Source: Deltaproteobacteria bacterium | GTDB lineage: Bacteria > Myxococcota_A > UBA796 > GCA-2862545 | Direction: 5' to 3' | Length of the DNA stretch: 64,000 nt | Assembly: GCA_006226595.1 (NCBI GenBank) | Contig: SBGP01000081.1 | Coordinates: forward strand, 62,001 to 126,000 | Part shown: in pieces, positions 1 through 64,000 of the stretch | Layout: the number at the start of each line of letters is the position of its first letter | Numbering within the stretch: position 1 is the stretch's first letter | Notes under the pieces: generated by a model | Told to the model about the DNA's origin: nothing | Database searches by the model: none | What the model saw: the letters and a program-made list of their open reading frames with translations, nothing else | Program-made: the position numbers and the translations under genes

Positions 1-1166
1 TGGAGCTGGCGGCGCACGTCGCCGAGTCCGCCACCTCGCCGGAGCCCCGCGCTCGTGCGCGTCGCATCCACGGGGCGGCGCTGCGGCTCGTCGGAGAGCT
101 CGACGAGGCCCGCGAACAGCTCGCTGGCGCCGTCGCCGATGCCCGAGAGGCGGGCAGCCGGGCATTGGAGGGGGCCGCGCTGGGTCGCCGTGCGGTGACG
201 TTGTGGCTCGGCGGCGACACGCCCGGAGCCGAGGCCGACTATCGGCGGGCCGCGGCGCTGGCGCGCGAGACCGGCGAGCGGAGGCTTCTCCCGACCGTGC
301 TCGCGAACCTCGGTGTGCTGCTCGCGGGTCGCGGAGCAATGGACGAGAGCTGGAAGGCACTCGACGATTCGCTCCAGGAGGCCCGGAGCACCGGCAACGT
401 CCGCGCGGAAGGCGTCACCGTCGGCTTGCTGGCGACGATGCACCACGAGGCCGGGCGACTGGCGAAGGCCGAGACGCTCTACCGGCGGGCCATCGAGGTC
501 TCGCGCGGAGTGGGGGATCGCCGCAACGAGGCGGCGAGCGTGGGCAACCTCGGGATCTGCCTGCGCCAGCAGGGCCAGATGGACGCCGCGTTCACCTGCT
601 ACCAGACCGGGCTCGCGCTGGCGCGGGAGCTCGGCAACCGCCGCACCGAGGGCCACATCCTCGGCAACCTGGGCGTGTTCCGGTTCGGGCAGGGAACGCA
701 CGACGAAGCCCGGGCCTTCTACCTGCAGTCTCTGGAGGTCGTCCGCGAGGTCGGGGACCGGCACTACGAGGCACTCGTGCTCGGCAACCTCGGCGAGATG
801 CACGCGGCCGCAGGGGAGGAGGACGTGGCGCGGGCACGGTTCATGGAAGCCCTCGCGGTCCATGCCGAGGTCGAGAACGCGCGGATGCTCGGCTGGACCC
901 TGGTGCAGCTCGGGCGACTCGATCTGCGCGCGGGGGCGCTGGATGCCGCACTCGAGCGGCTCGCGCGTGCCGAGGATGTGCTGGTGCCGGACGACGCGCC
1001 CTTCCTCTGCGACCTGTGGACGGTGCGCGCGCTGACCCGCCATGCGCGCGGTGAGACGCTGCTCGCGCGGGAGGCGCTCTCCCGCGCGGAACAGGTGGCG
1101 CCCGAAGACCACGTGGACTCGGCGTCTCGCCTGGCGGAGGCCCGTGCGGTGCTCGCTGGCGGGTGA
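1..1166 (+). CDS. TPR-repeat protein, 5' end cut by the window edge
   Basis: The reading frame is open from base 3 through the left edge, so the true start lies outside the window and the first in-window start-like codon (TTG 165) is not meaningful. At least five helix-turn-helix units of about 40 residues are visible, each containing a core such as NLGVLLAGRGAMDE, NLGICLRQQGQMDA, NLGVFRFGQGTHDE or NLGEMHAAAGEEDV, which is the Kinesin-light-chain/TPR_12 pattern. Such arrays are protein-interaction scaffolds. In this lineage they often form the C-terminal part of Ser/Thr kinases or transcriptional regulators, but no catalytic part is visible here. About 240 bases without a recognisable gene follow, up to the convergent msrA. 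Confidence 0.85.
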   Translation, partial: ELAAHVAESATSPEPRARARRIHGAALRLVGELDEAREQLAGAVADAREAGSRALEGAALGRRAVTLWLGGDTPGAEADYRRAAALARETGERRLLPTVLANLGVLLAGRGAMDESWKALDDSLQEARSTGNVRAEGVTVGLLATMHHEAGRLAKAETLYRRAIEVSRGVGDRRNEAASVGNLGICLRQQGQMDAAFTCYQTGLALARELGNRRTEGHILGNLGVFRFGQGTHDEARAFYLQSLEVVREVGDRHYEALVLGNLGEMHAAAGEEDVARARFMEALAVHAEVENARMLGWTLVQLGRLDLRAGALDAALERLARAEDVLVPDDAPFLCDLWTVRALTRHARGETLLAREALSRAEQVAPEDHVDSASRLAEARAVLAGG

Positions 1167-1404
1167 CTGGACGGAAGGTGTCGAGCGAGGCACCGGGCGG
1201 CTCAGGGTCGGGCACGGTCAGCAGCGGGCGGTGGCTGCCTTGCGGCTGGCAGCTGGGAGGCCTTCGTCGCGACGTCAATCGTCGAGCTGGCCACGGACGG
1301 GGGGGGACAACCCCTGCCCCTAGGCCTCGTCGATGTCGTGCTCCTGGGCCACTCATCGGGCGGTCCCGGAGTGCGCTTGACGAGTGGGGTCGTCAGGCGT
1401 CGCG

Positions 1405-2061
1405 TCAGTGCCCGGCCTTGTCGCCCCACAGCTGCTCGAGCCGCGCATCGCGCCCGCAGCCCTTGCGGTAGCTGTAGTAGCGCTCAGGGCTCTTCTTGTA
1501 GAAGTCCTGGTGGTAGTCCTCGGCGAGCCAGAACGTGGCCGCGGGCCGGATGTCGGTGACGATGTCGGCCTTCAGCGTCTTGCCCGCCTGCTTCTTCGTC
1601 TTCTCCGCGAGCTTCTGCTCTTCCTCGCTGCCGTAGAACACGGCGGTCGTGTACTGGTGGCCCTTGTCGCAGAACTGGCCGTTGTCCTGGGTCGGGTCGA
1701 TGTTGTGCCAGAACACGTCGAGGAGCTGCTCGTAGGTGACCACCGCGGGGTCGTACACGACGCGGATGGCCTCGAGGTGCTTGGTGCGGTGCATCGACAC
1801 CATCTCGTAGGTCGGCCCCTCGATCTCGCCGCCGGTGTACCCGCTCTCCACGGAGTCCACGCCCTCCACCCGCTCGAACGGTGTCTCCATGCACCAGAAA
1901 CAACCGCCGGCGAACACCGCCTCCTTGCGGCCTTCGGGGACGGGAGCGGCCGCGGGCTGACCCTTGCGGACGGCGGCGGGAGCGTCCGTGGGCGGCTTCG
2001 CGTCGGAGTCGGTGGGAGCACAGGCGGCGAGGGCGAGGGCGAGCACGAGGATGCGAGTCAT
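1405..2061 (-). CDS. msrA: Peptide-methionine (S)-S-oxide reductase, lipoprotein form
   Basis: Reduces methionine-S-sulfoxide in oxidised proteins using thioredoxin-type reductant. The signature GCFWCME carries the catalytic Cys (C54). The start is ATG 2061, preceded by AAGGAG at good spacing; an upstream in-frame ATG at 2079 has none. From 2061 the protein opens with MTRILVLALALAACAP, a lipoprotein signal whose lipobox Cys is residue 14, followed by a Pro/Ala linker, so the enzyme should be membrane-anchored in the periplasm. The C-terminus holds a further Cys (RKGCGRD) that could act as resolving residue. A thioredoxin gene lies divergently 135 bp away. Length (218 aa) is normal for MsrA plus a leader. 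Confidence 0.93.
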   Translation of the reverse strand: MTRILVLALALAACAPTDSDAKPPTDAPAAVRKGQPAAAPVPEGRKEAVFAGGCFWCMETPFERVEGVDSVESGYTGGEIEGPTYEMVSMHRTKHLEAIRVVYDPAVVTYEQLLDVFWHNIDPTQDNGQFCDKGHQYTTAVFYGSEEEQKLAEKTKKQAGKTLKADIVTDIRPAATFWLAEDYHQDFYKKSPERYYSYRKGCGRDARLEQLWGDKAGH

Positions 2062-2154
2062 GGTCTCTCCTTTGTCCATTGTTACGCCGCCCGCATCAGG
2101 GTGGTTACTCTGCCCCGTGAAACGACTCGTTCTGACACAGGACTACGACGTGAT

Positions 2155-2173
2155 GGCTCTGGTAGTCAGAGCC
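2155..2173 (+). other. Perfect 7-bp inverted repeat in the thioredoxin leader
   Basis: GGCTCTG and CAGAGCC flank a 5-base loop (GTAGT), 22 bases before the ATG of the thioredoxin gene and just upstream of its AGGAGG. It could be a leader hairpin or an operator shared with the divergent msrA; the sequence alone does not decide. Confidence 0.4.
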
Positions 2174-2195
2174 GCATTGCATTCAGGAGGCCAGC

Positions 2196-2576
2196 ATGGC
2201 CACGGTCACCGTCACCACCGAAAACATCGACCAGCTCATCGCTGACAGCAAGATCCTCATCCTCGACTTCTGGGCTGACTGGTGTGGCCCGTGTCGTCAG
2301 TTCGCGCCGACGTTCGAGGCCGCCTCCGAGGCGCACCCCGACGTCGTGTTCGGCAAGGTCGACACGATGGACCAGCAGGCGCTCGCTCAGGCCTTCGGTG
2401 TGCAGGGCATCCCGAACCTGACCGTGTTCAAGGAGCAGATCGGCATCTTCCAGCAGGCCGGCGCCCTCCCGCCCCCGGCCTTCGAGGAGCTGATCTCCCA
2501 GGTCAAGGACCTCGACATGGACGAGGTTCGCAAGAAGATCGCCGAGCATCAGGCCGAGCAGGGCGAAGCCAAGTAG
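2196..2576 (+). CDS. Thioredoxin-family protein, cytosolic
   Basis: A 126-residue thioredoxin fold. The strand LILDFWADWCGPC carries the redox pair C30-x-x-C33, and the cis-proline loop is GIPNLTVF. There is no signal peptide, so it should act in the cytosol. Canonical thioredoxins are about 105-110 residues; here the C-terminus is extended by a charged helix ending AEQGEAK. ATG 2196 is preceded by AGGAGG. It is divergent from the MsrA lipoprotein gene, and thioredoxin is the usual electron donor of Msr enzymes, but the two proteins are predicted to sit on opposite sides of the membrane. Confidence 0.92.
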   Translation: MATVTVTTENIDQLIADSKILILDFWADWCGPCRQFAPTFEAASEAHPDVVFGKVDTMDQQALAQAFGVQGIPNLTVFKEQIGIFQQAGALPPPAFEELISQVKDLDMDEVRKKIAEHQAEQGEAK

Positions 2577-2638
2577 CGCTTCGGTGTGCCGCGAGGGCTC
2601 GCTCGACCTGGTCGGGCGGGCCCTTCGTGCGTCCGGGG

Positions 2639-2905
2639 TCAGCGGCCCTTGCGACGCTCGTCGAGATCGTGCTCGGGGCCGTGGAACAGCTCCTTGAGCC
2701 CCTCACTGAGCTCGGGCAGCGCCTTGATCGTCTGGCTCACGCCGAACACGAGCACGCCGTGTTCCGCCTCGATGCCCTCGAGCCACGGGGGCAGCATCTC
2801 GGCTGCGAGCTCACCCACCGCCGAGAGGATGAGGGACATCGCGACGATCAGGTTGGTCACCGGGTGGTCGACCACGCGGTGCAGCCGGACGAGCAGCCTC
2901 ATCAT
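2639..2905 (-). CDS. Small membrane protein of unknown function
   Basis: An 88-residue protein beginning MMRLLVRLHRVVDHPV with one clear hydrophobic helix (LIVAMSLILSAVGELAAEM, about residues 19-37) followed by a region with another short apolar stretch (GVLVFGVSQ) and a basic tail. The arrangement suggests a single- or double-span inner-membrane protein. I do not recognise a family with certainty. It lies convergent to the thioredoxin gene and downstream of the large lipoprotein gene on the same strand, separated from it by a hairpin terminator. Confidence 0.6.
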   Translation of the reverse strand: MMRLLVRLHRVVDHPVTNLIVAMSLILSAVGELAAEMLPPWLEGIEAEHGVLVFGVSQTIKALPELSEGLKELFHGPEHDLDERRKGR

Positions 2906-2938
2906 GACCTCCGCCGCGCACGCTACCCGAAACGAGAC

Positions 2939-2969
2939 GACCCCGGTTCCGTCAGGTGGAACCAGGGTC
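2939..2969 (-). terminator. Hairpin terminator behind the large lipoprotein gene
   Basis: Twelve-base arms (2939-2950 and 2958-2969) around a 7-base loop, 20 bases past the stop codon at 2990. On the plus strand the arms have one C/A mismatch; on the minus-strand transcript the same position becomes a G-U pair, giving an uninterrupted stem. That asymmetry supports function on the minus strand. No clear U-tract follows. Confidence 0.6.
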
Positions 2970-2989
2970 GCGGGGCCTGCCGTCGTGCG

Positions 2990-5900
2990 TCAGGGAGTGA
3001 AGGTCAGGGTGTAGGTCGCGGCGGCTGGATCGGCGCGATCGAACAGCTCGACCCACGAGGTCGCGCATGCGGGCAACGCCCCGCAGGCCGTGCCCGTGGT
3101 GTAGCTGCTGTCGCCGAAGCAGTTCGCGGGGTCGAGGGTCTTGCCGTCGGAGCGCTGGCAGGAGGTGAGCGTCCAGTCCGACATTGCTGCGGGCAGCTCG
3201 ACCCGAGCGTGCACCCAGCCCGCGACGTTGGGCACCGTCAGCGTGTACACGCCGGCCGACTGCTCGGTGAGGGTCTGGCCAGCGGTGCGGTCGACGACGG
3301 GCAGATCGATGAGCTCGCTCTCGTACAGCGTGAGGCCCGTGGCCCCGGCGCAGTCGCCGAGGGAGAGGATGTCGGCGACGGCGTCACGGTTGGGGAGGTC
3401 GCTGCGAACGGCCCCTCGGCTGCACACCGCATCGCCCGCACGCACCAGGCTCGTGAGCGCGCCACCGAGGTCGGGGTCGGGTGTCAGTTCGAGGGTGAGG
3501 TCCGTGACGCCCGCGAGGTGCGACGCCTCGACCTCCCAGGTGACCATCGCGGCGCTCTGGCGCTCGATGGCGCCGAGGTCGGCAAATGTAGGGTCGGAGA
3601 GCGCGGTGCCGTCGAGCTCTCCGGCGGTGACTGTCGCCGAGAAGCCGTGTCCGCCGGGGTCGGTGATGACCGGCGTGCCGAGGGAGACGGTCATCGGGGC
3701 GGGATTTCCAGCGCGGTTCGAGACGCGGAGCCCGAGCGCGGCGGCCTCACTGGGCTCGGTGGTGCCGGTGTGAGCGTTGTCGCCGAGCCAGGTGGCGTGG
3801 GTGGTTGCGTCGAGCCAGACGTCTTGCAGCGGACGTACGTAGATGACGTCCGCGGGCACCTCTTCCTCGAAGGACTGCCCATCCTGGCTCCAGCTGACGG
3901 TGAAGCCAACGAAATAGCGCGTGCCTTCGATGGACGTGCCGGCGGTGCCCGGCGCGGGGACCAGGGTGAAGTGCGCGGTCGCGGTCGTGTCTGCCGCGAT
4001 GCTCGCCGTCCCATCGACGGCCGCGAGCGCGGTGTGCGTGTCCTCGCGGAGGAAGAAGTCGGCGGTGCCGGGGGCGGCGTCCGGGTCGCTCGTGACGCGA
4101 CGGGCGTACCCGGCGAAGTCGGTGATGAGCGCATCGACGCGCACCTGTTCCATGGGCAGCGCAGCGTCGAGGTTCGCAACGGCGAGGTCGATGGCGAAGA
4201 GTTGGCGCGTCAGGTCCGCCGTGAAGGGGAACGCGACCGTCGCGGGCGTCGTGCCCCCACTTGGCGTATCGAGCGCGATCGACGCCTCGATCCGACCGGA
4301 TTCGGACCCCGACAGGGTTTGTTCACCCACCTGCAAGTCCTGCGGCCCGTCGTTCATGTCCAGCCACACGTAGTCACTGGAGGTGCTCCCCGACACGACC
4401 GTTCCAAACCCCTCCGCTGCCTGGTGACCGGGGTGGGACACTCGAAATCGGTAGTTCCCGGAGGGGACGTCCTCGAACAGGGCCTCTCCTGCGCTGTCCG
4501 CGAGCAGGGTCGCGTTGTGGGGGCTTCCTTCCCGGCGGTCGAGCGTGATGCGTGCGCCCGCGACGCCCTCGATGAGCAGCCCTTGATCGTCATAGGTTCC
4601 GGTCAGGACGTCTTCGACCTTGAACAGGTACGCGCCCACGCCAGGGGTGTCCACCCAGACCAGGAGTGGCACGAGATGGTGAACTGCGCCCCCGACGCGC
4701 GTCTCGACATAGAAGCGGTAGGGATCCTGCTCGGTGGTGGCGACCTGGGGGTCTGGGGCGATGGCGATGGTGGCCGAGGCCGAGGCACCCACGGCAAGGC
4801 TCGCGATCGAAGACCCCGTGACCACGTTCGACCACGACGGAGCCGCCGCGCCGGTCTCGTCGACGACGGCGATCTCCAGGTTGGCCAGGGATGCGAGTCC
4901 CACGTTGGTCAGCGTCAGCTGTGCCGTCGCCACCTCACCCCTGGCGACGCCCGTCTCCAGCGTCGGTGGGTCCGCGCGCAGCTGTCCCCAGGCCCGCTCG
5001 GTGGCCACGCCCACGTCGATGGGTTCGTCCAGCGTGAACGGTGCGCTGCCACCGATGTCGTTGAAGGCCACCGCCGTGATCACGTAGGCGCCCACGGGGT
5101 CCGTGGAATCCACGGTCCACGACACCTGGCCCGGAGCGCCCTGCACCGTCTCCCGGAAGCTGTTCGGACCGGTGATCTCGAAGGCCACCTCGGTGACCGG
5201 ATGGTCGATCGCCGAGGCCGCTTCCACAAAGAGCTGGACCGTCTCACCCACGATGGCGTCGATGCCGGCGTCATAGCGGGGGCTGAAGTCCACCGTGGTG
5301 ATGACTGGCGCCGTGGGGGCGGCCTCGCAGTCGCCCGGGTTCACCGACCCCTCGGGCGACACCATCCCTTGCGGACACGGCACGCAGCCGCCGAACTGCA
5401 GGTAGGTGTCGGCGGGGCAGGGGAAGCAGTCATCGACGCTTCCGGAGCCGGCGACCGACGTGGTCCCGGTGGGGCAGGCCGCGCAGCCCGACTGGCTGGT
5501 GTCGTAGTAGGCGCCCGCGGCGCAGCTGCTCGCCGAGCCGTCGAAGGGGAACACCAGCGGCGCATCCGCGGTGATCTCGGTGTCGCCGATGACGACGAAG
5601 GGGTCGATCGGGTAGACGCCGAGCGTGCCGTCGAACTGCAGCCTGGCCTGGAAGTCCGCGCTGCTGTTCGCGGGAATCACGAGCCGGTCGTAGACCAGCA
5701 TCCGCGTGCCGTCGGGGGTCGCGAGCAGGTTCGGTGGCACGTCCCAGCCGAGCCCGCCCTGGTCGTGCCAGCCCACCAGATCGATGACGGTGACGTGGTC
5801 GGGCAGGTCGAAGCCCACGCCGTCCGCCATGATGTCGTGGTCGGTGGGGTTGTGGACCTCCATCAACAGCCAGCTGGTGGGGTCGGCCACCGAGGGCGGG

Positions 5901-8188
5901 ATGAAGGTGTCGTCGAGCGTCAGGGTTAGCGCGTTGGCGGCGGGGAACAGCCCCACCCCCGGCACGCCGGCGGGCCCCTGCAGGCCGGTGGCGCTGTCGT
6001 GCACCAGCGCCGCGTTGGTGACGGGCGTCGGGAGCGTGGCGGCCATTCGGAAGGTGAAGGTCGCCTGCCAGTCCACGGCTGCGTCGTCGGGGACGTAGGC
6101 GATCAGCGCATCCTGGAGGGGGTTGGCCTCGGAGGTGCAGGCCTCGTCGGCACACAGGCGGGCCGCCGTGCTGGTGCCCGCCTGCCAGGCCTCGATCGCG
6201 ACGGACTCCAGCTCGATGTAGTCACTGCGCCAGTCGAGGTCGGTGGCGGCGTGGAGGTCGATGCGGCCCGTGCCGCCGAGGCCGTCGGCGGTGCCGGACA
6301 CGATGACCCGCTGCAGCGCACCGAGCGGAGCGCCGTCGTCGGGGGTGTCGATGGTGGTGATGGTGTTGTTCACCGACGACTGCGCGGTGCGCACCGTCCA
6401 CGTCTCGTTCGGGCCTTCCCAGAGCAGCGTCGGTGGGTTGAGCGCGTCGGGCGGCCCATCCCAGATCTGCAGTCGCTCGGCGCCCGTGGTCACGCCGGGA
6501 GAGGCGACCTGGAAGGCCACCAGCACGGCATCGCCGCTCTGCATGCCTCGGCCGATGTGCCGCACCCCGTCCTCGCCGGAGGCCAGCGGAAGCAGCCCGG
6601 TCAGGGTGCTGTCCTGCGACAGGGTGGCCCACAGGTCGGTGCCCTCGTAGGTGAACGCGTCGGCTGCGACCTCCCAGGCGATGGTGTTGGCGTCGATCGA
6701 ACCGCCGGACAGCGAGAACGCGAGCTGGTCGCTGCTGACCCGCGTGCCGAGCAGGCCCTCTGCGCAGGTGCTGGTGTCGTAGGCGCACTCGCTGCAGCTG
6801 ACGTAGCCGCCGTGGATCAGGCCGAGGTCCTCGCAGGTGACGCCGACGTCGCTTCCGTCGCACTCCTCGTCGCCTTCGGCCCAGTTGTTGCCGCACACGG
6901 GGTTTCCGCGCCAGCTGAACATGTACTGGGTGCCGGCGAGCACGTAGGCGAGGCTGATCTCCCCGACGACCTGGCCCTCGGTCTGGCCGGTGCCGTCCAG
7001 CGTCCAGCCCTCGAAGGTGGCCTGATCGAGTGGGAGGTTGGCGTCCCAGCCCTGCTCCCACTGGCCCTTGCTGCCGTCGGTGGACACGTGGATGCCCACG
7101 CTCGCGAACAGCCGCTCGAGCAGGGCGAGATCGGTGAACTCGACGTAGTTGCTGCCGTCGTGGACCCACCAGGTGATGCGGGCCTCCACGGCCCCGCCGG
7201 TCTCGGTGATGTCCAGCGTGGGAATCGGCACGGTGGGATGGTTGTCGGCATCGACGGGCAGCGTGTAGTCGAGCTTGTAGAAGCCGATCTCCTCGCCGTC
7301 GACGTTCCACAGCCACCACCCCGACGGCAGCTCGGACTGGAGCTCCCCAGGGATGCTCATCCAGAGCTCCCCCGGGTACTCGCCGAAGCCGAGGGCACCC
7401 TGGCAGTACTGGTCGAGGTTGGCGTTGGTGAGTGGGGTGTCCGGGCCGTAGGTCGCCCCCCCGAAGGTGACGGGCCCGGGGGGAACCAGCTCGATGGAGC
7501 GCTCGCCCGAGCAGATCTGTGGCAGGCTGGCGACGAGGGCGGGGTCGTTGGTGCCGAATCCGATGCCCGGCGGCCGGAACGCCGCCGCACCGGGGGTGTC
7601 GGCGCTCTCGAACGAGCCCTCGAACCAGTAGCTCACACCCGCGGACGTGTAGGTATCGCCGTCGCGGTTGAGCCAGCCGTTGGAGATGTTCTTGAACGCG
7701 TCGTCGCCGCGGGCGAGCTGGGCGAACTGCTCGGCGGTGAGGCCGAGCTCCGTGGACACGTCCTCCGAACCGAGCGCCTCGCCTTCGTCTGCGGTCACAT
7801 CCCCCGCGTTGACGTCCGAGGTGGCGTCGGAGGTCGTGAGGTTGACGACAGAGTCCGAGCCGGCGGGCATCGCCAGGAAGCCGAGGACCGTCGGATCCGG
7901 ATCGGTGGTCGAGTCCACGAACATCAGCACGTGGTCGTAGTACTGCTCGATGGTGATCTCGAACCTGGCGTCGGCGTCGGCCTCGGCGGTGGCCACCGCG
8001 TCCCAGAACGGCACGCCGCCCGTGTGGGGGACGGCGACCAGCGTGTCCACGGTGCCCGAGTCGGCGGAGCGAGCGGCGGGAGTGCCGCCGAACTCGGCAC
8101 CCAGCTTGCCGCGGATCTGCAGGCCGTCTCCGAGCCCATTGCCGCACGCGGTGAGGAGGATCAGGGACAGCGCTGCGGGGACACGCAT
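2990..8188 (-). CDS. Giant multidomain cell-surface lipoprotein (1732 aa)
   Basis: Starts at ATG 8188 after GAAGGA; the open frame upstream lacks a signal. The N-terminus MRVPAALSLILLTACGNG is a lipoprotein signal. Visible parts in order are: an N-terminal domain of unknown fold; a cysteine-rich repeat around residues 425-470 (CGNNWAEGDEECDG, then CSECAYDTSTC) of the type frequent in myxobacterial surface proteins; a large region with beta-rich, Trp-rich sequence; two GCC2/ephrin-receptor-like cysteine motifs (CAACPTGTTS and CVPCPQGMVSPEG); an Ig-like or PKD-like domain; a carboxypeptidase-regulatory-like fold (GVAGARITLDRREG, PSGNYRFRVSHPGHQ); and further beta-sandwich repeats to the end. 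It is probably anchored in the outer membrane and surface-exposed, with an adhesive or structural role as inference. It is monocistronic, bounded by related hairpins at 2939-2969 and 8214-8251. Confidence 0.8.
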   Translation of the reverse strand: MRVPAALSLILLTACGNGLGDGLQIRGKLGAEFGGTPAARSADSGTVDTLVAVPHTGGVPFWDAVATAEADADARFEITIEQYYDHVLMFVDSTTDPDPTVLGFLAMPAGSDSVVNLTTSDATSDVNAGDVTADEGEALGSEDVSTELGLTAEQFAQLARGDDAFKNISNGWLNRDGDTYTSAGVSYWFEGSFESADTPGAAAFRPPGIGFGTNDPALVASLPQICSGERSIELVPPGPVTFGGATYGPDTPLTNANLDQYCQGALGFGEYPGELWMSIPGELQSELPSGWWLWNVDGEEIGFYKLDYTLPVDADNHPTVPIPTLDITETGGAVEARITWWVHDGSNYVEFTDLALLERLFASVGIHVSTDGSKGQWEQGWDANLPLDQATFEGWTLDGTGQTEGQVVGEISLAYVLAGTQYMFSWRGNPVCGNNWAEGDEECDGSDVGVTCEDLGLIHGGYVSCSECAYDTSTCAEGLLGTRVSSDQLAFSLSGGSIDANTIAWEVAADAFTYEGTDLWATLSQDSTLTGLLPLASGEDGVRHIGRGMQSGDAVLVAFQVASPGVTTGAERLQIWDGPPDALNPPTLLWEGPNETWTVRTAQSSVNNTITTIDTPDDGAPLGALQRVIVSGTADGLGGTGRIDLHAATDLDWRSDYIELESVAIEAWQAGTSTAARLCADEACTSEANPLQDALIAYVPDDAAVDWQATFTFRMAATLPTPVTNAALVHDSATGLQGPAGVPGVGLFPAANALTLTLDDTFIPPSVADPTSWLLMEVHNPTDHDIMADGVGFDLPDHVTVIDLVGWHDQGGLGWDVPPNLLATPDGTRMLVYDRLVIPANSSADFQARLQFDGTLGVYPIDPFVVIGDTEITADAPLVFPFDGSASSCAAGAYYDTSQSGCAACPTGTTSVAGSGSVDDCFPCPADTYLQFGGCVPCPQGMVSPEGSVNPGDCEAAPTAPVITTVDFSPRYDAGIDAIVGETVQLFVEAASAIDHPVTEVAFEITGPNSFRETVQGAPGQVSWTVDSTDPVGAYVITAVAFNDIGGSAPFTLDEPIDVGVATERAWGQLRADPPTLETGVARGEVATAQLTLTNVGLASLANLEIAVVDETGAAAPSWSNVVTGSSIASLAVGASASATIAIAPDPQVATTEQDPYRFYVETRVGGAVHHLVPLLVWVDTPGVGAYLFKVEDVLTGTYDDQGLLIEGVAGARITLDRREGSPHNATLLADSAGEALFEDVPSGNYRFRVSHPGHQAAEGFGTVVSGSTSSDYVWLDMNDGPQDLQVGEQTLSGSESGRIEASIALDTPSGGTTPATVAFPFTADLTRQLFAIDLAVANLDAALPMEQVRVDALITDFAGYARRVTSDPDAAPGTADFFLREDTHTALAAVDGTASIAADTTATAHFTLVPAPGTAGTSIEGTRYFVGFTVSWSQDGQSFEEEVPADVIYVRPLQDVWLDATTHATWLGDNAHTGTTEPSEAAALGLRVSNRAGNPAPMTVSLGTPVITDPGGHGFSATVTAGELDGTALSDPTFADLGAIERQSAAMVTWEVEASHLAGVTDLTLELTPDPDLGGALTSLVRAGDAVCSRGAVRSDLPNRDAVADILSLGDCAGATGLTLYESELIDLPVVDRTAGQTLTEQSAGVYTLTVPNVAGWVHARVELPAAMSDWTLTSCQRSDGKTLDPANCFGDSSYTTGTACGALPACATSWVELFDRADPAAATYTLTFTP

Positions 8189-8213
8189 CGTGGGTTCCTT
8201 CGGTCGAAAGCGA

Positions 8214-8251
8214 GCGACCCCGGTCGGACGGGACGTCACAACCAGGGTCGC
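8214..8251 (-). terminator. Hairpin terminator behind boxB
   Basis: Arms GCGACCC-C-GGT (8214-8224) and ACC-A-GGGTCGC (8241-8251) around a 16-base loop, 22 bases past the boxB stop. As with the hairpin at 2939-2969, the single plus-strand mismatch becomes a G-U pair in the minus-strand RNA, giving an 11-bp stem. It also lies 26 bases before the start of the next gene, so it could double as a leader structure. Confidence 0.55.
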
Positions 8252-8273
8252 ACAGAAAGGGAGAGCCTGCCGA

Positions 8274-9695
<1,422 letters not shown>

Positions 9696-9724
9696 GGGTA
9701 CTCCGGGCTGGCCTGGGCAATATG

Positions 9725-9757
9725 ATGCATTTTGCTTCACCTGAAAACTGCATTATA
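9725..9757. promoter_or_regulatory. boxB/boxR intergenic operator with embedded boxB -10 box
   Basis: An interrupted palindrome with arms ATGCATTTT (9725-9733) and AAAACTGCAT (9744-9753), matching at ATGCA-n-TTT. Each arm carries the TGCA core known from operators of the BzdR/BoxR family. On the minus strand, 9757-9752 reads TATAAT, a perfect -10 hexamer overlapping the right arm, so a protein bound here would block boxB transcription. The known BzdR sites use a shorter TGCA spacing than the 19 bases seen here, so the exact site architecture is uncertain. Confidence 0.6.
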
Positions 9758-9800
9758 GTGCGCATGTCGTCGGGCCCATTCGGACCTGCATGGAGGCGGC

Positions 9801-10649
9801 TTGCTCCTCGAAGCCATCGGAAGGCGTGTGCGAGACGCGCGAACCCACCGCGAGTGGAGTCAGCGAGAGCTGTGTGCCCGCGCGGGCATGTCGCCGCGGT
9901 TCCTCGTTCAGCTCGAGGGCGGCAAGGCCAACGTGTCGCTCGCCCGCCTCGCCGAGGTCGCCGAGGCGCTGGACACCAGCCTCGTGTCCCTTCTCGCCGG
10001 TCTCGGGCCGGTGAGCGACGCGCCCGATCGGGCGGCCTCCGTGGTCCTCGCCGCTCCCGGTGACGTGCAGGACCGCCTGCTCGCACGGCTCGATGCGACG
10101 CCGACCAAGGTCGCGCTCATTGGCCTTCGCGGTGCCGGCAAGACGACCATCGGCCGCACAGCCGCCGAGACCCTGGGGCTTCCGTTCGTTCAACTCGACC
10201 GCGAGATCGAGAGCGCGGCGGGCTTGTCCCTCGCCACCATCTTCGAGCTCCACGGGCCCGAGGGCTACCGCGAGCGTGCGCGCACCGCGCTCCGCAACAC
10301 GTTGCGGCACGAAGGGCCCGCCATCGTCGAGGTCGGCGGCTCGGTCATCCTCGACGAGGTCTGCGAGCAACTCTTGTGGAGCGAGGCGGTGGTCGTGTGG
10401 CTCTCGGCGCCTCCAAACGCGCATCTGGAGCGGGTCGCCGCCCAGGGAGACACCCGGCCGATGGCCGGACATCGCCACGCACTCGCCGAGATCGAGGCCA
10501 TTCTCGGGGCGCGCGAACCCATCCATCGACGCGCTCATGTTCACGTCGACACCGCTAATGGGCTACAAGTGGCGGTCGAAGCGGTTATCGGGGCAGCGCG
10601 CTCCCTCACCGACGCCCGTCAGCCGGCGTCATTCTCCTCGGATTCCTGA
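9801..10649 (+). CDS. boxR: BzdR/BoxR-type benzoyl-CoA-responsive regulator (HTH plus shikimate-kinase domain)
   Basis: Transcriptional repressor of the benzoyl-CoA pathway in the family typified by BzdR. An XRE helix-turn-helix spans residues 1-65 (WSQRELCARAGMSPRFL ... LEGGKANVS), followed by a linker and a shikimate-kinase-like domain from about 100, with Walker A GLRGAGKTTIG at 108-118. In the family this domain binds benzoyl-CoA and relieves DNA binding instead of acting as a kinase. The start is TTG 9801 behind GGAGG five bases away; no ATG or GTG fits the frame. Divergent from boxB across a 105-base regulatory region. Its TGA overlaps the ATG of the next gene (TGATG), so translation of the downstream membrane protein is coupled to it. 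Confidence 0.9.
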   Translation: MLLEAIGRRVRDARTHREWSQRELCARAGMSPRFLVQLEGGKANVSLARLAEVAEALDTSLVSLLAGLGPVSDAPDRAASVVLAAPGDVQDRLLARLDATPTKVALIGLRGAGKTTIGRTAAETLGLPFVQLDREIESAAGLSLATIFELHGPEGYRERARTALRNTLRHEGPAIVEVGGSVILDEVCEQLLWSEAVVVWLSAPPNAHLERVAAQGDTRPMAGHRHALAEIEAILGAREPIHRRAHVHVDTANGLQVAVEAVIGAARSLTDARQPASFSSDS

Positions 10650-11449
10650 TGCTTCCCTTCGCGTACACCGACGAGCTGATCGAGACCGTAGAGGCCTGGG
10701 ACGGCACCATTGGCGCCCCCAGCCCGCGCAACCGCAAGACGGACCGCATCCGCGTGTTCAAGAACCGCTTCGTCGAGGACGTGCTCGCAACGAGCCACCC
10801 CATCCTGCCGGGCGTGTGGTTCGGACCGTTCATCGCCTTCGGCCTGTACACGGCGGTGACCAGCGAGGCGTGGAGCATCGGCGCCGGTCTGGGCCTGTAC
10901 GCGCTCGGCATCCTCGGCTGGACCCTGCTCGAGTACAGCCTGCACCGCTGGGCCTTCCACTTCCACGTCGACCCCGACGACTTCGACGCCAAGATGCGGC
11001 TGTTCATGCTGCACGGCTACCACCACGAGTTCCCGAACGACAAGTGGCGTCTCGTCGCGCCGCCGCTGCTCTCGTGGCCCCTCGCGGTGATCGTCTTCGG
11101 CGCCTACTGGCTGATGGGCGGCACCGAGACGGCGTTCATCCTCTTCGGCGGCACCACCGCGGGCTACCTCGCGTACGACTGGGCGCACTACTACACCCAC
11201 CACTTCCGGCCGAAGAACCCGGTGGGCAAGCTCATTCGCCGCTCGCACATGGTCCACCACTACAAGCTGTTCCAGCTCAACATGGGCATCAGCTCGCCCC
11301 TGTGGGACTGGATTCTCGGCACCTGGGGCTGGACCGAGGACGCGGTGAAGGAGGCGCTTGCCGCCGACAAGGCCGCCGCCAAGGAGCGCGCCGACCACGC
11401 GGCCGGCAAGCCCGTGGGCAAGGAAGCGCCCGAGAACGCCGCGAAGTGA
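10649..11449 (+). CDS. Fatty acid hydroxylase / sterol desaturase superfamily membrane enzyme
   Basis: Integral-membrane di-iron enzyme family that hydroxylates lipids. The histidine clusters are all present: HRWAFH (with Tyr-Ser-Leu before), HGYHHEF, HYYTHHF and HMVHHYK. Hydrophobic segments flank them (for example GVWFGPFIAFGLYTAV and LGLYALGILGWTLL near residues 52-95; LSWPLAVIVFGAYWLM; ILFGGTTAGYLAY). The size (266 aa) and motif order resemble Scs7/FA2H hydroxylase domains, without the cytochrome b5 part. The C-terminal 40 residues are Ala/Lys/Glu rich and soluble. ATG overlaps the boxR stop by one base, and its own stop overlaps the next start. The substrate is unknown; linkage to benzoate metabolism is inference from the operon only. 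Confidence 0.85.
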   Translation: MLPFAYTDELIETVEAWDGTIGAPSPRNRKTDRIRVFKNRFVEDVLATSHPILPGVWFGPFIAFGLYTAVTSEAWSIGAGLGLYALGILGWTLLEYSLHRWAFHFHVDPDDFDAKMRLFMLHGYHHEFPNDKWRLVAPPLLSWPLAVIVFGAYWLMGGTETAFILFGGTTAGYLAYDWAHYYTHHFRPKNPVGKLIRRSHMVHHYKLFQLNMGISSPLWDWILGTWGWTEDAVKEALAADKAAAKERADHAAGKPVGKEAPENAAK

Positions 11450-12066
11450 GTCGACGTCTGCTGGCCCCTGGTGCTTGGGCGCCGGGGGCTCGCGTCGACT
11501 GCGACGGCTGCGACGGCACGGGGTGGATGCTGAGTCCACCGCGGATGGCGCCGGCGACCTGTGCCTGTGTCGGCGTGTGCCCGCACTGTGAGGGCTCGGG
11601 CACCCGGCATGGCGGTCGCGAGCTGTGCGCTTGCCGCGTGGCCCGTGAGCGCATCGCCGCGCTTGCCGCCCTCGATCTGGCCTGGCCGGACGACATGAGC
11701 GCCGAGCCCGACGCCTGGTTCGCGCGCTACCGTCCCGAGGACGACTGGCCGTGGCTGTTCGCGGTGGGACGTGCGGAGGCTCTGTCCGTGGGGGTGGCGA
11801 GGCTCGTCACTGGAATCGGGGTGCCGGTGGACGTCGCGACCGACCTCGCGCAACGTCATCGCTGGCGGCGCCTGGTCTTCGCTCCCGACCTGGCGTCGCT
11901 GGGCACCGACGCCGCGCTCCTCGTCGACCACTGCGCCCGCGAGGGGCTCACGCTCGTGGCGTCGGCTCGGGTGGCACCATTCCCATCTTCGGGCGGGCCT
12001 GGCCTCGAGGCCGTGATTGGCGAGAACGCGGCGCTCGCGCTGTACGAGCACGGCGAGGTCCGCTAG
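11446..12066 (+). CDS. Cysteine-rich protein with DnaJ-like zinc motifs, function unknown
   Basis: The start is GTG 11446, sharing GTGA with the upstream stop. Residues 17-60 hold paired cysteine motifs CDGCDGTGW, CACVGVCPHCEGSG and CACR, resembling the zinc ribbons of DnaJ and of some DnaC/IstB-type loaders in this lineage. The remaining 140 residues have alternating hydrophobic strands (WLFAVGRAEAL, RRLVFAPDLASLG, GLTLVASARVAPF) laid out like a RecA-type fold, but no Walker A lysine. I infer a possible inactive helicase-loader-like domain; this is weak. The stop codon shares the tetranucleotide CTAG with the convergent gene. Confidence 0.6.
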   Translation: MSRRLLAPGAWAPGARVDCDGCDGTGWMLSPPRMAPATCACVGVCPHCEGSGTRHGGRELCACRVARERIAALAALDLAWPDDMSAEPDAWFARYRPEDDWPWLFAVGRAEALSVGVARLVTGIGVPVDVATDLAQRHRWRRLVFAPDLASLGTDAALLVDHCAREGLTLVASARVAPFPSSGGPGLEAVIGENAALALYEHGEVR

Positions 12067-12470
12067 GGCACGCCGCGAAGCTCCACGCGCTCACACGCCA
12101 TCTTGCCCTGCCACTCGGACAGCCCGGGCACCAGCTCGGCGCCGGAGGGCCGGAACAGCCGCGCCTCCGTGCGGTAGTGCACCTCGTAGGTGGTGTTGTC
12201 GTCGCGCTTCACCCGCCCGTCGGTCGTCTTGTTCGCCTGCCACTCCCAGTCCACGTCCGGGGAACGGCTGGCCTCGGCGATGTACGGTCGAACGTGGCGG
12301 AAGATCTCGACCCCGTCGACGGTCCAGCGCTCGTCGAACATGACGGTGTCGGCCGCCGGGTGGGCACCTCCGGACTTGCTGTACGAGCGGTAGATCACCT
12401 CGGGGCCCGCACCGACGGAGGTGCAGGTGGTACCGGCCAGAGCGGTGGCGAGGGTGAGCAGCAGCAGCAT
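12063..12470 (-). CDS. Small exported protein of unknown function
   Basis: A 135-residue protein with a cleavable signal peptide (MLLLLTLATALAGTT), start ATG 12470 after GGAGG. The mature part is polar and Trp/Tyr-containing (DERWTVDGVEIFRHVRPYI, DWEWQANKTTDG) with two Cys, one near each end (TTCTSV and MACERVEL), which could form a disulfide. I recognise no family. Its stop overlaps that of the convergent gene within CTAG 12063-12066. Confidence 0.65.
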   Translation of the reverse strand: MLLLLTLATALAGTTCTSVGAGPEVIYRSYSKSGGAHPAADTVMFDERWTVDGVEIFRHVRPYIAEASRSPDVDWEWQANKTTDGRVKRDDNTTYEVHYRTEARLFRPSGAELVPGLSEWQGKMACERVELRGVP

Positions 12471-12521
12471 GGGACCTCCGTGTCGGCGTGCGAACGGGGA
12501 TCGACGGCGGCGCTTACACGG

Positions 12522-14654
12522 TCAGGCGAGCGCCGACTCACCGCCCGAGTCAAGCAGCCACAGACACGGCCGGTCGAGGGTGTCGGCGATGCTACGCAAG
12601 CGCTCGAGCGACACCTCGGGCGGCATGCCGAACAGGTGCAGGCCACCCCCCGCCTCGCGCAGCGCCTGGTCGAAGCTCCCGGTGCCGGCGATCACCTCGG
12701 CGGGGATGCGCGCCTGGTCGCGCAGCGAGTGCAGGAAGGCGGCTCCCGCGCGCCGATGCTCGGCATTGCGCACCACCGTGCGAAGCCGAAGCTGGGCATC
12801 CCAGCTCTCGGCGAGCAGGAAGCCGGCCAGCACGGGCAGGTCGAGGTTCGTGTTGTGCATCTCGAGCGCCCAGTCGGGGGAGCGGTCCGAGAGCCACACG
12901 TCGATGACCGGGTAGGCGTGCGTCGGACCTTCGGGGCCAACCCACAACGCGAGGCCCACGCCGAGCTCTCGGCATCGGGCGAGGTGGGCGGCGAGCTCGT
13001 CGTCATCGAGGCCCTTGGCGTCGAGCAGCACCATGTTCGGCGGGAACAAGGCCGCCTGCAGCGCGTCGAGCGACAAGGCGACGCCCGTGGTGCGGTCCGA
13101 GGTCTTCAGCCGCGCGGACACCGCGTGCACGCCGTCACGCGTCTCGAGCCTGGCCAGCTTCTTCAGGCGTCCGCCGAGGTCCTCTTCGGCGCCGATGCCG
13201 ACCCAGCGCAGGGAGCCGTTGCGGCGCGCCATGCTCTCGGCGAGCACGCGCAGTCGGCCCGCTTCGTCCGCGTTCGATACGGGAATGAGCAGGTCCGGCT
13301 TCCACGCGCGCTCGCTACGCTCGATGTGCGCCGCGCGCCGCGCGGTCCACGCGGCGACGGTGACCACGATGCCCGATCGCACCGTCTCCCACGGCGTCTC
13401 CACCTGTCGCTGCGCAATGAACCCGTAGATGCCGATCACCGCGAACAGCTCGACCAGGCCACCGAACGGGCTACCGGCGGCGAGCCCGAGACCGCACAGG
13501 GCGAGGCCCGCGAGCGGCACGGACGCCGGCACCGGGAAGGACGGTCGGAAGCTGATCATCCCGAGCACGCGCTCGACGTACACGACCGCGTTGATCGCCA
13601 TGTACGTCATGATGAAGAAGCTCGTGATGATCGGCGCGATCGCATCGAGCGAGCCGGCCGCCAGGCCGAGGGCGCCGAGCACCGTCGTGAACAGCAGGGC
13701 GTTGCGGGGCTCGCCTTCGTGCGTGGTCGACAGCCACCGGCTTCCGGGGAGGATGTCCTGCTCGGCCATGGCCTGGAGCAGCCGCGGTGCCGCGACCAGC
13801 GACGACAGCGCCGCCATCAGCGTCGACACGAGCAGGCCGCAGATCACCAGGGGAGGAAACAGCGCCTTGTCGATGATCAGCGTCTTGTTGCTCACCAGCT
13901 CGTCGACCGTGCCCATGAGGCCGTACCACACCGCGAACAGGGCGTAGATCGCCGAGGTCCCGGCCCAGGCGATGAGCGTGCCGCGCGGGATGGCGCGCCG
14001 CGGATCGGCGAGGCTTCCGGACATACCCGCGCCCACCATGATGCCGGTGACCGCGGGGAAGAAGATGGCGAAGGCGCCCACCGGGCTGGTGTCCGCGAAG
14101 CGTCCGACGAGCACGGGATCGGCGAGGTGAGGGGTACGGAAGATGCCGAGCAGGCCGGAGACCAGCGCCGCGACGATGACCCACATGAGCACGCCCTGGG
14201 CCCGAAACGCGAGGTCGCTCGATGCCCATGCGAGAAGGGCCAGCGCGGCGTACGCGATGCCCGCGACCCAGCCCGCCGGGTGGTCGGGGAACAGGTATGC
14301 CCAGGCCTCGGTGAACGCGTATACGTACATCGCCGAGGATGCGGCCTGCGCGATGTACAGCGGCACGCCGATCGCGCCGCCCGCTTCGAGTCCCAGCGCC
14401 TGGCTGATGATGGCGAAGGCGCCGCCCGGTCGCACGCGCACGTTGCTCGCGATGGAGGCGAGCGACATGGCGGTGGTGCCGGTGATCGCTACCGAGAGCC
14501 CGATCACGAACAGCGCGCCGAGCACACCCGCCTGCCCGACGAGCCAGCCCTCGCGCAGATAGAGCATCGCGCCGAGGATGGTGAGCGCGACCGGGCGGAC
14601 GACGCCGGTGAACGTGCCGAAGCCCTCGCGATCGATGGTGGAGTCATTCGCCAT
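12522..14654 (-). CDS. APC-superfamily transporter resembling SLC12 cation-chloride cotransporters
   Basis: A 710-residue membrane protein with about 12 hydrophobic helices in the first 440 residues and a soluble C-terminal domain of about 250 residues. The N-terminus FTGVVRPVALTILGAMLYLREGWLVGQAG and the segment FFPAVTGIMVGAGMSGSLADPRRAIPRGTL match the conserved TM1 and TM6 regions of SLC12/APC proteins. The cytosolic tail (LLIPVSNADEAGRLRVLAES ... WVGIGAEEDLGGRL) resembles the regulatory tail of that family. Likely substrates are K+/Na+/Cl- or amino acids; sequence alone does not choose. It stands alone between convergent and divergent neighbours. Confidence 0.82.
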   Translation of the reverse strand: MANDSTIDREGFGTFTGVVRPVALTILGAMLYLREGWLVGQAGVLGALFVIGLSVAITGTTAMSLASIASNVRVRPGGAFAIISQALGLEAGGAIGVPLYIAQAASSAMYVYAFTEAWAYLFPDHPAGWVAGIAYAALALLAWASSDLAFRAQGVLMWVIVAALVSGLLGIFRTPHLADPVLVGRFADTSPVGAFAIFFPAVTGIMVGAGMSGSLADPRRAIPRGTLIAWAGTSAIYALFAVWYGLMGTVDELVSNKTLIIDKALFPPLVICGLLVSTLMAALSSLVAAPRLLQAMAEQDILPGSRWLSTTHEGEPRNALLFTTVLGALGLAAGSLDAIAPIITSFFIMTYMAINAVVYVERVLGMISFRPSFPVPASVPLAGLALCGLGLAAGSPFGGLVELFAVIGIYGFIAQRQVETPWETVRSGIVVTVAAWTARRAAHIERSERAWKPDLLIPVSNADEAGRLRVLAESMARRNGSLRWVGIGAEEDLGGRLKKLARLETRDGVHAVSARLKTSDRTTGVALSLDALQAALFPPNMVLLDAKGLDDDELAAHLARCRELGVGLALWVGPEGPTHAYPVIDVWLSDRSPDWALEMHNTNLDLPVLAGFLLAESWDAQLRLRTVVRNAEHRRAGAAFLHSLRDQARIPAEVIAGTGSFDQALREAGGGLHLFGMPPEVSLERLRSIADTLDRPCLWLLDSGGESALA

Positions 14655-14746
14655 GGGTCATGCGCTAACCGCCCACGGGCTGGGCGTTCGCAAAGATTGC
14701 GAGGCGGTGTGTGGCAGGGTGGCGATCCGATTCTTGCGCATCAAAA

Positions 14747-14763
14747 ATGAATGACCTATTCAT
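14747..14763. promoter_or_regulatory. Perfect palindrome before the TetR/amidase operon
   Basis: ATGAAT-GACCT-ATTCAT is a perfect 6+5+6 palindrome of typical TetR-operator size, ending 5 bases before ATG 14769. Placing the site in non-coding DNA argues that translation begins at 14769 and not at the in-frame ATG 14751 inside it. Autoregulation by the TetR protein is inferred. Confidence 0.5.
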
Positions 14764-14768
14764 GTTTC

Positions 14769-15371
14769 ATGCCGCAAGTCCTCAAGTCCGAAGTCCGAGA
14801 TGCCATCCTCGTCGCCGCCACCGCGCGCTTCGCGCGACATGGCTTTCATGGCGCATCCATGGCCGATATTGCCCGCGACGCGGGCGTGTCGGCCGGCAAC
14901 GTGTACCGCTACTTCGGGGGCAAGCAGGATCTCTTCGCCCAGATCCTGCCCGACGCCTTCGTCGCGTCCTTCGACGAGGTGCTCGGTCGGCGTGTCGATG
15001 CGCTCGCCGCCCTCGACGACATGGCCGTGCTCGATGCCGAGGCACGGGCGCGCCAGGCCGAGTTCCTGGCGTTCCTCGTCGCCCACCGCCATCAGGTGGT
15101 GCTGCTCCTCGACCGCTGCGAGGGCACGGTCCACGAGGACTTCGGGCGGCGCTTTGTCGAGGGCCTCGTGCAGCGCGCGCTCGCGGCGATGCCCGACGCG
15201 AGCCCGCACGCGACCTTCGTGCTCACGCGGGTGTTCGACGGCGCGCGGCAGACGATTGTCGCCATCCTCGAGACCAGCGACGACCCCGCGCAGGTGGCGG
15301 GCGCGCTCGCGGAGTTCTGGCGCTTCCAGATTGGCGGCCTGGCCGCACTTCAGAGCAGGAGAGACCGATGA
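14769..15371 (+). CDS. TetR-family transcriptional regulator
   Basis: The N-terminal helix-turn-helix is complete (ILVAATARFARHGFHG, then IARDAGVSAGNVYRYFGGKQDLF), followed by an all-alpha ligand-binding domain of about 140 residues with no close family signature. The start ATG 14769 is chosen because the operator-like palindrome covers the upstream ATG 14751; no Shine-Dalgarno sequence precedes either, so initiation may be leaderless. It forms an ATGA four-base overlap with the amidase gene, suggesting that it controls that enzyme. The ligand is unknown. Confidence 0.85.
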   Translation: MPQVLKSEVRDAILVAATARFARHGFHGASMADIARDAGVSAGNVYRYFGGKQDLFAQILPDAFVASFDEVLGRRVDALAALDDMAVLDAEARARQAEFLAFLVAHRHQVVLLLDRCEGTVHEDFGRRFVEGLVQRALAAMPDASPHATFVLTRVFDGARQTIVAILETSDDPAQVAGALAEFWRFQIGGLAALQSRRDR

Positions 15372-16765
15372 GTGTCGACGAGATGTGGGCCCTGGATGCC
15401 ACGGACCAGGCGGCGTGCGTGCGCCGTGGCGAGGTGAGCGCAACCGAGCTCGTGGAGGCCTCGCTGGCGCGGATCGAGCAGCTTGATGGCGTGCTCGGGT
15501 CGGTCGTCGCGTGCGATGCGGACCGGGCGCTCGCCCAGGCCGCCAGTTGTTCGGGCCCGTTCGCGGGCGTGCCGACGCTCGCCAAGGACCTGCTCGCGTA
15601 CCCGGGCCTTCCGGCGGCGATGGGCAGCCGGCTGTTCGCGGGGAACGTGCCGACCGACGCCTTGCCGTACACCGATGCCATCGACCGGGCCGGGCTCGTC
15701 GTCGTCGGCAAGAGCGCGACCTCGGAGTTCGGGCTCCTCGGAAGTACCGAGACGCTGCAGGCGGGCATCACCCGCAATCCCTGGGGGGCCGAGCTCTCGG
15801 CGGGTGGCTCGTCCGGCGGTGCGGTCGCGGCCGTCGCCGCCGGTCTGGTGCCGGTGGCGCACGCCAGTGACGGCGGCGGGAGCATTCGCGGTCCCGCGAG
15901 CCTGGCCGGGTTGGTCGGGTTCAAGCCGAGCCGCGGGGCCACGGCCCGCGCGGTGCCGATGGTGACGCCGTTCTCGGCGAGCATCTCGGAGCACTTCGTG
16001 ACCCGCAGCGTGCGCGACAGCGACGCCCTGCTCGCCCTCACGGCTCCCCGGGCCCGCGAGCCCTACGGTCCTGGCGACGGCCGACCGCTGCGCATCGGCG
16101 TATACGACACCTCGCTCATGGGGCGTCGCATCGACGCCGAGGGCGCGGCAGCGCTCGCTCACGCCGTGGCGGTGTGCACCGAGCTCGGCCACGACGTGCG
16201 CCCGATGCCCGCTCCGCCCGTGTCCGGTGAGGAGGTCGGCACCGCCTTCTTCACCATGGCCGGCGCGGCGATGTCCGGCATGCGCCAGATGCTCGCGCCG
16301 ATGCTCGGCGGACCCTTCGGCCCGGAGCAGGTCGAGCCGTTCACCTGGGCGCTGATCGAGTGGTACGACGCACAGCCCATGGGGGCGATGGAGCGCGCGA
16401 TGGGACTGCTCGGGCACATCGACGAGGTCATGCGCGGCTACCTCGCCGAGGTCGACGTCGCCGTGTGTCCGACCATTCTCGGCCCCCGGCCGCACCTCGG
16501 ACACCTCGCGCCGCACCTTCCCTTCGAGGTGATCATGGAGCGCACCGAGGCACTTGCCGGGTTCACGGCGGTGCACAACCCGGCCGGTGCGCCGGCGATG
16601 ACCCTGCCGCTGCACTGGACCGACGACGGTCTGCCCGTGGGCGTGATGTTCGCCGCCGCCCACGGTGCCGATGCCCGCCTGTTCCGGCTCGCGTATCAGC
16701 TCGAGCAGGCCGCGCCCTGGGCGTCGCGGTGGCCCGCCTTCGCGCGTACGGGCGAGCTCGGCTGA
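15368..16765 (+). CDS. Amidase-signature hydrolase
   Basis: Hydrolyses carboxamide bonds; substrate unknown. The Ser-cisSer-Lys triad is visible: Lys73 in TLAKDLLAYPG, cis-Ser in the Gly/Ser loop AGGSSGGAVAAV (around 148) and nucleophile Ser172 in ASDGGGSIRGPAS. The 465-residue length is typical for the family, and the C-terminal NPAGAPAMTLPLHW is the usual conserved segment. The closest general resemblance is to the 6-aminohexanoate-cyclic-dimer hydrolase and indoleacetamide hydrolase branch, judged by eye. It overlaps the upstream TetR by ATGA; a convergent methyltransferase gene ends one base beyond its stop. Confidence 0.88.
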   Translation: MSVDEMWALDATDQAACVRRGEVSATELVEASLARIEQLDGVLGSVVACDADRALAQAASCSGPFAGVPTLAKDLLAYPGLPAAMGSRLFAGNVPTDALPYTDAIDRAGLVVVGKSATSEFGLLGSTETLQAGITRNPWGAELSAGGSSGGAVAAVAAGLVPVAHASDGGGSIRGPASLAGLVGFKPSRGATARAVPMVTPFSASISEHFVTRSVRDSDALLALTAPRAREPYGPGDGRPLRIGVYDTSLMGRRIDAEGAAALAHAVAVCTELGHDVRPMPAPPVSGEEVGTAFFTMAGAAMSGMRQMLAPMLGGPFGPEQVEPFTWALIEWYDAQPMGAMERAMGLLGHIDEVMRGYLAEVDVAVCPTILGPRPHLGHLAPHLPFEVIMERTEALAGFTAVHNPAGAPAMTLPLHWTDDGLPVGVMFAAAHGADARLFRLAYQLEQAAPWASRWPAFARTGELG

Positions 16766-16766
16766 G

Positions 16767-17516
16767 CTACTCGGCGACCGCGAACACCAGCACGAACTGG
16801 TGCGGGAGCACGTCCTCGTCGCTGGCCAGCTTCCAGCCGGCTTCTTCGAGCTCGGCGACCACCTTCTCCTTGGGGATGCGGTGGTCCTCCGGCGGTCCCA
16901 CCGGGATGTCGCCCGGCTTGAAGTCGACGATGGTCAGCGTGCCACCGGGCTTGAACGCGGTCTTCAGGCGGCCAAAGTAGTCCTTGCGCTCGTTGATGTG
17001 GTGGTACGTGTCGACGAGCAGCACCCGGTCCACCTCGCTCTCGGCGAGCTTCGGGTCGTCGGGGGCACCGAGGCGCGGCTTCACCTGCGGGGTGCCATCC
17101 TTCTCGGCCCGCGCGGTCATGTGCGCCACCAGCGACTCCTCGATGTCCGCGGCGATCACCGTGCCCTCGGCGCCGACGGCCTGCGCGAGGTGCGGGTTGA
17201 AGTAGCCGGTGCCCGCGCCGATGTCGGCGACGGTCATCCCGGGCTCGATGGCCATCTGGCCGACCACCGCCTCGGGCTTCTGCCACGCGTCGCGCTCGGG
17301 GTCGTCGAAGGTCTTCGCCCACTTCTCCGGGTCGTCGAAGCGGTGGGAGACCGTCGCGTGGTCGCCGCCGTGGTGCGGCCGCATCTCGCCGTGCGCGGCG
17401 TGGCCGTCGTGATGGCCTTCGCCGTGGTGGGCCTTGACCTCGCCGTCGGTCGGCGCTTCGGGGGCAGGGGACTCGCCGCAGGCGACGAGCAGGAGCAGGA
17501 AGGAGAGTGTACGCAT
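16767..17516 (-). CDS. Class I SAM-dependent methyltransferase with lipoprotein signal and His-rich linker
   Basis: The N-terminus MRTLSFLLLLVACGES is a lipoprotein signal with lipobox Cys 13. A His/Asp/Gly-rich linker (about residues 29-56, with HHGEGHHDGHAAHGE and HHGGDH) follows, then a Rossmann methyltransferase: motif I VADIGAGTGYFNPHLA, acidic loop VIAADIEESL, and motif IV-like VLLVDTYHHINE. Proteins of this layout occur in several phyla but their role is not settled, because SAM is not known as a periplasmic cofactor. The linker could bind Zn, Ni or Cu. Alternatives: the domain may act on a ligand other than SAM, or the signal may be inefficient. Confidence 0.82.
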   Translation of the reverse strand: MRTLSFLLLLVACGESPAPEAPTDGEVKAHHGEGHHDGHAAHGEMRPHHGGDHATVSHRFDDPEKWAKTFDDPERDAWQKPEAVVGQMAIEPGMTVADIGAGTGYFNPHLAQAVGAEGTVIAADIEESLVAHMTARAEKDGTPQVKPRLGAPDDPKLAESEVDRVLLVDTYHHINERKDYFGRLKTAFKPGGTLTIVDFKPGDIPVGPPEDHRIPKEKVVAELEEAGWKLASDEDVLPHQFVLVFAVAE

Positions 17517-17548
17517 GGCGGGCGGCTAACCGCCCGGACCCGCGCCTG

Positions 17549-17743
17549 TCACTCCTCCGGGAGGATCACCATCGCGACGAGGTACACCACCCAGCCGAAC
17601 CCGGTGCCGAGCATGGCCACGGTCGTCAGCAGGCGAACCAGTCCCGGGTCGAGGTCGTAGGTCTCGGCGATGCCGCCGCACACGCCGGCGAGCATGCGGT
17701 CGCGGGTCGAGCGGTGCAGGCGTCGTTGGGTGATCTGATTCAT
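17549..17743 (-). CDS. PspC-domain small membrane protein
   Basis: A 64-residue PspC/phage-shock-protein-C domain: RRLHRSTRDRMLAGVCGGIA, then DPGLVRLLTTVAMLGTG and a hydrophobic end WVVYLVAMVILPEE. Start ATG 17743 is preceded by GGAGGA seven bases away; a much longer open frame upstream is out of character and has no signal. Members sit in the inner membrane and are linked to envelope stress, but no pspA, pspB or pspF is nearby. It ends next to the methyltransferase gene on the same strand. Confidence 0.88.
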   Translation of the reverse strand: MNQITQRRLHRSTRDRMLAGVCGGIAETYDLDPGLVRLLTTVAMLGTGFGWVVYLVAMVILPEE

Positions 17744-17771
17744 CCGCGGTCCTCCGGGGTTCTCCCTGGAG

Positions 17772-18608
17772 CTACGACCCGTTCGCCGCCTCGGCAAGGC
17801 CCTCCGGCGGTCCTTCGAGTCCGGAGAAGCGCCACGGGTTGGCGAAGAAGTCGCGCATGCGGCGTGCAAGCGTGCCGCCCTGGAAGCCGTCGATGAAGCG
17901 ATGGTCGAGGGTCGCGGTGATGATGACCTGCGGACGGAGCGCGATCTCGCCGTTCCACTCCGCGGGGACCCTCCGCTCGGCGCCGATGCACACGTACACG
18001 GGCGCATGCGCGAACGGGGTCGGCGGGACCAGGCCCTCGTCGATGCCGAGCATGCCCACGCTGGTGATGATCGCCGAGCCGAAGGGGTAGGGGGTCACGC
18101 CGAGCGCGGGGATGGAGTAGCCACCGCAGCCGCCGAGCCAGCCCGCGAACGACAGGATCGGCTTGAGGATCCACGTGGGCAGCATGCGGATCGTGCCCTT
18201 GGCCTTGTTGAAGTCGTCGTCCTTGCCGGCGTGCAGCTTGCCGGCGAGCTCGCGGAGTTCCTTGGCGATGCCGATCGGGCCCTTGTCGTCGGCGTTCTCG
18301 ACCTTGGCCTTGCCGAGGTCCCCGCCTTCCTCGAGGGCGACGAGGAAGCTGATGGCGACGGTGTCGTGCGGGATGTAGCGGCCGAGCCAGATCCGGCCGT
18401 TGAGGCTCGGGGTCTCGGCCAGCGCCTGAGCGACGCAGGCGCCGACGAAGGTGGTCATCGTCACCTTCTCGCCGGTGGTCTCGCGTACCCACGCGATGTA
18501 GCGGCCGACCTCGCCGGTATCGAGCACCATGCGCCCGTAGATGTTGCCCTCGCGCGGGGCATCCCAGGTGGCGATGGCGAGCTTTCGGCGCAGGGTCATC
18601 TGCTGCAT
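17772..18608 (-). CDS. Stand-alone 2-oxoacid dehydrogenase E2-type acyltransferase domain
   Basis: The 278 residues correspond to the catalytic domain of dihydrolipoamide acyltransferases and end with the active-site motif TLDHRFIDGFQGG (His-x-x-x-Asp-Gly). There is no N-terminal lipoyl domain and no peripheral-subunit-binding domain: the protein starts directly with TLRRKLAIATWDAPREGNIYG, equivalent to the opening of the catalytic domain. No E1 or E3 genes are near. Such orphan E2-like proteins form the same CAT-fold family and may acylate small substrates using CoA directly; the actual reaction is unknown. PspC follows 28 bases downstream on the same strand. Confidence 0.83.
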   Translation of the reverse strand: MQQMTLRRKLAIATWDAPREGNIYGRMVLDTGEVGRYIAWVRETTGEKVTMTTFVGACVAQALAETPSLNGRIWLGRYIPHDTVAISFLVALEEGGDLGKAKVENADDKGPIGIAKELRELAGKLHAGKDDDFNKAKGTIRMLPTWILKPILSFAGWLGGCGGYSIPALGVTPYPFGSAIITSVGMLGIDEGLVPPTPFAHAPVYVCIGAERRVPAEWNGEIALRPQVIITATLDHRFIDGFQGGTLARRMRDFFANPWRFSGLEGPPEGLAEAANGS

Positions 18609-18711
18609 GCGGCCTCCACGGCGCAGGATGGCACACGTTCATACGCGTTTCACCTCGTGGTCCCGCGGTGCTCAATCCCGGGGGTGAGCTTGGGGCATCG
18701 AGAGGTGTCCG

Positions 18712-19644
18712 ATGAAGCAAGACGACAAGACCCCGACGACCGAGCCCGCGCAGTACACGAGCTGGCCCGACCGGCGCCAGAAGCTGCAGCGGGTGGCGGT
18801 TCAGGCAGCCCTGGTCGGTGCCGCGGCCGCGAGCCTCGGTTGCTTTCAGCCCGCGCCGAAGGGGCGCGTGGTGCGGATCGGCGGCAAGACCCGCGCGGCT
18901 CCCGCACTCCGCGGTCACGGCTGGCGCGACGAGGCGCTGCCCGATCTCGACGGCCTGACCCTGTACGAGCGCACGGTCGCGGGCGAGGCGTGGCAGATCA
19001 GCGCGCGCCTCGAGCACGCGGCGGTCGCCGCCTTCGCCGAGCTGACCCAGCTCCTGCTCGCCGCCGGCGCGCCCTCCGATCTGGTGGAGCGCAGCCAGAT
19101 CGCATCGCTCGACGAGGTGCGCCACGCGCGTCGCTGCTTCGCGCTCGCCAGCGCCTACTTCGGGGAGCCGCTAACGCCGGGGCCGTTTGCCGAGCTCGCC
19201 GGTCGCCCACCGATCGAGGCGGACCGCGAGGCCCTGCTCGTGCGCCTCGCCGTCGGCTCGCTGCGCGATGGTGCGGTGGGCGAAGGGGTGGCGGCGCTCA
19301 CCGCGACCCATGCGGCCGAGAGTGCGGAGGACCCGGTCATTGCCGAGACCCTGCGCACGATTGCCCGCGAGGAAGCCGAGCACGCCGAGCTCGGGTGGGC
19401 GGTGGTTCGCTGGACCCTCGCCGAGGGTGGGCTCGCGGTCGCCGAAGCGCTCGATGCAGCCTGCGAGGCCCTCGAGATCCCGCCGCCTCCGCCGGTCCTG
19501 CCCGATCTTTCGGACGCGCGGCTCACGGCCCTGGGTCAGCTGCCGCAGCCGGTACTCGCGCGCCTCGCCGAGGGCGTGGTCGCGGTCGCCCGTGCGCAGA
19601 CTCGGGTGTGGATCGAGGAAATCCAAGTCCTCGCAGCGAAGTGA
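18712..19644 (+). CDS. Ferritin-like-fold protein with signal sequence
   Basis: A twin-arginine-like start (DRRQKLQRVAVQAALVGAAAASLGCFQP) gives a membrane-targeting segment ending in a possible lipobox Cys 44. The mature part is helical with two glutamate/histidine clusters, LEHAAVAAFAELTQLL and SLDEVRHARRC in the first half and AREEAEHAELGW in the second, the ExxH pairs expected for a di-iron four-helix bundle. Proteins of this sort are annotated in myxobacteria as ferritin-like domain proteins without a tested role; iron handling or oxidation chemistry is inference. It is transcribed alone, divergent from the E2-like gene. Confidence 0.75.
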   Translation: MKQDDKTPTTEPAQYTSWPDRRQKLQRVAVQAALVGAAAASLGCFQPAPKGRVVRIGGKTRAAPALRGHGWRDEALPDLDGLTLYERTVAGEAWQISARLEHAAVAAFAELTQLLLAAGAPSDLVERSQIASLDEVRHARRCFALASAYFGEPLTPGPFAELAGRPPIEADREALLVRLAVGSLRDGAVGEGVAALTATHAAESAEDPVIAETLRTIAREEAEHAELGWAVVRWTLAEGGLAVAEALDAACEALEIPPPPPVLPDLSDARLTALGQLPQPVLARLAEGVVAVARAQTRVWIEEIQVLAAK

Positions 19645-19689
19645 GACCCGGGGGTCGCGGCTTTGATTCTTCTCGCATATAAGTAGGCG

Positions 19690-20505
19690 ATGGACACTCG
19701 ACTCCGCGACGCCCTCACTGCCCTCCAACCCTCGCCCGAGCGGCCGGTGGTCTTCCTCACCGGCGCCGGCTTCTCGGTGGCGAGCGGCATCCCGACCTTC
19801 CGCGGCGAGGAGGGCTACTGGACGGTGGACAGCAAGGTCTACCACCCCCAGGAACTGGCGACGAAAGCGGCCTATCGCAAGATGCCGCGCCAGGTGTGGC
19901 AGTGGTACCTGTACCGCAAGGCCATCTGCAACCAGGCCGAGCCCAATGCGTCCCACCAGGCGCTGGTCGCGCTCGAGCAGTCGCTTGGCGATGCGTTCTG
20001 CCTGATCACCCAGAACGTGGACGGGCTGCACCGACGCGCCGGCACGAGCGACGCCCGCATGTGCGAGGTGCACGGCGACATCGACCTGATGCGCGACGAA
20101 GACAGCGGCGAGCGCGAGCCCATTCCCGCGCACCTGGCCAAGGCCGACAAGACGGCACAGCTCACCGACGCCGAGTGGGCCGAGCTGTGGCAGCCCGACG
20201 GTCCGCGCTTTCGACCGCACATCCTGTGGTTCGACGAGTACTACGAGGAGCGCTTCCACAAGTCCGAGACCGCGATGCGCAGGGCCGCATCGGCGTGCCT
20301 GTTCGTGGTCGTCGGCACGAGCGGGGCGGCATCGCTGCCGATTCACGCCGCCGCCGCCGCCGCCGAGGCCGGAGCGGTGTTCGTCGACGTGAACCCCGCG
20401 GACAACCCGTTCCGGGACTTCGCGCGCCGCTATGGCCGCGGCTTCGCGATGGACACGGACGCGCTCTCCGGGGTCCGCGAGCTGTGCGAGGTCCTCGCCG
20501 GCTAG
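19690..20505 (+). CDS. Sir2-family NAD-dependent protein deacylase lacking the zinc cysteines
   Basis: Sirtuin fold with the NAD-binding loop TGAGFSVASGIPTFRG (24-39), TQNVDGLHRR (108-117) and the catalytic His128 in EVHGDI. Canonical sirtuins carry four Cys after HGD that hold a zinc ion. Here the whole stretch from HGDI to RPHILWFDE contains none; it is replaced by an acidic/helical insert (AHLAKADKTAQLTDAEWAEL). The product should still remove acyl groups from lysine or act as an ADP-ribosyl transferase, but with a zinc-free small domain. ATG 19690; the stop shares CTAG with the convergent gene. Confidence 0.87.
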   Translation: MDTRLRDALTALQPSPERPVVFLTGAGFSVASGIPTFRGEEGYWTVDSKVYHPQELATKAAYRKMPRQVWQWYLYRKAICNQAEPNASHQALVALEQSLGDAFCLITQNVDGLHRRAGTSDARMCEVHGDIDLMRDEDSGEREPIPAHLAKADKTAQLTDAEWAELWQPDGPRFRPHILWFDEYYEERFHKSETAMRRAASACLFVVVGTSGAASLPIHAAAAAAEAGAVFVDVNPADNPFRDFARRYGRGFAMDTDALSGVRELCEVLAG

Positions 20506-20948
20506 CGCGCGGCCACGGACATCACCTGGTCCCAGCCGAGCTCGTCGGATGTCGGCGCGTGCAGCCCGCCGAGGAAGGCCTCGACACCGAACTGCTCGGC
20601 ACCGAGGTTCGCCGCGACGCGACGCAGGTGCTCCATGGCCTCGGAGCCGGCGCCTCGCTCCGGCTCGTCGAGCTCGCGCGGCGACCACTCGCCCGAGCGC
20701 CGCCCGTCGAAGTAGTGGACGGCCTGGAGCATGCGCTGGTTCCCCTCGAAGCACTCGAGGGCCGAGGTGTCGCGCCGCATGGCCGCGGACAGCTCCTCGT
20801 GGAGGAGCCCGCCTCCGCTGATCGCCTGGCCGATCTGCTGGTTGCCGAAGTCCTGGTGCATGCGATGCACGGGCTCGTCGAACGAGCGGACGACGTCGAC
20901 CTTGGGACGGGGAGCGAGGGCGTGGGCGCGATGAGCTTGGTCGGGCAT
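20502..20948 (-). CDS. Hypothetical cytosolic protein, 148 aa
   Basis: The start is ATG 20948 behind GGAGG; the longer open frame upstream lacks a ribosome-binding site. The protein has no signal or membrane segment, is polar, and reads as mostly helical (FGNQQIGQAISGGGLLHEELSAAMRR, EAMEHLRRVAANLGAEQFGVEAFLGGL). I do not recognise a family. It is convergent with the sirtuin gene, the two stops overlapping within CTAG 20502-20505. Confidence 0.65.
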   Translation of the reverse strand: MPDQAHRAHALAPRPKVDVVRSFDEPVHRMHQDFGNQQIGQAISGGGLLHEELSAAMRRDTSALECFEGNQRMLQAVHYFDGRRSGEWSPRELDEPERGAGSEAMEHLRRVAANLGAEQFGVEAFLGGLHAPTSDELGWDQVMSVAAR

Positions 20949-20999
20949 GGCAACCTCCGCCGGGTGGTGAAGCAAGTGTCGTGCCATCCGACGGTTTGG

Positions 21000-21047
21000 T
21001 TGGGGGATGGCTTGAATAAGCCCATCTGTCGTGAGCAGAGCCCCCAA
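21000..21047. other. Nested inverted repeats between divergent genes
   Basis: An outer 7-bp pair TTGGGGG (21000-21006) / CCCCCAA (21041-21047) encloses a second hairpin, ATGGCTT (21007-21013) / AAGC-CCAT (21018-21025, one bulged base) with a GAAT loop. It lies in the 180-base region between the 148-aa gene (minus) and the ferredoxin gene (plus), so it could be a leader structure or a binding site; no known family matches by eye. Confidence 0.4.
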
Positions 21048-21128
21048 AGTGTCCGATCATGGACTCTTCGGATGTGCGGGTCTCGCACGGCGAACGGCAG
21101 GTTTCGCAGTGCGGTGATAGCGGTGGGC

Positions 21129-21392
21129 ATGCGCGAGAACCCCCATCTCATCGCCGTCGTCGACCGGTCCCGCTGCGAGGCCCGCGGTCCGTGCGTCGAC
21201 ACCTGCCCCACGAAGGCCATCCGGGTGCGTCCGGTTCCCGACGAGGTCAAGAGCGACCTCGGGGCCCTCTCCCGGCTCAAGCTCTGGGTGCACGGAGGGG
21301 AGCAGGCCTTCGTCGATCCGGAGGCCTGCCTGGGCTGCGCCGCCTGTGTGCAGGTGTGTCCCGAGAATGCCCTCGGGATGCGCAAGCGATGA
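21129..21392 (+). CDS. Ferredoxin-type protein with 4Fe-4S cluster motifs
   Basis: An 87-residue protein with cysteine motifs [16 protein letters not shown] near the N-terminus and [16 protein letters not shown] at the C-terminus. The second is a complete CxxCxxCxxxCP; the first is C-x5-C-x3-CP and so irregular in its first spacing, as in some 7Fe or single-cluster ferredoxins. It should be a cytosolic electron carrier. ATG 21129 is chosen as the closest start to the conserved part; a GTG two codons upstream is also possible and no strong ribosome-binding site decides. It overlaps the next gene by ATGA, although that product is an exported lipoprotein with an unrelated fold. Confidence 0.8.
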
Positions 21393-22219
21393 GGTTCCTC
21401 GCGCTGTTCGGGCTGCTGGCCTGCGGCGGCGAGCTTCGCCGTGCGCCGCTCGACACGTCCACCGACTCCGAGGTCGACACCGACGTCGAGGCGGACGCGG
21501 ACACGGACAGCGACGCCGATAGCGACACGGACGCGGACAGCGACAGCGATGCAGACAGCGATGCCGATAGCGATGCCGATAGCGACGCGGACACCGACAC
21601 CGATCTCGGGCCGTGTCCCTCGGACATGGTGACGATTCCCGCTGATCCGCCGTTCTGCATCGATCGCTACGAGGCCTACCTCGCGGGACAGTCGCCCTAC
21701 GCCGTGCCGACCTCGGGGACCGCTGCGAACGGAGCCGGGCAGGTGCCTCAGGGCTACATCTCCCAGCTCGTGGCGAGCGCGGCGTGCGAGGCCGCAGGCA
21801 AGCGCTTGTGCGACGAGACCGAGTGGCAGCGGGCGTGCCGTGGGCCGAGCAGCTTCACCTACCCCTACGGCAACACCTACGACAGCACCGCGTGCAACGA
21901 CACCCGAGCCACGCACCCGGTCGTCGAGTTGTTCGGCACGCCAACGTGGTCGACCTCGGAGATGAACGACCCGCGACTGAACCAGCTCGACGACTCGCTC
22001 GATGCCAGCGGCGCCAACCCCGGCTGCGTCACCGCGGAAGGCGTGTACGACATGCACGGCAACCTCCACGAGTGGGTGTCCGATCCCGCGGGCACCTTCC
22101 GCGGCGGGTTCTACGTCGATGCGGTGATCAACGGGCCCGGGTGTACCTACCGCACCACCGCGCACAGTGTCGGCTACCACGACTATTCGACCGGCTTTCG
22201 CTGCTGCCGCGACGGCTAG
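21389..22219 (+). CDS. FGE/SUMF1-like lipoprotein with Asp-rich linker
   Basis: Lipoprotein signal [15 protein letters not shown] (lipobox Cys 12), then about 45 residues of Asp alternating with Ser, Ala and Thr, then a formylglycine-generating-enzyme/sulfatase-modifying-factor fold. Landmarks are [47 protein letters not shown] and the terminal STGFRCCRD. In catalytic FGEs a Cys pair in the final region activates oxygen; here adjacent Cys residues (RCC) are present, but the domain is short and probably non-catalytic or specialised. Its frame overlaps the ferredoxin stop by ATGA. Domains of this type are common as surface ligand-binding modules in this phylum. Confidence 0.82.
21473..21605 (+). 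repeat. Low-complexity Asp-Ser/Ala/Thr coding repeat
   Basis: GAC/GAT codons alternating with AGC, GCG, GCC or ACG over about 45 codons, with a 6-base period and some 12-18-base duplications (GATGCCGATAGC repeated). It encodes the flexible acidic spacer between the lipid anchor and the FGE-like domain. Confidence 0.85.
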
Positions 22220-22737
22220 TCGACTCGCCACCAGCCCGCGAGCACCACTCGGGCACCGCGCTCCACCGGGGTGACGCGGTGCACGAGGCGCGCATCGGAC
22301 ACATCGAACACGTGGACGTCGCCAGGTCCGCTGTGAATGGTCACCCTCGGCGCTGACTCCCACCGAAGGCGCTGCTCGAACACGCCGCCGACGGCGGGTT
22401 CGGCGGAGAGGTTTACGCTCATGCCGAGCAGCCGCCCGCCGCGGTGGTCTCGGTGCCACGGAAAGCGGCTGCCGGGCACGAGGCGCTTGACCTGGCCCGC
22501 GAACACGCAGTTGGCTGGCAGGCCGCAGCGCTCCCGGATCCGGAGCGTATCCATCGCGATCCACGCGTCGAGCTCGGGCAGATCGACGGCACAGGTGTCG
22601 AAGGCGAAGGCGTCCCCCGTCACGGTGTCGGGCGCCCACGAGGCCGGGGCAAGCCGCTCGCGGCACAGGGCGAGCAGGTCGGCGGGCACCGCTCCGGGCA
22701 GGTGCAGCGCCTGGGTTCGGGTGTAGTCCGGGTCCAG
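22216..22737 (-). CDS. 2OG-Fe(II)-oxygenase-like protein
   Basis: A jelly-roll dioxygenase domain: the metal-binding pair in [11 protein letters not shown] (His-x-Asp), the distal His in [14 protein letters not shown] and the oxoglutarate-binding Arg in [11 protein letters not shown]. Length 173 aa if started at CTG 22737, which lies eight bases after a GAGG inside the end of the upstream gene; GTG 22689 is the alternative, and no ATG exists in the frame. It is the last gene of a five-gene operon. The substrate is unknown; the family hydroxylates peptides, nucleic acids or small molecules. Its stop shares CTAG with the convergent FGE-like gene. Confidence 0.75.
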
Positions 22738-22742
22738 GCCAG

Positions 22743-23807
22743 CTACCTCGCGTTCATGCGCTGGAACGCGACCCGCTCGTCGACGACCTCGCTGCCATCG
22801 AGGATGCCGACGACGGACGCGTCGTCGAGCACGTGGGTGCGCGCGAAGGCCAGTGCATAGGTGTGCACGATGGCGTGTCCCTCGTCCGTGGGCAGGTCGA
22901 AGCAGCCGCCGAGGGCGAAGGCGTGATGGCACGCGCCCTGGATCTCGAGCCAGGTGAAGTCGAGCGTGTCCATCTCGTCCCAGTGGGTCTGCTGGCCAAT
23001 GGGGTCCTCGGTGCCGGACATGAACAGCACGGGGCCCTGCTGCGTGCGGTGGCCGCCGTCGCCGAACCACGAGCGGTAGATCACGCCGGCCATGGGCACG
23101 GTGGCGACGATACGCGGGTCGCCGAAGCCCGCGGAGAATGCGTCGTACTCGGCCTGAGTGCAGTCCTCGGCCTCCGGGGCACAGATGCTGTCGACCGCCT
23201 CGAAGGTGCTTCCGCCCGCGGCCCAGGTCGTGTAGTTGCCGAAGCTGTGGGCCGAGAGCACGACGCGGTCGGTGGCGGCCACCGCGCCGAGCACCTCGTC
23301 GGCCTCCAGCGCATCGAGGGCTGCGGTGATGTCCATGGGGCGGTGGGCGTACAGGCTCGTTGGCCGAGGCTCCACGTTGTCGAAGGTCAGGTTGTCCACG
23401 TGGTCGGGGGCGATGGTCACCCACCCGTGTGTCGCGAAGTGCCGCGCGAGGAACGCGGAGCTGCCGCCGAAGCCGCGGTCGCCGTGGCTGTAGGCCTGCA
23501 CCGGGTAGCTGCCGCCGTAGGCCGACGGTGCGAGAGGTGCGTCGGGCACGACCTCTGCGTCGGTGAACACCTCGTAGGTGTACGCGACCTCATCGAAGTC
23601 GGTGGACTCGGTCGGGTACCACACGTGCAGGTCGAGGCTGCGCTCGCCCTCGCCGAGTCCCGGGTCGTAGGTCGTGTGGAGGAGCCGGTAGCCCGCCGAG
23701 AACGGTCCCGGCTGCCGCACGTCGAGGGACAGGCCGTCGATGGGCTCGGCCTCGGGCTCGGGCTCGGGTCCGCACGCGAGCAGGGTGAGGAGCAGCAGGG
23801 GGCTCAT
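22743..23807 (-). CDS. Alpha/beta-hydrolase lipoprotein
   Basis: Lipoprotein signal MSPLLLLTLLACGPEP with lipobox Cys 12 and a Glu/Pro spacer. The hydrolase fold shows the oxyanion segment VQAYSHGDRGFGGSS, the nucleophile elbow VVLSAHSFGNYTTW (Ser in A-H-S-F-G, a variant of GxSxG), an acid candidate in FMSGTEDPIG and the terminal His in GACHHAFALGG. The layout resembles platelet-activating-factor acetylhydrolase and dienelactone-hydrolase relatives. Two extra Cys in an insert (SICAPEAEDCTQ) could form a disulfide, fitting a periplasmic or surface site. ATG overlaps the previous stop by four bases (ATGA). Confidence 0.85.
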   Translation of the reverse strand: MSPLLLLTLLACGPEPEPEAEPIDGLSLDVRQPGPFSAGYRLLHTTYDPGLGEGERSLDLHVWYPTESTDFDEVAYTYEVFTDAEVVPDAPLAPSAYGGSYPVQAYSHGDRGFGGSSAFLARHFATHGWVTIAPDHVDNLTFDNVEPRPTSLYAHRPMDITAALDALEADEVLGAVAATDRVVLSAHSFGNYTTWAAGGSTFEAVDSICAPEAEDCTQAEYDAFSAGFGDPRIVATVPMAGVIYRSWFGDGGHRTQQGPVLFMSGTEDPIGQQTHWDEMDTLDFTWLEIQGACHHAFALGGCFDLPTDEGHAIVHTYALAFARTHVLDDASVVGILDGSEVVDERVAFQRMNAR

Positions 23808-24604
23808 GGTTCCTCGTAGATCCACGCGGGAACGGCGGTGAACCGCGCCGCGAGTGAGAGGTGGTCGCAGTCGCCGTCCTCGTCGAGGTCGACGTCCGCG
23901 TTCGCGTCGAGCGCCAGACGCACGGGCTCGGCGATCTGTGGGTCGCCGTTCGAGTTCACGAAGTCGAGCGTCGGCTGCATCTCCTCGATGGACACGAGCC
24001 CGCCGAGCACGCCCTCGGCGCGGTCTGAGTCGCGGTCCATCTCGATGGCGCCGTGATGCAGGGTGAACGGCAGGTCGTAGCCGAGGATGGTCATCGGCAG
24101 CGCGATGGTCAGGTCCTCGGCACGCACCCGGGCGCCGCTGAGGCGGGCCGTGGTCGACGACGAGGGCAGGCTCGGGTCGAGGGCCACGGTCTGGCCGGCA
24201 ATCAGCCCGCCGTCGGCACCGTTGAGGGCGGGACCCTCGGCACGGGCGAGGAGCAGCTCGTCGTCGCGCGGATCGAGGCGCAGCGTGATCAGCAGCGAGC
24301 CCGAGTCGATGGCCTCCTGGACGAGCGCGTGCACCGCCTCGCCTGCGACGAGCTCCATGGCGGGGAGCAGCGCCGAGAACTGGTTGTCGACGCCAGTGCG
24401 CAGGTCGAGTCCGAGCAGGTCGCCGTGCCCGCAGCTCGCCGGATCGCCCTCCGGAGAGTCGACGCCGTCGAGGTCGAAGCCGATGCCGTGCCCCTTCTTG
24501 GGCTGGCCCTCGAGCGTGATGCTGTCGACGAGCCACACCTCGGGCGCTGCGGTCTCCGCGGAGCACGCGGAGAGCAGGAGCGCGGCGCCGAGGGCGCGTC
24601 GCAC
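23804..24604 (-). CDS. Lipoprotein of unknown function in the DUF1592 operon
   Basis: Signal MRRALGAALLLSACSAET with lipobox Cys 14; 266 residues in all. The mature protein reads as beta-rich with acidic loops (DLDGVDSPEGDPASCGHGD, ANADVDLDEDGDCDHL) that could bind calcium. Two Cys pairs may be disulfide-bonded. I recognise no catalytic motif. It starts two bases after the DUF1552 stop and overlaps the hydrolase gene by ATGA, so it is made together with them. Confidence 0.7.
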   Translation of the reverse strand: MRRALGAALLLSACSAETAAPEVWLVDSITLEGQPKKGHGIGFDLDGVDSPEGDPASCGHGDLLGLDLRTGVDNQFSALLPAMELVAGEAVHALVQEAIDSGSLLITLRLDPRDDELLLARAEGPALNGADGGLIAGQTVALDPSLPSSSTTARLSGARVRAEDLTIALPMTILGYDLPFTLHHGAIEMDRDSDRAEGVLGGLVSIEEMQPTLDFVNSNGDPQIAEPVRLALDANADVDLDEDGDCDHLSLAARFTAVPAWIYEEP

Positions 24605-24605
24605 G

Positions 24606-25937
24606 CTACACCTCGATGGCCGACAGGCCGTCGGTGACGCGTCCGTCCTGGGCGCCGAAGCTGGCGAGCGACAGGCCCATGGCGCGGGTGAGCGACATCA
24701 TCAGGCGGCTCGCGTTCTCCTGCGAGCTGCTGTGGTAGTGCATGTCCTGCTGGAAGAACCCGTTGGCCGAGCCGCCGACGATGAGCGGGAAGTTCTCGAG
24801 GCTGTGGGTCTTGCCGAGCGACACGTCCGAGGTCGCGAGGATCGCGCAGTGGTCGAGCAGGGTGCCGTCGCCCTCGGGCACCGCGTCGAGCGCCTGCAGG
24901 AAGTAGCTGTACTCGGCGATGACCTGGCTGACGATGGCGCGAACCTCGGGCTGGTCGCCGGGCTCGTCGTGGGTCAGGTTGTGGTGACCGGCCGGGGCAC
25001 CGGGGAACAGGGTGTTGCCCACCGCCCGGCTGATCCAGTGGGACGCGACGCGGGTCTGGTCGCAGGCGTAGGCCATGACGAGGATGTCGCACATGGCCCG
25101 GCTCTTCGCCTCGAGCTGCGGGCGTCCGTCGATCTCGGGGTAGTCCTGCTCGGGCTCGGTCGGGTAGTTGCAGGACGCGAGGTTCGGCGGGTCCTCCTCC
25201 ATGCGCGCGAGGCGCATCTCGAGGGAGCGGATGCCGTCCATGTGCTGCTCGAGCCGCGCTCGGTCCGCGGCGCCGACACGCGCCGACAGGCTGTTCGCGT
25301 CGTCGAGGATGGCGTCGAGCACGCTGCGGCGCAGGCCGACCTTGGGGTCGACGATGGGGGTGTCGCCGGGGAGGGTGAAGCCGGTCCCGAACAGGCGGTT
25401 GAACAGCGCGTGGGGCGACTCCTCGGCCGCGTTCACGTTGTGCGGTCCGTTGTGGGAGTAGCCGACACCGCCGTCGACGCTGGTCTCGAGCGAGGGGAAG
25501 AAGGTGTTCTGCCCGACCTCGGCGGCGATGACCTGGTCGATGGTCGGCAGCGCCATGGTGCTCTCGTCACCGGTGGTCTGGCCGGGCGCGCCCGAGAGGA
25601 TGCCGGCGAGGCCACTGTAGTGGGGCAGCTCGTTGGGCACCTTCACCGCGAGGCCGGTGAGCACGGAGATCTTGTGCTTGATCGGCTGAAGCGCGATCAG
25701 CTGCTCGGACAGCGTCCAGTCGCTGCCGAAGCCCTCTCCCGTGGGGTTCCAGAAGTCGGGCACGTTGCCGTTGCCCCAGTAGAACAGGCCGAAGCGCGTC
25801 GGGAAGCCACTGACGGTGCCCGCGTACGCCGTGCCGCTCGCATTCATCATGCACTCGAGCGGGGGCAGGCCGACCGTGACCACGGAACCGGCGAGCAGGC
25901 CGCGAAGCACGCTGCGACGAGTGGGGAACTTGCTCAT
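24606..25937 (-). CDS. DUF1552 protein, Tat-exported
   Basis: A twin-arginine signal (PTRRSVLRGLLAGSVVTVGLP) leads a 443-residue DUF1552 domain: RFGLFYWGNGNVPDFW near the N-terminus, VLTGLAVKVPNELPHYSGLAGILSG, and the late segments ATSDVSLGKTHSLENFPLIVGG and YHSSSQENASRLMMSLTRAMG. Family members are periplasmic, resemble the alkaline-phosphatase-like DUF1501 proteins and nearly always accompany a DUF1592 partner; their reaction is unknown. The ATG overlaps the DUF1592 stop by four bases (25934-25937). Confidence 0.9.
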   Translation of the reverse strand: MSKFPTRRSVLRGLLAGSVVTVGLPPLECMMNASGTAYAGTVSGFPTRFGLFYWGNGNVPDFWNPTGEGFGSDWTLSEQLIALQPIKHKISVLTGLAVKVPNELPHYSGLAGILSGAPGQTTGDESTMALPTIDQVIAAEVGQNTFFPSLETSVDGGVGYSHNGPHNVNAAEESPHALFNRLFGTGFTLPGDTPIVDPKVGLRRSVLDAILDDANSLSARVGAADRARLEQHMDGIRSLEMRLARMEEDPPNLASCNYPTEPEQDYPEIDGRPQLEAKSRAMCDILVMAYACDQTRVASHWISRAVGNTLFPGAPAGHHNLTHDEPGDQPEVRAIVSQVIAEYSYFLQALDAVPEGDGTLLDHCAILATSDVSLGKTHSLENFPLIVGGSANGFFQQDMHYHSSSQENASRLMMSLTRAMGLSLASFGAQDGRVTDGLSAIEV

Positions 25938-27523
25938 TGAATCGCTCCGGCCTTGCGGAAGCCATTGGAGAGGACGGTGTCGACGACCAGCTCGGCAATC
26001 CGGTAGCGGCGCCCCTTGAAGTCGTCGGACAGCTGGATGATGGCCTCGGCCTCGCCGAAGCTCTCGCGGTGTCCCGTGGCGTAGCGGTACAGGTTGCTCG
26101 TGAAGCAGGGACCGAGGTCGGGGTGCTTGCTCACCTGCTGGCCGAGCTCGAGGGCATCGAGGAACTCGTACTCGCCGTTGCCGAAGTCGCCGCTGGGGTC
26201 GATGGTCGCCCCGTTCTCGCTCGCCCGGTAACGACCGATGCCGTCGTAGTTCTCGAGGCCGAGGCCGATCGGGTCGGTGAGCGCGTGGCAGCTGGCGCAC
26301 GACTCTTCCTGCATGTGGAACATGAGGCGGTCGCGCATGGTCGGCAGGGCCTCGTCGGCCTCCGGAATCGCGGTGTTCAGGCCCGCGGGCGGCGGCGGCA
26401 GTGGCTGGCAGAGCAGCGTCTGGCGGATGAACTTGCCGCGCAGGGTCGGCGAGGAGAGCGTCGGGTGCGCGTGCATCGCGAGCAGGCTCGCGTGACCGAG
26501 CAGGCCCGCGCGTCCGGCGGCCTCGGTGAACGCCACTTCCTCGAAGCCTTCGCGGCTCGGGGCGCGCACGTTGTACAGCGCGGCGAGCTCGGGATCGACG
26601 AAGGACCGGGTGGTCGTGAACAGGTCGCGGTAGTCGCTCTCCGAGTCGAACACCCAGTCCTCGAACAGGCGCAGGGTCTCTTCCTCGGCGGCGACGCCAA
26701 TCGTCGATGACCAGTGGTTGTACAGGTACGGGTCCTTCGAGACGTGCTCGACCTCGTACAGCTCGAGGTAGTCGCGGAAGAAGGTCCGCAGCCCCTCGCG
26801 CGCTCGCGGGGACTCGAGCAGGCGCTCGGTCTGGACGAGCAGGCCATCGCGGGTCGTGAGCTCACCGGCCTCGGCGGCGTCGAGCAGCTCGTCGTCGGGG
26901 ATGCTGTTCCACAGCAGGAACGACAGGCGCTCGGCCATCTCGTAGTCGCTGAAGCGGTAGCCGCCCGGCTGGTCGGGGTCCGACTCGCCGAGCTCGACCC
27001 GGTACAGGAAGTTCGGGGAGGTGAGGATGCCGGTGATGCCGAACTCGAGGCCGTCCCAGAAGTCGCCGAGCTCGTTGGCCGCGGTGCCGGAGATCCCGAC
27101 CCACACTCCCAGCTCGTCGCTGGTCAGCGGCCGCCGCCACGCGCGGCGCCCGAACTCGGAGAGGAAGTTCTCGGCACAGGCCGCATCGACGGTGCCCGCG
27201 GGCTCGCAGCCGACGATCTCGGCGCGCCACGCCGGGTCGTCCATGACCTGGGCGGCGGCGTCGAAGGCGGCGCTCTCGTACAGCTCGACACCGCGCGGAG
27301 AGATCGTGGTGATGCTCGCGCCAAGCTCGATCAGGCCATCCGTCGGGACGTCTGGCTCGAGGCGGTCGGTGACCGTCAGCTCCTCGCCGAACAGGTCGTG
27401 CAGCGCGTTCGCGTACTGCGCCTGGGTGAGTCGACGCAGGGTCGGCTCCGGCGGATCGACGGCGGGCGGCTCGGTCGAGCAGGCTCCCAGTGCGAGCACG
27501 AGGAGGGGCAGGGGGCGCAGCAT
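25934..27523 (-). CDS. DUF1592/DUF1588-type cytochrome-like lipoprotein
   Basis: Lipoprotein signal MLRPLPLLVLALGACSTE. The five-part DUF1587-1595-1592-1588-1585 architecture is recognisable: RRLTQAQYANALHDLFG, FGRRAWRRPLTSDEL, YRFSDYEMAERLSFLLWNS, SSPTLRGKFIRQTLLCQPLPPPP, and MFHMQEESCASCHALTDPIG, which contains a CxxCH haem-c site. The C-terminus ends FTSNLYRYATGHRESFGE. In Planctomycetes and Myxococcota this protein is paired with DUF1552, as here, and is proposed to be an exported haem oxidoreductase of unknown substrate. First gene of a five-gene operon (27523 to 22216); GGAG precedes ATG 27523. Confidence 0.9.
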   Translation of the reverse strand: MLRPLPLLVLALGACSTEPPAVDPPEPTLRRLTQAQYANALHDLFGEELTVTDRLEPDVPTDGLIELGASITTISPRGVELYESAAFDAAAQVMDDPAWRAEIVGCEPAGTVDAACAENFLSEFGRRAWRRPLTSDELGVWVGISGTAANELGDFWDGLEFGITGILTSPNFLYRVELGESDPDQPGGYRFSDYEMAERLSFLLWNSIPDDELLDAAEAGELTTRDGLLVQTERLLESPRAREGLRTFFRDYLELYEVEHVSKDPYLYNHWSSTIGVAAEEETLRLFEDWVFDSESDYRDLFTTTRSFVDPELAALYNVRAPSREGFEEVAFTEAAGRAGLLGHASLLAMHAHPTLSSPTLRGKFIRQTLLCQPLPPPPAGLNTAIPEADEALPTMRDRLMFHMQEESCASCHALTDPIGLGLENYDGIGRYRASENGATIDPSGDFGNGEYEFLDALELGQQVSKHPDLGPCFTSNLYRYATGHRESFGEAEAIIQLSDDFKGRRYRIAELVVDTVLSNGFRKAGAIQ

Positions 27524-27634
27524 GCAGGCTCCGATGCGTGAGGACGCGCATTCTAGCGCATGCTCAGGCCGGTTGTCCCCACATCGACAAGTGTCAGCGA
27601 ATCGTCGCTCAGTTCGGGGTCGCGACCGAGCGCA

Positions 27635-29158
27635 TCAACACTCGCTGTCCTCGGCGAAGCGCCAGCAGAAGAAGGTCTGGCTGTCCCCCGAGATGGTCAC
27701 GGTGTGGACCTTCTCGGTCCCGTCACCCGCGACGAGCTTGATCGTGTGCGAGCCCGCGCTGAGCGGATGATCGGTGATCGGCGTGGCCTTCACCTTGGCG
27801 CCGTCGACGTACACGGTGCTCCACGGGATGGAGTTCACCTTGAGCGTGCCCATCGCGACGACCGCTGGGGCTGGCGCTGGCTTCGGGTTCGGCTTGGGCT
27901 TGTTGGACGGGTGGTCCTTGGGCTTCGCGCTCGGGTGCGGCTTCGGCTTCGGCTTCGGCGCGACGATCACGGGCTCGGGCTCCGGCTCGGGCTCCGGCTC
28001 GACGATGGGCTCAAGCTTCGGAGGGGGCTCCGGTGCGGTCACCGGCGCGGGGGCGACCACGGCCACGGGCTCGGGCTCGGGGGCACCGGCGCCGCCGCGA
28101 CTAGAGATCAGCGCGATGGCAGCGCCGCCGACGAGCAGCGCGCCGAGGGCGAACACGAGCCCCAGTCCCAGCATCGCGAGGCCCAGACCGCGCTTGTTGA
28201 GGGTGGTCGACGAGGCGGCGTGGGGGGAGGGTTCCTCGAGGAGCGAGGTCGAGTCGCCGAGGCCTGCGTCGCTCGGCTGGCTGTGCAGCGAGGCCGTGGC
28301 CGCGGCGGTGTCGATGCTGCCGCCCTCGCCCAGGGCGGGCGTGTCGAGGGGGATCGGCGGGAGCTCGGCGACGATGGCCTGCAGCGCGTTCGCCATCTCC
28401 ACGGCGTTCGCGTAGCGGTCGTCGGGCCGGTAGCGACACGCCTTCTTGATCACCGCGACCAGGCTGTCGGGTAGCCCCTCGAACATCTCCTCGTGGCCCT
28501 CGGAGACGTACAGATCGAAGGGCTCGGTGTTGCGGACCAGCGCGTAGAGCGTCGCACCGACCGAGTAGATGTCGGCCCGCGCATCCACGGACTTCGCGCT
28601 GCTTCGCTGCTCGGGCGGCATGTAGGCCCACGTGCCCATCACCGTGCCCGTGCGCGTGTAGCTGTGCGCCTGGTCTTCGAGGTGGGCGATGCCGAAGTCG
28701 CCGATCTTCGGAACGCCCTCCCGCGAGATGAGCACGTTGTGCGGCTTGATGTCGCGATGCACCACGCCTGCCTCGTGCGCGGCGGCGAGTCCGGCGAGCA
28801 TGTGGGTCGTGACCATGACCGCGAGGCGCGGTGGCATCGGCCCGTTGCGGTCGAGCCAGTCGACGAGACTTCCGCCGTCGACGAGCTCCATGACCATGAA
28901 CACGCGGTCGGGGTCGATCACCACGTCGTGGACGGTGACCACGTTCGGGTGGTGCAGGCGCGCCATGGTCGTCGCTTCGGCCTCGAAGCGTCGCAGCACG
29001 GACTTTCGCGAGGCGACCTCGGACTTGAGCAGCTTGACGGCACGGTCGACTCCGAGGCGCTCGTCACGCGCGCGGTAGACCATCGCCATGCCGCCCTCGC
29101 CGAGCTGCGCGACGAGGCGGTAGCGCCCCCCGCCCAGTTGCTGCTCGACCTGGTCCAC
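27635..29158 (-). CDS. Membrane Ser/Thr protein kinase with PEGA domain
   Basis: Hanks-type kinase at residues 12-265: glycine loop LGEGGMAMVYRA, Lys42 (RAVKLL), catalytic loop VVHRDIKPHNVLI (Asp136), DFG 154-156 and activation segment MGTWAYMPPEQ. All catalytic residues are intact. A Ser/Thr-rich juxtamembrane region precedes one membrane helix (324-352), then a Pro/Glu and Pro/Lys-rich stretch (EPEPEPEPEP; KPKPKPHPSAKPK), then a PEGA domain (LKVNSIPWSTVYVDG) at the exported C-terminus. PEGA probably senses or binds an envelope component, with the kinase facing the cytosol. ATG 29158 after GGAGG. No obvious cognate partner is adjacent. Confidence 0.93.
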   Translation of the reverse strand: MDQVEQQLGGGRYRLVAQLGEGGMAMVYRARDERLGVDRAVKLLKSEVASRKSVLRRFEAEATTMARLHHPNVVTVHDVVIDPDRVFMVMELVDGGSLVDWLDRNGPMPPRLAVMVTTHMLAGLAAAHEAGVVHRDIKPHNVLISREGVPKIGDFGIAHLEDQAHSYTRTGTVMGTWAYMPPEQRSSAKSVDARADIYSVGATLYALVRNTEPFDLYVSEGHEEMFEGLPDSLVAVIKKACRYRPDDRYANAVEMANALQAIVAELPPIPLDTPALGEGGSIDTAAATASLHSQPSDAGLGDSTSLLEEPSPHAASSTTLNKRGLGLAMLGLGLVFALGALLVGGAAIALISSRGGAGAPEPEPVAVVAPAPVTAPEPPPKLEPIVEPEPEPEPEPVIVAPKPKPKPHPSAKPKDHPSNKPKPNPKPAPAPAVVAMGTLKVNSIPWSTVYVDGAKVKATPITDHPLSAGSHTIKLVAGDGTEKVHTVTISGDSQTFFCWRFAEDSEC

Positions 29159-29221
29159 GGAACCTCCACCCGGAGTGTATACGGGCGTCCGCCCACACGC
29201 CTTACACCGGCGCGTCCGCGA

Positions 29222-29836
29222 TCAGCGGCCGCGGCCCCCGCGACCGATGCGGGGCTCGAGGCGACCGGCGACCTCTTCGCCGAGAAGCTCGTTCATTCGC
29301 TCCTCGTGCTCGAGCCGGAAGGCCTTCATCTCCTCGCGGCCCGCCTCGGGGCTGATCTCGCCCTCGAAGATCGAGCGGCGGAAGTCGGTGATCGTGAGCA
29401 GGAAGTCCTCGGCATAGACCTGTGCCTTCTCGATCTGGTCGTCGGTGAGCCCCTCTTCCGCGCCGAAGGCCTCGATCTCCTCGTGGATGGAGGCGACCCA
29501 CATCTCCCGTCCGCGCTCGCGGCGGGCCATCTCCTCCTCGCGGATCTGCTCCTTCACGGTCTCGACCAGATCCGGCGTCGCCGTGGCCGGGGCCGGCGCG
29601 CCACTCGGGGCCGAGAAGACGCCACCGTCGCCGCGTCCCCCGCCGTCACCACCTCGGTGTCCGCCGGCCATGCGCGCCATCGGTCCGCGGCGCGGGCCCT
29701 CGGCCGCCGCATCGAGTGACTGGGTCTCGAGCACGGCGAGGCGACCCTCGAGGCCGGAGATGCGCACGCTCTGCCAGGCGACGACGCCCAGCAGCAGCGC
29801 GATGCCCGCGAACGCGCCCATGATGCCCTTGTCCAC
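29222..29836 (-). CDS. Membrane-anchored Spy/CpxP-like helical protein
   Basis: An N-terminal membrane helix (IMGAFAGIALLLGVVAWQSV) is followed by a short coiled region, a Gly/Arg-rich disordered stretch (GGHRGGDGGGRGDGG) and a C-terminal helical hairpin of about 110 residues containing GLTDDQIEKAQVYAEDFL and EEMKAFRLEHEERMNELLG. The LTxxQ-like turn and charge pattern resemble the periplasmic Spy/CpxP fold, judged by eye. The role could be a periplasmic chaperone or metal sensor, by inference. It ends with GRGGRGR. Confidence 0.6.
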   Translation of the reverse strand: MDKGIMGAFAGIALLLGVVAWQSVRISGLEGRLAVLETQSLDAAAEGPRRGPMARMAGGHRGGDGGGRGDGGVFSAPSGAPAPATATPDLVETVKEQIREEEMARRERGREMWVASIHEEIEAFGAEEGLTDDQIEKAQVYAEDFLLTITDFRRSIFEGEISPEAGREEMKAFRLEHEERMNELLGEEVAGRLEPRIGRGGRGR

Positions 29837-29942
29837 CGTGCCTCCGCCCGCGACGACCCGCCGCAGACCTCGTTGTATCGCGACGCCATGGGGCTTGTCG
29901 CGCCGTCGAGCGCGGCCTTCGCACGCTTGCTATGGTGCGGCG

Positions 29943-31409
29943 ATGCTCGAACACCTCCACGCGGCCTTCCATCGGCCCGGAACCCGCGCGCACACCCTCG
30001 TCGAAGTGGCGGTCTGGGTGCTGATCGCGGTGTCCATCGGACTGGTCACCTGGGAGGTCGGTGGGCACGAGCTGACCGGCCTGCTCGTCGTGGTCGACAA
30101 GGCCATCCTCGCGCTGTTCGGCATCGAGCTCGTGCTCCGCGTCGGCACCTACCGCCCGCCGGCCCTGCGCGTGCTCGACCTGACGCCGCCGCAGCGGCTC
30201 TACCACCACGTGGTGGGTCGCCTGCTGTTCTGCCTCAGCCCGTTCACGCTGATCGACATCATCACGGTCGCGGCCGTGGCGCCGCAGCTTCGCGGGCTGC
30301 GTGCGGTGCGCCTGCTCCGCTTGCTGCGTTCGCTGCAGTTCTGGCGGTACTCGTCGCCATTTCAGGGCTTCTCCCGGGCGTTGCAGGAGAATGCGCTCCT
30401 CTACGTGCTCGCGTTCGGCGCCCTGGGCGTCGAGGTGCTCGTCGGTGGGCTGACGATCTTCCAGGCCGAGCGCGACTCCGGCGCCATCGAGTCCCTCGCG
30501 GACGGCGTGTGGTGGTCGCTCGTGACCATCACCACCGTCGGCTACGGCGACATCACGCCGGTGACACCCCTCGGAAAGGCCATCGGCGGCGTGCTCATGG
30601 TCTCGGGCATGTTCACGCTGGCGCTGTTCGCGGGCATCGTCGGCCACACCCTCTTGAGCACGGTGCTCACCATCCGTGAGGAGCAGTTCCGAATGAGCGG
30701 ACAGATGGACCATCTCGTGATCTGCGGCTTCGACGACGGCTCGCGCATGCTGCTCGACGCGATGACCGAGGAGTTCGCCGACGACGACATGGAGGTCGTG
30801 CTCTTCGCTGAGGGCGAGCGCTCACCGGACGTTCCGCCGCGCTTCGCGTGGACCCAGGGCAATGCGACCAAGGAGTCCGAGCTCGACAAGGCGCGCATCC
30901 TCTACGCGCGAGCATGCATCGTCGTCGGCCCTCGCGGTGTGCCCCCCGAGGTGGCCGACGCCCAGACCATCCTCACCCTGTTCACCATTCGGCGGTACAT
31001 CGCGAACAGCTCGGTGAAGCGCAAGAACCCGCTGTACGTGGTCGCCGAGATCCTCGACGCCGAGAACGTGAGCCACGCCCGGGCCGCTGGCGCCGACGAG
31101 GTCATCGAGACCACGCGTCTCGGCTTCTCTCTGCTCGCGCACGCCGTGGCCACGCCGGGCACGGGCCAGATCATGAGCGAGGTCGCGTCGGTGAATGCGC
31201 ACAACCTCTACCTTGGGGCCGTGCCTGCCGACTGGGAGCCGGGAGCGAGCTTCGGCGAGGTCCGTGCGCTGGTGCGGCAGCGAACGGGTGCCCTCGTGAT
31301 GGGCATCTACGGGGACCACCAGCAGCTCAACCCGAGCGACGACACGCCGTTTCCCGCCGGCGCGCGGTTGATCTACATGGCGGATCGCCCGGTCCTTCCC
31401 GAGCGCTAG
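29943..31409 (+). CDS. Voltage-gated-type potassium channel with RCK/TrkA-N domain
   Basis: A six-helix ion channel: S1-S4 region in the first 150 residues with a basic S4-like segment (LRGLRAVRLLRLLRSLQFW), pore with selectivity filter TITTVGYGDITP, and final helix GVLMVSGMFTLALFAGIVG. A cytosolic RCK/TrkA-N module follows (HLVICGFDDGSRMLLDAM, VLFAEGERSP, QGNATKESELDKARI), then a TrkA-C-like end (GASFGEVRALVRQRTGALVMGIY). The RCK glycine motif is GFDDGS rather than GxGxxG, so nucleotide binding is uncertain. 488 residues; ATG 29943. Monocistronic, ended by a strong terminator at 31457-31496. Confidence 0.9.
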   Translation: MLEHLHAAFHRPGTRAHTLVEVAVWVLIAVSIGLVTWEVGGHELTGLLVVVDKAILALFGIELVLRVGTYRPPALRVLDLTPPQRLYHHVVGRLLFCLSPFTLIDIITVAAVAPQLRGLRAVRLLRLLRSLQFWRYSSPFQGFSRALQENALLYVLAFGALGVEVLVGGLTIFQAERDSGAIESLADGVWWSLVTITTVGYGDITPVTPLGKAIGGVLMVSGMFTLALFAGIVGHTLLSTVLTIREEQFRMSGQMDHLVICGFDDGSRMLLDAMTEEFADDDMEVVLFAEGERSPDVPPRFAWTQGNATKESELDKARILYARACIVVGPRGVPPEVADAQTILTLFTIRRYIANSSVKRKNPLYVVAEILDAENVSHARAAGADEVIETTRLGFSLLAHAVATPGTGQIMSEVASVNAHNLYLGAVPADWEPGASFGEVRALVRQRTGALVMGIYGDHQQLNPSDDTPFPAGARLIYMADRPVLPER

Positions 31410-31456
31410 GACGCCACGGAGCCCGGCCTCGTGGCTGCCGCGGGCGAGTTCGTGTG

Positions 31457-31496
31457 GCGAGCGCCCGTCCGGTCACATGTCGCGCTCGCGATTTTT
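31457..31496 (+). terminator. Rho-independent terminator of the K+ channel gene
   Basis: GCGAGCGC (31457-31464) pairs with GCGCTCGC (31482-31489) around a 17-base loop and is followed by GATTTTT. It lies about 50 bases past the channel stop and isolates the next operon. Confidence 0.8.
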
Positions 31497-31597
31497 CTTG
31501 TGACGCCTGACGCGCTCACCACACGCATACCCGGATGCACAGGTTCGCAGCATGCGCGGTGTATGCTGGGCCAGGTGTGGATTCGGGAGTCTGTTCG

Positions 31598-32209
31598 ATG
31601 GGAATGGAGGAGGAAGCTGCAGTCGCGAGGCTGCAGGAGTACGTCCGCCTCGGGCAGCCCGAGGCCGCCCGCTCCGAGTTCGACCGCCTCGCCGAGCGTC
31701 ATGCCGCCGAGGTGTACGCGGTGTGCCGGCGCATCGTCCGGGACCCGGAGCGCGCGCAGGAGCTCGCCCAGGACGCCTGGGTGACCGCCGCGGAGCGCCT
31801 TGCGAGCTTCGAGGGGCGCAGTCGCTTCTCGACGTGGGTGTGCGGCATCGCCAAGCTCCACTGCATGAACGCGGTGCGCAAGCGGGAGGACCTGCTCAGC
31901 GAGGACGGGTTGGTCGATCCGGCGGATCCGCTCGACGGCAGCGTGCTCAAGAGCCTGTCGCGAGCCGAGCGCCAACAGCTCGTGCGTGAGGCGGCGGTCG
32001 CGGTCCTCGACGAGCTCGAGCAGGAGGCGGTGTACCTGCGCTACGAGGAGATGCTTCCCCGCGAGGAGATCGCGCAGATCCTCGGACTCACGCAGGCGAG
32101 TGGCGCGCGGGGGCTGCTCCAGCGCTGCTCTCGCAAGCTCCGACCGGAGCTCAAGCGGCGCATCGCCGAGCTCGGCCGCGGCATGTCCTTCGTGAGGACC
32201 ACCTGGTGA
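31598..32209 (+). CDS. ECF-type RNA polymerase sigma factor
   Basis: A 203-residue sigma-70-family factor with only regions 2 and 4. Region 2: VYAVCRRIVRDPERAQELAQDAWVTA and GRSRFSTWVCGIAKLHCMNAVRK; region 4: DELEQEAVYLRYEEMLPREEIAQILGLTQASGARGLLQRC. It should redirect RNA polymerase to an alternative promoter set. First gene of an operon; its TGA overlaps the GTG start of the next gene (GTGA), whose product begins with an anti-sigma-like zinc finger, so the two are likely a regulatory pair. ATG 31598 follows GGGAG at ten bases; further upstream the frame contains no signal. Confidence 0.9.
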   Translation: MGMEEEAAVARLQEYVRLGQPEAARSEFDRLAERHAAEVYAVCRRIVRDPERAQELAQDAWVTAAERLASFEGRSRFSTWVCGIAKLHCMNAVRKREDLLSEDGLVDPADPLDGSVLKSLSRAERQQLVREAAVAVLDELEQEAVYLRYEEMLPREEIAQILGLTQASGARGLLQRCSRKLRPELKRRIAELGRGMSFVRTTW

Positions 32210-35200
32210 CCGTGCACCCGCCCGACGAGCACCTCGCGGTGGCCGAGGTGCCACACGAGGTCGCGGAGCATCTGTCCGCGTGTCCGCGCTGTCGCGTGCA
32301 GCGGCGCTTGCTTACCGCGGCGCCGGTGCAGGACGGGGCGCAGGAGACGACGCGGGCCGCACGAGACGAACTCGCGGGCGCGCTGGGCGCGGGGCAACGG
32401 GTGGCCGAAGGTGACGTGATTGCCGGGTTCACCCTGCTCGGGTGGCGGGCTGCGGCCCCCGGCCGGCTGCTGTACGACGCGCGAGGTCCGAAGGGCGGAG
32501 CCGCGGTCGTCGAGGTGTTCGCGACGCCGCCGCCGTACGACCTCCGGCGCCGCGCCGCGCTCCATCACCCCGGGCTGCCGCGGGTGCTCGCCGTCGACGA
32601 GGAGGGAGCCTGGCTCGTCCGCGAGCCCGTGCTCGGCGAGACCCTGGAGGAAGCCCTGGCCGGCGCGAGCGTCGGTCGCTGGGTCGCGTTGCTGGCCCAG
32701 TGTGTGGGCGCGCTGGCGGCACTTCACGCGGCGGGGCTGCACCACGGCCACGTGGGCGGGCGCCACGCGCGGGTCGGTCCGGGTGGACGTCTGCAGCTGC
32801 TCGACGGATGGGGGCTCGGCTCCGCGGACCCCGAGACGGACTGGGTCGCCACCGGTCGCGTCTTCCGCGAGCTCGTGCCGAGCGAGGTCCTGCGGCGTGC
32901 GCCAGCGGCCCTGGTCGAGCTGTGCGCGAGCATGTCGGACCCGAACCCCGCGGTCCGGCCCGACGCCGTGGAGATCCTCTCCGCGGTGCTCGCGCATCAC
33001 CACCCCGCCGAGGCCCATGCGAGTCGCTACTCGGACGAGGGCACCCTCGGGCGCGGCGGCATGGGCGTGGTGCACCGTGTCCACGACCCGCTGCTCCGGC
33101 GACACGTCGCGCTCAAGGCACTCGCCGACGGTCTCGACCGACCCGCGGACGCGGCGCGCTTCGTCGCCGAGGCCCAGGTGACCGCGCAGCTCCAGCACCC
33201 CGGAGTCGTGCCGGTGCACGAGATGTCGGCGATGCCTGACGGCACGCCGTACTTCACGATGAAGGAGGTCGTTGGCCGCACCCTCGCCGACGTGCTCCAC
33301 GGCGTGCACCGCGTGGGCGACCCGGAGTGGACGCTGCCCAGGCTGCTCGAGGTGTTCCGGCGCGTGTGCGAGGCCGTGGCCTACGCGCATGCGCGTGGCG
33401 TCGTGCACCGCGATCTCAAGCCTGGCAACGTGATGATCGGAGACTTCGGCGAGGTGCTGGTCGTCGACTGGGGCCTGGCCGCCGTGTACGCCGACGACGT
33501 GCCCGAGCCGGTGTATGCCGACTTCGTGCCCCGCTCGGGGCGGGCCCTCGGCACGCCGGGGTACATGCCGGCCGAGCAGCGTGCCGGGGGCGAGGCGGCC
33601 CCCGCCAACGACGTGTACGCGCTCGGAGCGATGCTGTGGGAGATCCTGTGCGGGGACCCGCCCGACACCGGTGTGGCCCCCTTCGAGCCCGCCGAGCTGG
33701 TGTCCATCGCTCGACGCGCACTCAGTACGGATCCAGCTGCGCGCTATCCCGATGCCCTCGCGCTCGCGCGGGAGGTGGCGGCGTGGCAGGCGGGCGAGGT
33801 GGTGCCTTCGCACCACTACAGTGCGATGGAGCGCCTGGGTCGCACGCTGCGCCCGTACCAGACCCACCTGGTCGTCGGCTCGCTCGGCGTGCTGCTGCTC
33901 GGCGCGCTCGGCACCGCTGCTTCGCAGCTCGCCGAGTCCCGGGAAGAGAACCGGCGGGCGTCCGCGATGGTACTCGCCGAGCGGGCCCAGAACGCGTTGC
34001 TCGACGGGGACAGCGTACGTGCGACCGCCTATGCGGCCGCGTCCCTGGTCGAGGACGATCAGCCCGGACCCCGCGGCATCATCGCGGCGGTGAGCCGCGC
34101 GTGGGTGCCGACCTTGCTCGCGCCTCCGCGGGCGCTGGTACAGCCGTGCTCGCACCTCGCCGTGCTCGCCGATGGGGCCGCGGCCTGCGCGTCCAGCGCG
34201 GGCCTGCACGTCTACGCGGGCGACGCAAAACCCTGGAACCCGGTGAGCGCGCCCGTGGCTGCCCTCGCCGAGGGGGCCGATGGGGCCCTGGGCGTCGCCT
34301 CCGACGAGGTCCGCGTGTTCCGGGACCGAGCCCAGGTCGCGAGCTGGCCGGTCGCCGCCAGCACGCTCGTCGCCGTCGACGGCGCGTGGGCATGGGCTCA
34401 CGAGGACCGCGCGTACTTCGCGCGCGAGGGCGAGTCGCCGGTGTCGTCACCCTCCCTGGGGGAGTCGATCCGTGACATGGTCGTGTGCGGCGAGGAGCTG
34501 ATGCTCGTCGGCTCCTCGGGACTGTGGCACTGGCTGCCTGGCGAGAACGCGCTCACCAAGGCGTTCGACGCCGGAGCGCCCGGAGTGGTGCGGTGCACGG
34601 CCCGCGGGCGGCAGCTCGCGCTGGCCAGCGACGACGACATCCTGCTGTGGGCGGTGAACCCGCCGGTCGAGAAAGCGCGCATCCACGAGCACGAGGCGCC
34701 GGTCACGGACCTTGCGTGGAGCGGCCGGGGCACGCTGCTCGCCAGCGCCGCGGAGGACGGCACGGTCCGCCTGTGGACGCCTTCCCGGCAGGACGAGCTC
34801 GCGCGGCTTCCCGGAGACGAGTCCGGCGGCGTGGTCGCGTTCTCCCACGATGGGGAGTCGCTCGTGGCGGCCACCGGCGGGGTCCTGCGGCGGTGGGACA
34901 TCCGCGGGAGCGGGCCGCGGCACCGCATCGATACGGTCGTACCCGTCGCCGACGTCGGCTGGACCTCGGCCGGAGAGGTGACCACGGTCGACCGCAACGG
35001 CGTCCTCCGACTGTTCGACCCCGAGCACGGCCATCGCACGGGCCGCCTGCGGCTCGCGGGGCAGTCGATCCGCGCCGCGAGCGGGTGCCTGCGCACCGGC
35101 GCCCTCGCGGTCGCGTTGTGTGACGGCAGCCTCGCCGTGGTCGAGCCGGGCTCGCTCGAGATGCGGTGGCGCGTGCCGGCTCACGAGTCCTGTGCCTCCG

Positions 35201-35856
35201 CGGTGTCGTGGTCGCCGGATGCGCGCTTCGTCGCCAGCGGCAGCGAAGCCGGAGAGGTCGTGCTGCACGCCACGAGCGGTGAGCGCCTGGGCGCGCTGGC
35301 TGTCGGCGAGGGTCCGGTCCACGCGCTGCAGTTCACCGAGGACGCCGAGCAGGTACTGGCCCACACCGAGGACCGGGTCGTGCTGCTCGCGACCGACGGG
35401 CTCACCCCGGTCGCGTCGATTGCCGAGCGCGCCTCCTCGGCGGCGCTGTCGCCGGACGGTCGCCTGGTCGCGGTCGGTCGGGTCGACGGCTCCGTGGAGC
35501 TGCTCGACGCCCAGGGACGCCTGCAGCGGACGATGGTCGGGCATACCGAGCCCGCGGGCTCCGCGCGGTTCAGCGCCGATGGCAAGCTGCTCGCCACCGC
35601 CTCCCGCGACCGGAGCGTGCGGCTGTGGGAGGTCGCCACCGGGCGGGAGATCGCGCGGCTGCTCGGCCACGAGCGGGGTGCGTCCTCCGTGTCCTTCCGC
35701 GAGGACGACCGGGTCCTGGCGTCCGCCGACAGCGACGGGCGGGTCCTGCTCTGGGACGTCGACTCCGCACGTCAGCCGCCGGCCGAGGTACTCGCCCGCA
35801 TCGAGGAAGCCTTCGGAGCCCGGCGCATCTTGGGCGGCGTGGGGTTCGGCCCATGA
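32206..35856 (+). CDS. Anti-sigma-like zinc finger, pseudokinase, Ser/Thr kinase, WD40 fusion protein
   Basis: GTG start within GTGA. Residues 8-32 (DEHLAVAEVPHEVAEHLSAC, then PRCR) have the His-x3-Cys-x2-Cys spacing of zf-HC2 anti-sigma domains. Residues 72-262 align with a kinase fold but have lost catalysis: HHGHVGGRH stands where HRDLKPxN belongs, and LLDGWGLG where DFG belongs. Residues 275-545 form an apparently active kinase: GRGGMGVVH, Lys304, VVHRDLKPGNVM (401-409), DWG for DFG, and GTPGYMPAEQ. One membrane helix (553-572) follows, then a long WD40/beta-propeller (for example SADGKLLATASRDRSVRLWE). If the helix inserts, the propeller is periplasmic and could sense a ligand. Its stop overlaps the porin-like gene by ATGA. 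Confidence 0.9.
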   Translation: MTVHPPDEHLAVAEVPHEVAEHLSACPRCRVQRRLLTAAPVQDGAQETTRAARDELAGALGAGQRVAEGDVIAGFTLLGWRAAAPGRLLYDARGPKGGAAVVEVFATPPPYDLRRRAALHHPGLPRVLAVDEEGAWLVREPVLGETLEEALAGASVGRWVALLAQCVGALAALHAAGLHHGHVGGRHARVGPGGRLQLLDGWGLGSADPETDWVATGRVFRELVPSEVLRRAPAALVELCASMSDPNPAVRPDAVEILSAVLAHHHPAEAHASRYSDEGTLGRGGMGVVHRVHDPLLRRHVALKALADGLDRPADAARFVAEAQVTAQLQHPGVVPVHEMSAMPDGTPYFTMKEVVGRTLADVLHGVHRVGDPEWTLPRLLEVFRRVCEAVAYAHARGVVHRDLKPGNVMIGDFGEVLVVDWGLAAVYADDVPEPVYADFVPRSGRALGTPGYMPAEQRAGGEAAPANDVYALGAMLWEILCGDPPDTGVAPFEPAELVSIARRALSTDPAARYPDALALAREVAAWQAGEVVPSHHYSAMERLGRTLRPYQTHLVVGSLGVLLLGALGTAASQLAESREENRRASAMVLAERAQNALLDGDSVRATAYAAASLVEDDQPGPRGIIAAVSRAWVPTLLAPPRALVQPCSHLAVLADGAAACASSAGLHVYAGDAKPWNPVSAPVAALAEGADGALGVASDEVRVFRDRAQVASWPVAASTLVAVDGAWAWAHEDRAYFAREGESPVSSPSLGESIRDMVVCGEELMLVGSSGLWHWLPGENALTKAFDAGAPGVVRCTARGRQLALASDDDILLWAVNPPVEKARIHEHEAPVTDLAWSGRGTLLASAAEDGTVRLWTPSRQDELARLPGDESGGVVAFSHDGESLVAATGGVLRRWDIRGSGPRHRIDTVVPVADVGWTSAGEVTTVDRNGVLRLFDPEHGHRTGRLRLAGQSIRAASGCLRTGALAVALCDGSLAVVEPGSLEMRWRVPAHESCASAVSWSPDARFVASGSEAGEVVLHATSGERLGALAVGEGPVHALQFTEDAEQVLAHTEDRVVLLATDGLTPVASIAERASSAALSPDGRLVAVGRVDGSVELLDAQGRLQRTMVGHTEPAGSARFSADGKLLATASRDRSVRLWEVATGREIARLLGHERGASSVSFREDDRVLASADSDGRVLLWDVDSARQPPAEVLARIEEAFGARRILGGVGFGP

Positions 35857-37022
35857 TGTGGTGCCTGCTCGCGCTCGCATTCGCCGAAGACCCTTCGGTA
35901 CGGGTCTCGGGCTACCTCGACGTGGGTGGCTTCGCGACCACCGGCGATGGGGTCAGCTACCGTCGCGATCCAGCCGGCGAGATCACCGATCACCCCGACG
36001 AGGTGTGGGTGTTCTACGGCGATCCCTGGGCCGGCACCGTGAACAGCCGCGGTGAGCCGGCGGATCTCGGCAACGACCGCAACAACCTCGATCGCGTCGA
36101 CTTCATCCACAGCGCAGGCAAGCCCTCGCTGCTCGTGAACACGGCCAACGTGTCGATTGCGGCAGCGCGGGGACCGCGGCTTGCCGCCCAGCTCTCGGTC
36201 GACCTGCTGCCTCGGACGGGGGCCCTCGGTGCGCCCGGCGATGCGCTGGTCGTCGACCTCGCCTACCTCGACATGCTGCCGTGGGAGAACGCGAACGTGC
36301 GACTGTACGTGGGCAAGGTGAGCAGCGCCTTCGGCCGTGAGTACCAGGTGCGGCTCGCGACCGAGCGCTTCGGCATCACGCCGTCGCTGATGAGCCGCTA
36401 CACGGTGGGCACGCCCACCGGCGTGAAGCTGCGCGCCTCGGCGCTCGACCGCCGTTTGTGGGTCACCGCGTCGCTCACGAATGGCGGCACGACGACGTCG
36501 CGCTTCGGACACTTCTACGACGAGCTCGACTCGAACCTGGGCAAGACGGCGACCGCTCGGGTGGCTGGTCGCCTACGCGGGCTGGCCGTGGCCGAGCTCG
36601 GCGTGAGCGGGCAGGTGGGCTCGGTCGACGGGCAGCCCGATGCGAGCGTGGTCGGCTGGCAGGCGGGTGCGGATGCCTCCGTGCGCGTCGAGGAGCTCGA
36701 GGTCGTTGCCGAGGCCATGCTCGTGCGTCTTCCCGCCGACCTGCCCGACGAAGACTTCGTGCACGCCCACGGCGGCTATCTCGAGACTCGGTGGACCTTC
36801 CGGCCCAAGTGGGGAGCGCTGCTCCGCTTCGACTGGCGTCGGGCCGAGATGCGCGTCGTCGACAACTTCTACGACTCGAACGTCGGGAGGGTGGCGGTGG
36901 GCCTGCGGGTTCGACCGGTGCCAGAGCTCGTGCTCAAGCTCGAGTACCTCGGCATTGTCGAGTTCGTGGGACGATCCTTCCCCGACGACGTGATCACCAC
37001 CTCCTGCGTCTACCGCTTCTGA
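35853..37022 (+). CDS. Outer-membrane beta-barrel / porin-like protein
   Basis: Short signal (MMWCLLALAFAEDP), then alternating amphipathic strands typical of a barrel (VRVSGYLDVGGFATTG, VRLYVGKVSSAFGREYQVRLATE, LLRFDWRRAEMRVVDNFYDS, VRPVPELVLKLEYLGIVEFV) and a C-terminal aromatic residue (CVYRF), the usual outer-membrane insertion signal. 389 residues, about 16 strands by eye. Third gene of the sigma operon, starting in ATGA overlap with the kinase and ending 6 bases before the cupredoxin gene. It may admit the substrate or metal used by the two redox proteins that follow. Confidence 0.8.
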   Translation: MMWCLLALAFAEDPSVRVSGYLDVGGFATTGDGVSYRRDPAGEITDHPDEVWVFYGDPWAGTVNSRGEPADLGNDRNNLDRVDFIHSAGKPSLLVNTANVSIAAARGPRLAAQLSVDLLPRTGALGAPGDALVVDLAYLDMLPWENANVRLYVGKVSSAFGREYQVRLATERFGITPSLMSRYTVGTPTGVKLRASALDRRLWVTASLTNGGTTTSRFGHFYDELDSNLGKTATARVAGRLRGLAVAELGVSGQVGSVDGQPDASVVGWQAGADASVRVEELEVVAEAMLVRLPADLPDEDFVHAHGGYLETRWTFRPKWGALLRFDWRRAEMRVVDNFYDSNVGRVAVGLRVRPVPELVLKLEYLGIVEFVGRSFPDDVITTSCVYRF

Positions 37023-37028
37023 GGCTGC

Positions 37029-37658
37029 ATGCGTTCCATCCTTGCCCTACTGCTGCTGTCCACGACCCCGGCCCTCGCCGAGGGGCCCGCGGCCATCGAG
37101 GGGCGCGTCGAGCTCAAGCGTCGGCCGACGGATGGTCCGGTGGTCGTGTACGTGGACGGGGAAGGGCCGGACTTCAGCACGCCGCTCAACGGGAGGGTCG
37201 AGCAGCGCAACCTCGCGTTCGCACCGGGTTCGGCGGTGGTCAGCGTCGACAGCGTGGTCGACTTTCCCAACGAAGACAACGTGCTGCACAACGTGTTCTC
37301 GCTGACCCCCGGCTCAGAGTTCGACCTGCAGGAGTACGGCGCGGGTCGCACCCGCTCGTGGGAGCCCGCTCAAGCCGGTGAGGTCGAGATCTACTGCAAC
37401 CGTCACGAGGACATGGCGATGAAGATCCTCGTGCTCCCGAATGCCTGGTACGCGCAGGTCGAGGCGGACGGTAGCTTCAAGATCGAAGGGGTGAGCCCGG
37501 GTTCGCACACGCTGGTCGCGTGGTCCGCCAGTCACTGGGAGCAGCGCATCGACGTGAGTGTTCCCGAAGAAGGGGCGGTTCAAGCCAGCTTTGCGCTCAA
37601 GCGTCGCCCGGCGGATATCCCCCATACGAACAAGTTCGGCTTGCCCTACTACCGATGA
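37029..37658 (+). CDS. Cupredoxin-like copper protein with regulatory C-terminal beta domain
   Basis: A signal peptide (MRSILALLLLSTTPALA) then a plastocyanin/azurin-like fold. Copper-ligand candidates are His in NVLHNVFSL and Cys, His and Met in YCNRHEDMAMKI, the C-x2-H-x2-M cluster of type 1 or related sites. The last 60 residues (DGSFKIEGVSPGSHTLVAW) form a carboxypeptidase-regulatory-like beta domain. Architectures of this kind accompany MauG/di-haem peroxidases as electron donors or acceptors; the next gene is exactly that. GAGG precedes ATG 37029; the stop overlaps the next start by ATGA. Confidence 0.82.
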   Translation: MRSILALLLLSTTPALAEGPAAIEGRVELKRRPTDGPVVVYVDGEGPDFSTPLNGRVEQRNLAFAPGSAVVSVDSVVDFPNEDNVLHNVFSLTPGSEFDLQEYGAGRTRSWEPAQAGEVEIYCNRHEDMAMKILVLPNAWYAQVEADGSFKIEGVSPGSHTLVAWSASHWEQRIDVSVPEEGAVQASFALKRRPADIPHTNKFGLPYYR

Positions 37659-38749
37659 GTGCCTCGATGCGAACCCTGCTTCTGTTGCCGTTGATGGCCT
37701 GCGTCCCCTCGGAGCCCCTGGCCCCGTGGAAGGTGGAGATGCTGCGCACCGAGTTCTCGATGGACGGGGTCGAGGTGCCGCCAGCACGTGACAACGCCTG
37801 GGGCGACGATCCCCTGGCCATCGAGCTCGGGCGCTGCCTGTTCCACGACACCCGGCTCTCCGAGCCGGTCGAGGGCATCGACCCGGTGAGCTGCAACACC
37901 TGCCACGACATCGAGCATGGTGGAGCGGACCCGCGGGGCACGCCGACAAGCCTCATGGCGAGCGGCGGCTACTCCAGCCGACAGAGCCCGTCGCTGTACA
38001 ACGGTGCGTGGCGGGGCACTGGCGTCGGCTGGAACTGGGAGGGCAGCAAGTCGGAGATGTGGCGGCAGATCCAGGGCCCGCTGCAGGGCCACCCGCACAA
38101 CAGCGATCCCTTGGAGGTCTCGCAGCGGGTGCTCACGTTCCATGGTGAGCAGTACGAGGCGACCTTCGGTGCACCGCCGGTGCTGCCGGCCGGTCCCTAC
38201 GAGGAGCTCTCCGCCGCGGAAGACCTCGTGGTGATGAGCGTGTTCGACAATGTCGCCAAGTCGCTCGAGGCCTACAGTCGCACCCTGGTCAGCCAGGACT
38301 CGGCCTTCGACCGCGCGGTGAACGGCGAACCCGAGGCGATGTCCTCGGCGGCGTGGCGCGGCGCGGACGTGTTCATCGGCGATGGCTTCTGCAACGAGTG
38401 CCATCGCGGCCCTGCGTTCTCGGACCAGACGCTGCACAACATCGGCGTGTCGCAGGCCAACGGACCACTCGTGCCGTCGGTCGACCCGGGACAGGGCGTG
38501 TTCCTGACCCCCGGGCTGCGCGGAGTGTCGCGGACCGCGCCCTATATGCACAACGGCTCCGTCGACAGCCTGTGGGACGTGCTCGAGTTCTACCGCTTCG
38601 GAGGGCATGCCTCAGGCTACGTGGGCGAGTCGGAGATCCGCGAGCTCCACCTGACCGACGAGCAGCTCGCCGACCTCGAGGCCTTCCTCAACGCTCTGGA
38701 TGGCGCGCCCCTGATGGCCGACCACATCACGGGCAAGGGCTGTCCCTGA
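37655..38749 (+). CDS. Di-haem cytochrome c peroxidase (MauG/CcpA family) lipoprotein
   Basis: Reduces hydrogen peroxide or performs MauG-like oxidations in the periplasm. Two haem-c motifs: CNTCH in PVSCNTCHDIEHGG and CNECH in GFCNECHRGPAFSD, with conserved regions LGRCLFHDTRLS, RQSPSLYNGAW, FLTPGLRGVSRTAPYMHNGS and an axial-ligand Met in this last segment. Signal with lipobox (LLLLPLMACVPS). ATG 37655 in ATGA overlap, or ATG 37667 four codons later. Fifth and last gene of the sigma-kinase operon. Confidence 0.92.
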   Translation: MSASMRTLLLLPLMACVPSEPLAPWKVEMLRTEFSMDGVEVPPARDNAWGDDPLAIELGRCLFHDTRLSEPVEGIDPVSCNTCHDIEHGGADPRGTPTSLMASGGYSSRQSPSLYNGAWRGTGVGWNWEGSKSEMWRQIQGPLQGHPHNSDPLEVSQRVLTFHGEQYEATFGAPPVLPAGPYEELSAAEDLVVMSVFDNVAKSLEAYSRTLVSQDSAFDRAVNGEPEAMSSAAWRGADVFIGDGFCNECHRGPAFSDQTLHNIGVSQANGPLVPSVDPGQGVFLTPGLRGVSRTAPYMHNGSVDSLWDVLEFYRFGGHASGYVGESEIRELHLTDEQLADLEAFLNALDGAPLMADHITGKGCP

Positions 38750-38803
38750 GAAAAGTTGTGACGACCTCCGAGACCGCCACACCAAGGGGCAAGAGAGGTC
38801 GTC

Positions 38804-39343
38804 ATGCTGCTGTCCATCCTTGCCATCTCCGCGAGTCTCGCGCACACCCCCGTCGACACCGAGGTCCGGGTCCAGGGAGCGGACAGCTTCTCGATGGCCG
38901 CCGAGGCGGTGGTGGACGCGTCCCTCGACGACGTGGCCGAGCTGCTCGGTGACTGCGAGGCCACCGCTGCGTGGTTCCCGCAGATCGTGCACACCGAGCG
39001 GGTGGGTACGGCCTGCGTGGGTCAGAGCGCGATGCCCTGGCCGCTCAAGGCGCGCAGCTGGTCGCTGACGAGTGAGGTGGAGGCCAGCGACGCCGGCCTC
39101 GTGCGTCACTTCGCCTACGTCGACGGCAGCGGCAACCTCGACGACGTGCAGGGTCGCTGGGTGCTCAGCACCGAGGGTACGCAGACCCGCGTGCGCTGGG
39201 AGGCGCGCATCGACCTCGGCCTGCAGGTGCAGAGCTCGATTGTCGGCTGGGGCACCCGGCAGGTGGTCGACCAGGTGATGCCCGCGCTCGAGGCGGAGCT
39301 CCGCCGCCGCGACCGCATGGCGGACGCGGTCGCGGGGCTGTGA
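38804..39343 (+). CDS. Exported SRPBCC/START-fold protein
   Basis: A signal peptide (MLLSILAISASLAHTP) followed by a 160-residue polyketide-cyclase/START-like fold: EAVVDASLDDVAELLGDCEATAAWFPQIVHTERVG and the long C-terminal helix QVVDQVMPALEAELRRRDRM. Members bind hydrophobic ligands in a helix-grip cavity. AGAGG precedes ATG 38804. It lies 55 bases past the peroxidase stop, so it might belong to the same transcript; no terminator separates them. Confidence 0.75.
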   Translation: MLLSILAISASLAHTPVDTEVRVQGADSFSMAAEAVVDASLDDVAELLGDCEATAAWFPQIVHTERVGTACVGQSAMPWPLKARSWSLTSEVEASDAGLVRHFAYVDGSGNLDDVQGRWVLSTEGTQTRVRWEARIDLGLQVQSSIVGWGTRQVVDQVMPALEAELRRRDRMADAVAGL

Positions 39344-39362
39344 GTCCGCTGCAGAAGGCTGG

Positions 39363-41249
39363 CTAGAGGCTCTTCACGAAGCTGGTGAGGTCCGCGAGTT
39401 GCTCTTCGGAGAGCATGGACGCATCGCCCATGGAGCCGGTGACCGCGGTGCTCATGACCTCTTCGAGGGTGCCGCGACTTCCGTCGTGGAAGTACGGACC
39501 GGAGCTCGCGATGCCGCGCAGCGTCGGCGTGTCGACCGAGGTTCCGCCAAGCACCGCGTGGGACTGGCCGTCGGTGTAGGCCGGAGCCGGGTGGCACTCG
39601 GCGCAGCCGACCTCGGGTCGGTTGAAGATCTCTTCGCCGCGCACGACCGCGTCGCGGTCGAGCTTCCACGAGGGCTCGGGCTGGCGGGTCCAGTCGACAT
39701 AGGCGGCCACGTTGTCCGCGGTGAGCTGCGACGCGCCGCCGCCGCCCATGCGCCCCACGGTGGTGAGCTGGACTTCGTCGGCGACGCTGGCGACGCCGCC
39801 GGCCCACGTGATCGGCGCGGTGTCCGAGACCGTTCCGACGAGCGTCGGGGTCTGGCGAGCACCGCCCTCGAGCGGCCAGGACAGGCCATCCTCGCGGCTG
39901 TCGAAGTGACAGGTCGCGCAGCTCACGCCGGAGCCGGAGGCCTGCATCTCGCTGTCGCGCGCGGTGTGGAAGGCGAGGCGACCGGCCTCGACCTCGGGCG
40001 ACAGCCGGCTCTCCTCGACGCGTACGCCGCTGCCGATGTGGCCGCCGTCCTCACCGGTGTTGCCGTACGAGAACTCGCCCTGGAACGGGACGACCGAGCG
40101 GTCGAGCCAGTTGTGGACGACCTTGGTGTCGGCGTCCACGTACACCACGGACCGCGGACCATTGCCGGTGGTCGCGGTGGCGCGCGGGGGCGAGGTGAAG
40201 CCGCGGAGGCGGAACTCGTCGTGATCGATGAACGCGGTGGTCGACAGGGTGTTGCCCATGTCGGTCTCGCCGCGGGTCAGGCTGACGACCGTGCGGCTGC
40301 CCTCCATCGGCATCAGGAAGTCCTTGCCGTCGGGGGACACGGTGATGCTCGAGATGAACGAGCGCACGACGATCGGGTCGAACTCGGACGGGCCCTGGAT
40401 GGCGGAGACGGCGTGGAGCACGGACAGGCTGCGCTGCACGCGGCCGTTGCCGTCGAGGCCAAACACCGCCGCACCGGGGTTGAAGCGGCCGACGCCCGCG
40501 GTGACCGGCGCGTAGTAGGCGTTGTTGCCTGCGGCCGCGGACTCGATGGCGGAGGTCTCGTTGTCGACCTCGAGCACCGGCACGAGCAGGAAGCGACCGT
40601 CGGGGGAGACCGCCGGGTCGCCGGTGACGCGCGTGGTGAGGTTGACCTCGCGCGTGGCGTTGCGGGCCTTGGTGAGCGGCGGCTCGAGGCTGATGACCTC
40701 GTCGCGGCTCACGTCGATCTGGTAGATGCCACCGGCCTTCTGGCAGCCGACGAACACGGTGTCGCCGGCGCTGATCGCGAGCCAGCGCGGCTCGTTGGGC
40801 ACTTCCCAGCGACCGAAGATCTCGAGGGTCTCGGCGTCGAGGCCGACGACCTCGTTCTCCATGGACAGCGCGACGAACACGCGGCCGTCCTCGTGCGTGA
40901 CCACGCCGTAGGGCTCGGCGCCGAGGGGCACCGTGCTCTCGAGCTCGAGGCCGTTGCCCGTGTCACGGAGCACCGCGAGGCTGCCCTCCTGGCGCAGGGT
41001 CGCGAACACGCGGTCGCCGTGGCGGGCGATGCGGGTCGGCTCACCGCCGACGTCCACCTTGCTCACGGCGTTGTTGCCGAGTGCGACCGTGGAGATCGTG
41101 CCCTCTTCGACGTTGACGACGTGCACTTCCTCGCGGTCCGCGGAGACCACGAGCGTGCGGGAGCCGCTGGGGTGAAGGGGATCGGCGAACTCGCCGGTGG
41201 TGCAGCCCGCGAGGGCCAGCGTCATCAGGAAGGGGGAAGCAAATCGCAT
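39363..41249 (-). CDS. Beta-propeller / di-haem cytochrome lipoprotein, copy A
   Basis: Lipoprotein signal MRFASPFLMTLALAGCTTGE, a seven- or eight-bladed YVTN-type propeller (VVSADREEVHVVNVEEGTIS, VPLGAEPYGVVTHEDGRVFVA, TVSPDGKDFLMPMEGSRTVV), then a cytochrome-c-peroxidase-like C-terminal domain with haem sites CATCH (VSCATCHFDSREDG) and CAECH (VGCAECHPAPAYTDG). ATG 41249 behind GGAGG; the longer open frame upstream has no signal. 628 residues. It is a paralogue of the gene upstream on the same strand, separated by 97 bases. The propeller may dock substrate or partner protein; the reaction is unknown. Confidence 0.87.
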   Translation of the reverse strand: MRFASPFLMTLALAGCTTGEFADPLHPSGSRTLVVSADREEVHVVNVEEGTISTVALGNNAVSKVDVGGEPTRIARHGDRVFATLRQEGSLAVLRDTGNGLELESTVPLGAEPYGVVTHEDGRVFVALSMENEVVGLDAETLEIFGRWEVPNEPRWLAISAGDTVFVGCQKAGGIYQIDVSRDEVISLEPPLTKARNATREVNLTTRVTGDPAVSPDGRFLLVPVLEVDNETSAIESAAAGNNAYYAPVTAGVGRFNPGAAVFGLDGNGRVQRSLSVLHAVSAIQGPSEFDPIVVRSFISSITVSPDGKDFLMPMEGSRTVVSLTRGETDMGNTLSTTAFIDHDEFRLRGFTSPPRATATTGNGPRSVVYVDADTKVVHNWLDRSVVPFQGEFSYGNTGEDGGHIGSGVRVEESRLSPEVEAGRLAFHTARDSEMQASGSGVSCATCHFDSREDGLSWPLEGGARQTPTLVGTVSDTAPITWAGGVASVADEVQLTTVGRMGGGGASQLTADNVAAYVDWTRQPEPSWKLDRDAVVRGEEIFNRPEVGCAECHPAPAYTDGQSHAVLGGTSVDTPTLRGIASSGPYFHDGSRGTLEEVMSTAVTGSMGDASMLSEEQLADLTSFVKSL

Positions 41250-41346
41250 GGGGGGGACCTCCGCCGCGCCGCAAGTAGTGTGGTCAACAGATTGTCCGGT
41301 CGCCACCACCAAAACGATTTCAGGTGGTGACGGTCCGGGACGACGA

Positions 41347-43200
41347 TCAGAGGCTGAGCAGGTAGGCGCGCAGATCCTCGATCTCGTCGGTGCTGAGCAT
41401 GCCGATGTCGCCCATGCGTCCGATGCGGGACGTCGACAGCACCGCGTCGAGGTCCATGGCCTCGCCGTTGTGGAAGTACGGGCCCGAAGCCGCGAGTCCA
41501 CGCAGGGTCGGCGTGTTGATCATCCGACCGCCGATGACTTCGTGGTTCTCGCCGTCGGTGAACGTCGGGGCCGGGTGGCACTCGGCGCAGCCGACGTCCT
41601 CGCGGTTGAACAGCACCTCGCCGCGGGCGATGGCGTCGCCGTCGATCTCCCAGCTGGGAAGCGCCGCGCGGGTGATGTCGATGTAGGCCGCCACGTCCGC
41701 CGCGAGCTGCGGGTCGGCGCCCTCTCCGCCCATGCGGTTGCCGCTGGTGAGGATGACCTCGGTCGTGATCTGCTGCACGCTGCCATCCCAGGTGATCGGC
41801 AGGGTGTCGGACATGACGCCGCCCAGGTTCATGGTCTGGCGCGGTCCATCCTCGAGGGACCAGGTCAGGCCGTCCTCGCGACCGTCGAAGTGGCAGGTCG
41901 CGCAGGTCACGCCGGAGCCGGGCGCCTGCATCGAGCTGTTCGTCGCGGTGTTGAACGCGTTGCGTCCGCGCTCGACGGAGGTCGAGAAATGCGAGACCTC
42001 GATCGGCGTGTCCATCGAGGTGGAGCTGCCGAACTCACCGTGGTTGAAGTCGATGCCGCCCATGACCGAGACGCTGCGGTCGAGCCAGTTGTGGACCACT
42101 GCCTCGTCCTGGTCGACGAAGGCGAGCGAGCGCGGACCGGTGGGCGTCGCGTAGGCCACCGCGAGCGGCGTCGAGTAGCCGTTCATCTTGAACAGCTCGG
42201 GCGAGACCAGGCCGTTGTCGAAGGCCTCCTGCTGCAGCTGGAGCACCGAGACCACGTGGCTGCCCTCCATCGGGACCAGGATCTGGTCGCCGGCGGGGGA
42301 GTAGATCGCCGCGGACGGGAAGCTGCGTGCCGCCGCGAAGCGGTCGTCGGAGAAGTCCTCGGTCGTCGCCGAGAGCACGGCGAGCGGGTTGTCCGCGTCC
42401 CCGTTGCGGCCCAGACCCATGAGGGCGACGCCCGGGTTGAAGCGGTCCGGACCCGGGCTGCTCGAGCCATAGGTGGTGTCCGAGGTCTGGGACTGGCCGT
42501 TGCCGCTGGTGCGGTTGTCGACCGAGAGGATCGGCACCGCGAGGAAGCGGCCATCCGGCGAGACGGACATGTCGCCGGTGATGCGGTTGGTGAGCTCGAC
42601 GCTCTCGCCGTCCTGGAGCGACCGCGTCACGGTGGGCAGCTCGACGCGCTCCACCACGTCGCGGTCGAGGTCGATCTGGTGCAGGCTCGCGTTCTTCATC
42701 GAGCCGACGTACACGCGGCGATGGCCACCGACGGCGACCCAGCGGGGCTCGTCGGGCACGGACCAGCGACCGGTCTCGACGAGGGTGTCGCTGTCGAGAG
42801 CGACGACGGCGTTCTCGCCGGCGAGGGCGACGAACAGCTCGCCCTCTTCGCTCGCGACGACGCCGAAGGGCTCGGCACCGAGGGGCAGGCGATCGACGAC
42901 GACCGCGGTGGAGCCCTGCAGCTCGACGACCGCCAGGGCGCCTTCGCCGCGCAGGGTCACGAAGTAGCGGTCGCCCACGCGAGCGACACGCGTCGGCTCG
43001 GAGCCGACCTCGATCGGATCCTGCGCCAGGCCGTTGACCTGAGCGACGGTGAGCGTGCCCTCCTCGACGTTGAGGGCGACGATGTGATCCATGTCCGCGT
43101 TGGCCGCAATCGTGCGGCTTCCCGTCGCGTGCATGGGGTTGTCGAGACTCGCGGTCTGGCAGCCCACGAGAGCCAGGGTCAGAACGAATGCGCGCTTCAT
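41347..43200 (-). CDS. Beta-propeller / di-haem cytochrome lipoprotein, copy B
   Basis: Same architecture as the neighbouring copy A: lipoprotein signal MKRAFVLTLALVGCQTAS, propeller (IVALNVEEGTLTV, LPLGAEPFGVVASEEGELFVA, SPAGDQILVPMEGSHVVSV), then haem sites CATCH (VTCATCHFDGREDG) and CAECH (VGCAECHPAPTFTDG). 617 residues. The two copies align over their full length, so they are a tandem duplication that has diverged widely. Start ATG 43200 sits directly behind a hairpin and U-tract; its only Shine-Dalgarno (GGAG) is inside the hairpin arm, suggesting controlled initiation. Confidence 0.87.
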   Translation of the reverse strand: MKRAFVLTLALVGCQTASLDNPMHATGSRTIAANADMDHIVALNVEEGTLTVAQVNGLAQDPIEVGSEPTRVARVGDRYFVTLRGEGALAVVELQGSTAVVVDRLPLGAEPFGVVASEEGELFVALAGENAVVALDSDTLVETGRWSVPDEPRWVAVGGHRRVYVGSMKNASLHQIDLDRDVVERVELPTVTRSLQDGESVELTNRITGDMSVSPDGRFLAVPILSVDNRTSGNGQSQTSDTTYGSSSPGPDRFNPGVALMGLGRNGDADNPLAVLSATTEDFSDDRFAAARSFPSAAIYSPAGDQILVPMEGSHVVSVLQLQQEAFDNGLVSPELFKMNGYSTPLAVAYATPTGPRSLAFVDQDEAVVHNWLDRSVSVMGGIDFNHGEFGSSTSMDTPIEVSHFSTSVERGRNAFNTATNSSMQAPGSGVTCATCHFDGREDGLTWSLEDGPRQTMNLGGVMSDTLPITWDGSVQQITTEVILTSGNRMGGEGADPQLAADVAAYIDITRAALPSWEIDGDAIARGEVLFNREDVGCAECHPAPTFTDGENHEVIGGRMINTPTLRGLAASGPYFHNGEAMDLDAVLSTSRIGRMGDIGMLSTDEIEDLRAYLLSL

Positions 43201-43247
43201 GAAAAAGACTCCGGTGCCCAACGCTCATTGTGCTGGGTTCCGGAGTC
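43201..43247 (-). promoter_or_regulatory. Hairpin with U-tract sequestering the ribosome-binding site of copy B
   Basis: Read on the minus strand: GACTCCGG (43247-43240) pairs with CCGGAGTC (43214-43207), with an inner CCCA/TGGG pair, followed by TTTTT, C, then the ATG at 43200. It has the form of an intrinsic terminator, yet it ends one base before the start codon, and the only Shine-Dalgarno (GGAG, eight bases from ATG) lies in its 3' arm. It may end thiolase-operon transcription, hide the ribosome-binding site, or both. Confidence 0.65.
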
Positions 43248-43364
43248 CTTCGCCACAACCGTCGAAAAAACAATCGATTCTGGCGCAGTGGGCATCCACC
43301 CTGGATTCTCCGCGATCTGGATGAACGGCGAGAGAAGGGGATGGACGCCCGTGGCTGCGTCGTT

Positions 43365-44681
43365 CTAGACCGCTTCCATCACCGCGCCGGCGCCGAGGCC
43401 GCCCGCGGCGCAGATGCCGAGCAGCGCGGTCGCGCCCTTGCCCTTGCGGTGCAGCTCGTGGGCCACGGTGGTCACCATGCGCGCGCCCGTGGCGCCGAAG
43501 GGGTGGCCGAGGGCGAGGCTGCCTCCGTAGAGGTTGAGCTTGTCCCAGTCCACGTCGCCGATCGCCTTGTCCCGGCCCAGTCGCTCCTTCGCGAAGGCGT
43601 CGGAGCCGAGCATCTTCAGGATCGACAGCACCTGGGCGGCGAAGGCCTCGTGCATGTCCACGAAGTCGACGTCCGCCAGCGTCATGCCGGCGCGGTCCAG
43701 CGCCTGTGGCATGGAGAGCGCGGGGCCCATGAGCAGCTGGTCGGTGGGGTCGACGCCCACGTAGGACCAGGAGCGGAAGGCGGCGAGCGGCGTGTAGCCC
43801 AGCGCCTTGGCCTTCTCCTCGCTCATGATCAGCACGGCGGCGGCGCCATCGGTGAGCGCCGAGGAGTTGCCGGCGGTGAGGGTGCCGTCCTTGGCGAACA
43901 CCGGCCGCAGCTTCGCGAGCTTCGCCTCGGAGGTGTCGCCGCGCACGATGTTGTCGGCGTAGATCGTCTTGCCGCCGGGCGTGGTGATCGGCGTGATCTC
44001 CTGCTCGAAGATGCCGTCCTCGACGGCCTTCGCGGCCCGGTGGTGGCTCATGGCCGCGAACTTGTCCTGCAGCTCGCGGCTGATGCCGTTGCGGCGCGCC
44101 ATCTTCTCCGCGCTCTCGCCCATGACCTCGCCCGTGGTGCGCTCGGCGACCTTGGGGGCCTTGGGGAGGATGTCGTGGATGGGGTGCAGCTGCGCGAGCA
44201 CGCCGAGCCAGTCCGCCGGAGAGCCGCCCTTGCCCATGGCCAGCGGACCCACCTTCTGCACGAACTTGCCGGGAAGGCCGATGGTCGCGTTGCTCGTCGA
44301 GTCGGAGCCACCCGCGATGATCACGTCGGCCTCACCGCGCTCGATGGCCGCCACCGCCAGGGTCACGGCCTGAAGGCCGCTGGCGCAGGCCCGGGTGCAG
44401 GTCATGCCCTCGGCCGAGGCCGGAAGACCCAGGTCGAGTGCGATCTCGCGGGCGATGTTCGGGGCCGTCGCCGGGAGGATGACGCCGCCCCACACGAGGC
44501 TGTCGATCTCCTTGCGGTCGAGCTCGGTGCGGGCGAGCAGGCCCTTCACCGCGGCATCCGCCAGGGCGATGGTGTCCATCTCGACCAGGCCGCCGAAGCT
44601 GCGCACGAAGGGCGTGCGGTTGCCGGCGACGATGACGGCGCGACGCGCCTTCTTGACCTTGTTGTCGTTGGAAACAGGCAT
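43365..44681 (-). CDS. Acetyl-CoA acyltransferase (thiolase)
   Basis: Catalyses reversible thiolytic cleavage of 3-oxoacyl-CoA. All family landmarks are present: nucleophilic Cys in [49 protein letters not shown] with the catalytic His, and the second Cys in [13 protein letters not shown]. 438 residues, as for the FadI/trifunctional-type thiolases. Start ATG 44681 shares TGATG with the stop of the reductase gene. Last gene of the TetR-ACAD-MaoC-reductase-thiolase operon and supplies its chain-shortening (or condensing) step. Confidence 0.93.
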
Positions 44682-46120
44682 CAGGCCCCCATGAGGTTGC
44701 CACCGCACACGCGGTGGACGTCGCCGGTCAGGCCGTAGGCGCCGGGCGAGAGGAGGAAGACCGCCATCTCGCCGATGTCGACGGGCAGGCCTCCCTGGGA
44801 GAGGTTGGAGAGGCGGCGGGCGACCTCGCGGGTCGCCACCGGGATCGCCGCGGTGAGGCGGGTCTCGATGAAGCCGGGCGCGATGGCGTTCACCGCGATG
44901 CCGCGCTTGCCGAGCTGCTGGGCGAGGAAGCGGGTAGCGCCGATGACGCCGGACTTCGACGCCGCGTAGTTCGTCTGGCCCACGTTGCCGCCGATGCCGG
45001 CGATCGAGGAGAGCAGCACGATGCGGCTCTCGTCGCGGAGCACGCCGTCGAGCAGGGCATCGTTGATGCGGTTGATCGCGGCGAGGTTGATGTCGAGCGT
45101 CATGTCCCACAGCTCGGGGCGCATCTTGCCGATGGTCTTGTCGCGGGTCACGCCGGCGTTGTGGACCACGCCGTCGAGGCCACCGAAGTGCTCGCGGGCG
45201 GCTTCGGCGATGATCGTCGGAGCCTCGGGGTCGGTGACGTCGGCGAGCACGATCTCCGCGCCCTCGATGCCGTTGGCGACCTCGGCGAGCAGCTCGCCGT
45301 CGGCGGGACGGTCGAGGAGCAGCAGCCGCGCGCCCTCGGCCGCGAGGCGCTTGGCGGTGGCCTTGCCGATGCCGCGGGCGGCGCCGGTGAGCAGGATGGC
45401 CTTGCCGTCGAGCACGCGGGAGCGCGGGATCTCGGCGACGGGAGCCTTCACGGTGGCGGTGACGTCGAAGGGCTGGCCGCTCACGTAGGCGGACTCGGGC
45501 GAGAGCAGGAAGCGGAGCAGGGGCTCCACGCGGTCCTCGGCGCCCTTGGCCACGCGGATGAGGTTCGCGGTGCTGCCCTTGCGACCGATCTCCTTGGCGC
45601 AGGAGCGCACGAAGCCCTCGAGGGCTCCGCGGGCGCCGGCCTGCTCCACGGTCTTCGCTTCCTCGACGGGCCGACCGAGCACGATGAGGCGCGCGGACTT
45701 GCCCAGGTTGCGGATCCAGTGGTGGACCACGTCGTAGAGCGCGCGCAGCTCCTCGGTCGTGTCGAGGGTCGACGCGTCGAAGACGAGCGCGTGGTAGCGG
45801 CCCTTCTCGGTGGGCTCGAGGGGCAGGGTGTGCACGGGGCGCGCGTAGGCCTCACCGGCCTCGCTGTACGCGGCGACCTCGGCGGCGGACTCGATGGCGC
45901 CCACCTCGGCGCCGCAGCGGGCAACGGTCCCGGCGATCACGCCGTGGAGCTCACCGGAGACGGGCCCGGCGACGAGCACCTTGGCGTCGTGCAGCGGGCG
46001 CTCGAGGAGCTCCCCGCGGCCGCGCTTGAGGTTCTCGGGCATGGGCACGGGCAGGCCCAGCTTCTCGATCACGCCGCGGGCGCGCTTGTTTCCGGAGAGG
46101 TCGAGCAGGAAGTCGGACAT
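44681..46120 (-). CDS. High-molecular-weight FabG-type 3-oxoacyl reductase
   Basis: A 479-residue short-chain dehydrogenase with an N-terminal extra Rossmann-like domain (about 1-230; VLVAGPVSGELHG) and a complete C-terminal SDR: nucleotide loop LLTGAARGIGKATAKRL, VVHNAGVTRDKTIG, catalytic Ser in IVLLSSIAGIGGNVG, Tyr-x3-Lys in QTNYAASKSGVIG, and APGFIETRLT. This is the FabG4/HMwFabG arrangement, which interconverts (R)-3-hydroxyacyl and 3-oxoacyl thioesters. It fits with the MaoC-type hydratase encoded upstream, which yields (R)-hydroxyacyl-CoA. ATG 46120 after GGAGG, one base after the upstream stop. Confidence 0.9.
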   Translation of the reverse strand: MSDFLLDLSGNKRARGVIEKLGLPVPMPENLKRGRGELLERPLHDAKVLVAGPVSGELHGVIAGTVARCGAEVGAIESAAEVAAYSEAGEAYARPVHTLPLEPTEKGRYHALVFDASTLDTTEELRALYDVVHHWIRNLGKSARLIVLGRPVEEAKTVEQAGARGALEGFVRSCAKEIGRKGSTANLIRVAKGAEDRVEPLLRFLLSPESAYVSGQPFDVTATVKAPVAEIPRSRVLDGKAILLTGAARGIGKATAKRLAAEGARLLLLDRPADGELLAEVANGIEGAEIVLADVTDPEAPTIIAEAAREHFGGLDGVVHNAGVTRDKTIGKMRPELWDMTLDINLAAINRINDALLDGVLRDESRIVLLSSIAGIGGNVGQTNYAASKSGVIGATRFLAQQLGKRGIAVNAIAPGFIETRLTAAIPVATREVARRLSNLSQGGLPVDIGEMAVFLLSPGAYGLTGDVHRVCGGNLMGA

Positions 46121-46121
46121 G

Positions 46122-47027
46122 TCAGTCCTCCCGAGTCGTGTAGGTGCCGAGCATGTAGGCCGGGCCGCCGGGGGCCGTGCCCGCTGCGAACCCGGTGGAG
46201 CCGTCCTCGCGGCGGTCCACGAAGAAGCGCAGCTTGGCGGGCAGGAGCACCGGCTTGGTGAAGCGAACGTCCACACCGGCGAGGCGGTGCGGGTTTCCGG
46301 CGAGGCGGCTCTTGATCACCGCCTCCATGGCGAGTCCCAGCGTGGCGAAGCCGTGCAGGGGGGTGGAGCGGAAGCCCGCGGCCTTGGCGTAGGGCCCGAT
46401 CCAGTGGATGGGGTTGAAGTCGCCGCCGAGCAGGGCGTACTCGAAACCCGCCTTGGGACCGAGCTTCTTGAAGCCGATCTCCTGGGCGTGGGCGGGCACG
46501 ACCGGAGGACCGCGACGCTTGCCGCCCTTTCCGCCGCCCTTCTTCTTCACGACCGCGAAGATGTCGGCGATCAGCATCTCCTCGTCATCGGCGGTGCCGG
46601 TGGTCATGCGCTGGTGGATGCGCCACTTGGTCTCCTGCTCCTCGATGTCGTGGAGCCAGGCCTTGGCGATCAGCGGCTTGTCGGCGGGAAGGGGACGGTT
46701 CACCGTCACCGCGGTGCCCTGGTTGAGCACGGAGGCGATGGGGAAGGGGATGTCCTCGAGGGCGCCGCCCATCATCGCCAGGCCCCACTGGGGGAAGAAC
46801 CACGGCGGGAGCGTGCCCCGGTAGGCGCGCGCGTCGCCGCCGAACCAGCGGATGTTGTCGGCGATGAGCTGCTTGCTGCGCGGAGCGAGCTTCTTCTCGA
46901 TCTTCTCGCTCGGCACGGCCGGGAGCGGGCCCTTGCCGTCCGGCGGGTTGAGCATCGACAGGCCGGCGCGAGCGATGGTGAGCAGGGTGTCGCCCTGCTG
47001 CAGGACGTAGCGCTTGTGGACGTGCAT
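46122..47027 (-). CDS. MaoC-type (R)-specific enoyl-CoA hydratase
   Basis: A hotdog-fold hydratase of 301 residues, probably a double hotdog as in eukaryotic-type hydratase 2. The hydratase motif is clear: YALLGGDFNPIHWIGPYAKAAGF then HGFATLGLAMEAV, with the Asp-x4-His dyad in GDFNPIHW. The N-terminal half carries the degenerate hotdog. A Lys/Gly-rich insert (KKKGGGKGGKRRG) lies between the halves. It hydrates trans-2-enoyl-CoA to (R)-3-hydroxyacyl-CoA, the stereochemistry used by the FabG-like partner. Its ATG overlaps the ACAD stop (TGATG). Confidence 0.88.
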   Translation of the reverse strand: MHVHKRYVLQQGDTLLTIARAGLSMLNPPDGKGPLPAVPSEKIEKKLAPRSKQLIADNIRWFGGDARAYRGTLPPWFFPQWGLAMMGGALEDIPFPIASVLNQGTAVTVNRPLPADKPLIAKAWLHDIEEQETKWRIHQRMTTGTADDEEMLIADIFAVVKKKGGGKGGKRRGPPVVPAHAQEIGFKKLGPKAGFEYALLGGDFNPIHWIGPYAKAAGFRSTPLHGFATLGLAMEAVIKSRLAGNPHRLAGVDVRFTKPVLLPAKLRFFVDRREDGSTGFAAGTAPGGPAYMLGTYTTRED

Positions 47028-48943
47028 CAGGCCACCTCGCGATCAGCGGCTGGAGCGCCCTCCACGGCATCGTCGCCATGGAGCTGGCGAAGGATGCGGT
47101 GGCCGGTGGTACGGATGAGGTCGAGCTGGTAGCGGCTGCGGGGCAGGGCGCGCTCGACGAAGGCGGTGCACAGGTCGCGGCGCTCGGGCCACTTCTGGGC
47201 CTGGCGGTGCAGCTCGGAGGCGATGGCCGCGTCGGTGAGCAGCTTGGCGAGGTGCTCGGCGTGCAGCATCGCGGGGGAGAAGTCCACCTTGGGGTCGAAC
47301 TCGCCCAGCGCGGAACCCCACGCGGTGACGGGCTTGTCGCCGAGCTTCTCGGACAGAATCCACCGCATCAGGTGGACCTGCGCGCGCATGGCGTAGAGCT
47401 TGATCTTGTTCACGTCGCGAGTCAGCGCGTCGCGGTCGAAGCGGCTCTTGAAGCCCGCCTCGGCGAGCTGCTTCGCGAAGGTGCCGGAGTTGCCCATGAT
47501 CCAGAGGAGGTTGTCCTTCATCGCCATCAGCGACTGGATCTGGCTGGTGCCCTCGTAGATCGGCAGGACCATCGCGTCGCGGAGCAGCTTCTCGGCGCCG
47601 TACTCGGTGGTGTAGCCGACGCCGCCGTGGATCTGGATGCAGCGCTGGCCGTACTCGACCGCCTTCTCGGAGGCGTAGTACTTGAGCAGGGGCGTGACCT
47701 TGCGGGCCTTCCACTTCAGCTTGTTGGACTTCTTGAGGAGCTTGGCCTCTTCCTCGGAGCCGTCCTCGGCCATGAACTTGGCCTGGAGCTTGAGGCGCTG
47801 GGCGAGCTCCTCGTAGTAGGCCGCGCGGACGCCGAGGGCGCGGATGGCCTTCGCGTCGACCTCCATCTCGTCGATGTAGTCGGCGATCATCTCGTGCTTG
47901 TCGATGGTCTTGCCCATCGACGGGCGCTCGGCCGCGTACTTCTTGGCGAGGTCGATGGCGTTCTCGATGAGACCGAGGCTCTCGAAGCCGACGCCGATGC
48001 GGGCGTTGTTCATGAGCAGCAGCATCAGGCGGAAGCCGTCGCCACGCTCACCGATGAGGTGCGCCGGGGTCTTGTCGAAGGTGAGCATGACCGTCGGGCT
48101 GGCGTGGTGGCCGAGCTTGTCCTCGACCTTGTCGAGGGTGACGTGCCAGACCTTGTTGCCCTCGTCGTCGAAGCTGTAGGTCTCGACCAGGAAGAAGGAC
48201 AGGCCCTTGAGGCCGGTCTCCGGGTCGCCCTGCGTCTCGGGCTCGGTGCGCGCGATGACGAAGTGGTAGCGGCCGTTGCCGGAGGTGATGAACATCTTGG
48301 TGCCGCTGACGGTCCAGTTGCCGTCGGCATCCTGCTCGCCGATGGTGCGCAGGGCGGCCATGTCCGAGCCGGCGTCGGGCTCGGTGATGTCCATGCAGCC
48401 CCAGGCCTCGCCGGCCACGATCTCTTCGGCCTGCTGCTGGAAGCGGGTCGAGACGAGCTGCTTGTTGGCGATGTCGACCTCGGTCGTGCCCTCGTCGACC
48501 GAGAACATGAGCATGGCGAGGGCCATGCCGCCGTGGAAGCCGTGGTGGGTCATCACGCTGACGTCGCCGCGCGCCATGAGCTCCGCGGAGAGGAAGTAGG
48601 TGATGAGCGGGGCGTTCATGCCGCCAAGCTGCTCGGGCATGCACAGGCCGTGGACGCCGAGCTCCTTGAGCTGCTCGAAGATGGTGTTGATGCGGTCGCC
48701 GAACACGACGTCGCCGTTCTCGAGCACGTTGTGCTGGGTGTCGAGCTCACGCTGGTGCGGGCCGATCTCGTTCGCGGAGAACTCGCCGATCAGGTTGAGC
48801 GTGTCGGCCCAGGTCTCCTTGGCCTCGTCGAGGTTCTCGTAGACGTCGCCGAGGAGCTGGGTGTGCTCGTAGAGCGGGGCCCAGTCGATGCCCTTCTCGA
48901 CGTAGAAGCGGAGATCCGCGTTGTCTTCGTAGTAGTTGGCCAT
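47027..48943 (-). CDS. Acyl-CoA dehydrogenase with C-terminal extension
   Basis: FAD enzyme introducing the trans-2 double bond into acyl-CoA. Visible segments: LCMPEQLGGMNAPL, GCMDITEPDAGSDMAALRT, KMFITSGNGRYHFVIART, GYTTEYGAEKLLRDAMVLPIYEGTSQIQ with the catalytic Glu in the YEGT motif, and a 130-residue C-terminal helical extension beyond the standard fold. The long form (638 aa) belongs to the group that includes the DmdC/FadE-like acyl-CoA dehydrogenases of proteobacteria. AAGGAGG inside the end of the TetR gene precedes ATG 48943. An electron-transfer flavoprotein is not encoded nearby. Confidence 0.93.
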   Translation of the reverse strand: MANYYEDNADLRFYVEKGIDWAPLYEHTQLLGDVYENLDEAKETWADTLNLIGEFSANEIGPHQRELDTQHNVLENGDVVFGDRINTIFEQLKELGVHGLCMPEQLGGMNAPLITYFLSAELMARGDVSVMTHHGFHGGMALAMLMFSVDEGTTEVDIANKQLVSTRFQQQAEEIVAGEAWGCMDITEPDAGSDMAALRTIGEQDADGNWTVSGTKMFITSGNGRYHFVIARTEPETQGDPETGLKGLSFFLVETYSFDDEGNKVWHVTLDKVEDKLGHHASPTVMLTFDKTPAHLIGERGDGFRLMLLLMNNARIGVGFESLGLIENAIDLAKKYAAERPSMGKTIDKHEMIADYIDEMEVDAKAIRALGVRAAYYEELAQRLKLQAKFMAEDGSEEEAKLLKKSNKLKWKARKVTPLLKYYASEKAVEYGQRCIQIHGGVGYTTEYGAEKLLRDAMVLPIYEGTSQIQSLMAMKDNLLWIMGNSGTFAKQLAEAGFKSRFDRDALTRDVNKIKLYAMRAQVHLMRWILSEKLGDKPVTAWGSALGEFDPKVDFSPAMLHAEHLAKLLTDAAIASELHRQAQKWPERRDLCTAFVERALPRSRYQLDLIRTTGHRILRQLHGDDAVEGAPAADREVA

Positions 48944-48944
48944 G

Positions 48945-49592
48945 TCAGGCCTCCTTGGAGTCGCTGGAAACGGGTCGGGAGCGGTAGAGCGAGCGGTAGG
49001 CGATGCGGCGGAACTCGGCGATGCGCCGGGCGTGCCACTTCTCGTCGTCCTGTTCGTCGGCGACGAGGTCGGTGACCGGAGACACCGCGAAGTGAGAGGT
49101 CGAGAGCAGCACCATCTCGGTGAGCCAGGCCTTGGCGTCCACGTCGGGGTGGATGCGACCGGTGGCCTGTCCGCGCTCGATGAAGTCGGTGATCAGGCCC
49201 ATCCACGGCTGCACGTGTTCGTTGAGTCGTGCACGGAGCTCGTCGGGACGGTCGAGGGCCTCGCGCAAGAGCATGCGCGAGCGGGTGGGGTCCCCACCAA
49301 AGAAGCGCAGGGCCTCGCCAATCACTGCCTCGAAACGGTCCTTGCCGGTGGCAGCGGCGAAGAGCACGCGCGGAAGCACTTCCTTCCAGCCGGAGAGCAG
49401 CTCGTCGAGCACGGCCTCGCGAAGCGCATCCTTGCTCGGGAAGTGGTGGAGCAAGGAGGGCTTGGCCATGCCCGCGGCATCGGCGATGGCCTGGATCGGA
49501 GTGCCGGAGAAGCCGCGGTCTGCGAACAGGCGCATGGCCTCGCGGAGAACGCGCTCTCGGCCGGAGATCTCGCTGTCGGGTTGCTGGCTCAT
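48945..49592 (-). CDS. TetR-family repressor of the acyl-CoA operon
   Basis: A canonical helix-turn-helix (LREAMRLFADRGFSGTPIQAIADAAGMAKPSLLHHFPSKDAL) and a C-terminal ligand domain with a helix KAWLTEMVLLSTSHFAVSP. First gene of the operon, its stop one base from the ACAD start. ATG 49592 is chosen because four evenly spaced palindromes cover the DNA directly upstream (49596-49674); an ATG at 49637 would place three of them in coding sequence. By analogy with FadR- and PsrA-like TetR regulators the ligand is probably an acyl-CoA; this is inference. Confidence 0.87.
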   Translation of the reverse strand: MSQQPDSEISGRERVLREAMRLFADRGFSGTPIQAIADAAGMAKPSLLHHFPSKDALREAVLDELLSGWKEVLPRVLFAAATGKDRFEAVIGEALRFFGGDPTRSRMLLREALDRPDELRARLNEHVQPWMGLITDFIERGQATGRIHPDVDAKAWLTEMVLLSTSHFAVSPVTDLVADEQDDEKWHARRIAEFRRIAYRSLYRSRPVSSDSKEA

Positions 49593-49595
49593 GCG

Positions 49596-49674
49596 ACCGT
49601 GTGGTTGGGAGTGGCAAACCAGGTGGTTGGCGTACACTAACCACGCGGTTGGTTCTCGCCTACCATATGGTAGG
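49596..49674. promoter_or_regulatory. Four tandem palindromic operators with exact 22-bp period
   Basis: Copies begin at 49596 (ACCGTGTGGTTGG), 49618 (ACCAGGTGGTTGG), 49640 (ACCACGCGGTTGG) and 49662 (ACCATATGGTAGG). Each fits ACC-n4-GGT-(T/A)-GG and is centred at 49600.5, 49622.5, 49644.5 and 49666.5, so the spacing is exactly two helical turns. The fourth is a perfect 16-bp palindrome (CCTACCATATGGTAGG, 49659-49674). The first lies four bases from the TetR start codon, in the ribosome-binding region. The likely ligand is the TetR protein itself, binding cooperatively on one DNA face. Confidence 0.8.
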
Positions 49675-49777
49675 GAGATTTTGTCAAAGACCCGCGGAGG
49701 CGCATGTCGGGTGGATGCACGGGTGCGATCCCAGCGGGGGAGCCCGGTTTTGCGTCAGAGGGAGCCCGACGGGCGGG

Positions 49778-50920
49778 TCAGATGCGAGAGGCGACGGCCT
49801 TGACGGCGGCCTCGACATCGCACGAGTGACCACAGGCCACGAGCGCCTCGGCTACGGCCCGCACGGTGCTGAGCAGGTGATCCGGGCGACGGGTGCTGTA
49901 GCCCATGTGACCGACCCGGAAGTACTGCGTCTTCAGCGCGGGATGCAGGCCCCCGGCCACGGCGACGCCACGCGCGGCGATGGCCTTGGTGAGCTCTGGG
50001 CCGACGCCTTCGGGGTACCGAATCGCGGAGAGCGTGTTCGCGGCGAGGCCATCCGCGGGGAGCAGCGTGAGACCGAGCACCTGCCAGGCGGCGCGCATGG
50101 CATCGGCGACCTGGGCGTGACGAGCGAACACCGCGTCGATGTCCGCGAGCTCGCCGAGGCCGACGTCGAGCGCCTTGACCAGGGTGGTGGCCGGGGTCGA
50201 GAAGTAGCTCGGGCGGCGCGCTTCGTAGGCCTCGAGGATCGGCTTCCACTGGGCCAGATCGAGGGTCATCGGCGGCTTGGTGCCGAGGGCGCGGCGGGCG
50301 GCGACGGCGCGAGCGCTCATCACCAGCAGGGCCAGCCCCGGGGGCAGGCCAATCGCCTTCTGGGAGGCGGTCAGGTACACGTCCGCACCCCACGCCTCCA
50401 TGTCGAAGCGCTCGCCGGCGGTGGCGCAGACTCCGTCGAAGATGGAGAGCACGTCGCGGTTGCGGGCGAGCTTCGCGAGAGCTTCGGCATCGGTGCGCAC
50501 GCCGGTGGAGGTGTCGACGTGGGTGACGGCCATCACCTTGTAGTCGCCGGCATCGAGGGCCTTCGCAACGTCGTCGGTGGATGGCGACGAGCCGGGCTCC
50601 GCGCGGACCTGGTCCACGTGGACGCCGCGTCGCGCGAGCATCTCGGCCATGCGGTCGCCGAAGTAGCCAGTGTTGACCACGAGGGCGCGGTCGCCGGGCT
50701 CCGTGAGGTTGCACACGGCGATCTCCATCGCGAGCGTGCCGCCGCCGGCGACGATCACCGGCTGCGCTTCGGGGCCGGCCTTCCACACCTGGCGCATGCG
50801 CTCGAGCGCGGAGCCGTAGTGCTCGATGAAGGCCGGGGACACGTGCGAGTCCGGTGGCGCCGCGGCCGCCTCGGCGACAGCGGGGGAGATCTCGATCGGG
50901 CCGGGGATCATGAGCAGCAT
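49778..50920 (-). CDS. Class V aminotransferase (alanine-glyoxylate / serine-pyruvate type)
   Basis: PLP enzyme of 380 residues. Features: [15 protein letters not shown] at the N-terminus, the cofactor-binding [31 protein letters not shown] containing the Asp that contacts pyridoxal, and [15 protein letters not shown] with the Schiff-base Lys. The C-terminal domain ends [11 protein letters not shown], typical of alanine-glyoxylate and serine-pyruvate transaminases. ATG 50920 after GGAGG. The open frame continues upstream through the repeat array, but that is composition, not coding. A second class V enzyme lies at 62169-63347, also beside a copy of the same repeat. Confidence 0.92.
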
Positions 50921-51512
50921 GCGCGCCTCCAGGCGGCTGTCGGTAACGCGGTGCCCCGGCCCCGGCCCCGTGGCCGCTGCGGTGCCAGGCGTCGTGCCGG
51001 GTGCGGTGCCAGGCGTCGTACCGGGTTGGGTGCCAGGCTTCGTGTCGGGTGCGGTGCCAGGCGTCGTGCCGGGTGCGGTGCCAGGCGTCGTGCCGGGTGC
51101 GGTGCCAGGCGTCGTGCCGGGTGCGGTGCCAGGCGTGATGCCAGGCGTGATGCCAGGCGTTGTCTCGGCGCGGTGCCAGGCGTCGTGGCGGGTGCGGTGC
51201 CGGGCGTCGTGCCGGGTGCGGTGCCAGGCGTCGTGGCGGGTGCGGTGCCAGGCGTCGTGCCGGGTGCGGTGCCAGGCGTCGTGCCGGGTTCGGTGCCAGG
51301 CGTGATGCCAGGCGTGATGCCAGGCGTTGTCTCGGCGCGGTGCCAGGCGTCGTGGCGGGTGCGGTGCCGGGTTGGGTGCCAGGCGTTGTCTCGGCGCGGT
51401 GCCAGGCGTGGCGCCGGGTTCGGTGCCAGGCGTGGCGCCAGGTTCGGTGCCAGGCGTCGGCACATGCTGCGACGGGGGCGACGCCGACGTCACCCCCGCG
51501 GCATCCGGTACA
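50921..51512. other. 592-base intergenic region dominated by a tandem repeat
   Basis: Between the aminotransferase start and the candidate selenoprotein stop. Apart from the repeat array (50979-51459) it holds only a GC-rich spacer of about 60 bases on one side and 50 on the other. No independent gene, promoter motif or terminator stands out. Confidence 0.7.
50979..51459. repeat. 24-bp tandem repeat array, about 20 units
   Basis: The unit is GCGGTGCCAGGC followed by GTCGTGCCGGGT, itself two diverged 12-mers. Units start at 50979, 51003, 51027, 51051, 51075, 51099, 51123 and so on; a few are 23 or 12 bases, so no reading frame is kept throughout. A block of about 80 bases starting near 51124 recurs 167 bases later at about 51291, including the rare variant GTTGTCTCGGC, so segments were duplicated together. 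Open frames across it (VPGA, TPGT or RHDAW repeats) are by-products of composition. Confidence 0.92.
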
Positions 51513-52169
51513 TCAGCGAGCCTGGGTGAACGTCCGGATCTCTGCGAGCAGCTCTTCGCCGGTGATGTTCTCGTTCCCGCTGGTCGTGCCATGGTTGGTG
51601 GTCAGCACGACTTCCATGGTCGAGCGGTCGACCAGGATGTCGAACCCGCGGGCCTCGGAGAAGGGCGAGTTGTCGAACACGCCGGGCTCCGGCATCGTCT
51701 CGCCGTCTCCGACGCACCAGCCTGCGTCGGTCCCGATGAGTCCGTTGAACTCCTCGCAGTGCTCGTAGAGCCCGTCACGACCCAGGTTGATCTCCTCGAT
51801 CACCCAGATGATGGCCACGCCCTCGGCCTCGATGTCTTCCTCGACGTCTGCCACGCTCCCGGCGTGGATCACACAGGCGGGTCACCAGGCCGGCACCGAC
51901 ACGAACAGCATGTAGTCGTGCGGGCTCCAGTCGTAGCTGGTGTCGCTGTTGCAGAACGCCGTTGCGAGATCGAGGGCGACCGTGGCGCCGTCGGCACGCA
52001 GGGACTGCGCCCAGGAGTACGCCGCCAGCGGCTGGTTCAGTGCCATGGGCTCGGCGGCCTGCGGGTAGTCGCAGTCAGCGGCGCTGTCCGTGAGCAGCTC
52101 GTCGGTGGGGTCGCCACCGCCACCGGCACATGCGGCGAGCAGCAGAAGCGAAGGGGTCAGGAATCGCAA
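51513..52169 (-). CDS. Candidate selenocysteine-containing redoxin lipoprotein (in-frame UGA)
   Basis: The signal MRFLTPSLLLLAACAGGGG gives a lipoprotein. After 95 codons there is a TGA (51884-51882), and the same frame continues open for 122 more codons with a coherent thioredoxin/peroxiredoxin-like sequence. The segment around it is LFVSVPAW-(TGA)-PACVIHAG: UGA stands exactly where the first redox Cys of a C-x-x-C belongs, giving U96-P-A-C99 after a hydrophobic strand and Trp, as in thioredoxin-fold proteins. Later parts (AIIWVIEEINLG, GFDILVDRSTMEVVLTTN) match the strands of TlpA/AhpC-type folds. A hairpin follows at the distance expected for a bacterial SECIS. The alternative is a nonsense mutation or sequencing error; the position in the active site makes that less likely. 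Confidence 0.75.
51851..51884 (-). promoter_or_regulatory. Putative bacterial SECIS hairpin downstream of the in-frame UGA
   Basis: On the minus strand the UGA (51884-51882) is followed by 14 bases, then a perfect 6-bp stem CCACGC / GCGTGG (51867-51862 and 51856-51851) with loop CGGGA. The loop starts 20 bases after UGA and has G in its second position. As I recall, bacterial SECIS elements have an apical loop 16-37 bases past UGA with a G near its start, so this fits. The stem is also within coding sequence, as bacterial SECIS elements are. Confidence 0.6.
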
Positions 52170-52296
52170 GGGACCTCCAGTGCGGCGTCGTGACGACCCG
52201 GCACTCGGTTCGTTACGCGGGGCTGCTATGGTATCGGTCCTCGACCCGCGGCGCAGGTCGAATTGCCGGGATCACAGCTTGCTTCACGTACTCTTC

Positions 52297-53274
52297 ATGC
52301 TCGCGGCGACCGCCTTGGCGCATGGCCCTCTCGGGCCAGCCGAGGAAGCGCTCGCCGGCGGCGATCTGGAGACCGCCCAGGAGATCGCGGAGCACGCGTT
52401 TCACCGCGGGGGCCGAAAGCGCCGGGTCGAGGCCGCGAGCCTGCTCGCCACGATCTGGCTTGCCCGGCACGAACCGGTCGAGGCCGCCCGGGTCCTGGCT
52501 CCGGTGGCGAACGACGAGCGGGCGGCGCTCGAGGTGGCGGAGGTTCGCCAGGCGTTGATCGAGGCCAGCGAGGCCGCTCGCGTCGCCCTCGACTCCGAGC
52601 GCGTGATCCTGCTGTGCGAGGTGGCCCAGGCACTCGGGCCGCTTCCCGGCAAGATGCAGTTCGACCGTGGCTGGGCGGCGCTGATGCTGGGCGACATCGC
52701 CCTTGCGGCCAGGGACCTGGAGGCCGCCTTCGATGCGTTGCCCGTGGAGGAGCGGCCCTTCGTGGCGTCGCTCGTCTCCGAGGTCCGCCGTGACGGCAGC
52801 CCCGAGCTCGCCCTCGACTTCGCGTCGGAAGGGCTCGTGAATCCGGGTGAGTTCGAGACCGATCTCCGCCTGCTCCGTGGGCTCGCAGCCTGGGAGAGCG
52901 GGGAGCTCGATGTCGCGCGCGACGAGCTGGCATGGCTGCACACCGACCGCCCGACCGCGGTGCACGCGGCCTGGCTGGGGCAGATCGAGGTGGCCCGTGG
53001 CGAGAGTGACGCCGCGATCGCGCTGTTCGAGCAGTGCATCCGCATGGCACCTGGCATGCCGGAAGGCTGGATGGGGCTCGCCGTGGCCCTCGAGTCCACC
53101 GAGGACCCGGCGCGACGCCTCGAGGCCCGTGGCGCCCTGCGACGCGCCGCGCAGCTCGCGCCCTACGACGCTGACGTGCTCACGGCGCTCGTGCTCCTGC
53201 TCAAGGCGACCGGGCAGGACGCCCAGGCGCGTCCACTCGAGGAGCGCATCCAGCTCCTCGCTCTCCCGGAGTAG
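52297..53274 (+). CDS. Exported TPR-repeat protein
   Basis: About 325 residues of helical repeats (AEEALAGGDLETAQEIAEHAFHRGG, DRGWAALMLGDIALAARDLEAAFDAL, LRGLAAWESGELDVARDELAWL, WLGQIEVARGESDAAIALFEQCIRMAP), that is TPR-like scaffolding. ATG 52297 is assumed. A TTG at 52279 would add LHVLF and make a proper signal peptide (LHVLFMLAATALAHG), so it may be the true start; no good ribosome-binding site separates them. It ends two bases before the SH3-domain lipoprotein gene, so the two form an operon, probably acting in the cell envelope. Confidence 0.78.
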   Translation: MLAATALAHGPLGPAEEALAGGDLETAQEIAEHAFHRGGRKRRVEAASLLATIWLARHEPVEAARVLAPVANDERAALEVAEVRQALIEASEAARVALDSERVILLCEVAQALGPLPGKMQFDRGWAALMLGDIALAARDLEAAFDALPVEERPFVASLVSEVRRDGSPELALDFASEGLVNPGEFETDLRLLRGLAAWESGELDVARDELAWLHTDRPTAVHAAWLGQIEVARGESDAAIALFEQCIRMAPGMPEGWMGLAVALESTEDPARRLEARGALRRAAQLAPYDADVLTALVLLLKATGQDAQARPLEERIQLLALPE

Positions 53275-53276
53275 CC

Positions 53277-53878
53277 ATGTGGTGGGCTCTGTTCTTCGCG
53301 TGTAGCGCGCCAACGCCGGCGCCCGTGCCCCCGGAAGTCGTGACTCCCTCCGCCGAAGTACCCGCGAGCGCTCCACCTTCCGAGCCGGCCCCGGCTGCAC
53401 CGGAGGTCGTGGCGCCCTCTCCCGGTGCGTGCCGTACGGCCGCGGCGGTCAGCGATCCCGACCCGAACGGTCTGAACGTGCGGGCGAAGCCGAAGGGGGA
53501 CATCCTCGGCACGCTGCCCACCGAGACCGAGGTTCGCGTCGTCGAGTCTCGGGACGGCTGGGTCCGGGTCACTGGCGCGTGGTTCGCCGGCGACGACACG
53601 CGCGAGGACTGGCCCGAGGGCTGGGTCCACGGCTCGATGCTCACCACGTGGCTCAAGACGCCCGAGGACTACGGGCCGGATGCCAAGCCATTCCTGCGCG
53701 ATGCGCCCAGCGCCGAGGCCGAGCGCGAGCCCATCTCGTGGGAGCCGCCGCCGACGATCAAGGTGCTGGGCTGCGACGGGGACTTCCTGCACGTCGAGCT
53801 CGGCTTCGGAGACGGCACGTCCTCCCGCGGGTGGCTGGGCGACGACACCCACTGCGCGAGTACCGTGACCAACTGCAG

Positions 53879-53882
<4 letters not shown>
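53277..53882 (+). CDS. SH3-domain lipoprotein
   Basis: A very short lipoprotein signal (MWWALFFACSAP), a Pro/Ala/Glu-rich spacer and a bacterial SH3 domain (NGLNVRAKPKGDILGTLPTETEVRVVESRDGWVRV), followed by a second beta-rich half (IKVLGCDGDFLHVELGFGDG) that may be another SH3-like unit. Such domains bind peptidoglycan peptides or partner proteins. The remaining Cys residues (GACRTAA, LGCDGD, THCAST, TNCS) may form disulfides. Its stop shares CTAG with the convergent cysteine-synthase gene, taking that gene in its restored frame. Confidence 0.8.
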
Positions 53883-54821
<939 letters not shown>

Positions 54822-54825
<4 letters not shown>

Positions 54826-56018
54826 TCCAGCTCCTGCGGCTCGCCGAGGGCGGCGTCGGCCACGCTGACCGGTACGTCGAGGTCCATGGCGCACTGGCGC
54901 AGGAAGTGCCGCTCGTCGGGGTGCACGTGCTCATCGGCAATGGCGATGAGCGCGAGGTCGCGCACGAGCTGGGCACGGCGACCGAGGGCCACGCGCTCGC
55001 GGACCTGGCGGGTTCGCTGCGGGAGGTGCTCCTCGAGCAGCGAAGCGCTGGGCGCATCGGGCACGCGCGCGGGGCCGAGCAGGCTGCGCAGGGTCTCGAC
55101 CTCGCGGGGGTCGACGCCATCGTGCACGCCAGCGAGCACCACGCCCGCGGCGAACAGGTAGCGGCGCATGGTCTCGGCCTCGTCGCTGTCCTCCTCGAGG
55201 TAGGAGGGCTCCATCAGCCGCATGGCTTCCGCAACCTGGGACTCGACCTGGGCCAGGGGAGCCGGGCCGCCCATCAACGTGCTGCTTGCGAAGGCCTGGG
55301 CGGCGGTGAGACGGATGGGCGAGAACGGGTGTGAGGCCATCCAGTCGCCGTGGGGGGCGGCCTGGGTCGCGTCGGTGCCCTGGACCTCGGCGGCGAGCTC
55401 GTGGGCCTGCTGGACGAAGGCCGCGATCTGGTCGGGGCCCGGGGCGGTGCGCAGGCCGCTGGACAGCTTGAACAGCGAGCGGGCGGCGGCATCGAGCTTG
55501 CCGGCGACCATGAGTCCGGCTCGGTCGGCGGAGATCTCCGCGTAGCGCTGCCAGGTGAACAGCTCCAGCGCCGTGCGCTCGGTGATCTCGCTCTGCTCGT
55601 GCAGCAGGTACGACAGCGGAAGCCCGTGGTGGTCGAACACGTGGTGGCCGAGCTCGTGGCCCAGCACGAACGCGAGCTCGTCGTCGGCGAAAGCCTCGAG
55701 CAGGGACGAGGAGAAGAGCACGAACACGCGCCCACCCTCTGGACGCGCACAGGCCGCGTTGAACTCCGCCGCCGGGTACACGTAGAGCTCGACCTCCGTG
55801 TCGACCTCGAGCACCTTGGTGGCGTGCTCGAGCACGCGGTGGAGCTGCGGCGAAATCTCGGGGGTCAGCCGCAGCGCGCGCGCGAGGAAGTGGCGGCGAG
55901 TGCCGATCTGCTCGGGCTCTCGGGCGAGTGCATCGAGCACGCGCTGCACCGCGGGTTGGCGGGTCAGCGTCTCGCGCAGCTGGCGGTCGCGCTCGGACTG
56001 GAAGCTACTCGGGTCCAC
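54822..56018 (-). CDS. M48-family metallopeptidase
   Basis: Zinc peptidase with HELGHHVFDHH in FVLGHELGHHVFDHHGL (HExxH) and the third ligand Glu in RYAEISADRAGLMVAGK. There is no membrane helix or signal, so this is a soluble M48 type rather than HtpX. The C-terminal part after residue 230 (EEDSDEAETMRRYLFAAGVVLAG ... ADEHVHPDERHFLRQCAMDLD) resembles a TerB-like tellurite-resistance fold, judged by eye. GTG 56018 follows GAGGAGG; it overlaps the end of the upstream gene by 14 bases. Downstream it overlaps the cysteine-synthase gene by TTGA. Confidence 0.87.
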
Positions 56019-58119
56019 TGCCGGCCTCCTCTTCGGGGGCGCCGGCGAAGCGCCAGGTGAGCTTTCCGTCGCCGAGCCAGGTGAGCACGACATCGCCGAA
56101 GGGCGAGGCCATGAGCAGCTCGAGGTCGTTGGGGTCGTGACCCTCTTCGTCGAAGTTGTCGACGCCGGCGAAGCGGAGCTGGATCTTGTCGCCCTCGATC
56201 ATGTTGTCCGAGGCGCTGTAGATCTCGTCTCCGTACTTCAGCTTGAAGATGGGCCGGAGCATCGACAGCTCGCGGGGGAGCTCGATGAGCACGTTGTCGT
56301 TGCCGTACTTGGACTCGACGGCGAGCGAGGCGCTCTGGAACGCCTCCTTCTTGACCTCGTCGACGGTCTTCTGGAACTCCGGGTGGCGCTCGATGCGCTC
56401 GGGAACCACCTCTTCGCCCTTCTTGGCGGCGACGCGGCGCTTCTCGCGGAACTCCTCGGCCTCGGCGATCTTGTACTCCTCGGTCTCGACCCAGGTCACG
56501 GCCTCGTCGGCGATGAGGATGGCGCGGTGGCGCACCACGTCGTCGCGGTCCTTCTCCTCCCCGAACACGGTGGCCTTCATCTCGACTGTGCCGAAGCTCG
56601 TCGTCTCGTGGGCGACGATGGCGGGCACGGTCTCGGGGGCCGCGAAGGACTCGTAGTCGTCCGGGTACATGTCGGTGAACTGCACGACGAGCACGAGTGT
56701 GGCGTTGTGCAGGGTCTTGGGGCTGCGGTTGTTGATGGCGATGTTCACGCCCGAGCCCATGAGCGGCGCGCTCACCTCGAGGTCGAGGTACGTGTCCTCG
56801 GGAAAGATGTCCCAGAAGCGCGGGCCGAGCAGGTCGTGGCAGAAGGCGAGGTCGGAGAGCACGAAGCCCCACTCCTTCTGGGTCCGGCGGCGTGCGAAGT
56901 GGTCCATGACCTTCTGGCGGGCGGCGGCGTTGTCGCCCTGCTCGAAGAGCATCGCCGCCATCTGCAGGTCGGGGGAGAAGCCGCCGGCGCCGAGCATCGT
57001 CGACTGGTACAGCTCGAGGATGAAGCTTCCCTCGCGGGACTTTCGCAGGTAGCTGCGGGCGCGGTAGGGGTCGGTCATGTCGCCGAGGGACTCGGCCTGA
57101 CGCGGGAAGTAGGCCGCGGACTGCTGGAGCACGAGCTCGGCCTGCTTGTAGTTGCCGCGCTTGGCGAGCAGCGTGCCCTCGAGCAGCAGAGCGGGCGCGG
57201 TGCTGTCCGGGTGCTCGGCCTTGTAGTCGTCGAGCAGCTTGCCGATCACCGCGTCGTCTTCGGGATGACCGCGCTGGATCATCGCGTAGGCCTTGAGCAG
57301 GTGGGCCTCTCGTTCCTTGGGGGCCAGTGCGATGGCCTCGTCCGCCGAGGCGATGGCCGCGTCCCAGTCGCCGTTGTGCACGGCGAGGTAGGCGCGGTCG
57401 CGCTTCATCGACAGCTTGTCCCACTCGTCGAGGTACTTGTAGTAGGTGTCGCCGTACGTGAACATCTTGGTCACGAGCTCGGTCTCGAGCTTGGCCATGT
57501 CGCGGATGAGCTTCTTCTCGGCGGCGCGCTCTTCCTTGATGTCCTGAAGTACGCGGGCGGCCTGCTCGCGGTCGACGGCAAAGCCGCCGGTCGGGCTGGT
57601 GAGGCTGATGTCGCCTTCGACCTCGACCACCGACAGGGTGGAGAGCAGCAGCTCCGAGGTCATCTCCCACATGGCGTCCTTGTCGGAGGCCTCGACCTGC
57701 TTGGCGTAGAGCTTGAGCAGGGGGTCCATGAGCTCGCGGCGGGCTTCGAGCACCTCGGGAGCCACGTCGCGGTAGTCCTGCATCGCCACGTGCTTCATGT
57801 AGGCATCGAGCGAGTCCTTGCTCTCGAGGGCGCGGTCGAGCTCGTGAATCACGCGAACGGTGGCGTCGATGTCGTAGCCTGGGTCCTGAGCGCCCTTTTC
57901 GAGGGCTTCCATGGCCGGCGCGAAGGTCTCGTTGGCCTCGCGCAGCTGGCGCTCTTCGAGGGCGGCCTGCCGTGCGGCCTGGCTGGACGAGTACCACCAG
58001 TAGCCGCCGATGGGCAGGGCTACGGCCAGGGCGATCAGCAGGCCGCAGCCTGCGCCCATCATTCGGAATGGCGAGCCGCCGCCCTCCTGGGCGATCGTCT
58101 CGGGTGCTTCTTCGCTCAT
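56005..58119 (-). CDS. Membrane-anchored TPR protein, 704 aa
   Basis: A short cytosolic head, one membrane helix (MGAGCGLLIALAVALPIGGYWWY, residues 20-42) and a long exported helical domain with TPR-like repeats in the middle (AVHNGDWDAAIASADEAIALAPKEREAHLLKAYAMIQRG). A beta-rich C-terminal third (VSAPLMGSGVNIAINNRSPKTLHN, DNVLIELPRELSMLRPIFKLKYG) suggests an immunoglobulin-like interaction domain. I know no specific function. First gene of an operon with the M48 peptidase and cysteine-synthase-like genes, both in overlapping frames. Confidence 0.75.
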   Translation of the reverse strand: MSEEAPETIAQEGGGSPFRMMGAGCGLLIALAVALPIGGYWWYSSSQAARQAALEERQLREANETFAPAMEALEKGAQDPGYDIDATVRVIHELDRALESKDSLDAYMKHVAMQDYRDVAPEVLEARRELMDPLLKLYAKQVEASDKDAMWEMTSELLLSTLSVVEVEGDISLTSPTGGFAVDREQAARVLQDIKEERAAEKKLIRDMAKLETELVTKMFTYGDTYYKYLDEWDKLSMKRDRAYLAVHNGDWDAAIASADEAIALAPKEREAHLLKAYAMIQRGHPEDDAVIGKLLDDYKAEHPDSTAPALLLEGTLLAKRGNYKQAELVLQQSAAYFPRQAESLGDMTDPYRARSYLRKSREGSFILELYQSTMLGAGGFSPDLQMAAMLFEQGDNAAARQKVMDHFARRRTQKEWGFVLSDLAFCHDLLGPRFWDIFPEDTYLDLEVSAPLMGSGVNIAINNRSPKTLHNATLVLVVQFTDMYPDDYESFAAPETVPAIVAHETTSFGTVEMKATVFGEEKDRDDVVRHRAILIADEAVTWVETEEYKIAEAEEFREKRRVAAKKGEEVVPERIERHPEFQKTVDEVKKEAFQSASLAVESKYGNDNVLIELPRELSMLRPIFKLKYGDEIYSASDNMIEGDKIQLRFAGVDNFDEEGHDPNDLELLMASPFGDVVLTWLGDGKLTWRFAGAPEEEAGSGPE

Positions 58120-58214
58120 GTGCCTCCGTCCGAATGGAACGTAGCACCGACGTCGCGGAGGAAAAGCGGTTGAGGCCTGTCCCGGCCTGTCAGGTTGTCG
58201 TAATCTGAGAGGCG

Positions 58215-59282
58215 ATGTCTCCTCCAGCTCCGTTCAATGCCGCGCTCTCGCGCGCAGTACGCCGCCTGCTCCTCCTCCGCGACCCGAACCAGGTTCGTCG
58301 CGAACTGCCGCGCGTGGCGCTCTCGCTGGTGCCCGCGGACGTCGGGCTGCTGATCGAGGGGGCGCGCCAGCCGGTGATTATCGGCCAGTTCGGCGCGCTC
58401 GAGACCCACGACTGGAAGTGGATGCGCCAGGAGATCCTGTGCGCGCTCGCCGAGGGAGCGCCAAAGCTCGTCGTCGGACCCGACCGCTCCCCGCGCGAGG
58501 GCAAGGGACGCATGCTGGTGGTGCCGGTGTCGCGCAAGCCGGAGCGTGCGCTCGTCGTGGCCCGCACGGTGAGCCGTGGGCGCATCAAGGAAGAAGCGCT
58601 CGGGCCGCTCGGCGTGTACGGGCGGGTCGCGGCGCTGGCCCTGGACTTCGCCTCCCTGCGCCAGCACGCGGTCGACCTTCGCGAGCGATTGGAGCACTCG
58701 GCCGAGGCGGTCGAGGGCGGACTCATCGTGCTCGACGCGTCGGGCGAGGTGGCGGTGATGAACGGCGCGGCCGGGTGGTGGCTCGACACCGAGCCCGTGC
58801 TCGCGCTCGGACGCCCGCTCGTGGACCTCCCCGGCGGAGGCAAGCTCCTCGCGGTCCTCCAGGGGGAGCTTCGTCCGCGCATGGTGAGCCTGCCGGGTGG
58901 GCTGGCGGACATTCGTCACCGTCGCTGGGAGCGCGGCTCGATGCTGGTCATCGAGGGCGACTACACCGGCGGGGTGGCGCTGGCGCCGGGCGCGAGCCTG
59001 TCGTCCATCTTCGAGGAGCCGGCCAGTGAAGAGGTTGGTCCGGCGGATGGGGTGATCGAGCTCGCGCTGCAGGCCGTGGGCGCGGCGACGACCCCGGTGA
59101 TGGCGCCGCGTCGTGGCGCCGTGCCCATCGACACCGGGGACGTGGTCGTGCCGATGGCCGAGATCCAGCGGCGTGCCGTGGCCAACGCCGTGGCGGTGTT
59201 CGAAGGCGACGTGGCTGCGGCGGCGAGGGCGCTGAAGATCACGCAGGAAGAGCTCCAGCGGATCCAGGCCGAGGAAGCCTAG
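58215..59282 (+). CDS. GAF/PAS-like sensor with C-terminal Fis-type HTH
   Basis: A 355-residue soluble protein. Residues 40-160 look like a GAF-type domain (DVGLLIEGARQPVIIGQFGALE, RMLVVPVSRKPERALVVART). A central PAS-like segment follows (EHSAEAVEGGLIVLDASGEVAVMNGAAGWWLD). The end carries a Fis/HTH_8-like helix-turn-helix (EIQRRAVANAVAVFEGDVAAAARALKITQEELQRI), as in NtrC-family activators. The AAA+ sigma-54-activating domain that normally lies between is absent, so it may bind DNA as a modulator only. It is transcribed divergently from the TPR membrane protein. Confidence 0.72.
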   Translation: MSPPAPFNAALSRAVRRLLLLRDPNQVRRELPRVALSLVPADVGLLIEGARQPVIIGQFGALETHDWKWMRQEILCALAEGAPKLVVGPDRSPREGKGRMLVVPVSRKPERALVVARTVSRGRIKEEALGPLGVYGRVAALALDFASLRQHAVDLRERLEHSAEAVEGGLIVLDASGEVAVMNGAAGWWLDTEPVLALGRPLVDLPGGGKLLAVLQGELRPRMVSLPGGLADIRHRRWERGSMLVIEGDYTGGVALAPGASLSSIFEEPASEEVGPADGVIELALQAVGAATTPVMAPRRGAVPIDTGDVVVPMAEIQRRAVANAVAVFEGDVAAAARALKITQEELQRIQAEEA

Positions 59283-59387
59283 TCTTCAGCGGCGTCGTGC
59301 GACGCCGATGGCCGGTTCGTGGGGGATGCGTCACGAACGAAGCCGTGCGTCGGGCACGGGTTATGCGGCGGGGTCGCCGGAGAACCC

Positions 59388-60761
59388 ATGGCCAAGTACC
59401 TGACCGCGCCCGTGCCCACGACCGAGATGCCCAAGGGCATTCCCTACATCGTCGGAAACGAGGCTGCCGAGCGCTTTTCCTACTACGGCATGCTCGCGAT
59501 CCTGCAGGTGTTCATGACCGAGCACCTCATGACGTCGACCGGCGAGGCCGACTACATGACCGACCCGGAGACGCGGGTGGCCATGTCCCTGTTCCGGGCG
59601 GCGGCGTACACCTTCCCGTTCCTCGGAGCGCTGCTCGCGGACGCGTTCCTCGGCAAGTACCGGACCATCCTGTACCTGTCCGTCGTGTACTGCCTCGGCC
59701 ACTTCTCACTGGCGCTGATGGACCTCCCGGAGGCTGCACTCCAGGCGACCCTGGAGCCCCGGCAGTGGATGTACCTCGGCCTGTTCCTGATCGCGGTGGG
59801 CGCGGGTGGCATCAAGCCCTGTGTGTCGGCGCACGTCGGGGACCAGTTCGGCGTGAGCAACCGCCACCTCCTCGAGAAGGTGTTCTCCGCGTTCTACTTC
59901 TCGATCAACGTGGGCGCGGCCATCTCGATGTGGCTCATCCCCATCTTCCTCGAGCGCTTCGGCCCGGGCGTGGCCTTCGGCGTGCCCGGCGTGCTGATGG
60001 CCCTCGCGACGGTGGCGTTCTGGCTCGGCAGGCACGAGTTCGTGCACATCCCCGCCAAGGGCGCGGACTTCATCCGCGAGGTGTTCAGCAGCGAGGGACT
60101 CGGGGTGCTGCTCAAGCTGCTGCCCATCTACGCCTTCGTCGCCGTGTTCTGGTCCGTGTACGACCAGTCCGGGTCCACGTGGGTCGAGCAGGCCAAGGAG
60201 ATGGACCGCGTGTTCCTCGGCTTCGAGTGGCTGCCGAGCCAGGTCCAGGCCATCAACGGCCTGCTGATCCTCGCGTACATCCCGCTGTTCTCGATGGTGG
60301 TGTACCCGACCATCGACCGCTTCTTCCCGCTGAGTGCGATTCGCAAGATCGGTATCGGGCTGTTCCTGACCGTGGCGGCCTTCGCGATCAGCGCGGTGTG
60401 CCAGGAGTGGATCGATGCAGGCCAGCAGCCCTCCATCGCATGGCAGATCGTCTGCTACATGGTGCTCACCGCCGGAGAGGTGATGGTGAGCATCACCTGC
60501 CTCGAGTTCAGCTACACGCAGGCGCCGACCAAGATGAAGTCGCTGGTGATGGCGACGTACCTGGCGTCGGTGTCCGCGGGAAACCTGATCACCGCGGGCG
60601 TGAACACGGTGACGATGGACGAGAACGGCAACAGCACCTTCGAGGGGGCGGACTACTACTGGTTCTTCGTGGGCCTGATGTTCGTGGCTGCGGTGGTGTA
60701 CATCGGCGTGTCGCGCTTCTACGTGCCCAAGGAGTACATCCAGGAAGAGGCCACCGCCTAA
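59388..60761 (+). CDS. POT/PTR2-family proton-coupled peptide transporter
   Basis: Major-facilitator protein of 457 residues, about 12-14 helices. Signatures: AAERFSYYGMLAILQVFM (the ExxERFxYY proton-coupling motif) near residue 23, LGALLADAFLGKYRTILY, and the PTR2 signature GGIKPCVSAHVGDQF followed by FSAFYFSINVGAAISMW. It imports di- and tripeptides with protons. Start ATG 59388 after GGAG at seven bases; an upstream ATG at 59319 has none. It is followed by a 21-base hairpin that may terminate it. Confidence 0.92.
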   Translation: MAKYLTAPVPTTEMPKGIPYIVGNEAAERFSYYGMLAILQVFMTEHLMTSTGEADYMTDPETRVAMSLFRAAAYTFPFLGALLADAFLGKYRTILYLSVVYCLGHFSLALMDLPEAALQATLEPRQWMYLGLFLIAVGAGGIKPCVSAHVGDQFGVSNRHLLEKVFSAFYFSINVGAAISMWLIPIFLERFGPGVAFGVPGVLMALATVAFWLGRHEFVHIPAKGADFIREVFSSEGLGVLLKLLPIYAFVAVFWSVYDQSGSTWVEQAKEMDRVFLGFEWLPSQVQAINGLLILAYIPLFSMVVYPTIDRFFPLSAIRKIGIGLFLTVAAFAISAVCQEWIDAGQQPSIAWQIVCYMVLTAGEVMVSITCLEFSYTQAPTKMKSLVMATYLASVSAGNLITAGVNTVTMDENGNSTFEGADYYWFFVGLMFVAAVVYIGVSRFYVPKEYIQEEATA

Positions 60762-60774
60762 GGCGTGCTTGCCC

Positions 60775-60795
60775 GGGAACGCGGCGCGTGTTCCC
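60775..60795 (+). terminator. Possible terminator hairpin after the POT transporter
   Basis: GGGAAC (60775-60780) pairs with GTTCCC (60790-60795), with an inner GC/GC pair around a small loop, 13 bases past the transporter stop. No U-tract follows, so termination, if any, would be imprecise or Rho-assisted. Confidence 0.45.
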
Positions 60796-60828
60796 TGTTC
60801 GAGTCCCGGTTCTCCGGGGGAGGTCGGC

Positions 60829-61602
60829 ATGCGCGCTTGGCTGTGGCTAGTGGTCGTGGGATGTGGTGGGCTTCCGCCCGAGGGCAACCTGCCCGGGCAG
60901 TGCATCGACCTCGTCGACAACGACCAGGACGGGCTTTTCGACTGCAATGACCCGGACTGCAATGCCGACCCGCTGTGCGCGGGCGGCGGGGATGCGGATA
61001 CCGACGCGGACAGCGACAGCGACTCGGACACCGACACGGACAGCGACAGCGATGCCGACAGCGACGCGGACGCGGACGCGGACGCGGACAGTGACTCGGA
61101 CACGGACGCGGACACCGACACGGATCCGCCGCCCACCGGGGGGGATGCGACGGCCCAGTGGAGTGGCACCGCGACCATCGGGTCGAGCGCCACGCATCAG
61201 TTCCGCTACCACCACGTGGTGAGCAACAACACGGGCGGTCAGCTGAGCATCGGGGACACGCTGTGTGACGTGCGGCTACGCCACAGCTCTACGGGCACGA
61301 GCACCGAGTGCGCGGGCTGCAGCTTCGCGTTCACGATGTCGGCGATGCAGCTCGACACGAGCTTCGCGGGTAGCGGCCACAGCGGCGCCTACTGCGCGGC
61401 GTGGCACGACTTCTCGACCATCGAGAACGAGTTCGGCTGGTGGCGAGGGCTTGGCTACCACCCGAGCTACCAGAGCGGTGGCGCCGCGGTGATGTACCAG
61501 TACAGCACCTTCGGCTGGTACAGCATGTATGCGGACAGCGTGTCCTACACGGGCGGGCAGCTGGTGTGGTCCATCGACCCCTGGACTGGCTACTCGTACT
61601 GA
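60829..61602 (+). CDS. Asp-rich-linker lipoprotein of unknown function
   Basis: Lipoprotein signal MRAWLWLVVVGCGGLPP (lipobox Cys 12). A short cysteine motif follows (CIDLVDNDQDGLFDCNDPDC, with the DxDxDG pattern of calcium-binding thrombospondin-3/dockerin-like loops), then about 45 residues of Asp alternating with Ala, Ser and Thr, then a compact 150-residue domain rich in Ser, Tyr and Trp with paired Cys (LCDVRLRHSSTGTSTECAGC, HSGAYCAAWHDF). I recognise no family for it. GGGGGAGG precedes ATG 60829. Confidence 0.75.
   Translation: MRAWLWLVVVGCGGLPPEGNLPGQCIDLVDNDQDGLFDCNDPDCNADPLCAGGGDADTDADSDSDSDTDTDSDSDADSDADADADADSDSDTDADTDTDPPPTGGDATAQWSGTATIGSSATHQFRYHHVVSNNTGGQLSIGDTLCDVRLRHSSTGTSTECAGCSFAFTMSAMQLDTSFAGSGHSGAYCAAWHDFSTIENEFGWWRGLGYHPSYQSGGAAVMYQYSTFGWYSMYADSVSYTGGQLVWSIDPWTGYSY
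60991..61128 (+). repeat. Low-complexity Asp-Ala/Ser/Thr coding repeat
   Basis: GAC/GAT codons alternating with GCG, AGC, TCG and ACC over about 46 codons, period six bases, closely similar to the linker repeat at 21473-21605. It separates the lipid anchor from the C-terminal domain. Confidence 0.85.
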
Positions 61603-61614
61603 GTCCACCGAGCC

Positions 61615-61905
61615 CTAGTGAGTGCCCTCGACGCGGCGAAGGGCGGCTCCCCGGTAGGTCTCGACCAGCGCGCGCTGCCAGGCCGCGACGTCGGAGGCGC
61701 TCGTGGTGTCGAGCCACGGCGGCAGCTCGGTGAGCTCCTGGAGGTGCTTCACGCGCTGCTCGGCCTCCCAGCGACGCAGCTCGAGCTCCTTCTCCTTGAG
61801 TGCGAAGAAGCGGGCGACCGTGCCGCGGACGAGCACCGTGGTGCACACGACGGTGAGCATCATCACGGGCGTGGCGAAGAAGACGATGGGGAGGAGTTCT
61901 TCCAT
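61615..61905 (-). CDS. Small single-span membrane protein
   Basis: A 96-residue protein: hydrophobic N-terminus (LLPIVFFATPVMMLTVVCTTVLV) and a charged helical tail (ARFFALKEKELELRRWEAEQRVKHLQEL) that could form a coiled coil in the cytosol. The layout resembles the small membrane anchors often paired with anti-sigma factors, but no partner is visible. ATG 61905 is preferred to an upstream ATG at 61929, because a GAGG precedes it. Unknown function. Confidence 0.6.
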   Translation of the reverse strand: MEELLPIVFFATPVMMLTVVCTTVLVRGTVARFFALKEKELELRRWEAEQRVKHLQELTELPPWLDTTSASDVAAWQRALVETYRGAALRRVEGTH

Positions 61906-61994
61906 GAGGGGCCTCGGGTAGGGGGGCATCCGGCAAGCCGGATGGCTTGGCTACGGGCGTGAGCCGAGAACTATTTCAAGGTCGTGGCGGGGCC

Positions 61995-62147
61995 GGTGGC
62001 GGGTGCGGTGCCAGGCGTGGTGGCGGGTGCGGTGCCAGGCGTGGTGGCGGGTGCGGTGCCAGGCGTGGTGGCGGGTGCGGTGCCAGGCGTGGTGGCGGGT
62101 GCGGTGCTAGGCGTGGTGGCGGGTGCGGTGCCAGGCGTGGTGGCGGT
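61995..62147. repeat. 24-bp tandem repeat array, six units, same family as 50979-51459
   Basis: Units GGTGGCGGGTGC followed by GGTGCCAGGCGT begin at 61995, 62019, 62043, 62067, 62091 and 62115, with a partial seventh at 62139. They are almost identical; one carries GCTAGG for GCCAGG. In the same register the unit differs by only one base from the variant CGTGGCGGGTGC-GGTGCCAGGCGT present in the larger array. It lies between a class V aminotransferase stop (62169) and the small membrane protein gene. Confidence 0.92.
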
Positions 62148-62168
62148 CCGCGCCGAGATGACAGCGGG

Positions 62169-63347
62169 CTACAGTCTCGTACGCAGCGCGTCGGCGAGTG
62201 CCTCGTAGTCCTCCAGCTCGTTGTAGATCTGGGCGGCCACGCGCAGACACGCTCCTTGCGGAAGCCAGGTGACCTGCGCCTCGATGTGGTGCTCGAACAG
62301 CAAGCAGTCCTTGAGCAGGCGCGCTTCCTCGGGGTTCGCCGCCAGCTCGGCGGGCAGGAGTACCGGGACCATCGACGCCCACTGGCTGGGCTCGCCGAGG
62401 AGTGCGCCGCCCACGTGCACGGCCACATGCTCCGCCCCTGCTCGCGCGAGGTCTCGGTTGTGCCCCATCACGTCTCCCGCCTCGGCGAGCAAGGCCAAGG
62501 CGAAGGGTGCCGTCAGGTGTGGGGAGGGGTCTCGCGTGCCCAGCAGGTCGTACTCCTCGGCGAAGCCCTGATCGAGACCCCAGGAGATCACGGCCGGGTG
62601 GATGTCGCGCTGACGGGGCGGCGTGCACCAGAGCACTGCGGACGACCGTGGGCTCCACGCCCACTTGTGCAGGTTTCCGACCCAGAAGTCCGCGCCGAGG
62701 GCGGGTACGTCGACCTCGATGCAGCCGGGGACGTGCGCCGCGTCGACGATGAGCAGCACGTCGTGCTCGCGGCAGATGGCCGCGAACGCGTCGACGGCAA
62801 GGACGAGTCCCGTTCCCGAGTGGATCTGGTCGACCACCGCAAGTCGCGTATTCGGCTTCAGGCCCGCGCGAAAGGCGTCGAGAAGGCGCTCGGGTCGAGG
62901 GTCATCCGTCGGCATGGTCCAGGTCTGCAGCGCCAGTCCGCGCTCGCGAGCCGCGTAGCGAGCCCCGTTGTTTACGCCGCCGTAGCCCTGGTCCGCGACC
63001 AGCAGGCCATCTCCGGGCTCGAGCGGAATCGAGCGCAGCAGGCCGTAGATGCCGGTGGTCGCGTTGTCGACGAACGCCATGTCCTCGCCGCGCGCACCCA
63101 GGAATGCGGCGACGCGGGCGACCGCCTCACGCAGGTGCGGCACGTTCCGGACGCCCGAGGGCATGCCGTTCGGCGCAAGGTCGCGGAGCAGGAACCGCGC
63201 CGGCTGCCGCTCGATCTCACGCTGGATCCGCCACTGCTCCTCGAGCACCGCAAGAGGGGGTGCGCCCACCGTGCCGTGGTTCAGGTAGCGCAGGTTCGGG
63301 TCGAGTCCCCAACGCGCACGCAGCGCCGAGCCGAAGGTCCAGGACAT
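62169..63347 (-). CDS. Class V aminotransferase, isopenicillin-N-epimerase-like
   Basis: PLP enzyme of 392 residues: RYLNHGTVGAPPLAVLEEQ, FVDNATTGIYGLLRSIPLEPGDG, VVDQIHSGTGLVL, IVDAAHVPGCIEVDV with the Asp that holds the pyridine nitrogen, and WVGNLHKWAWSPR with the Schiff-base Lys. This pattern belongs to the isopenicillin N epimerase/cysteine-desulfurase-like branch, whose members act on varied amino acids; the substrate here is unknown. AAGGAG precedes ATG 63347. It is a different branch from the enzyme at 49778-50920, although both sit next to the same repeat family. Confidence 0.9.
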   Translation of the reverse strand: MSWTFGSALRARWGLDPNLRYLNHGTVGAPPLAVLEEQWRIQREIERQPARFLLRDLAPNGMPSGVRNVPHLREAVARVAAFLGARGEDMAFVDNATTGIYGLLRSIPLEPGDGLLVADQGYGGVNNGARYAARERGLALQTWTMPTDDPRPERLLDAFRAGLKPNTRLAVVDQIHSGTGLVLAVDAFAAICREHDVLLIVDAAHVPGCIEVDVPALGADFWVGNLHKWAWSPRSSAVLWCTPPRQRDIHPAVISWGLDQGFAEEYDLLGTRDPSPHLTAPFALALLAEAGDVMGHNRDLARAGAEHVAVHVGGALLGEPSQWASMVPVLLPAELAANPEEARLLKDCLLFEHHIEAQVTWLPQGACLRVAAQIYNELEDYEALADALRTRL

Positions 63348-63405
63348 CGGAGTCTCCTTGCCCCGAGGATACGCAAGGTAGGCTGTGTGCACGACTGGAG
63401 GATGC

Positions 63406-64000
63406 GTGATCCACGGAGGAACCCTCGATGTGCCTCGCGACCTCGCGAGCATCACACGCTTCGCGGGGGAGACGGATGCCAGCGGCGTGGGCCGTCCAGA
63501 GGTCGAGCGCATCTGGCAGCGCGTGGAGGGCTTGTACCGCACGGGCGTGCATCCAGCGATCAGCCTGTGCATCCGCCGCGGAGGCCGCACCGTCCTCGAC
63601 CGCAGCATCGGCTTCGAGCGCGACGGCGTGGTCGCCACGCCCGACACCCCGTTCTGCATCTTCTCGGCGAGCAAGGCGGTCACGGCGATGGTCATGCATC
63701 TGCTCGACGACCGCGGGGTGCTGCACATCGATGACCGCGTCGTCCACTACATCCCGGAGTTCGGGCAGGGCGGGAAAGGCGGCACCACCATCCGCCACGT
63801 ACTGACGCATCGGGCTGGTATTCCCAGCCTCGAGGGGCACACCGACCTCGAGCTTCTCGCCGATCCGGAGCGCATCCTCGGCCTGCTGTGCGCCGCTGAG
63901 CCGACGGTGCGCGCGGGACGTCGTGTGGCCTACCACGCCATCACGGGTGGCTTCGTGCTTGCGGAGATCGTGCGGCGTGTCACCGGCAAGACGATTCGCG
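63406..64000 (+). CDS. Serine beta-lactamase-family hydrolase, 3' end outside the window
   Basis: N-terminal 198 residues of a class C beta-lactamase/esterase fold. The catalytic SxxK is FSASKAVTAMVMHLLDDRG, preceded by CIRRGGRTVLDRSIGFERDG and followed by IRHVLTHRAGIPSLEG, all characteristic; the YxN motif region YHAITGGFVLAEIV begins just before the edge. GTG 63406 with GGAGG upstream is the chosen start, since no ATG fits the frame early; GTG 63430 is possible. Family members include esterases and D-aminopeptidases, so antibiotic resistance should not be assumed. Confidence 0.87.
   Translation, partial: MIHGGTLDVPRDLASITRFAGETDASGVGRPEVERIWQRVEGLYRTGVHPAISLCIRRGGRTVLDRSIGFERDGVVATPDTPFCIFSASKAVTAMVMHLLDDRGVLHIDDRVVHYIPEFGQGGKGGTTIRHVLTHRAGIPSLEGHTDLELLADPERILGLLCAAEPTVRAGRRVAYHAITGGFVLAEIVRRVTGKTIR

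Follow-up and report, generated by a model that had tools for sequence, protein, structure and literature searches.

A UGA-containing lipoprotein redoxin conserved in Myxococcota, a highly probable selenoprotein with selenocysteine at its redox motif

A catalogue of 2026 lists 119 families and subfamilies of prokaryotic selenoproteins, and thioredoxin-fold proteins with a UxxC motif are numerous among them (PMC13188914). One catalogued family, 'Redoxin family protein', carries UxxC in a PF08534 domain and is represented by HEU0032618.1 and MBA3499694.1 (PMC13188914, PMC9312934); the 'Prx-like 3' proteins of the GOS survey (PMC2398784) are perhaps the same UxxC family. The main texts of the two papers that deal with 'Redoxin family protein' (PMC13188914, PMC9312934) are silent on lipoproteins and on Myxococcota. 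Other described systems of this kind are the Prx-like thiol:disulfide oxidoreductase selenoproteins (PF00578), with UxxC or UxxU, and the Rcas_1661 family thioredoxin-like (seleno)lipoproteins (NF041057), which are catalogued as 'DsbG-like' with UxxC. No report of selenoproteins from Myxococcota was found in the open-access papers searched. In this study, we analyzed a gene with a single internal TGA in a stretch of 64,000 nucleotides (the window) from contig SBGP01000081.1 of Deltaproteobacteria bacterium assembly GCA_006226595.1, a gene for which the original prediction had proposed a lipoprotein redoxin with selenocysteine at the redox-active site.

The gene occupies positions 51513..52169 on the minus strand of the window. 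Its TTG start codon (52169) follows, at a distance of 4 nt, a putative ribosome-binding site GGAGG recognized by sequence (52174..52178, minus strand), and the frame runs through 95 codons to a TGA (51884-51882) and then through 122 sense codons to the terminal TGA (51515-51513). Translated with the internal TGA as U, the product has 218 residues and begins MRFLTPSLLLLAAC, and P-A-W-U-P-A-C forms residues 93-99, in which codon 96 (51882..51884, minus strand) is the candidate selenocysteine and Cys99 (51873..51875, minus strand), its partner in the putative UxxC redox motif, is invariant in alignments A1 and A3. The N-terminus (52128..52169, minus strand) resembles a signal peptide, with a hydrophobic stretch followed by Cys14 in a lipobox, MRFLTPSLLLLAA-C, that was judged by eye; Cys14 is invariant across the 13 sequences of alignment A1, and the product is an apparent lipoprotein, exported and lipid-anchored via this residue. 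The prediction that one open frame is split by a single TGA, placed exactly at the first position of a C-x-x-C motif (PAW-U-PAC), was confirmed, since this TGA is the only internal one between 52169 and 51513 and Cys stands at the site in the aligned distant relatives. A scan for promoters and terminators found none, and in a comparison of the gene neighbourhood at 20 loci only the UGA-containing gene and its antisense frames recurred, with no conserved partner gene. A 24-bp tandem repeat array of about 16 plus about 4 copies (window 50978-51457) separates this gene from a class-V aminotransferase gene, whose frame stays open across the array.

Comparison with the described families revealed both shared traits and differences. 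The UxxC motif is shared with 'Redoxin family protein', with which the comparison was made by catalogue entry, and so is a similarity to PF08534 that comes only near the threshold (18 against 26.6 bits and E 0.0026 for the window protein; E 5.5e-5 for the best member). With the PF00578 selenoproteins it shares the redoxin fold and a U in the peroxiredoxin threonine column, but the window protein scores below the PF00578 (AhpC-TSA) cut-off (14 against 26 bits). The lipid anchor and UxxC are shared with NF041057; however, this model (cut-off 190 bits) gave no match to the window protein with an E of 1 or lower and matched one of 13 members at E 0.53, and its best hits in the window's genome were other loci, without stops and below the cut-off. 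Searching the NCBIfam models with the window protein gave no match. The original prediction could name no selenoprotein family for such a lipid-anchored redoxin; this needs qualifying, in that UxxC redoxins make up a well-populated class of selenoproteins and the selenolipoprotein family NF041057 was already known. Going by their catalogue and survey descriptions, 'Redoxin family protein' and Prx-like 3 could include relatives of the window family. What is seen here is apparently a UxxC lipid-anchored redoxin family common to many myxobacteria and not yet catalogued.

Homologues interrupted in the same way were recovered by each of the searches. Among 187 relatives, 13 strong homologues were found in 12 genomes (the window's own included), each with exactly one internal TGA. 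When 379 genomes of the phylum were searched with a profile, 19 hits in 16 genomes scored above 260 bits, each again with one TGA, and below 260 bits came a gap, with the next hits all under 90 bits and without a stop. A profile scan of GTDB species genomes gave 16 loci, and because MAGs of Sandaracinaceae, Polyangia and Myxococcales are among their sources, the family can be assigned to Myxococcota. As a result, a total of 21 distinct sequences (the window and 20 others) from at least 16 genomes of several families, in Myxococcota and related MAGs, were considered after merging. UGA occupies the same codon in all 21, within the motif P-A-W-U-x-x-C; none has another in-frame stop, and 121-128 codons follow the UGA. 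Values of dN/dS downstream of the internal TGA were 0.15-0.61 in the 8 pairs computed, a signature of purifying selection on that region. Two UGA-containing copies of the family stand in tandem in one genome (G249, L093 4472-6145), 885 nt apart from UGA to UGA. The codon of Ser82, at -14 from the UGA and outside the hairpin described below, is AGC in 19 of the 21 sequences, far over the expected agreement.

Relatives of a second tier were found to have uninterrupted frames. In the 12 that were aligned W-C-x-x-C is invariant, and a profile-profile comparison put their Cys on residue 96 (probability 99.8, E 5.6e-28, 184 columns). These secreted redoxin domains with Cys (alignment A4), which come from the same phylum and for which no named family was found, are homologous to the Sec family over about 184 columns, and they differ from it in having Cys for Sec, in their long uninterrupted frames (364-570 aa) and in the cis-Pro region, which reads FP[TSD] in the Cys relatives and RGFD in the Sec family. 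Every aligned relative has either Sec or Cys at the position and nothing else, and the second half of the gene aligns with the C-terminal half of the uninterrupted relatives, as expected from the prediction that it is the remainder of a thioredoxin-fold protein. In a tree with the redoxins of the window's genome, a branch with support 95/97 separates the 21 Sec sequences from all the others; several long branches call for caution over the outgroup rather than the Sec group. The branch from the Sec family to the Cys relatives measures 2.1 changes per site, and no Cys ortholog inside the close UGA family was found among the 187 relatives, the 379 phylum genomes or the GTDB species genomes, so the exchange of Sec and Cys is visible only across this long branch.

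AlphaFold, run on 17 sequences (mean pLDDT 86, pTM 0.81, with low values confined to the N-terminal 30 residues), predicts that the domain is of a thioredoxin/peroxiredoxin-like fold. Foldseek (E about 4e-7) and VIA-align (Z 15.4, rmsd 2.5, 149 aligned) returned peroxiredoxins and a thiol-disulfide oxidoreductase, 4nmu, as the closest solved folds. A sequence search of the PDB gave one insignificant thioredoxin hit (E 0.55). A redox function on this fold is very probable, and thiol-disulfide chemistry is somewhat favoured over mainly peroxide chemistry. The protein could instead be a selenoprotein that acts mainly as a lipid-anchored peroxiredoxin-like peroxidase, with Cys99 peroxidatic and Sec96, at the peroxiredoxin Thr position, as its partner. 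The nearest folds, which are AhpC and other peroxiredoxins, agree with such a peroxidase; so does the alignment with the genome's own redoxins, in which the U96 column is both the first Cys of CxxC and the Thr of the peroxiredoxin TxxC, with C99 aligned to the peroxidatic Cys, and so does a nearly invariant Arg174 lying close to the place of the peroxiredoxin active-site Arg, one column off. However, the catalytic motif PxxxTxxC is absent, P-A-W-U-P-A-C with Sec at the place of Thr standing there instead, the AhpC-TSA and Redoxin scores of the window protein fall under the Pfam cut-offs, and the relatives carry WCxxC, as thiol-disulfide oxidoreductases do; we regard a mainly peroxidatic role as unlikely, although the fold keeps peroxide reduction in contention. 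At the usual cis-Pro position ahead of the last strands, the Sec family has RGFD and not FPT, so its chemistry may depart from that of ordinary thioredoxins.

Downstream of the UGA, a bSECIS-like hairpin, CCACGC-CGGGA-GCGTGG (51851..51867, minus strand), combines a 6-bp stem with a 5-nt loop. The hairpin itself stood as predicted, but the distance of 20 bases first given for it applies to the loop, which starts 20 nt after the UGA, and the stem starts at 14 nt. The bSECIS model has a stem of 4-16 bp, a loop of 3-9 nt whose first two positions contain G, a spacing of 16-37 nt between UGA and loop and an MFE of -7.5 kcal/mol or lower (PMC13188914 Fig. 2). All 21 sequences agree with this model in loop, stem, G and distance, each having G in those first two positions, a stem of at least 4 bp and a loop 20-22 nt after the UGA, and 16 of the 21 hairpins, the window's among them at -8.7 kcal/mol for the hairpin alone, also reach the energy threshold, which the other 5 miss. 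The MFE of the single 43-nt window sequence was not unusual against shuffles (z 0.27), so the window hairpin by itself is no evidence, and the evidence is comparative.

Such evidence was provided by the alignment of 17 sequences, in which covariation in the main hairpin scores 0.195 and that in shuffled alignments 0.078, with none of 500 shuffles reaching 0.195 and every slid version of the hairpin scoring lower. One pair occurs in four forms (CG, GC, AU and UA); on the 3' side it involves the third base of an Ala codon, the wobble position, and conservation of the protein does not explain it. Among 90 segments along the gene, the 27-nt one beginning 15 nt past the first UGA base has the strongest excess of stability over synonymous recoding, with the lowest mean z (-1.18) and a summed z of -5.4. 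Two codons within this segment are also fixed beyond what the amino acids need, Ala at +7 being GCC in 16 of 16 and Ser at +9 being only TCG or AGC. RNAalifold, run on a 78-nt alignment, picked another pairing across the UGA at mostly invariant positions, which we do not count as evidence either way, and an Rfam scan of the region gave chance matches only. Three pairing registers, with the loop position kept, were seen among subclades (alignment A2, columns 31-52; window 51848-51869): pairing without a bulge in the window, L018, L019 and L023, a one-base bulge in most others, and a third register in L058 and L093-L095.

The window's genome encodes selA (489 bits), selB (297 bits) and selD (257 bits), all over the cut-offs, and a tRNA-Sec (63 bits, likewise over its cut-off), which ARAGORN also reports as tRNA-SeC with anticodon tca. 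All four genes whose presence the prediction depended on were therefore located. Across genomes, all 16 that carry the UGA gene have selA above its cut-off, compared with 2 of the 18 that have only Cys forms (Fisher p 7e-8, a value inflated by the kinship of the genomes). Of the 16 UGA genomes, 14 also gave a tRNA-Sec match, the two without one being draft MAGs of 260 and 970 contigs. The selD gene of the window's genome (L043, contig C1) has an open frame of 745 aa against 311 model positions, and its product may be fused to another domain; in another genome of the phylum (G344, contig C428 476-1826) a gap of 28 nt separates selA from a tRNA-Sec gene of the same orientation. The window's genome has three further redoxin genes of the PF00578 type, L106, L113 and L114 (contigs C112, C67 and C104), which contain a single in-frame TGA at the first UxxC position, in the contexts HWUPYC, FWUTRC and AWUSHC, respectively, and are probable further selenoproteins.

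UGA can also be read through where Sec machinery is lacking, and the codon might be decoded as Trp or another ordinary amino acid with no selenium. Such decoding is very improbable here, given that the gene has only one internal TGA, that Cys and not Trp occupies the position in relatives, that the UGA tracks selA and that the SECIS-like hairpin is conserved. An origin of the TGA in a sequencing error or a nonsense mutation, leaving a pseudogene or a 95-residue protein and a separate small ORF, has next to no probability: under the standard code the halves are indeed two separate ORFs of 95 and 119 residues, the second with a GTG at 51872, but the same TGA recurs in 20 further distinct sequences, assembled independently, which refutes an error, selection continues past it, and the second half matches the uninterrupted Cys relatives.

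Selenocysteine is the sole reading that we consider credible, because the conservation of the UGA, the Cys relatives, the Sec genes, the coupling of UGA to these genes and the covarying bSECIS all point to it, and from the sequences compared codon 96 almost certainly encodes it. When ribosomes come to the UGA, codon 96, selenocysteine would be inserted by SelB with Sec-tRNA-Sec under the guidance of the downstream hairpin, as we infer from the conservation and covariation seen and from the genome having selA, selB, selC and selD. The protein would be exported and lipidated at Cys14, judging from the lipobox, and in the predicted structure Sec96 and Cys99 take the place of the CxxC of thioredoxin-like proteins. 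Sec96 would most likely serve as the nucleophile on a disulfide or peroxide in the cell envelope, and Cys99 would resolve the intermediate via a selenenylsulfide. The explanation as a whole, a 218-residue selenocysteine lipoprotein redoxin made by hairpin-guided UGA decoding, is highly probable, and the original proposal is supported by the conserved UGA, the Sec genes and the covarying hairpin.

We lean towards regarding these proteins as a separate, uncatalogued family of lipid-anchored Myxococcota surface redoxins, in which Sec is fixed clade-wide, the cis-Pro is replaced by R-G-F-D and the SECIS hairpin has shifted in register with its loop and distance kept. If this is true, the family would represent an envelope redox chemistry not known from Cys relatives. 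Annotation routinely splits selenoproteins, and the 21 sequences, together with the Sec site, the covarying SECIS and the Cys relatives, are enough to build a protein-family model, with which the gene could be recovered from genomes of Myxococcota. Two questions also suit this clade well, namely why Sec has been kept without exception and why a SECIS hairpin can change its register.
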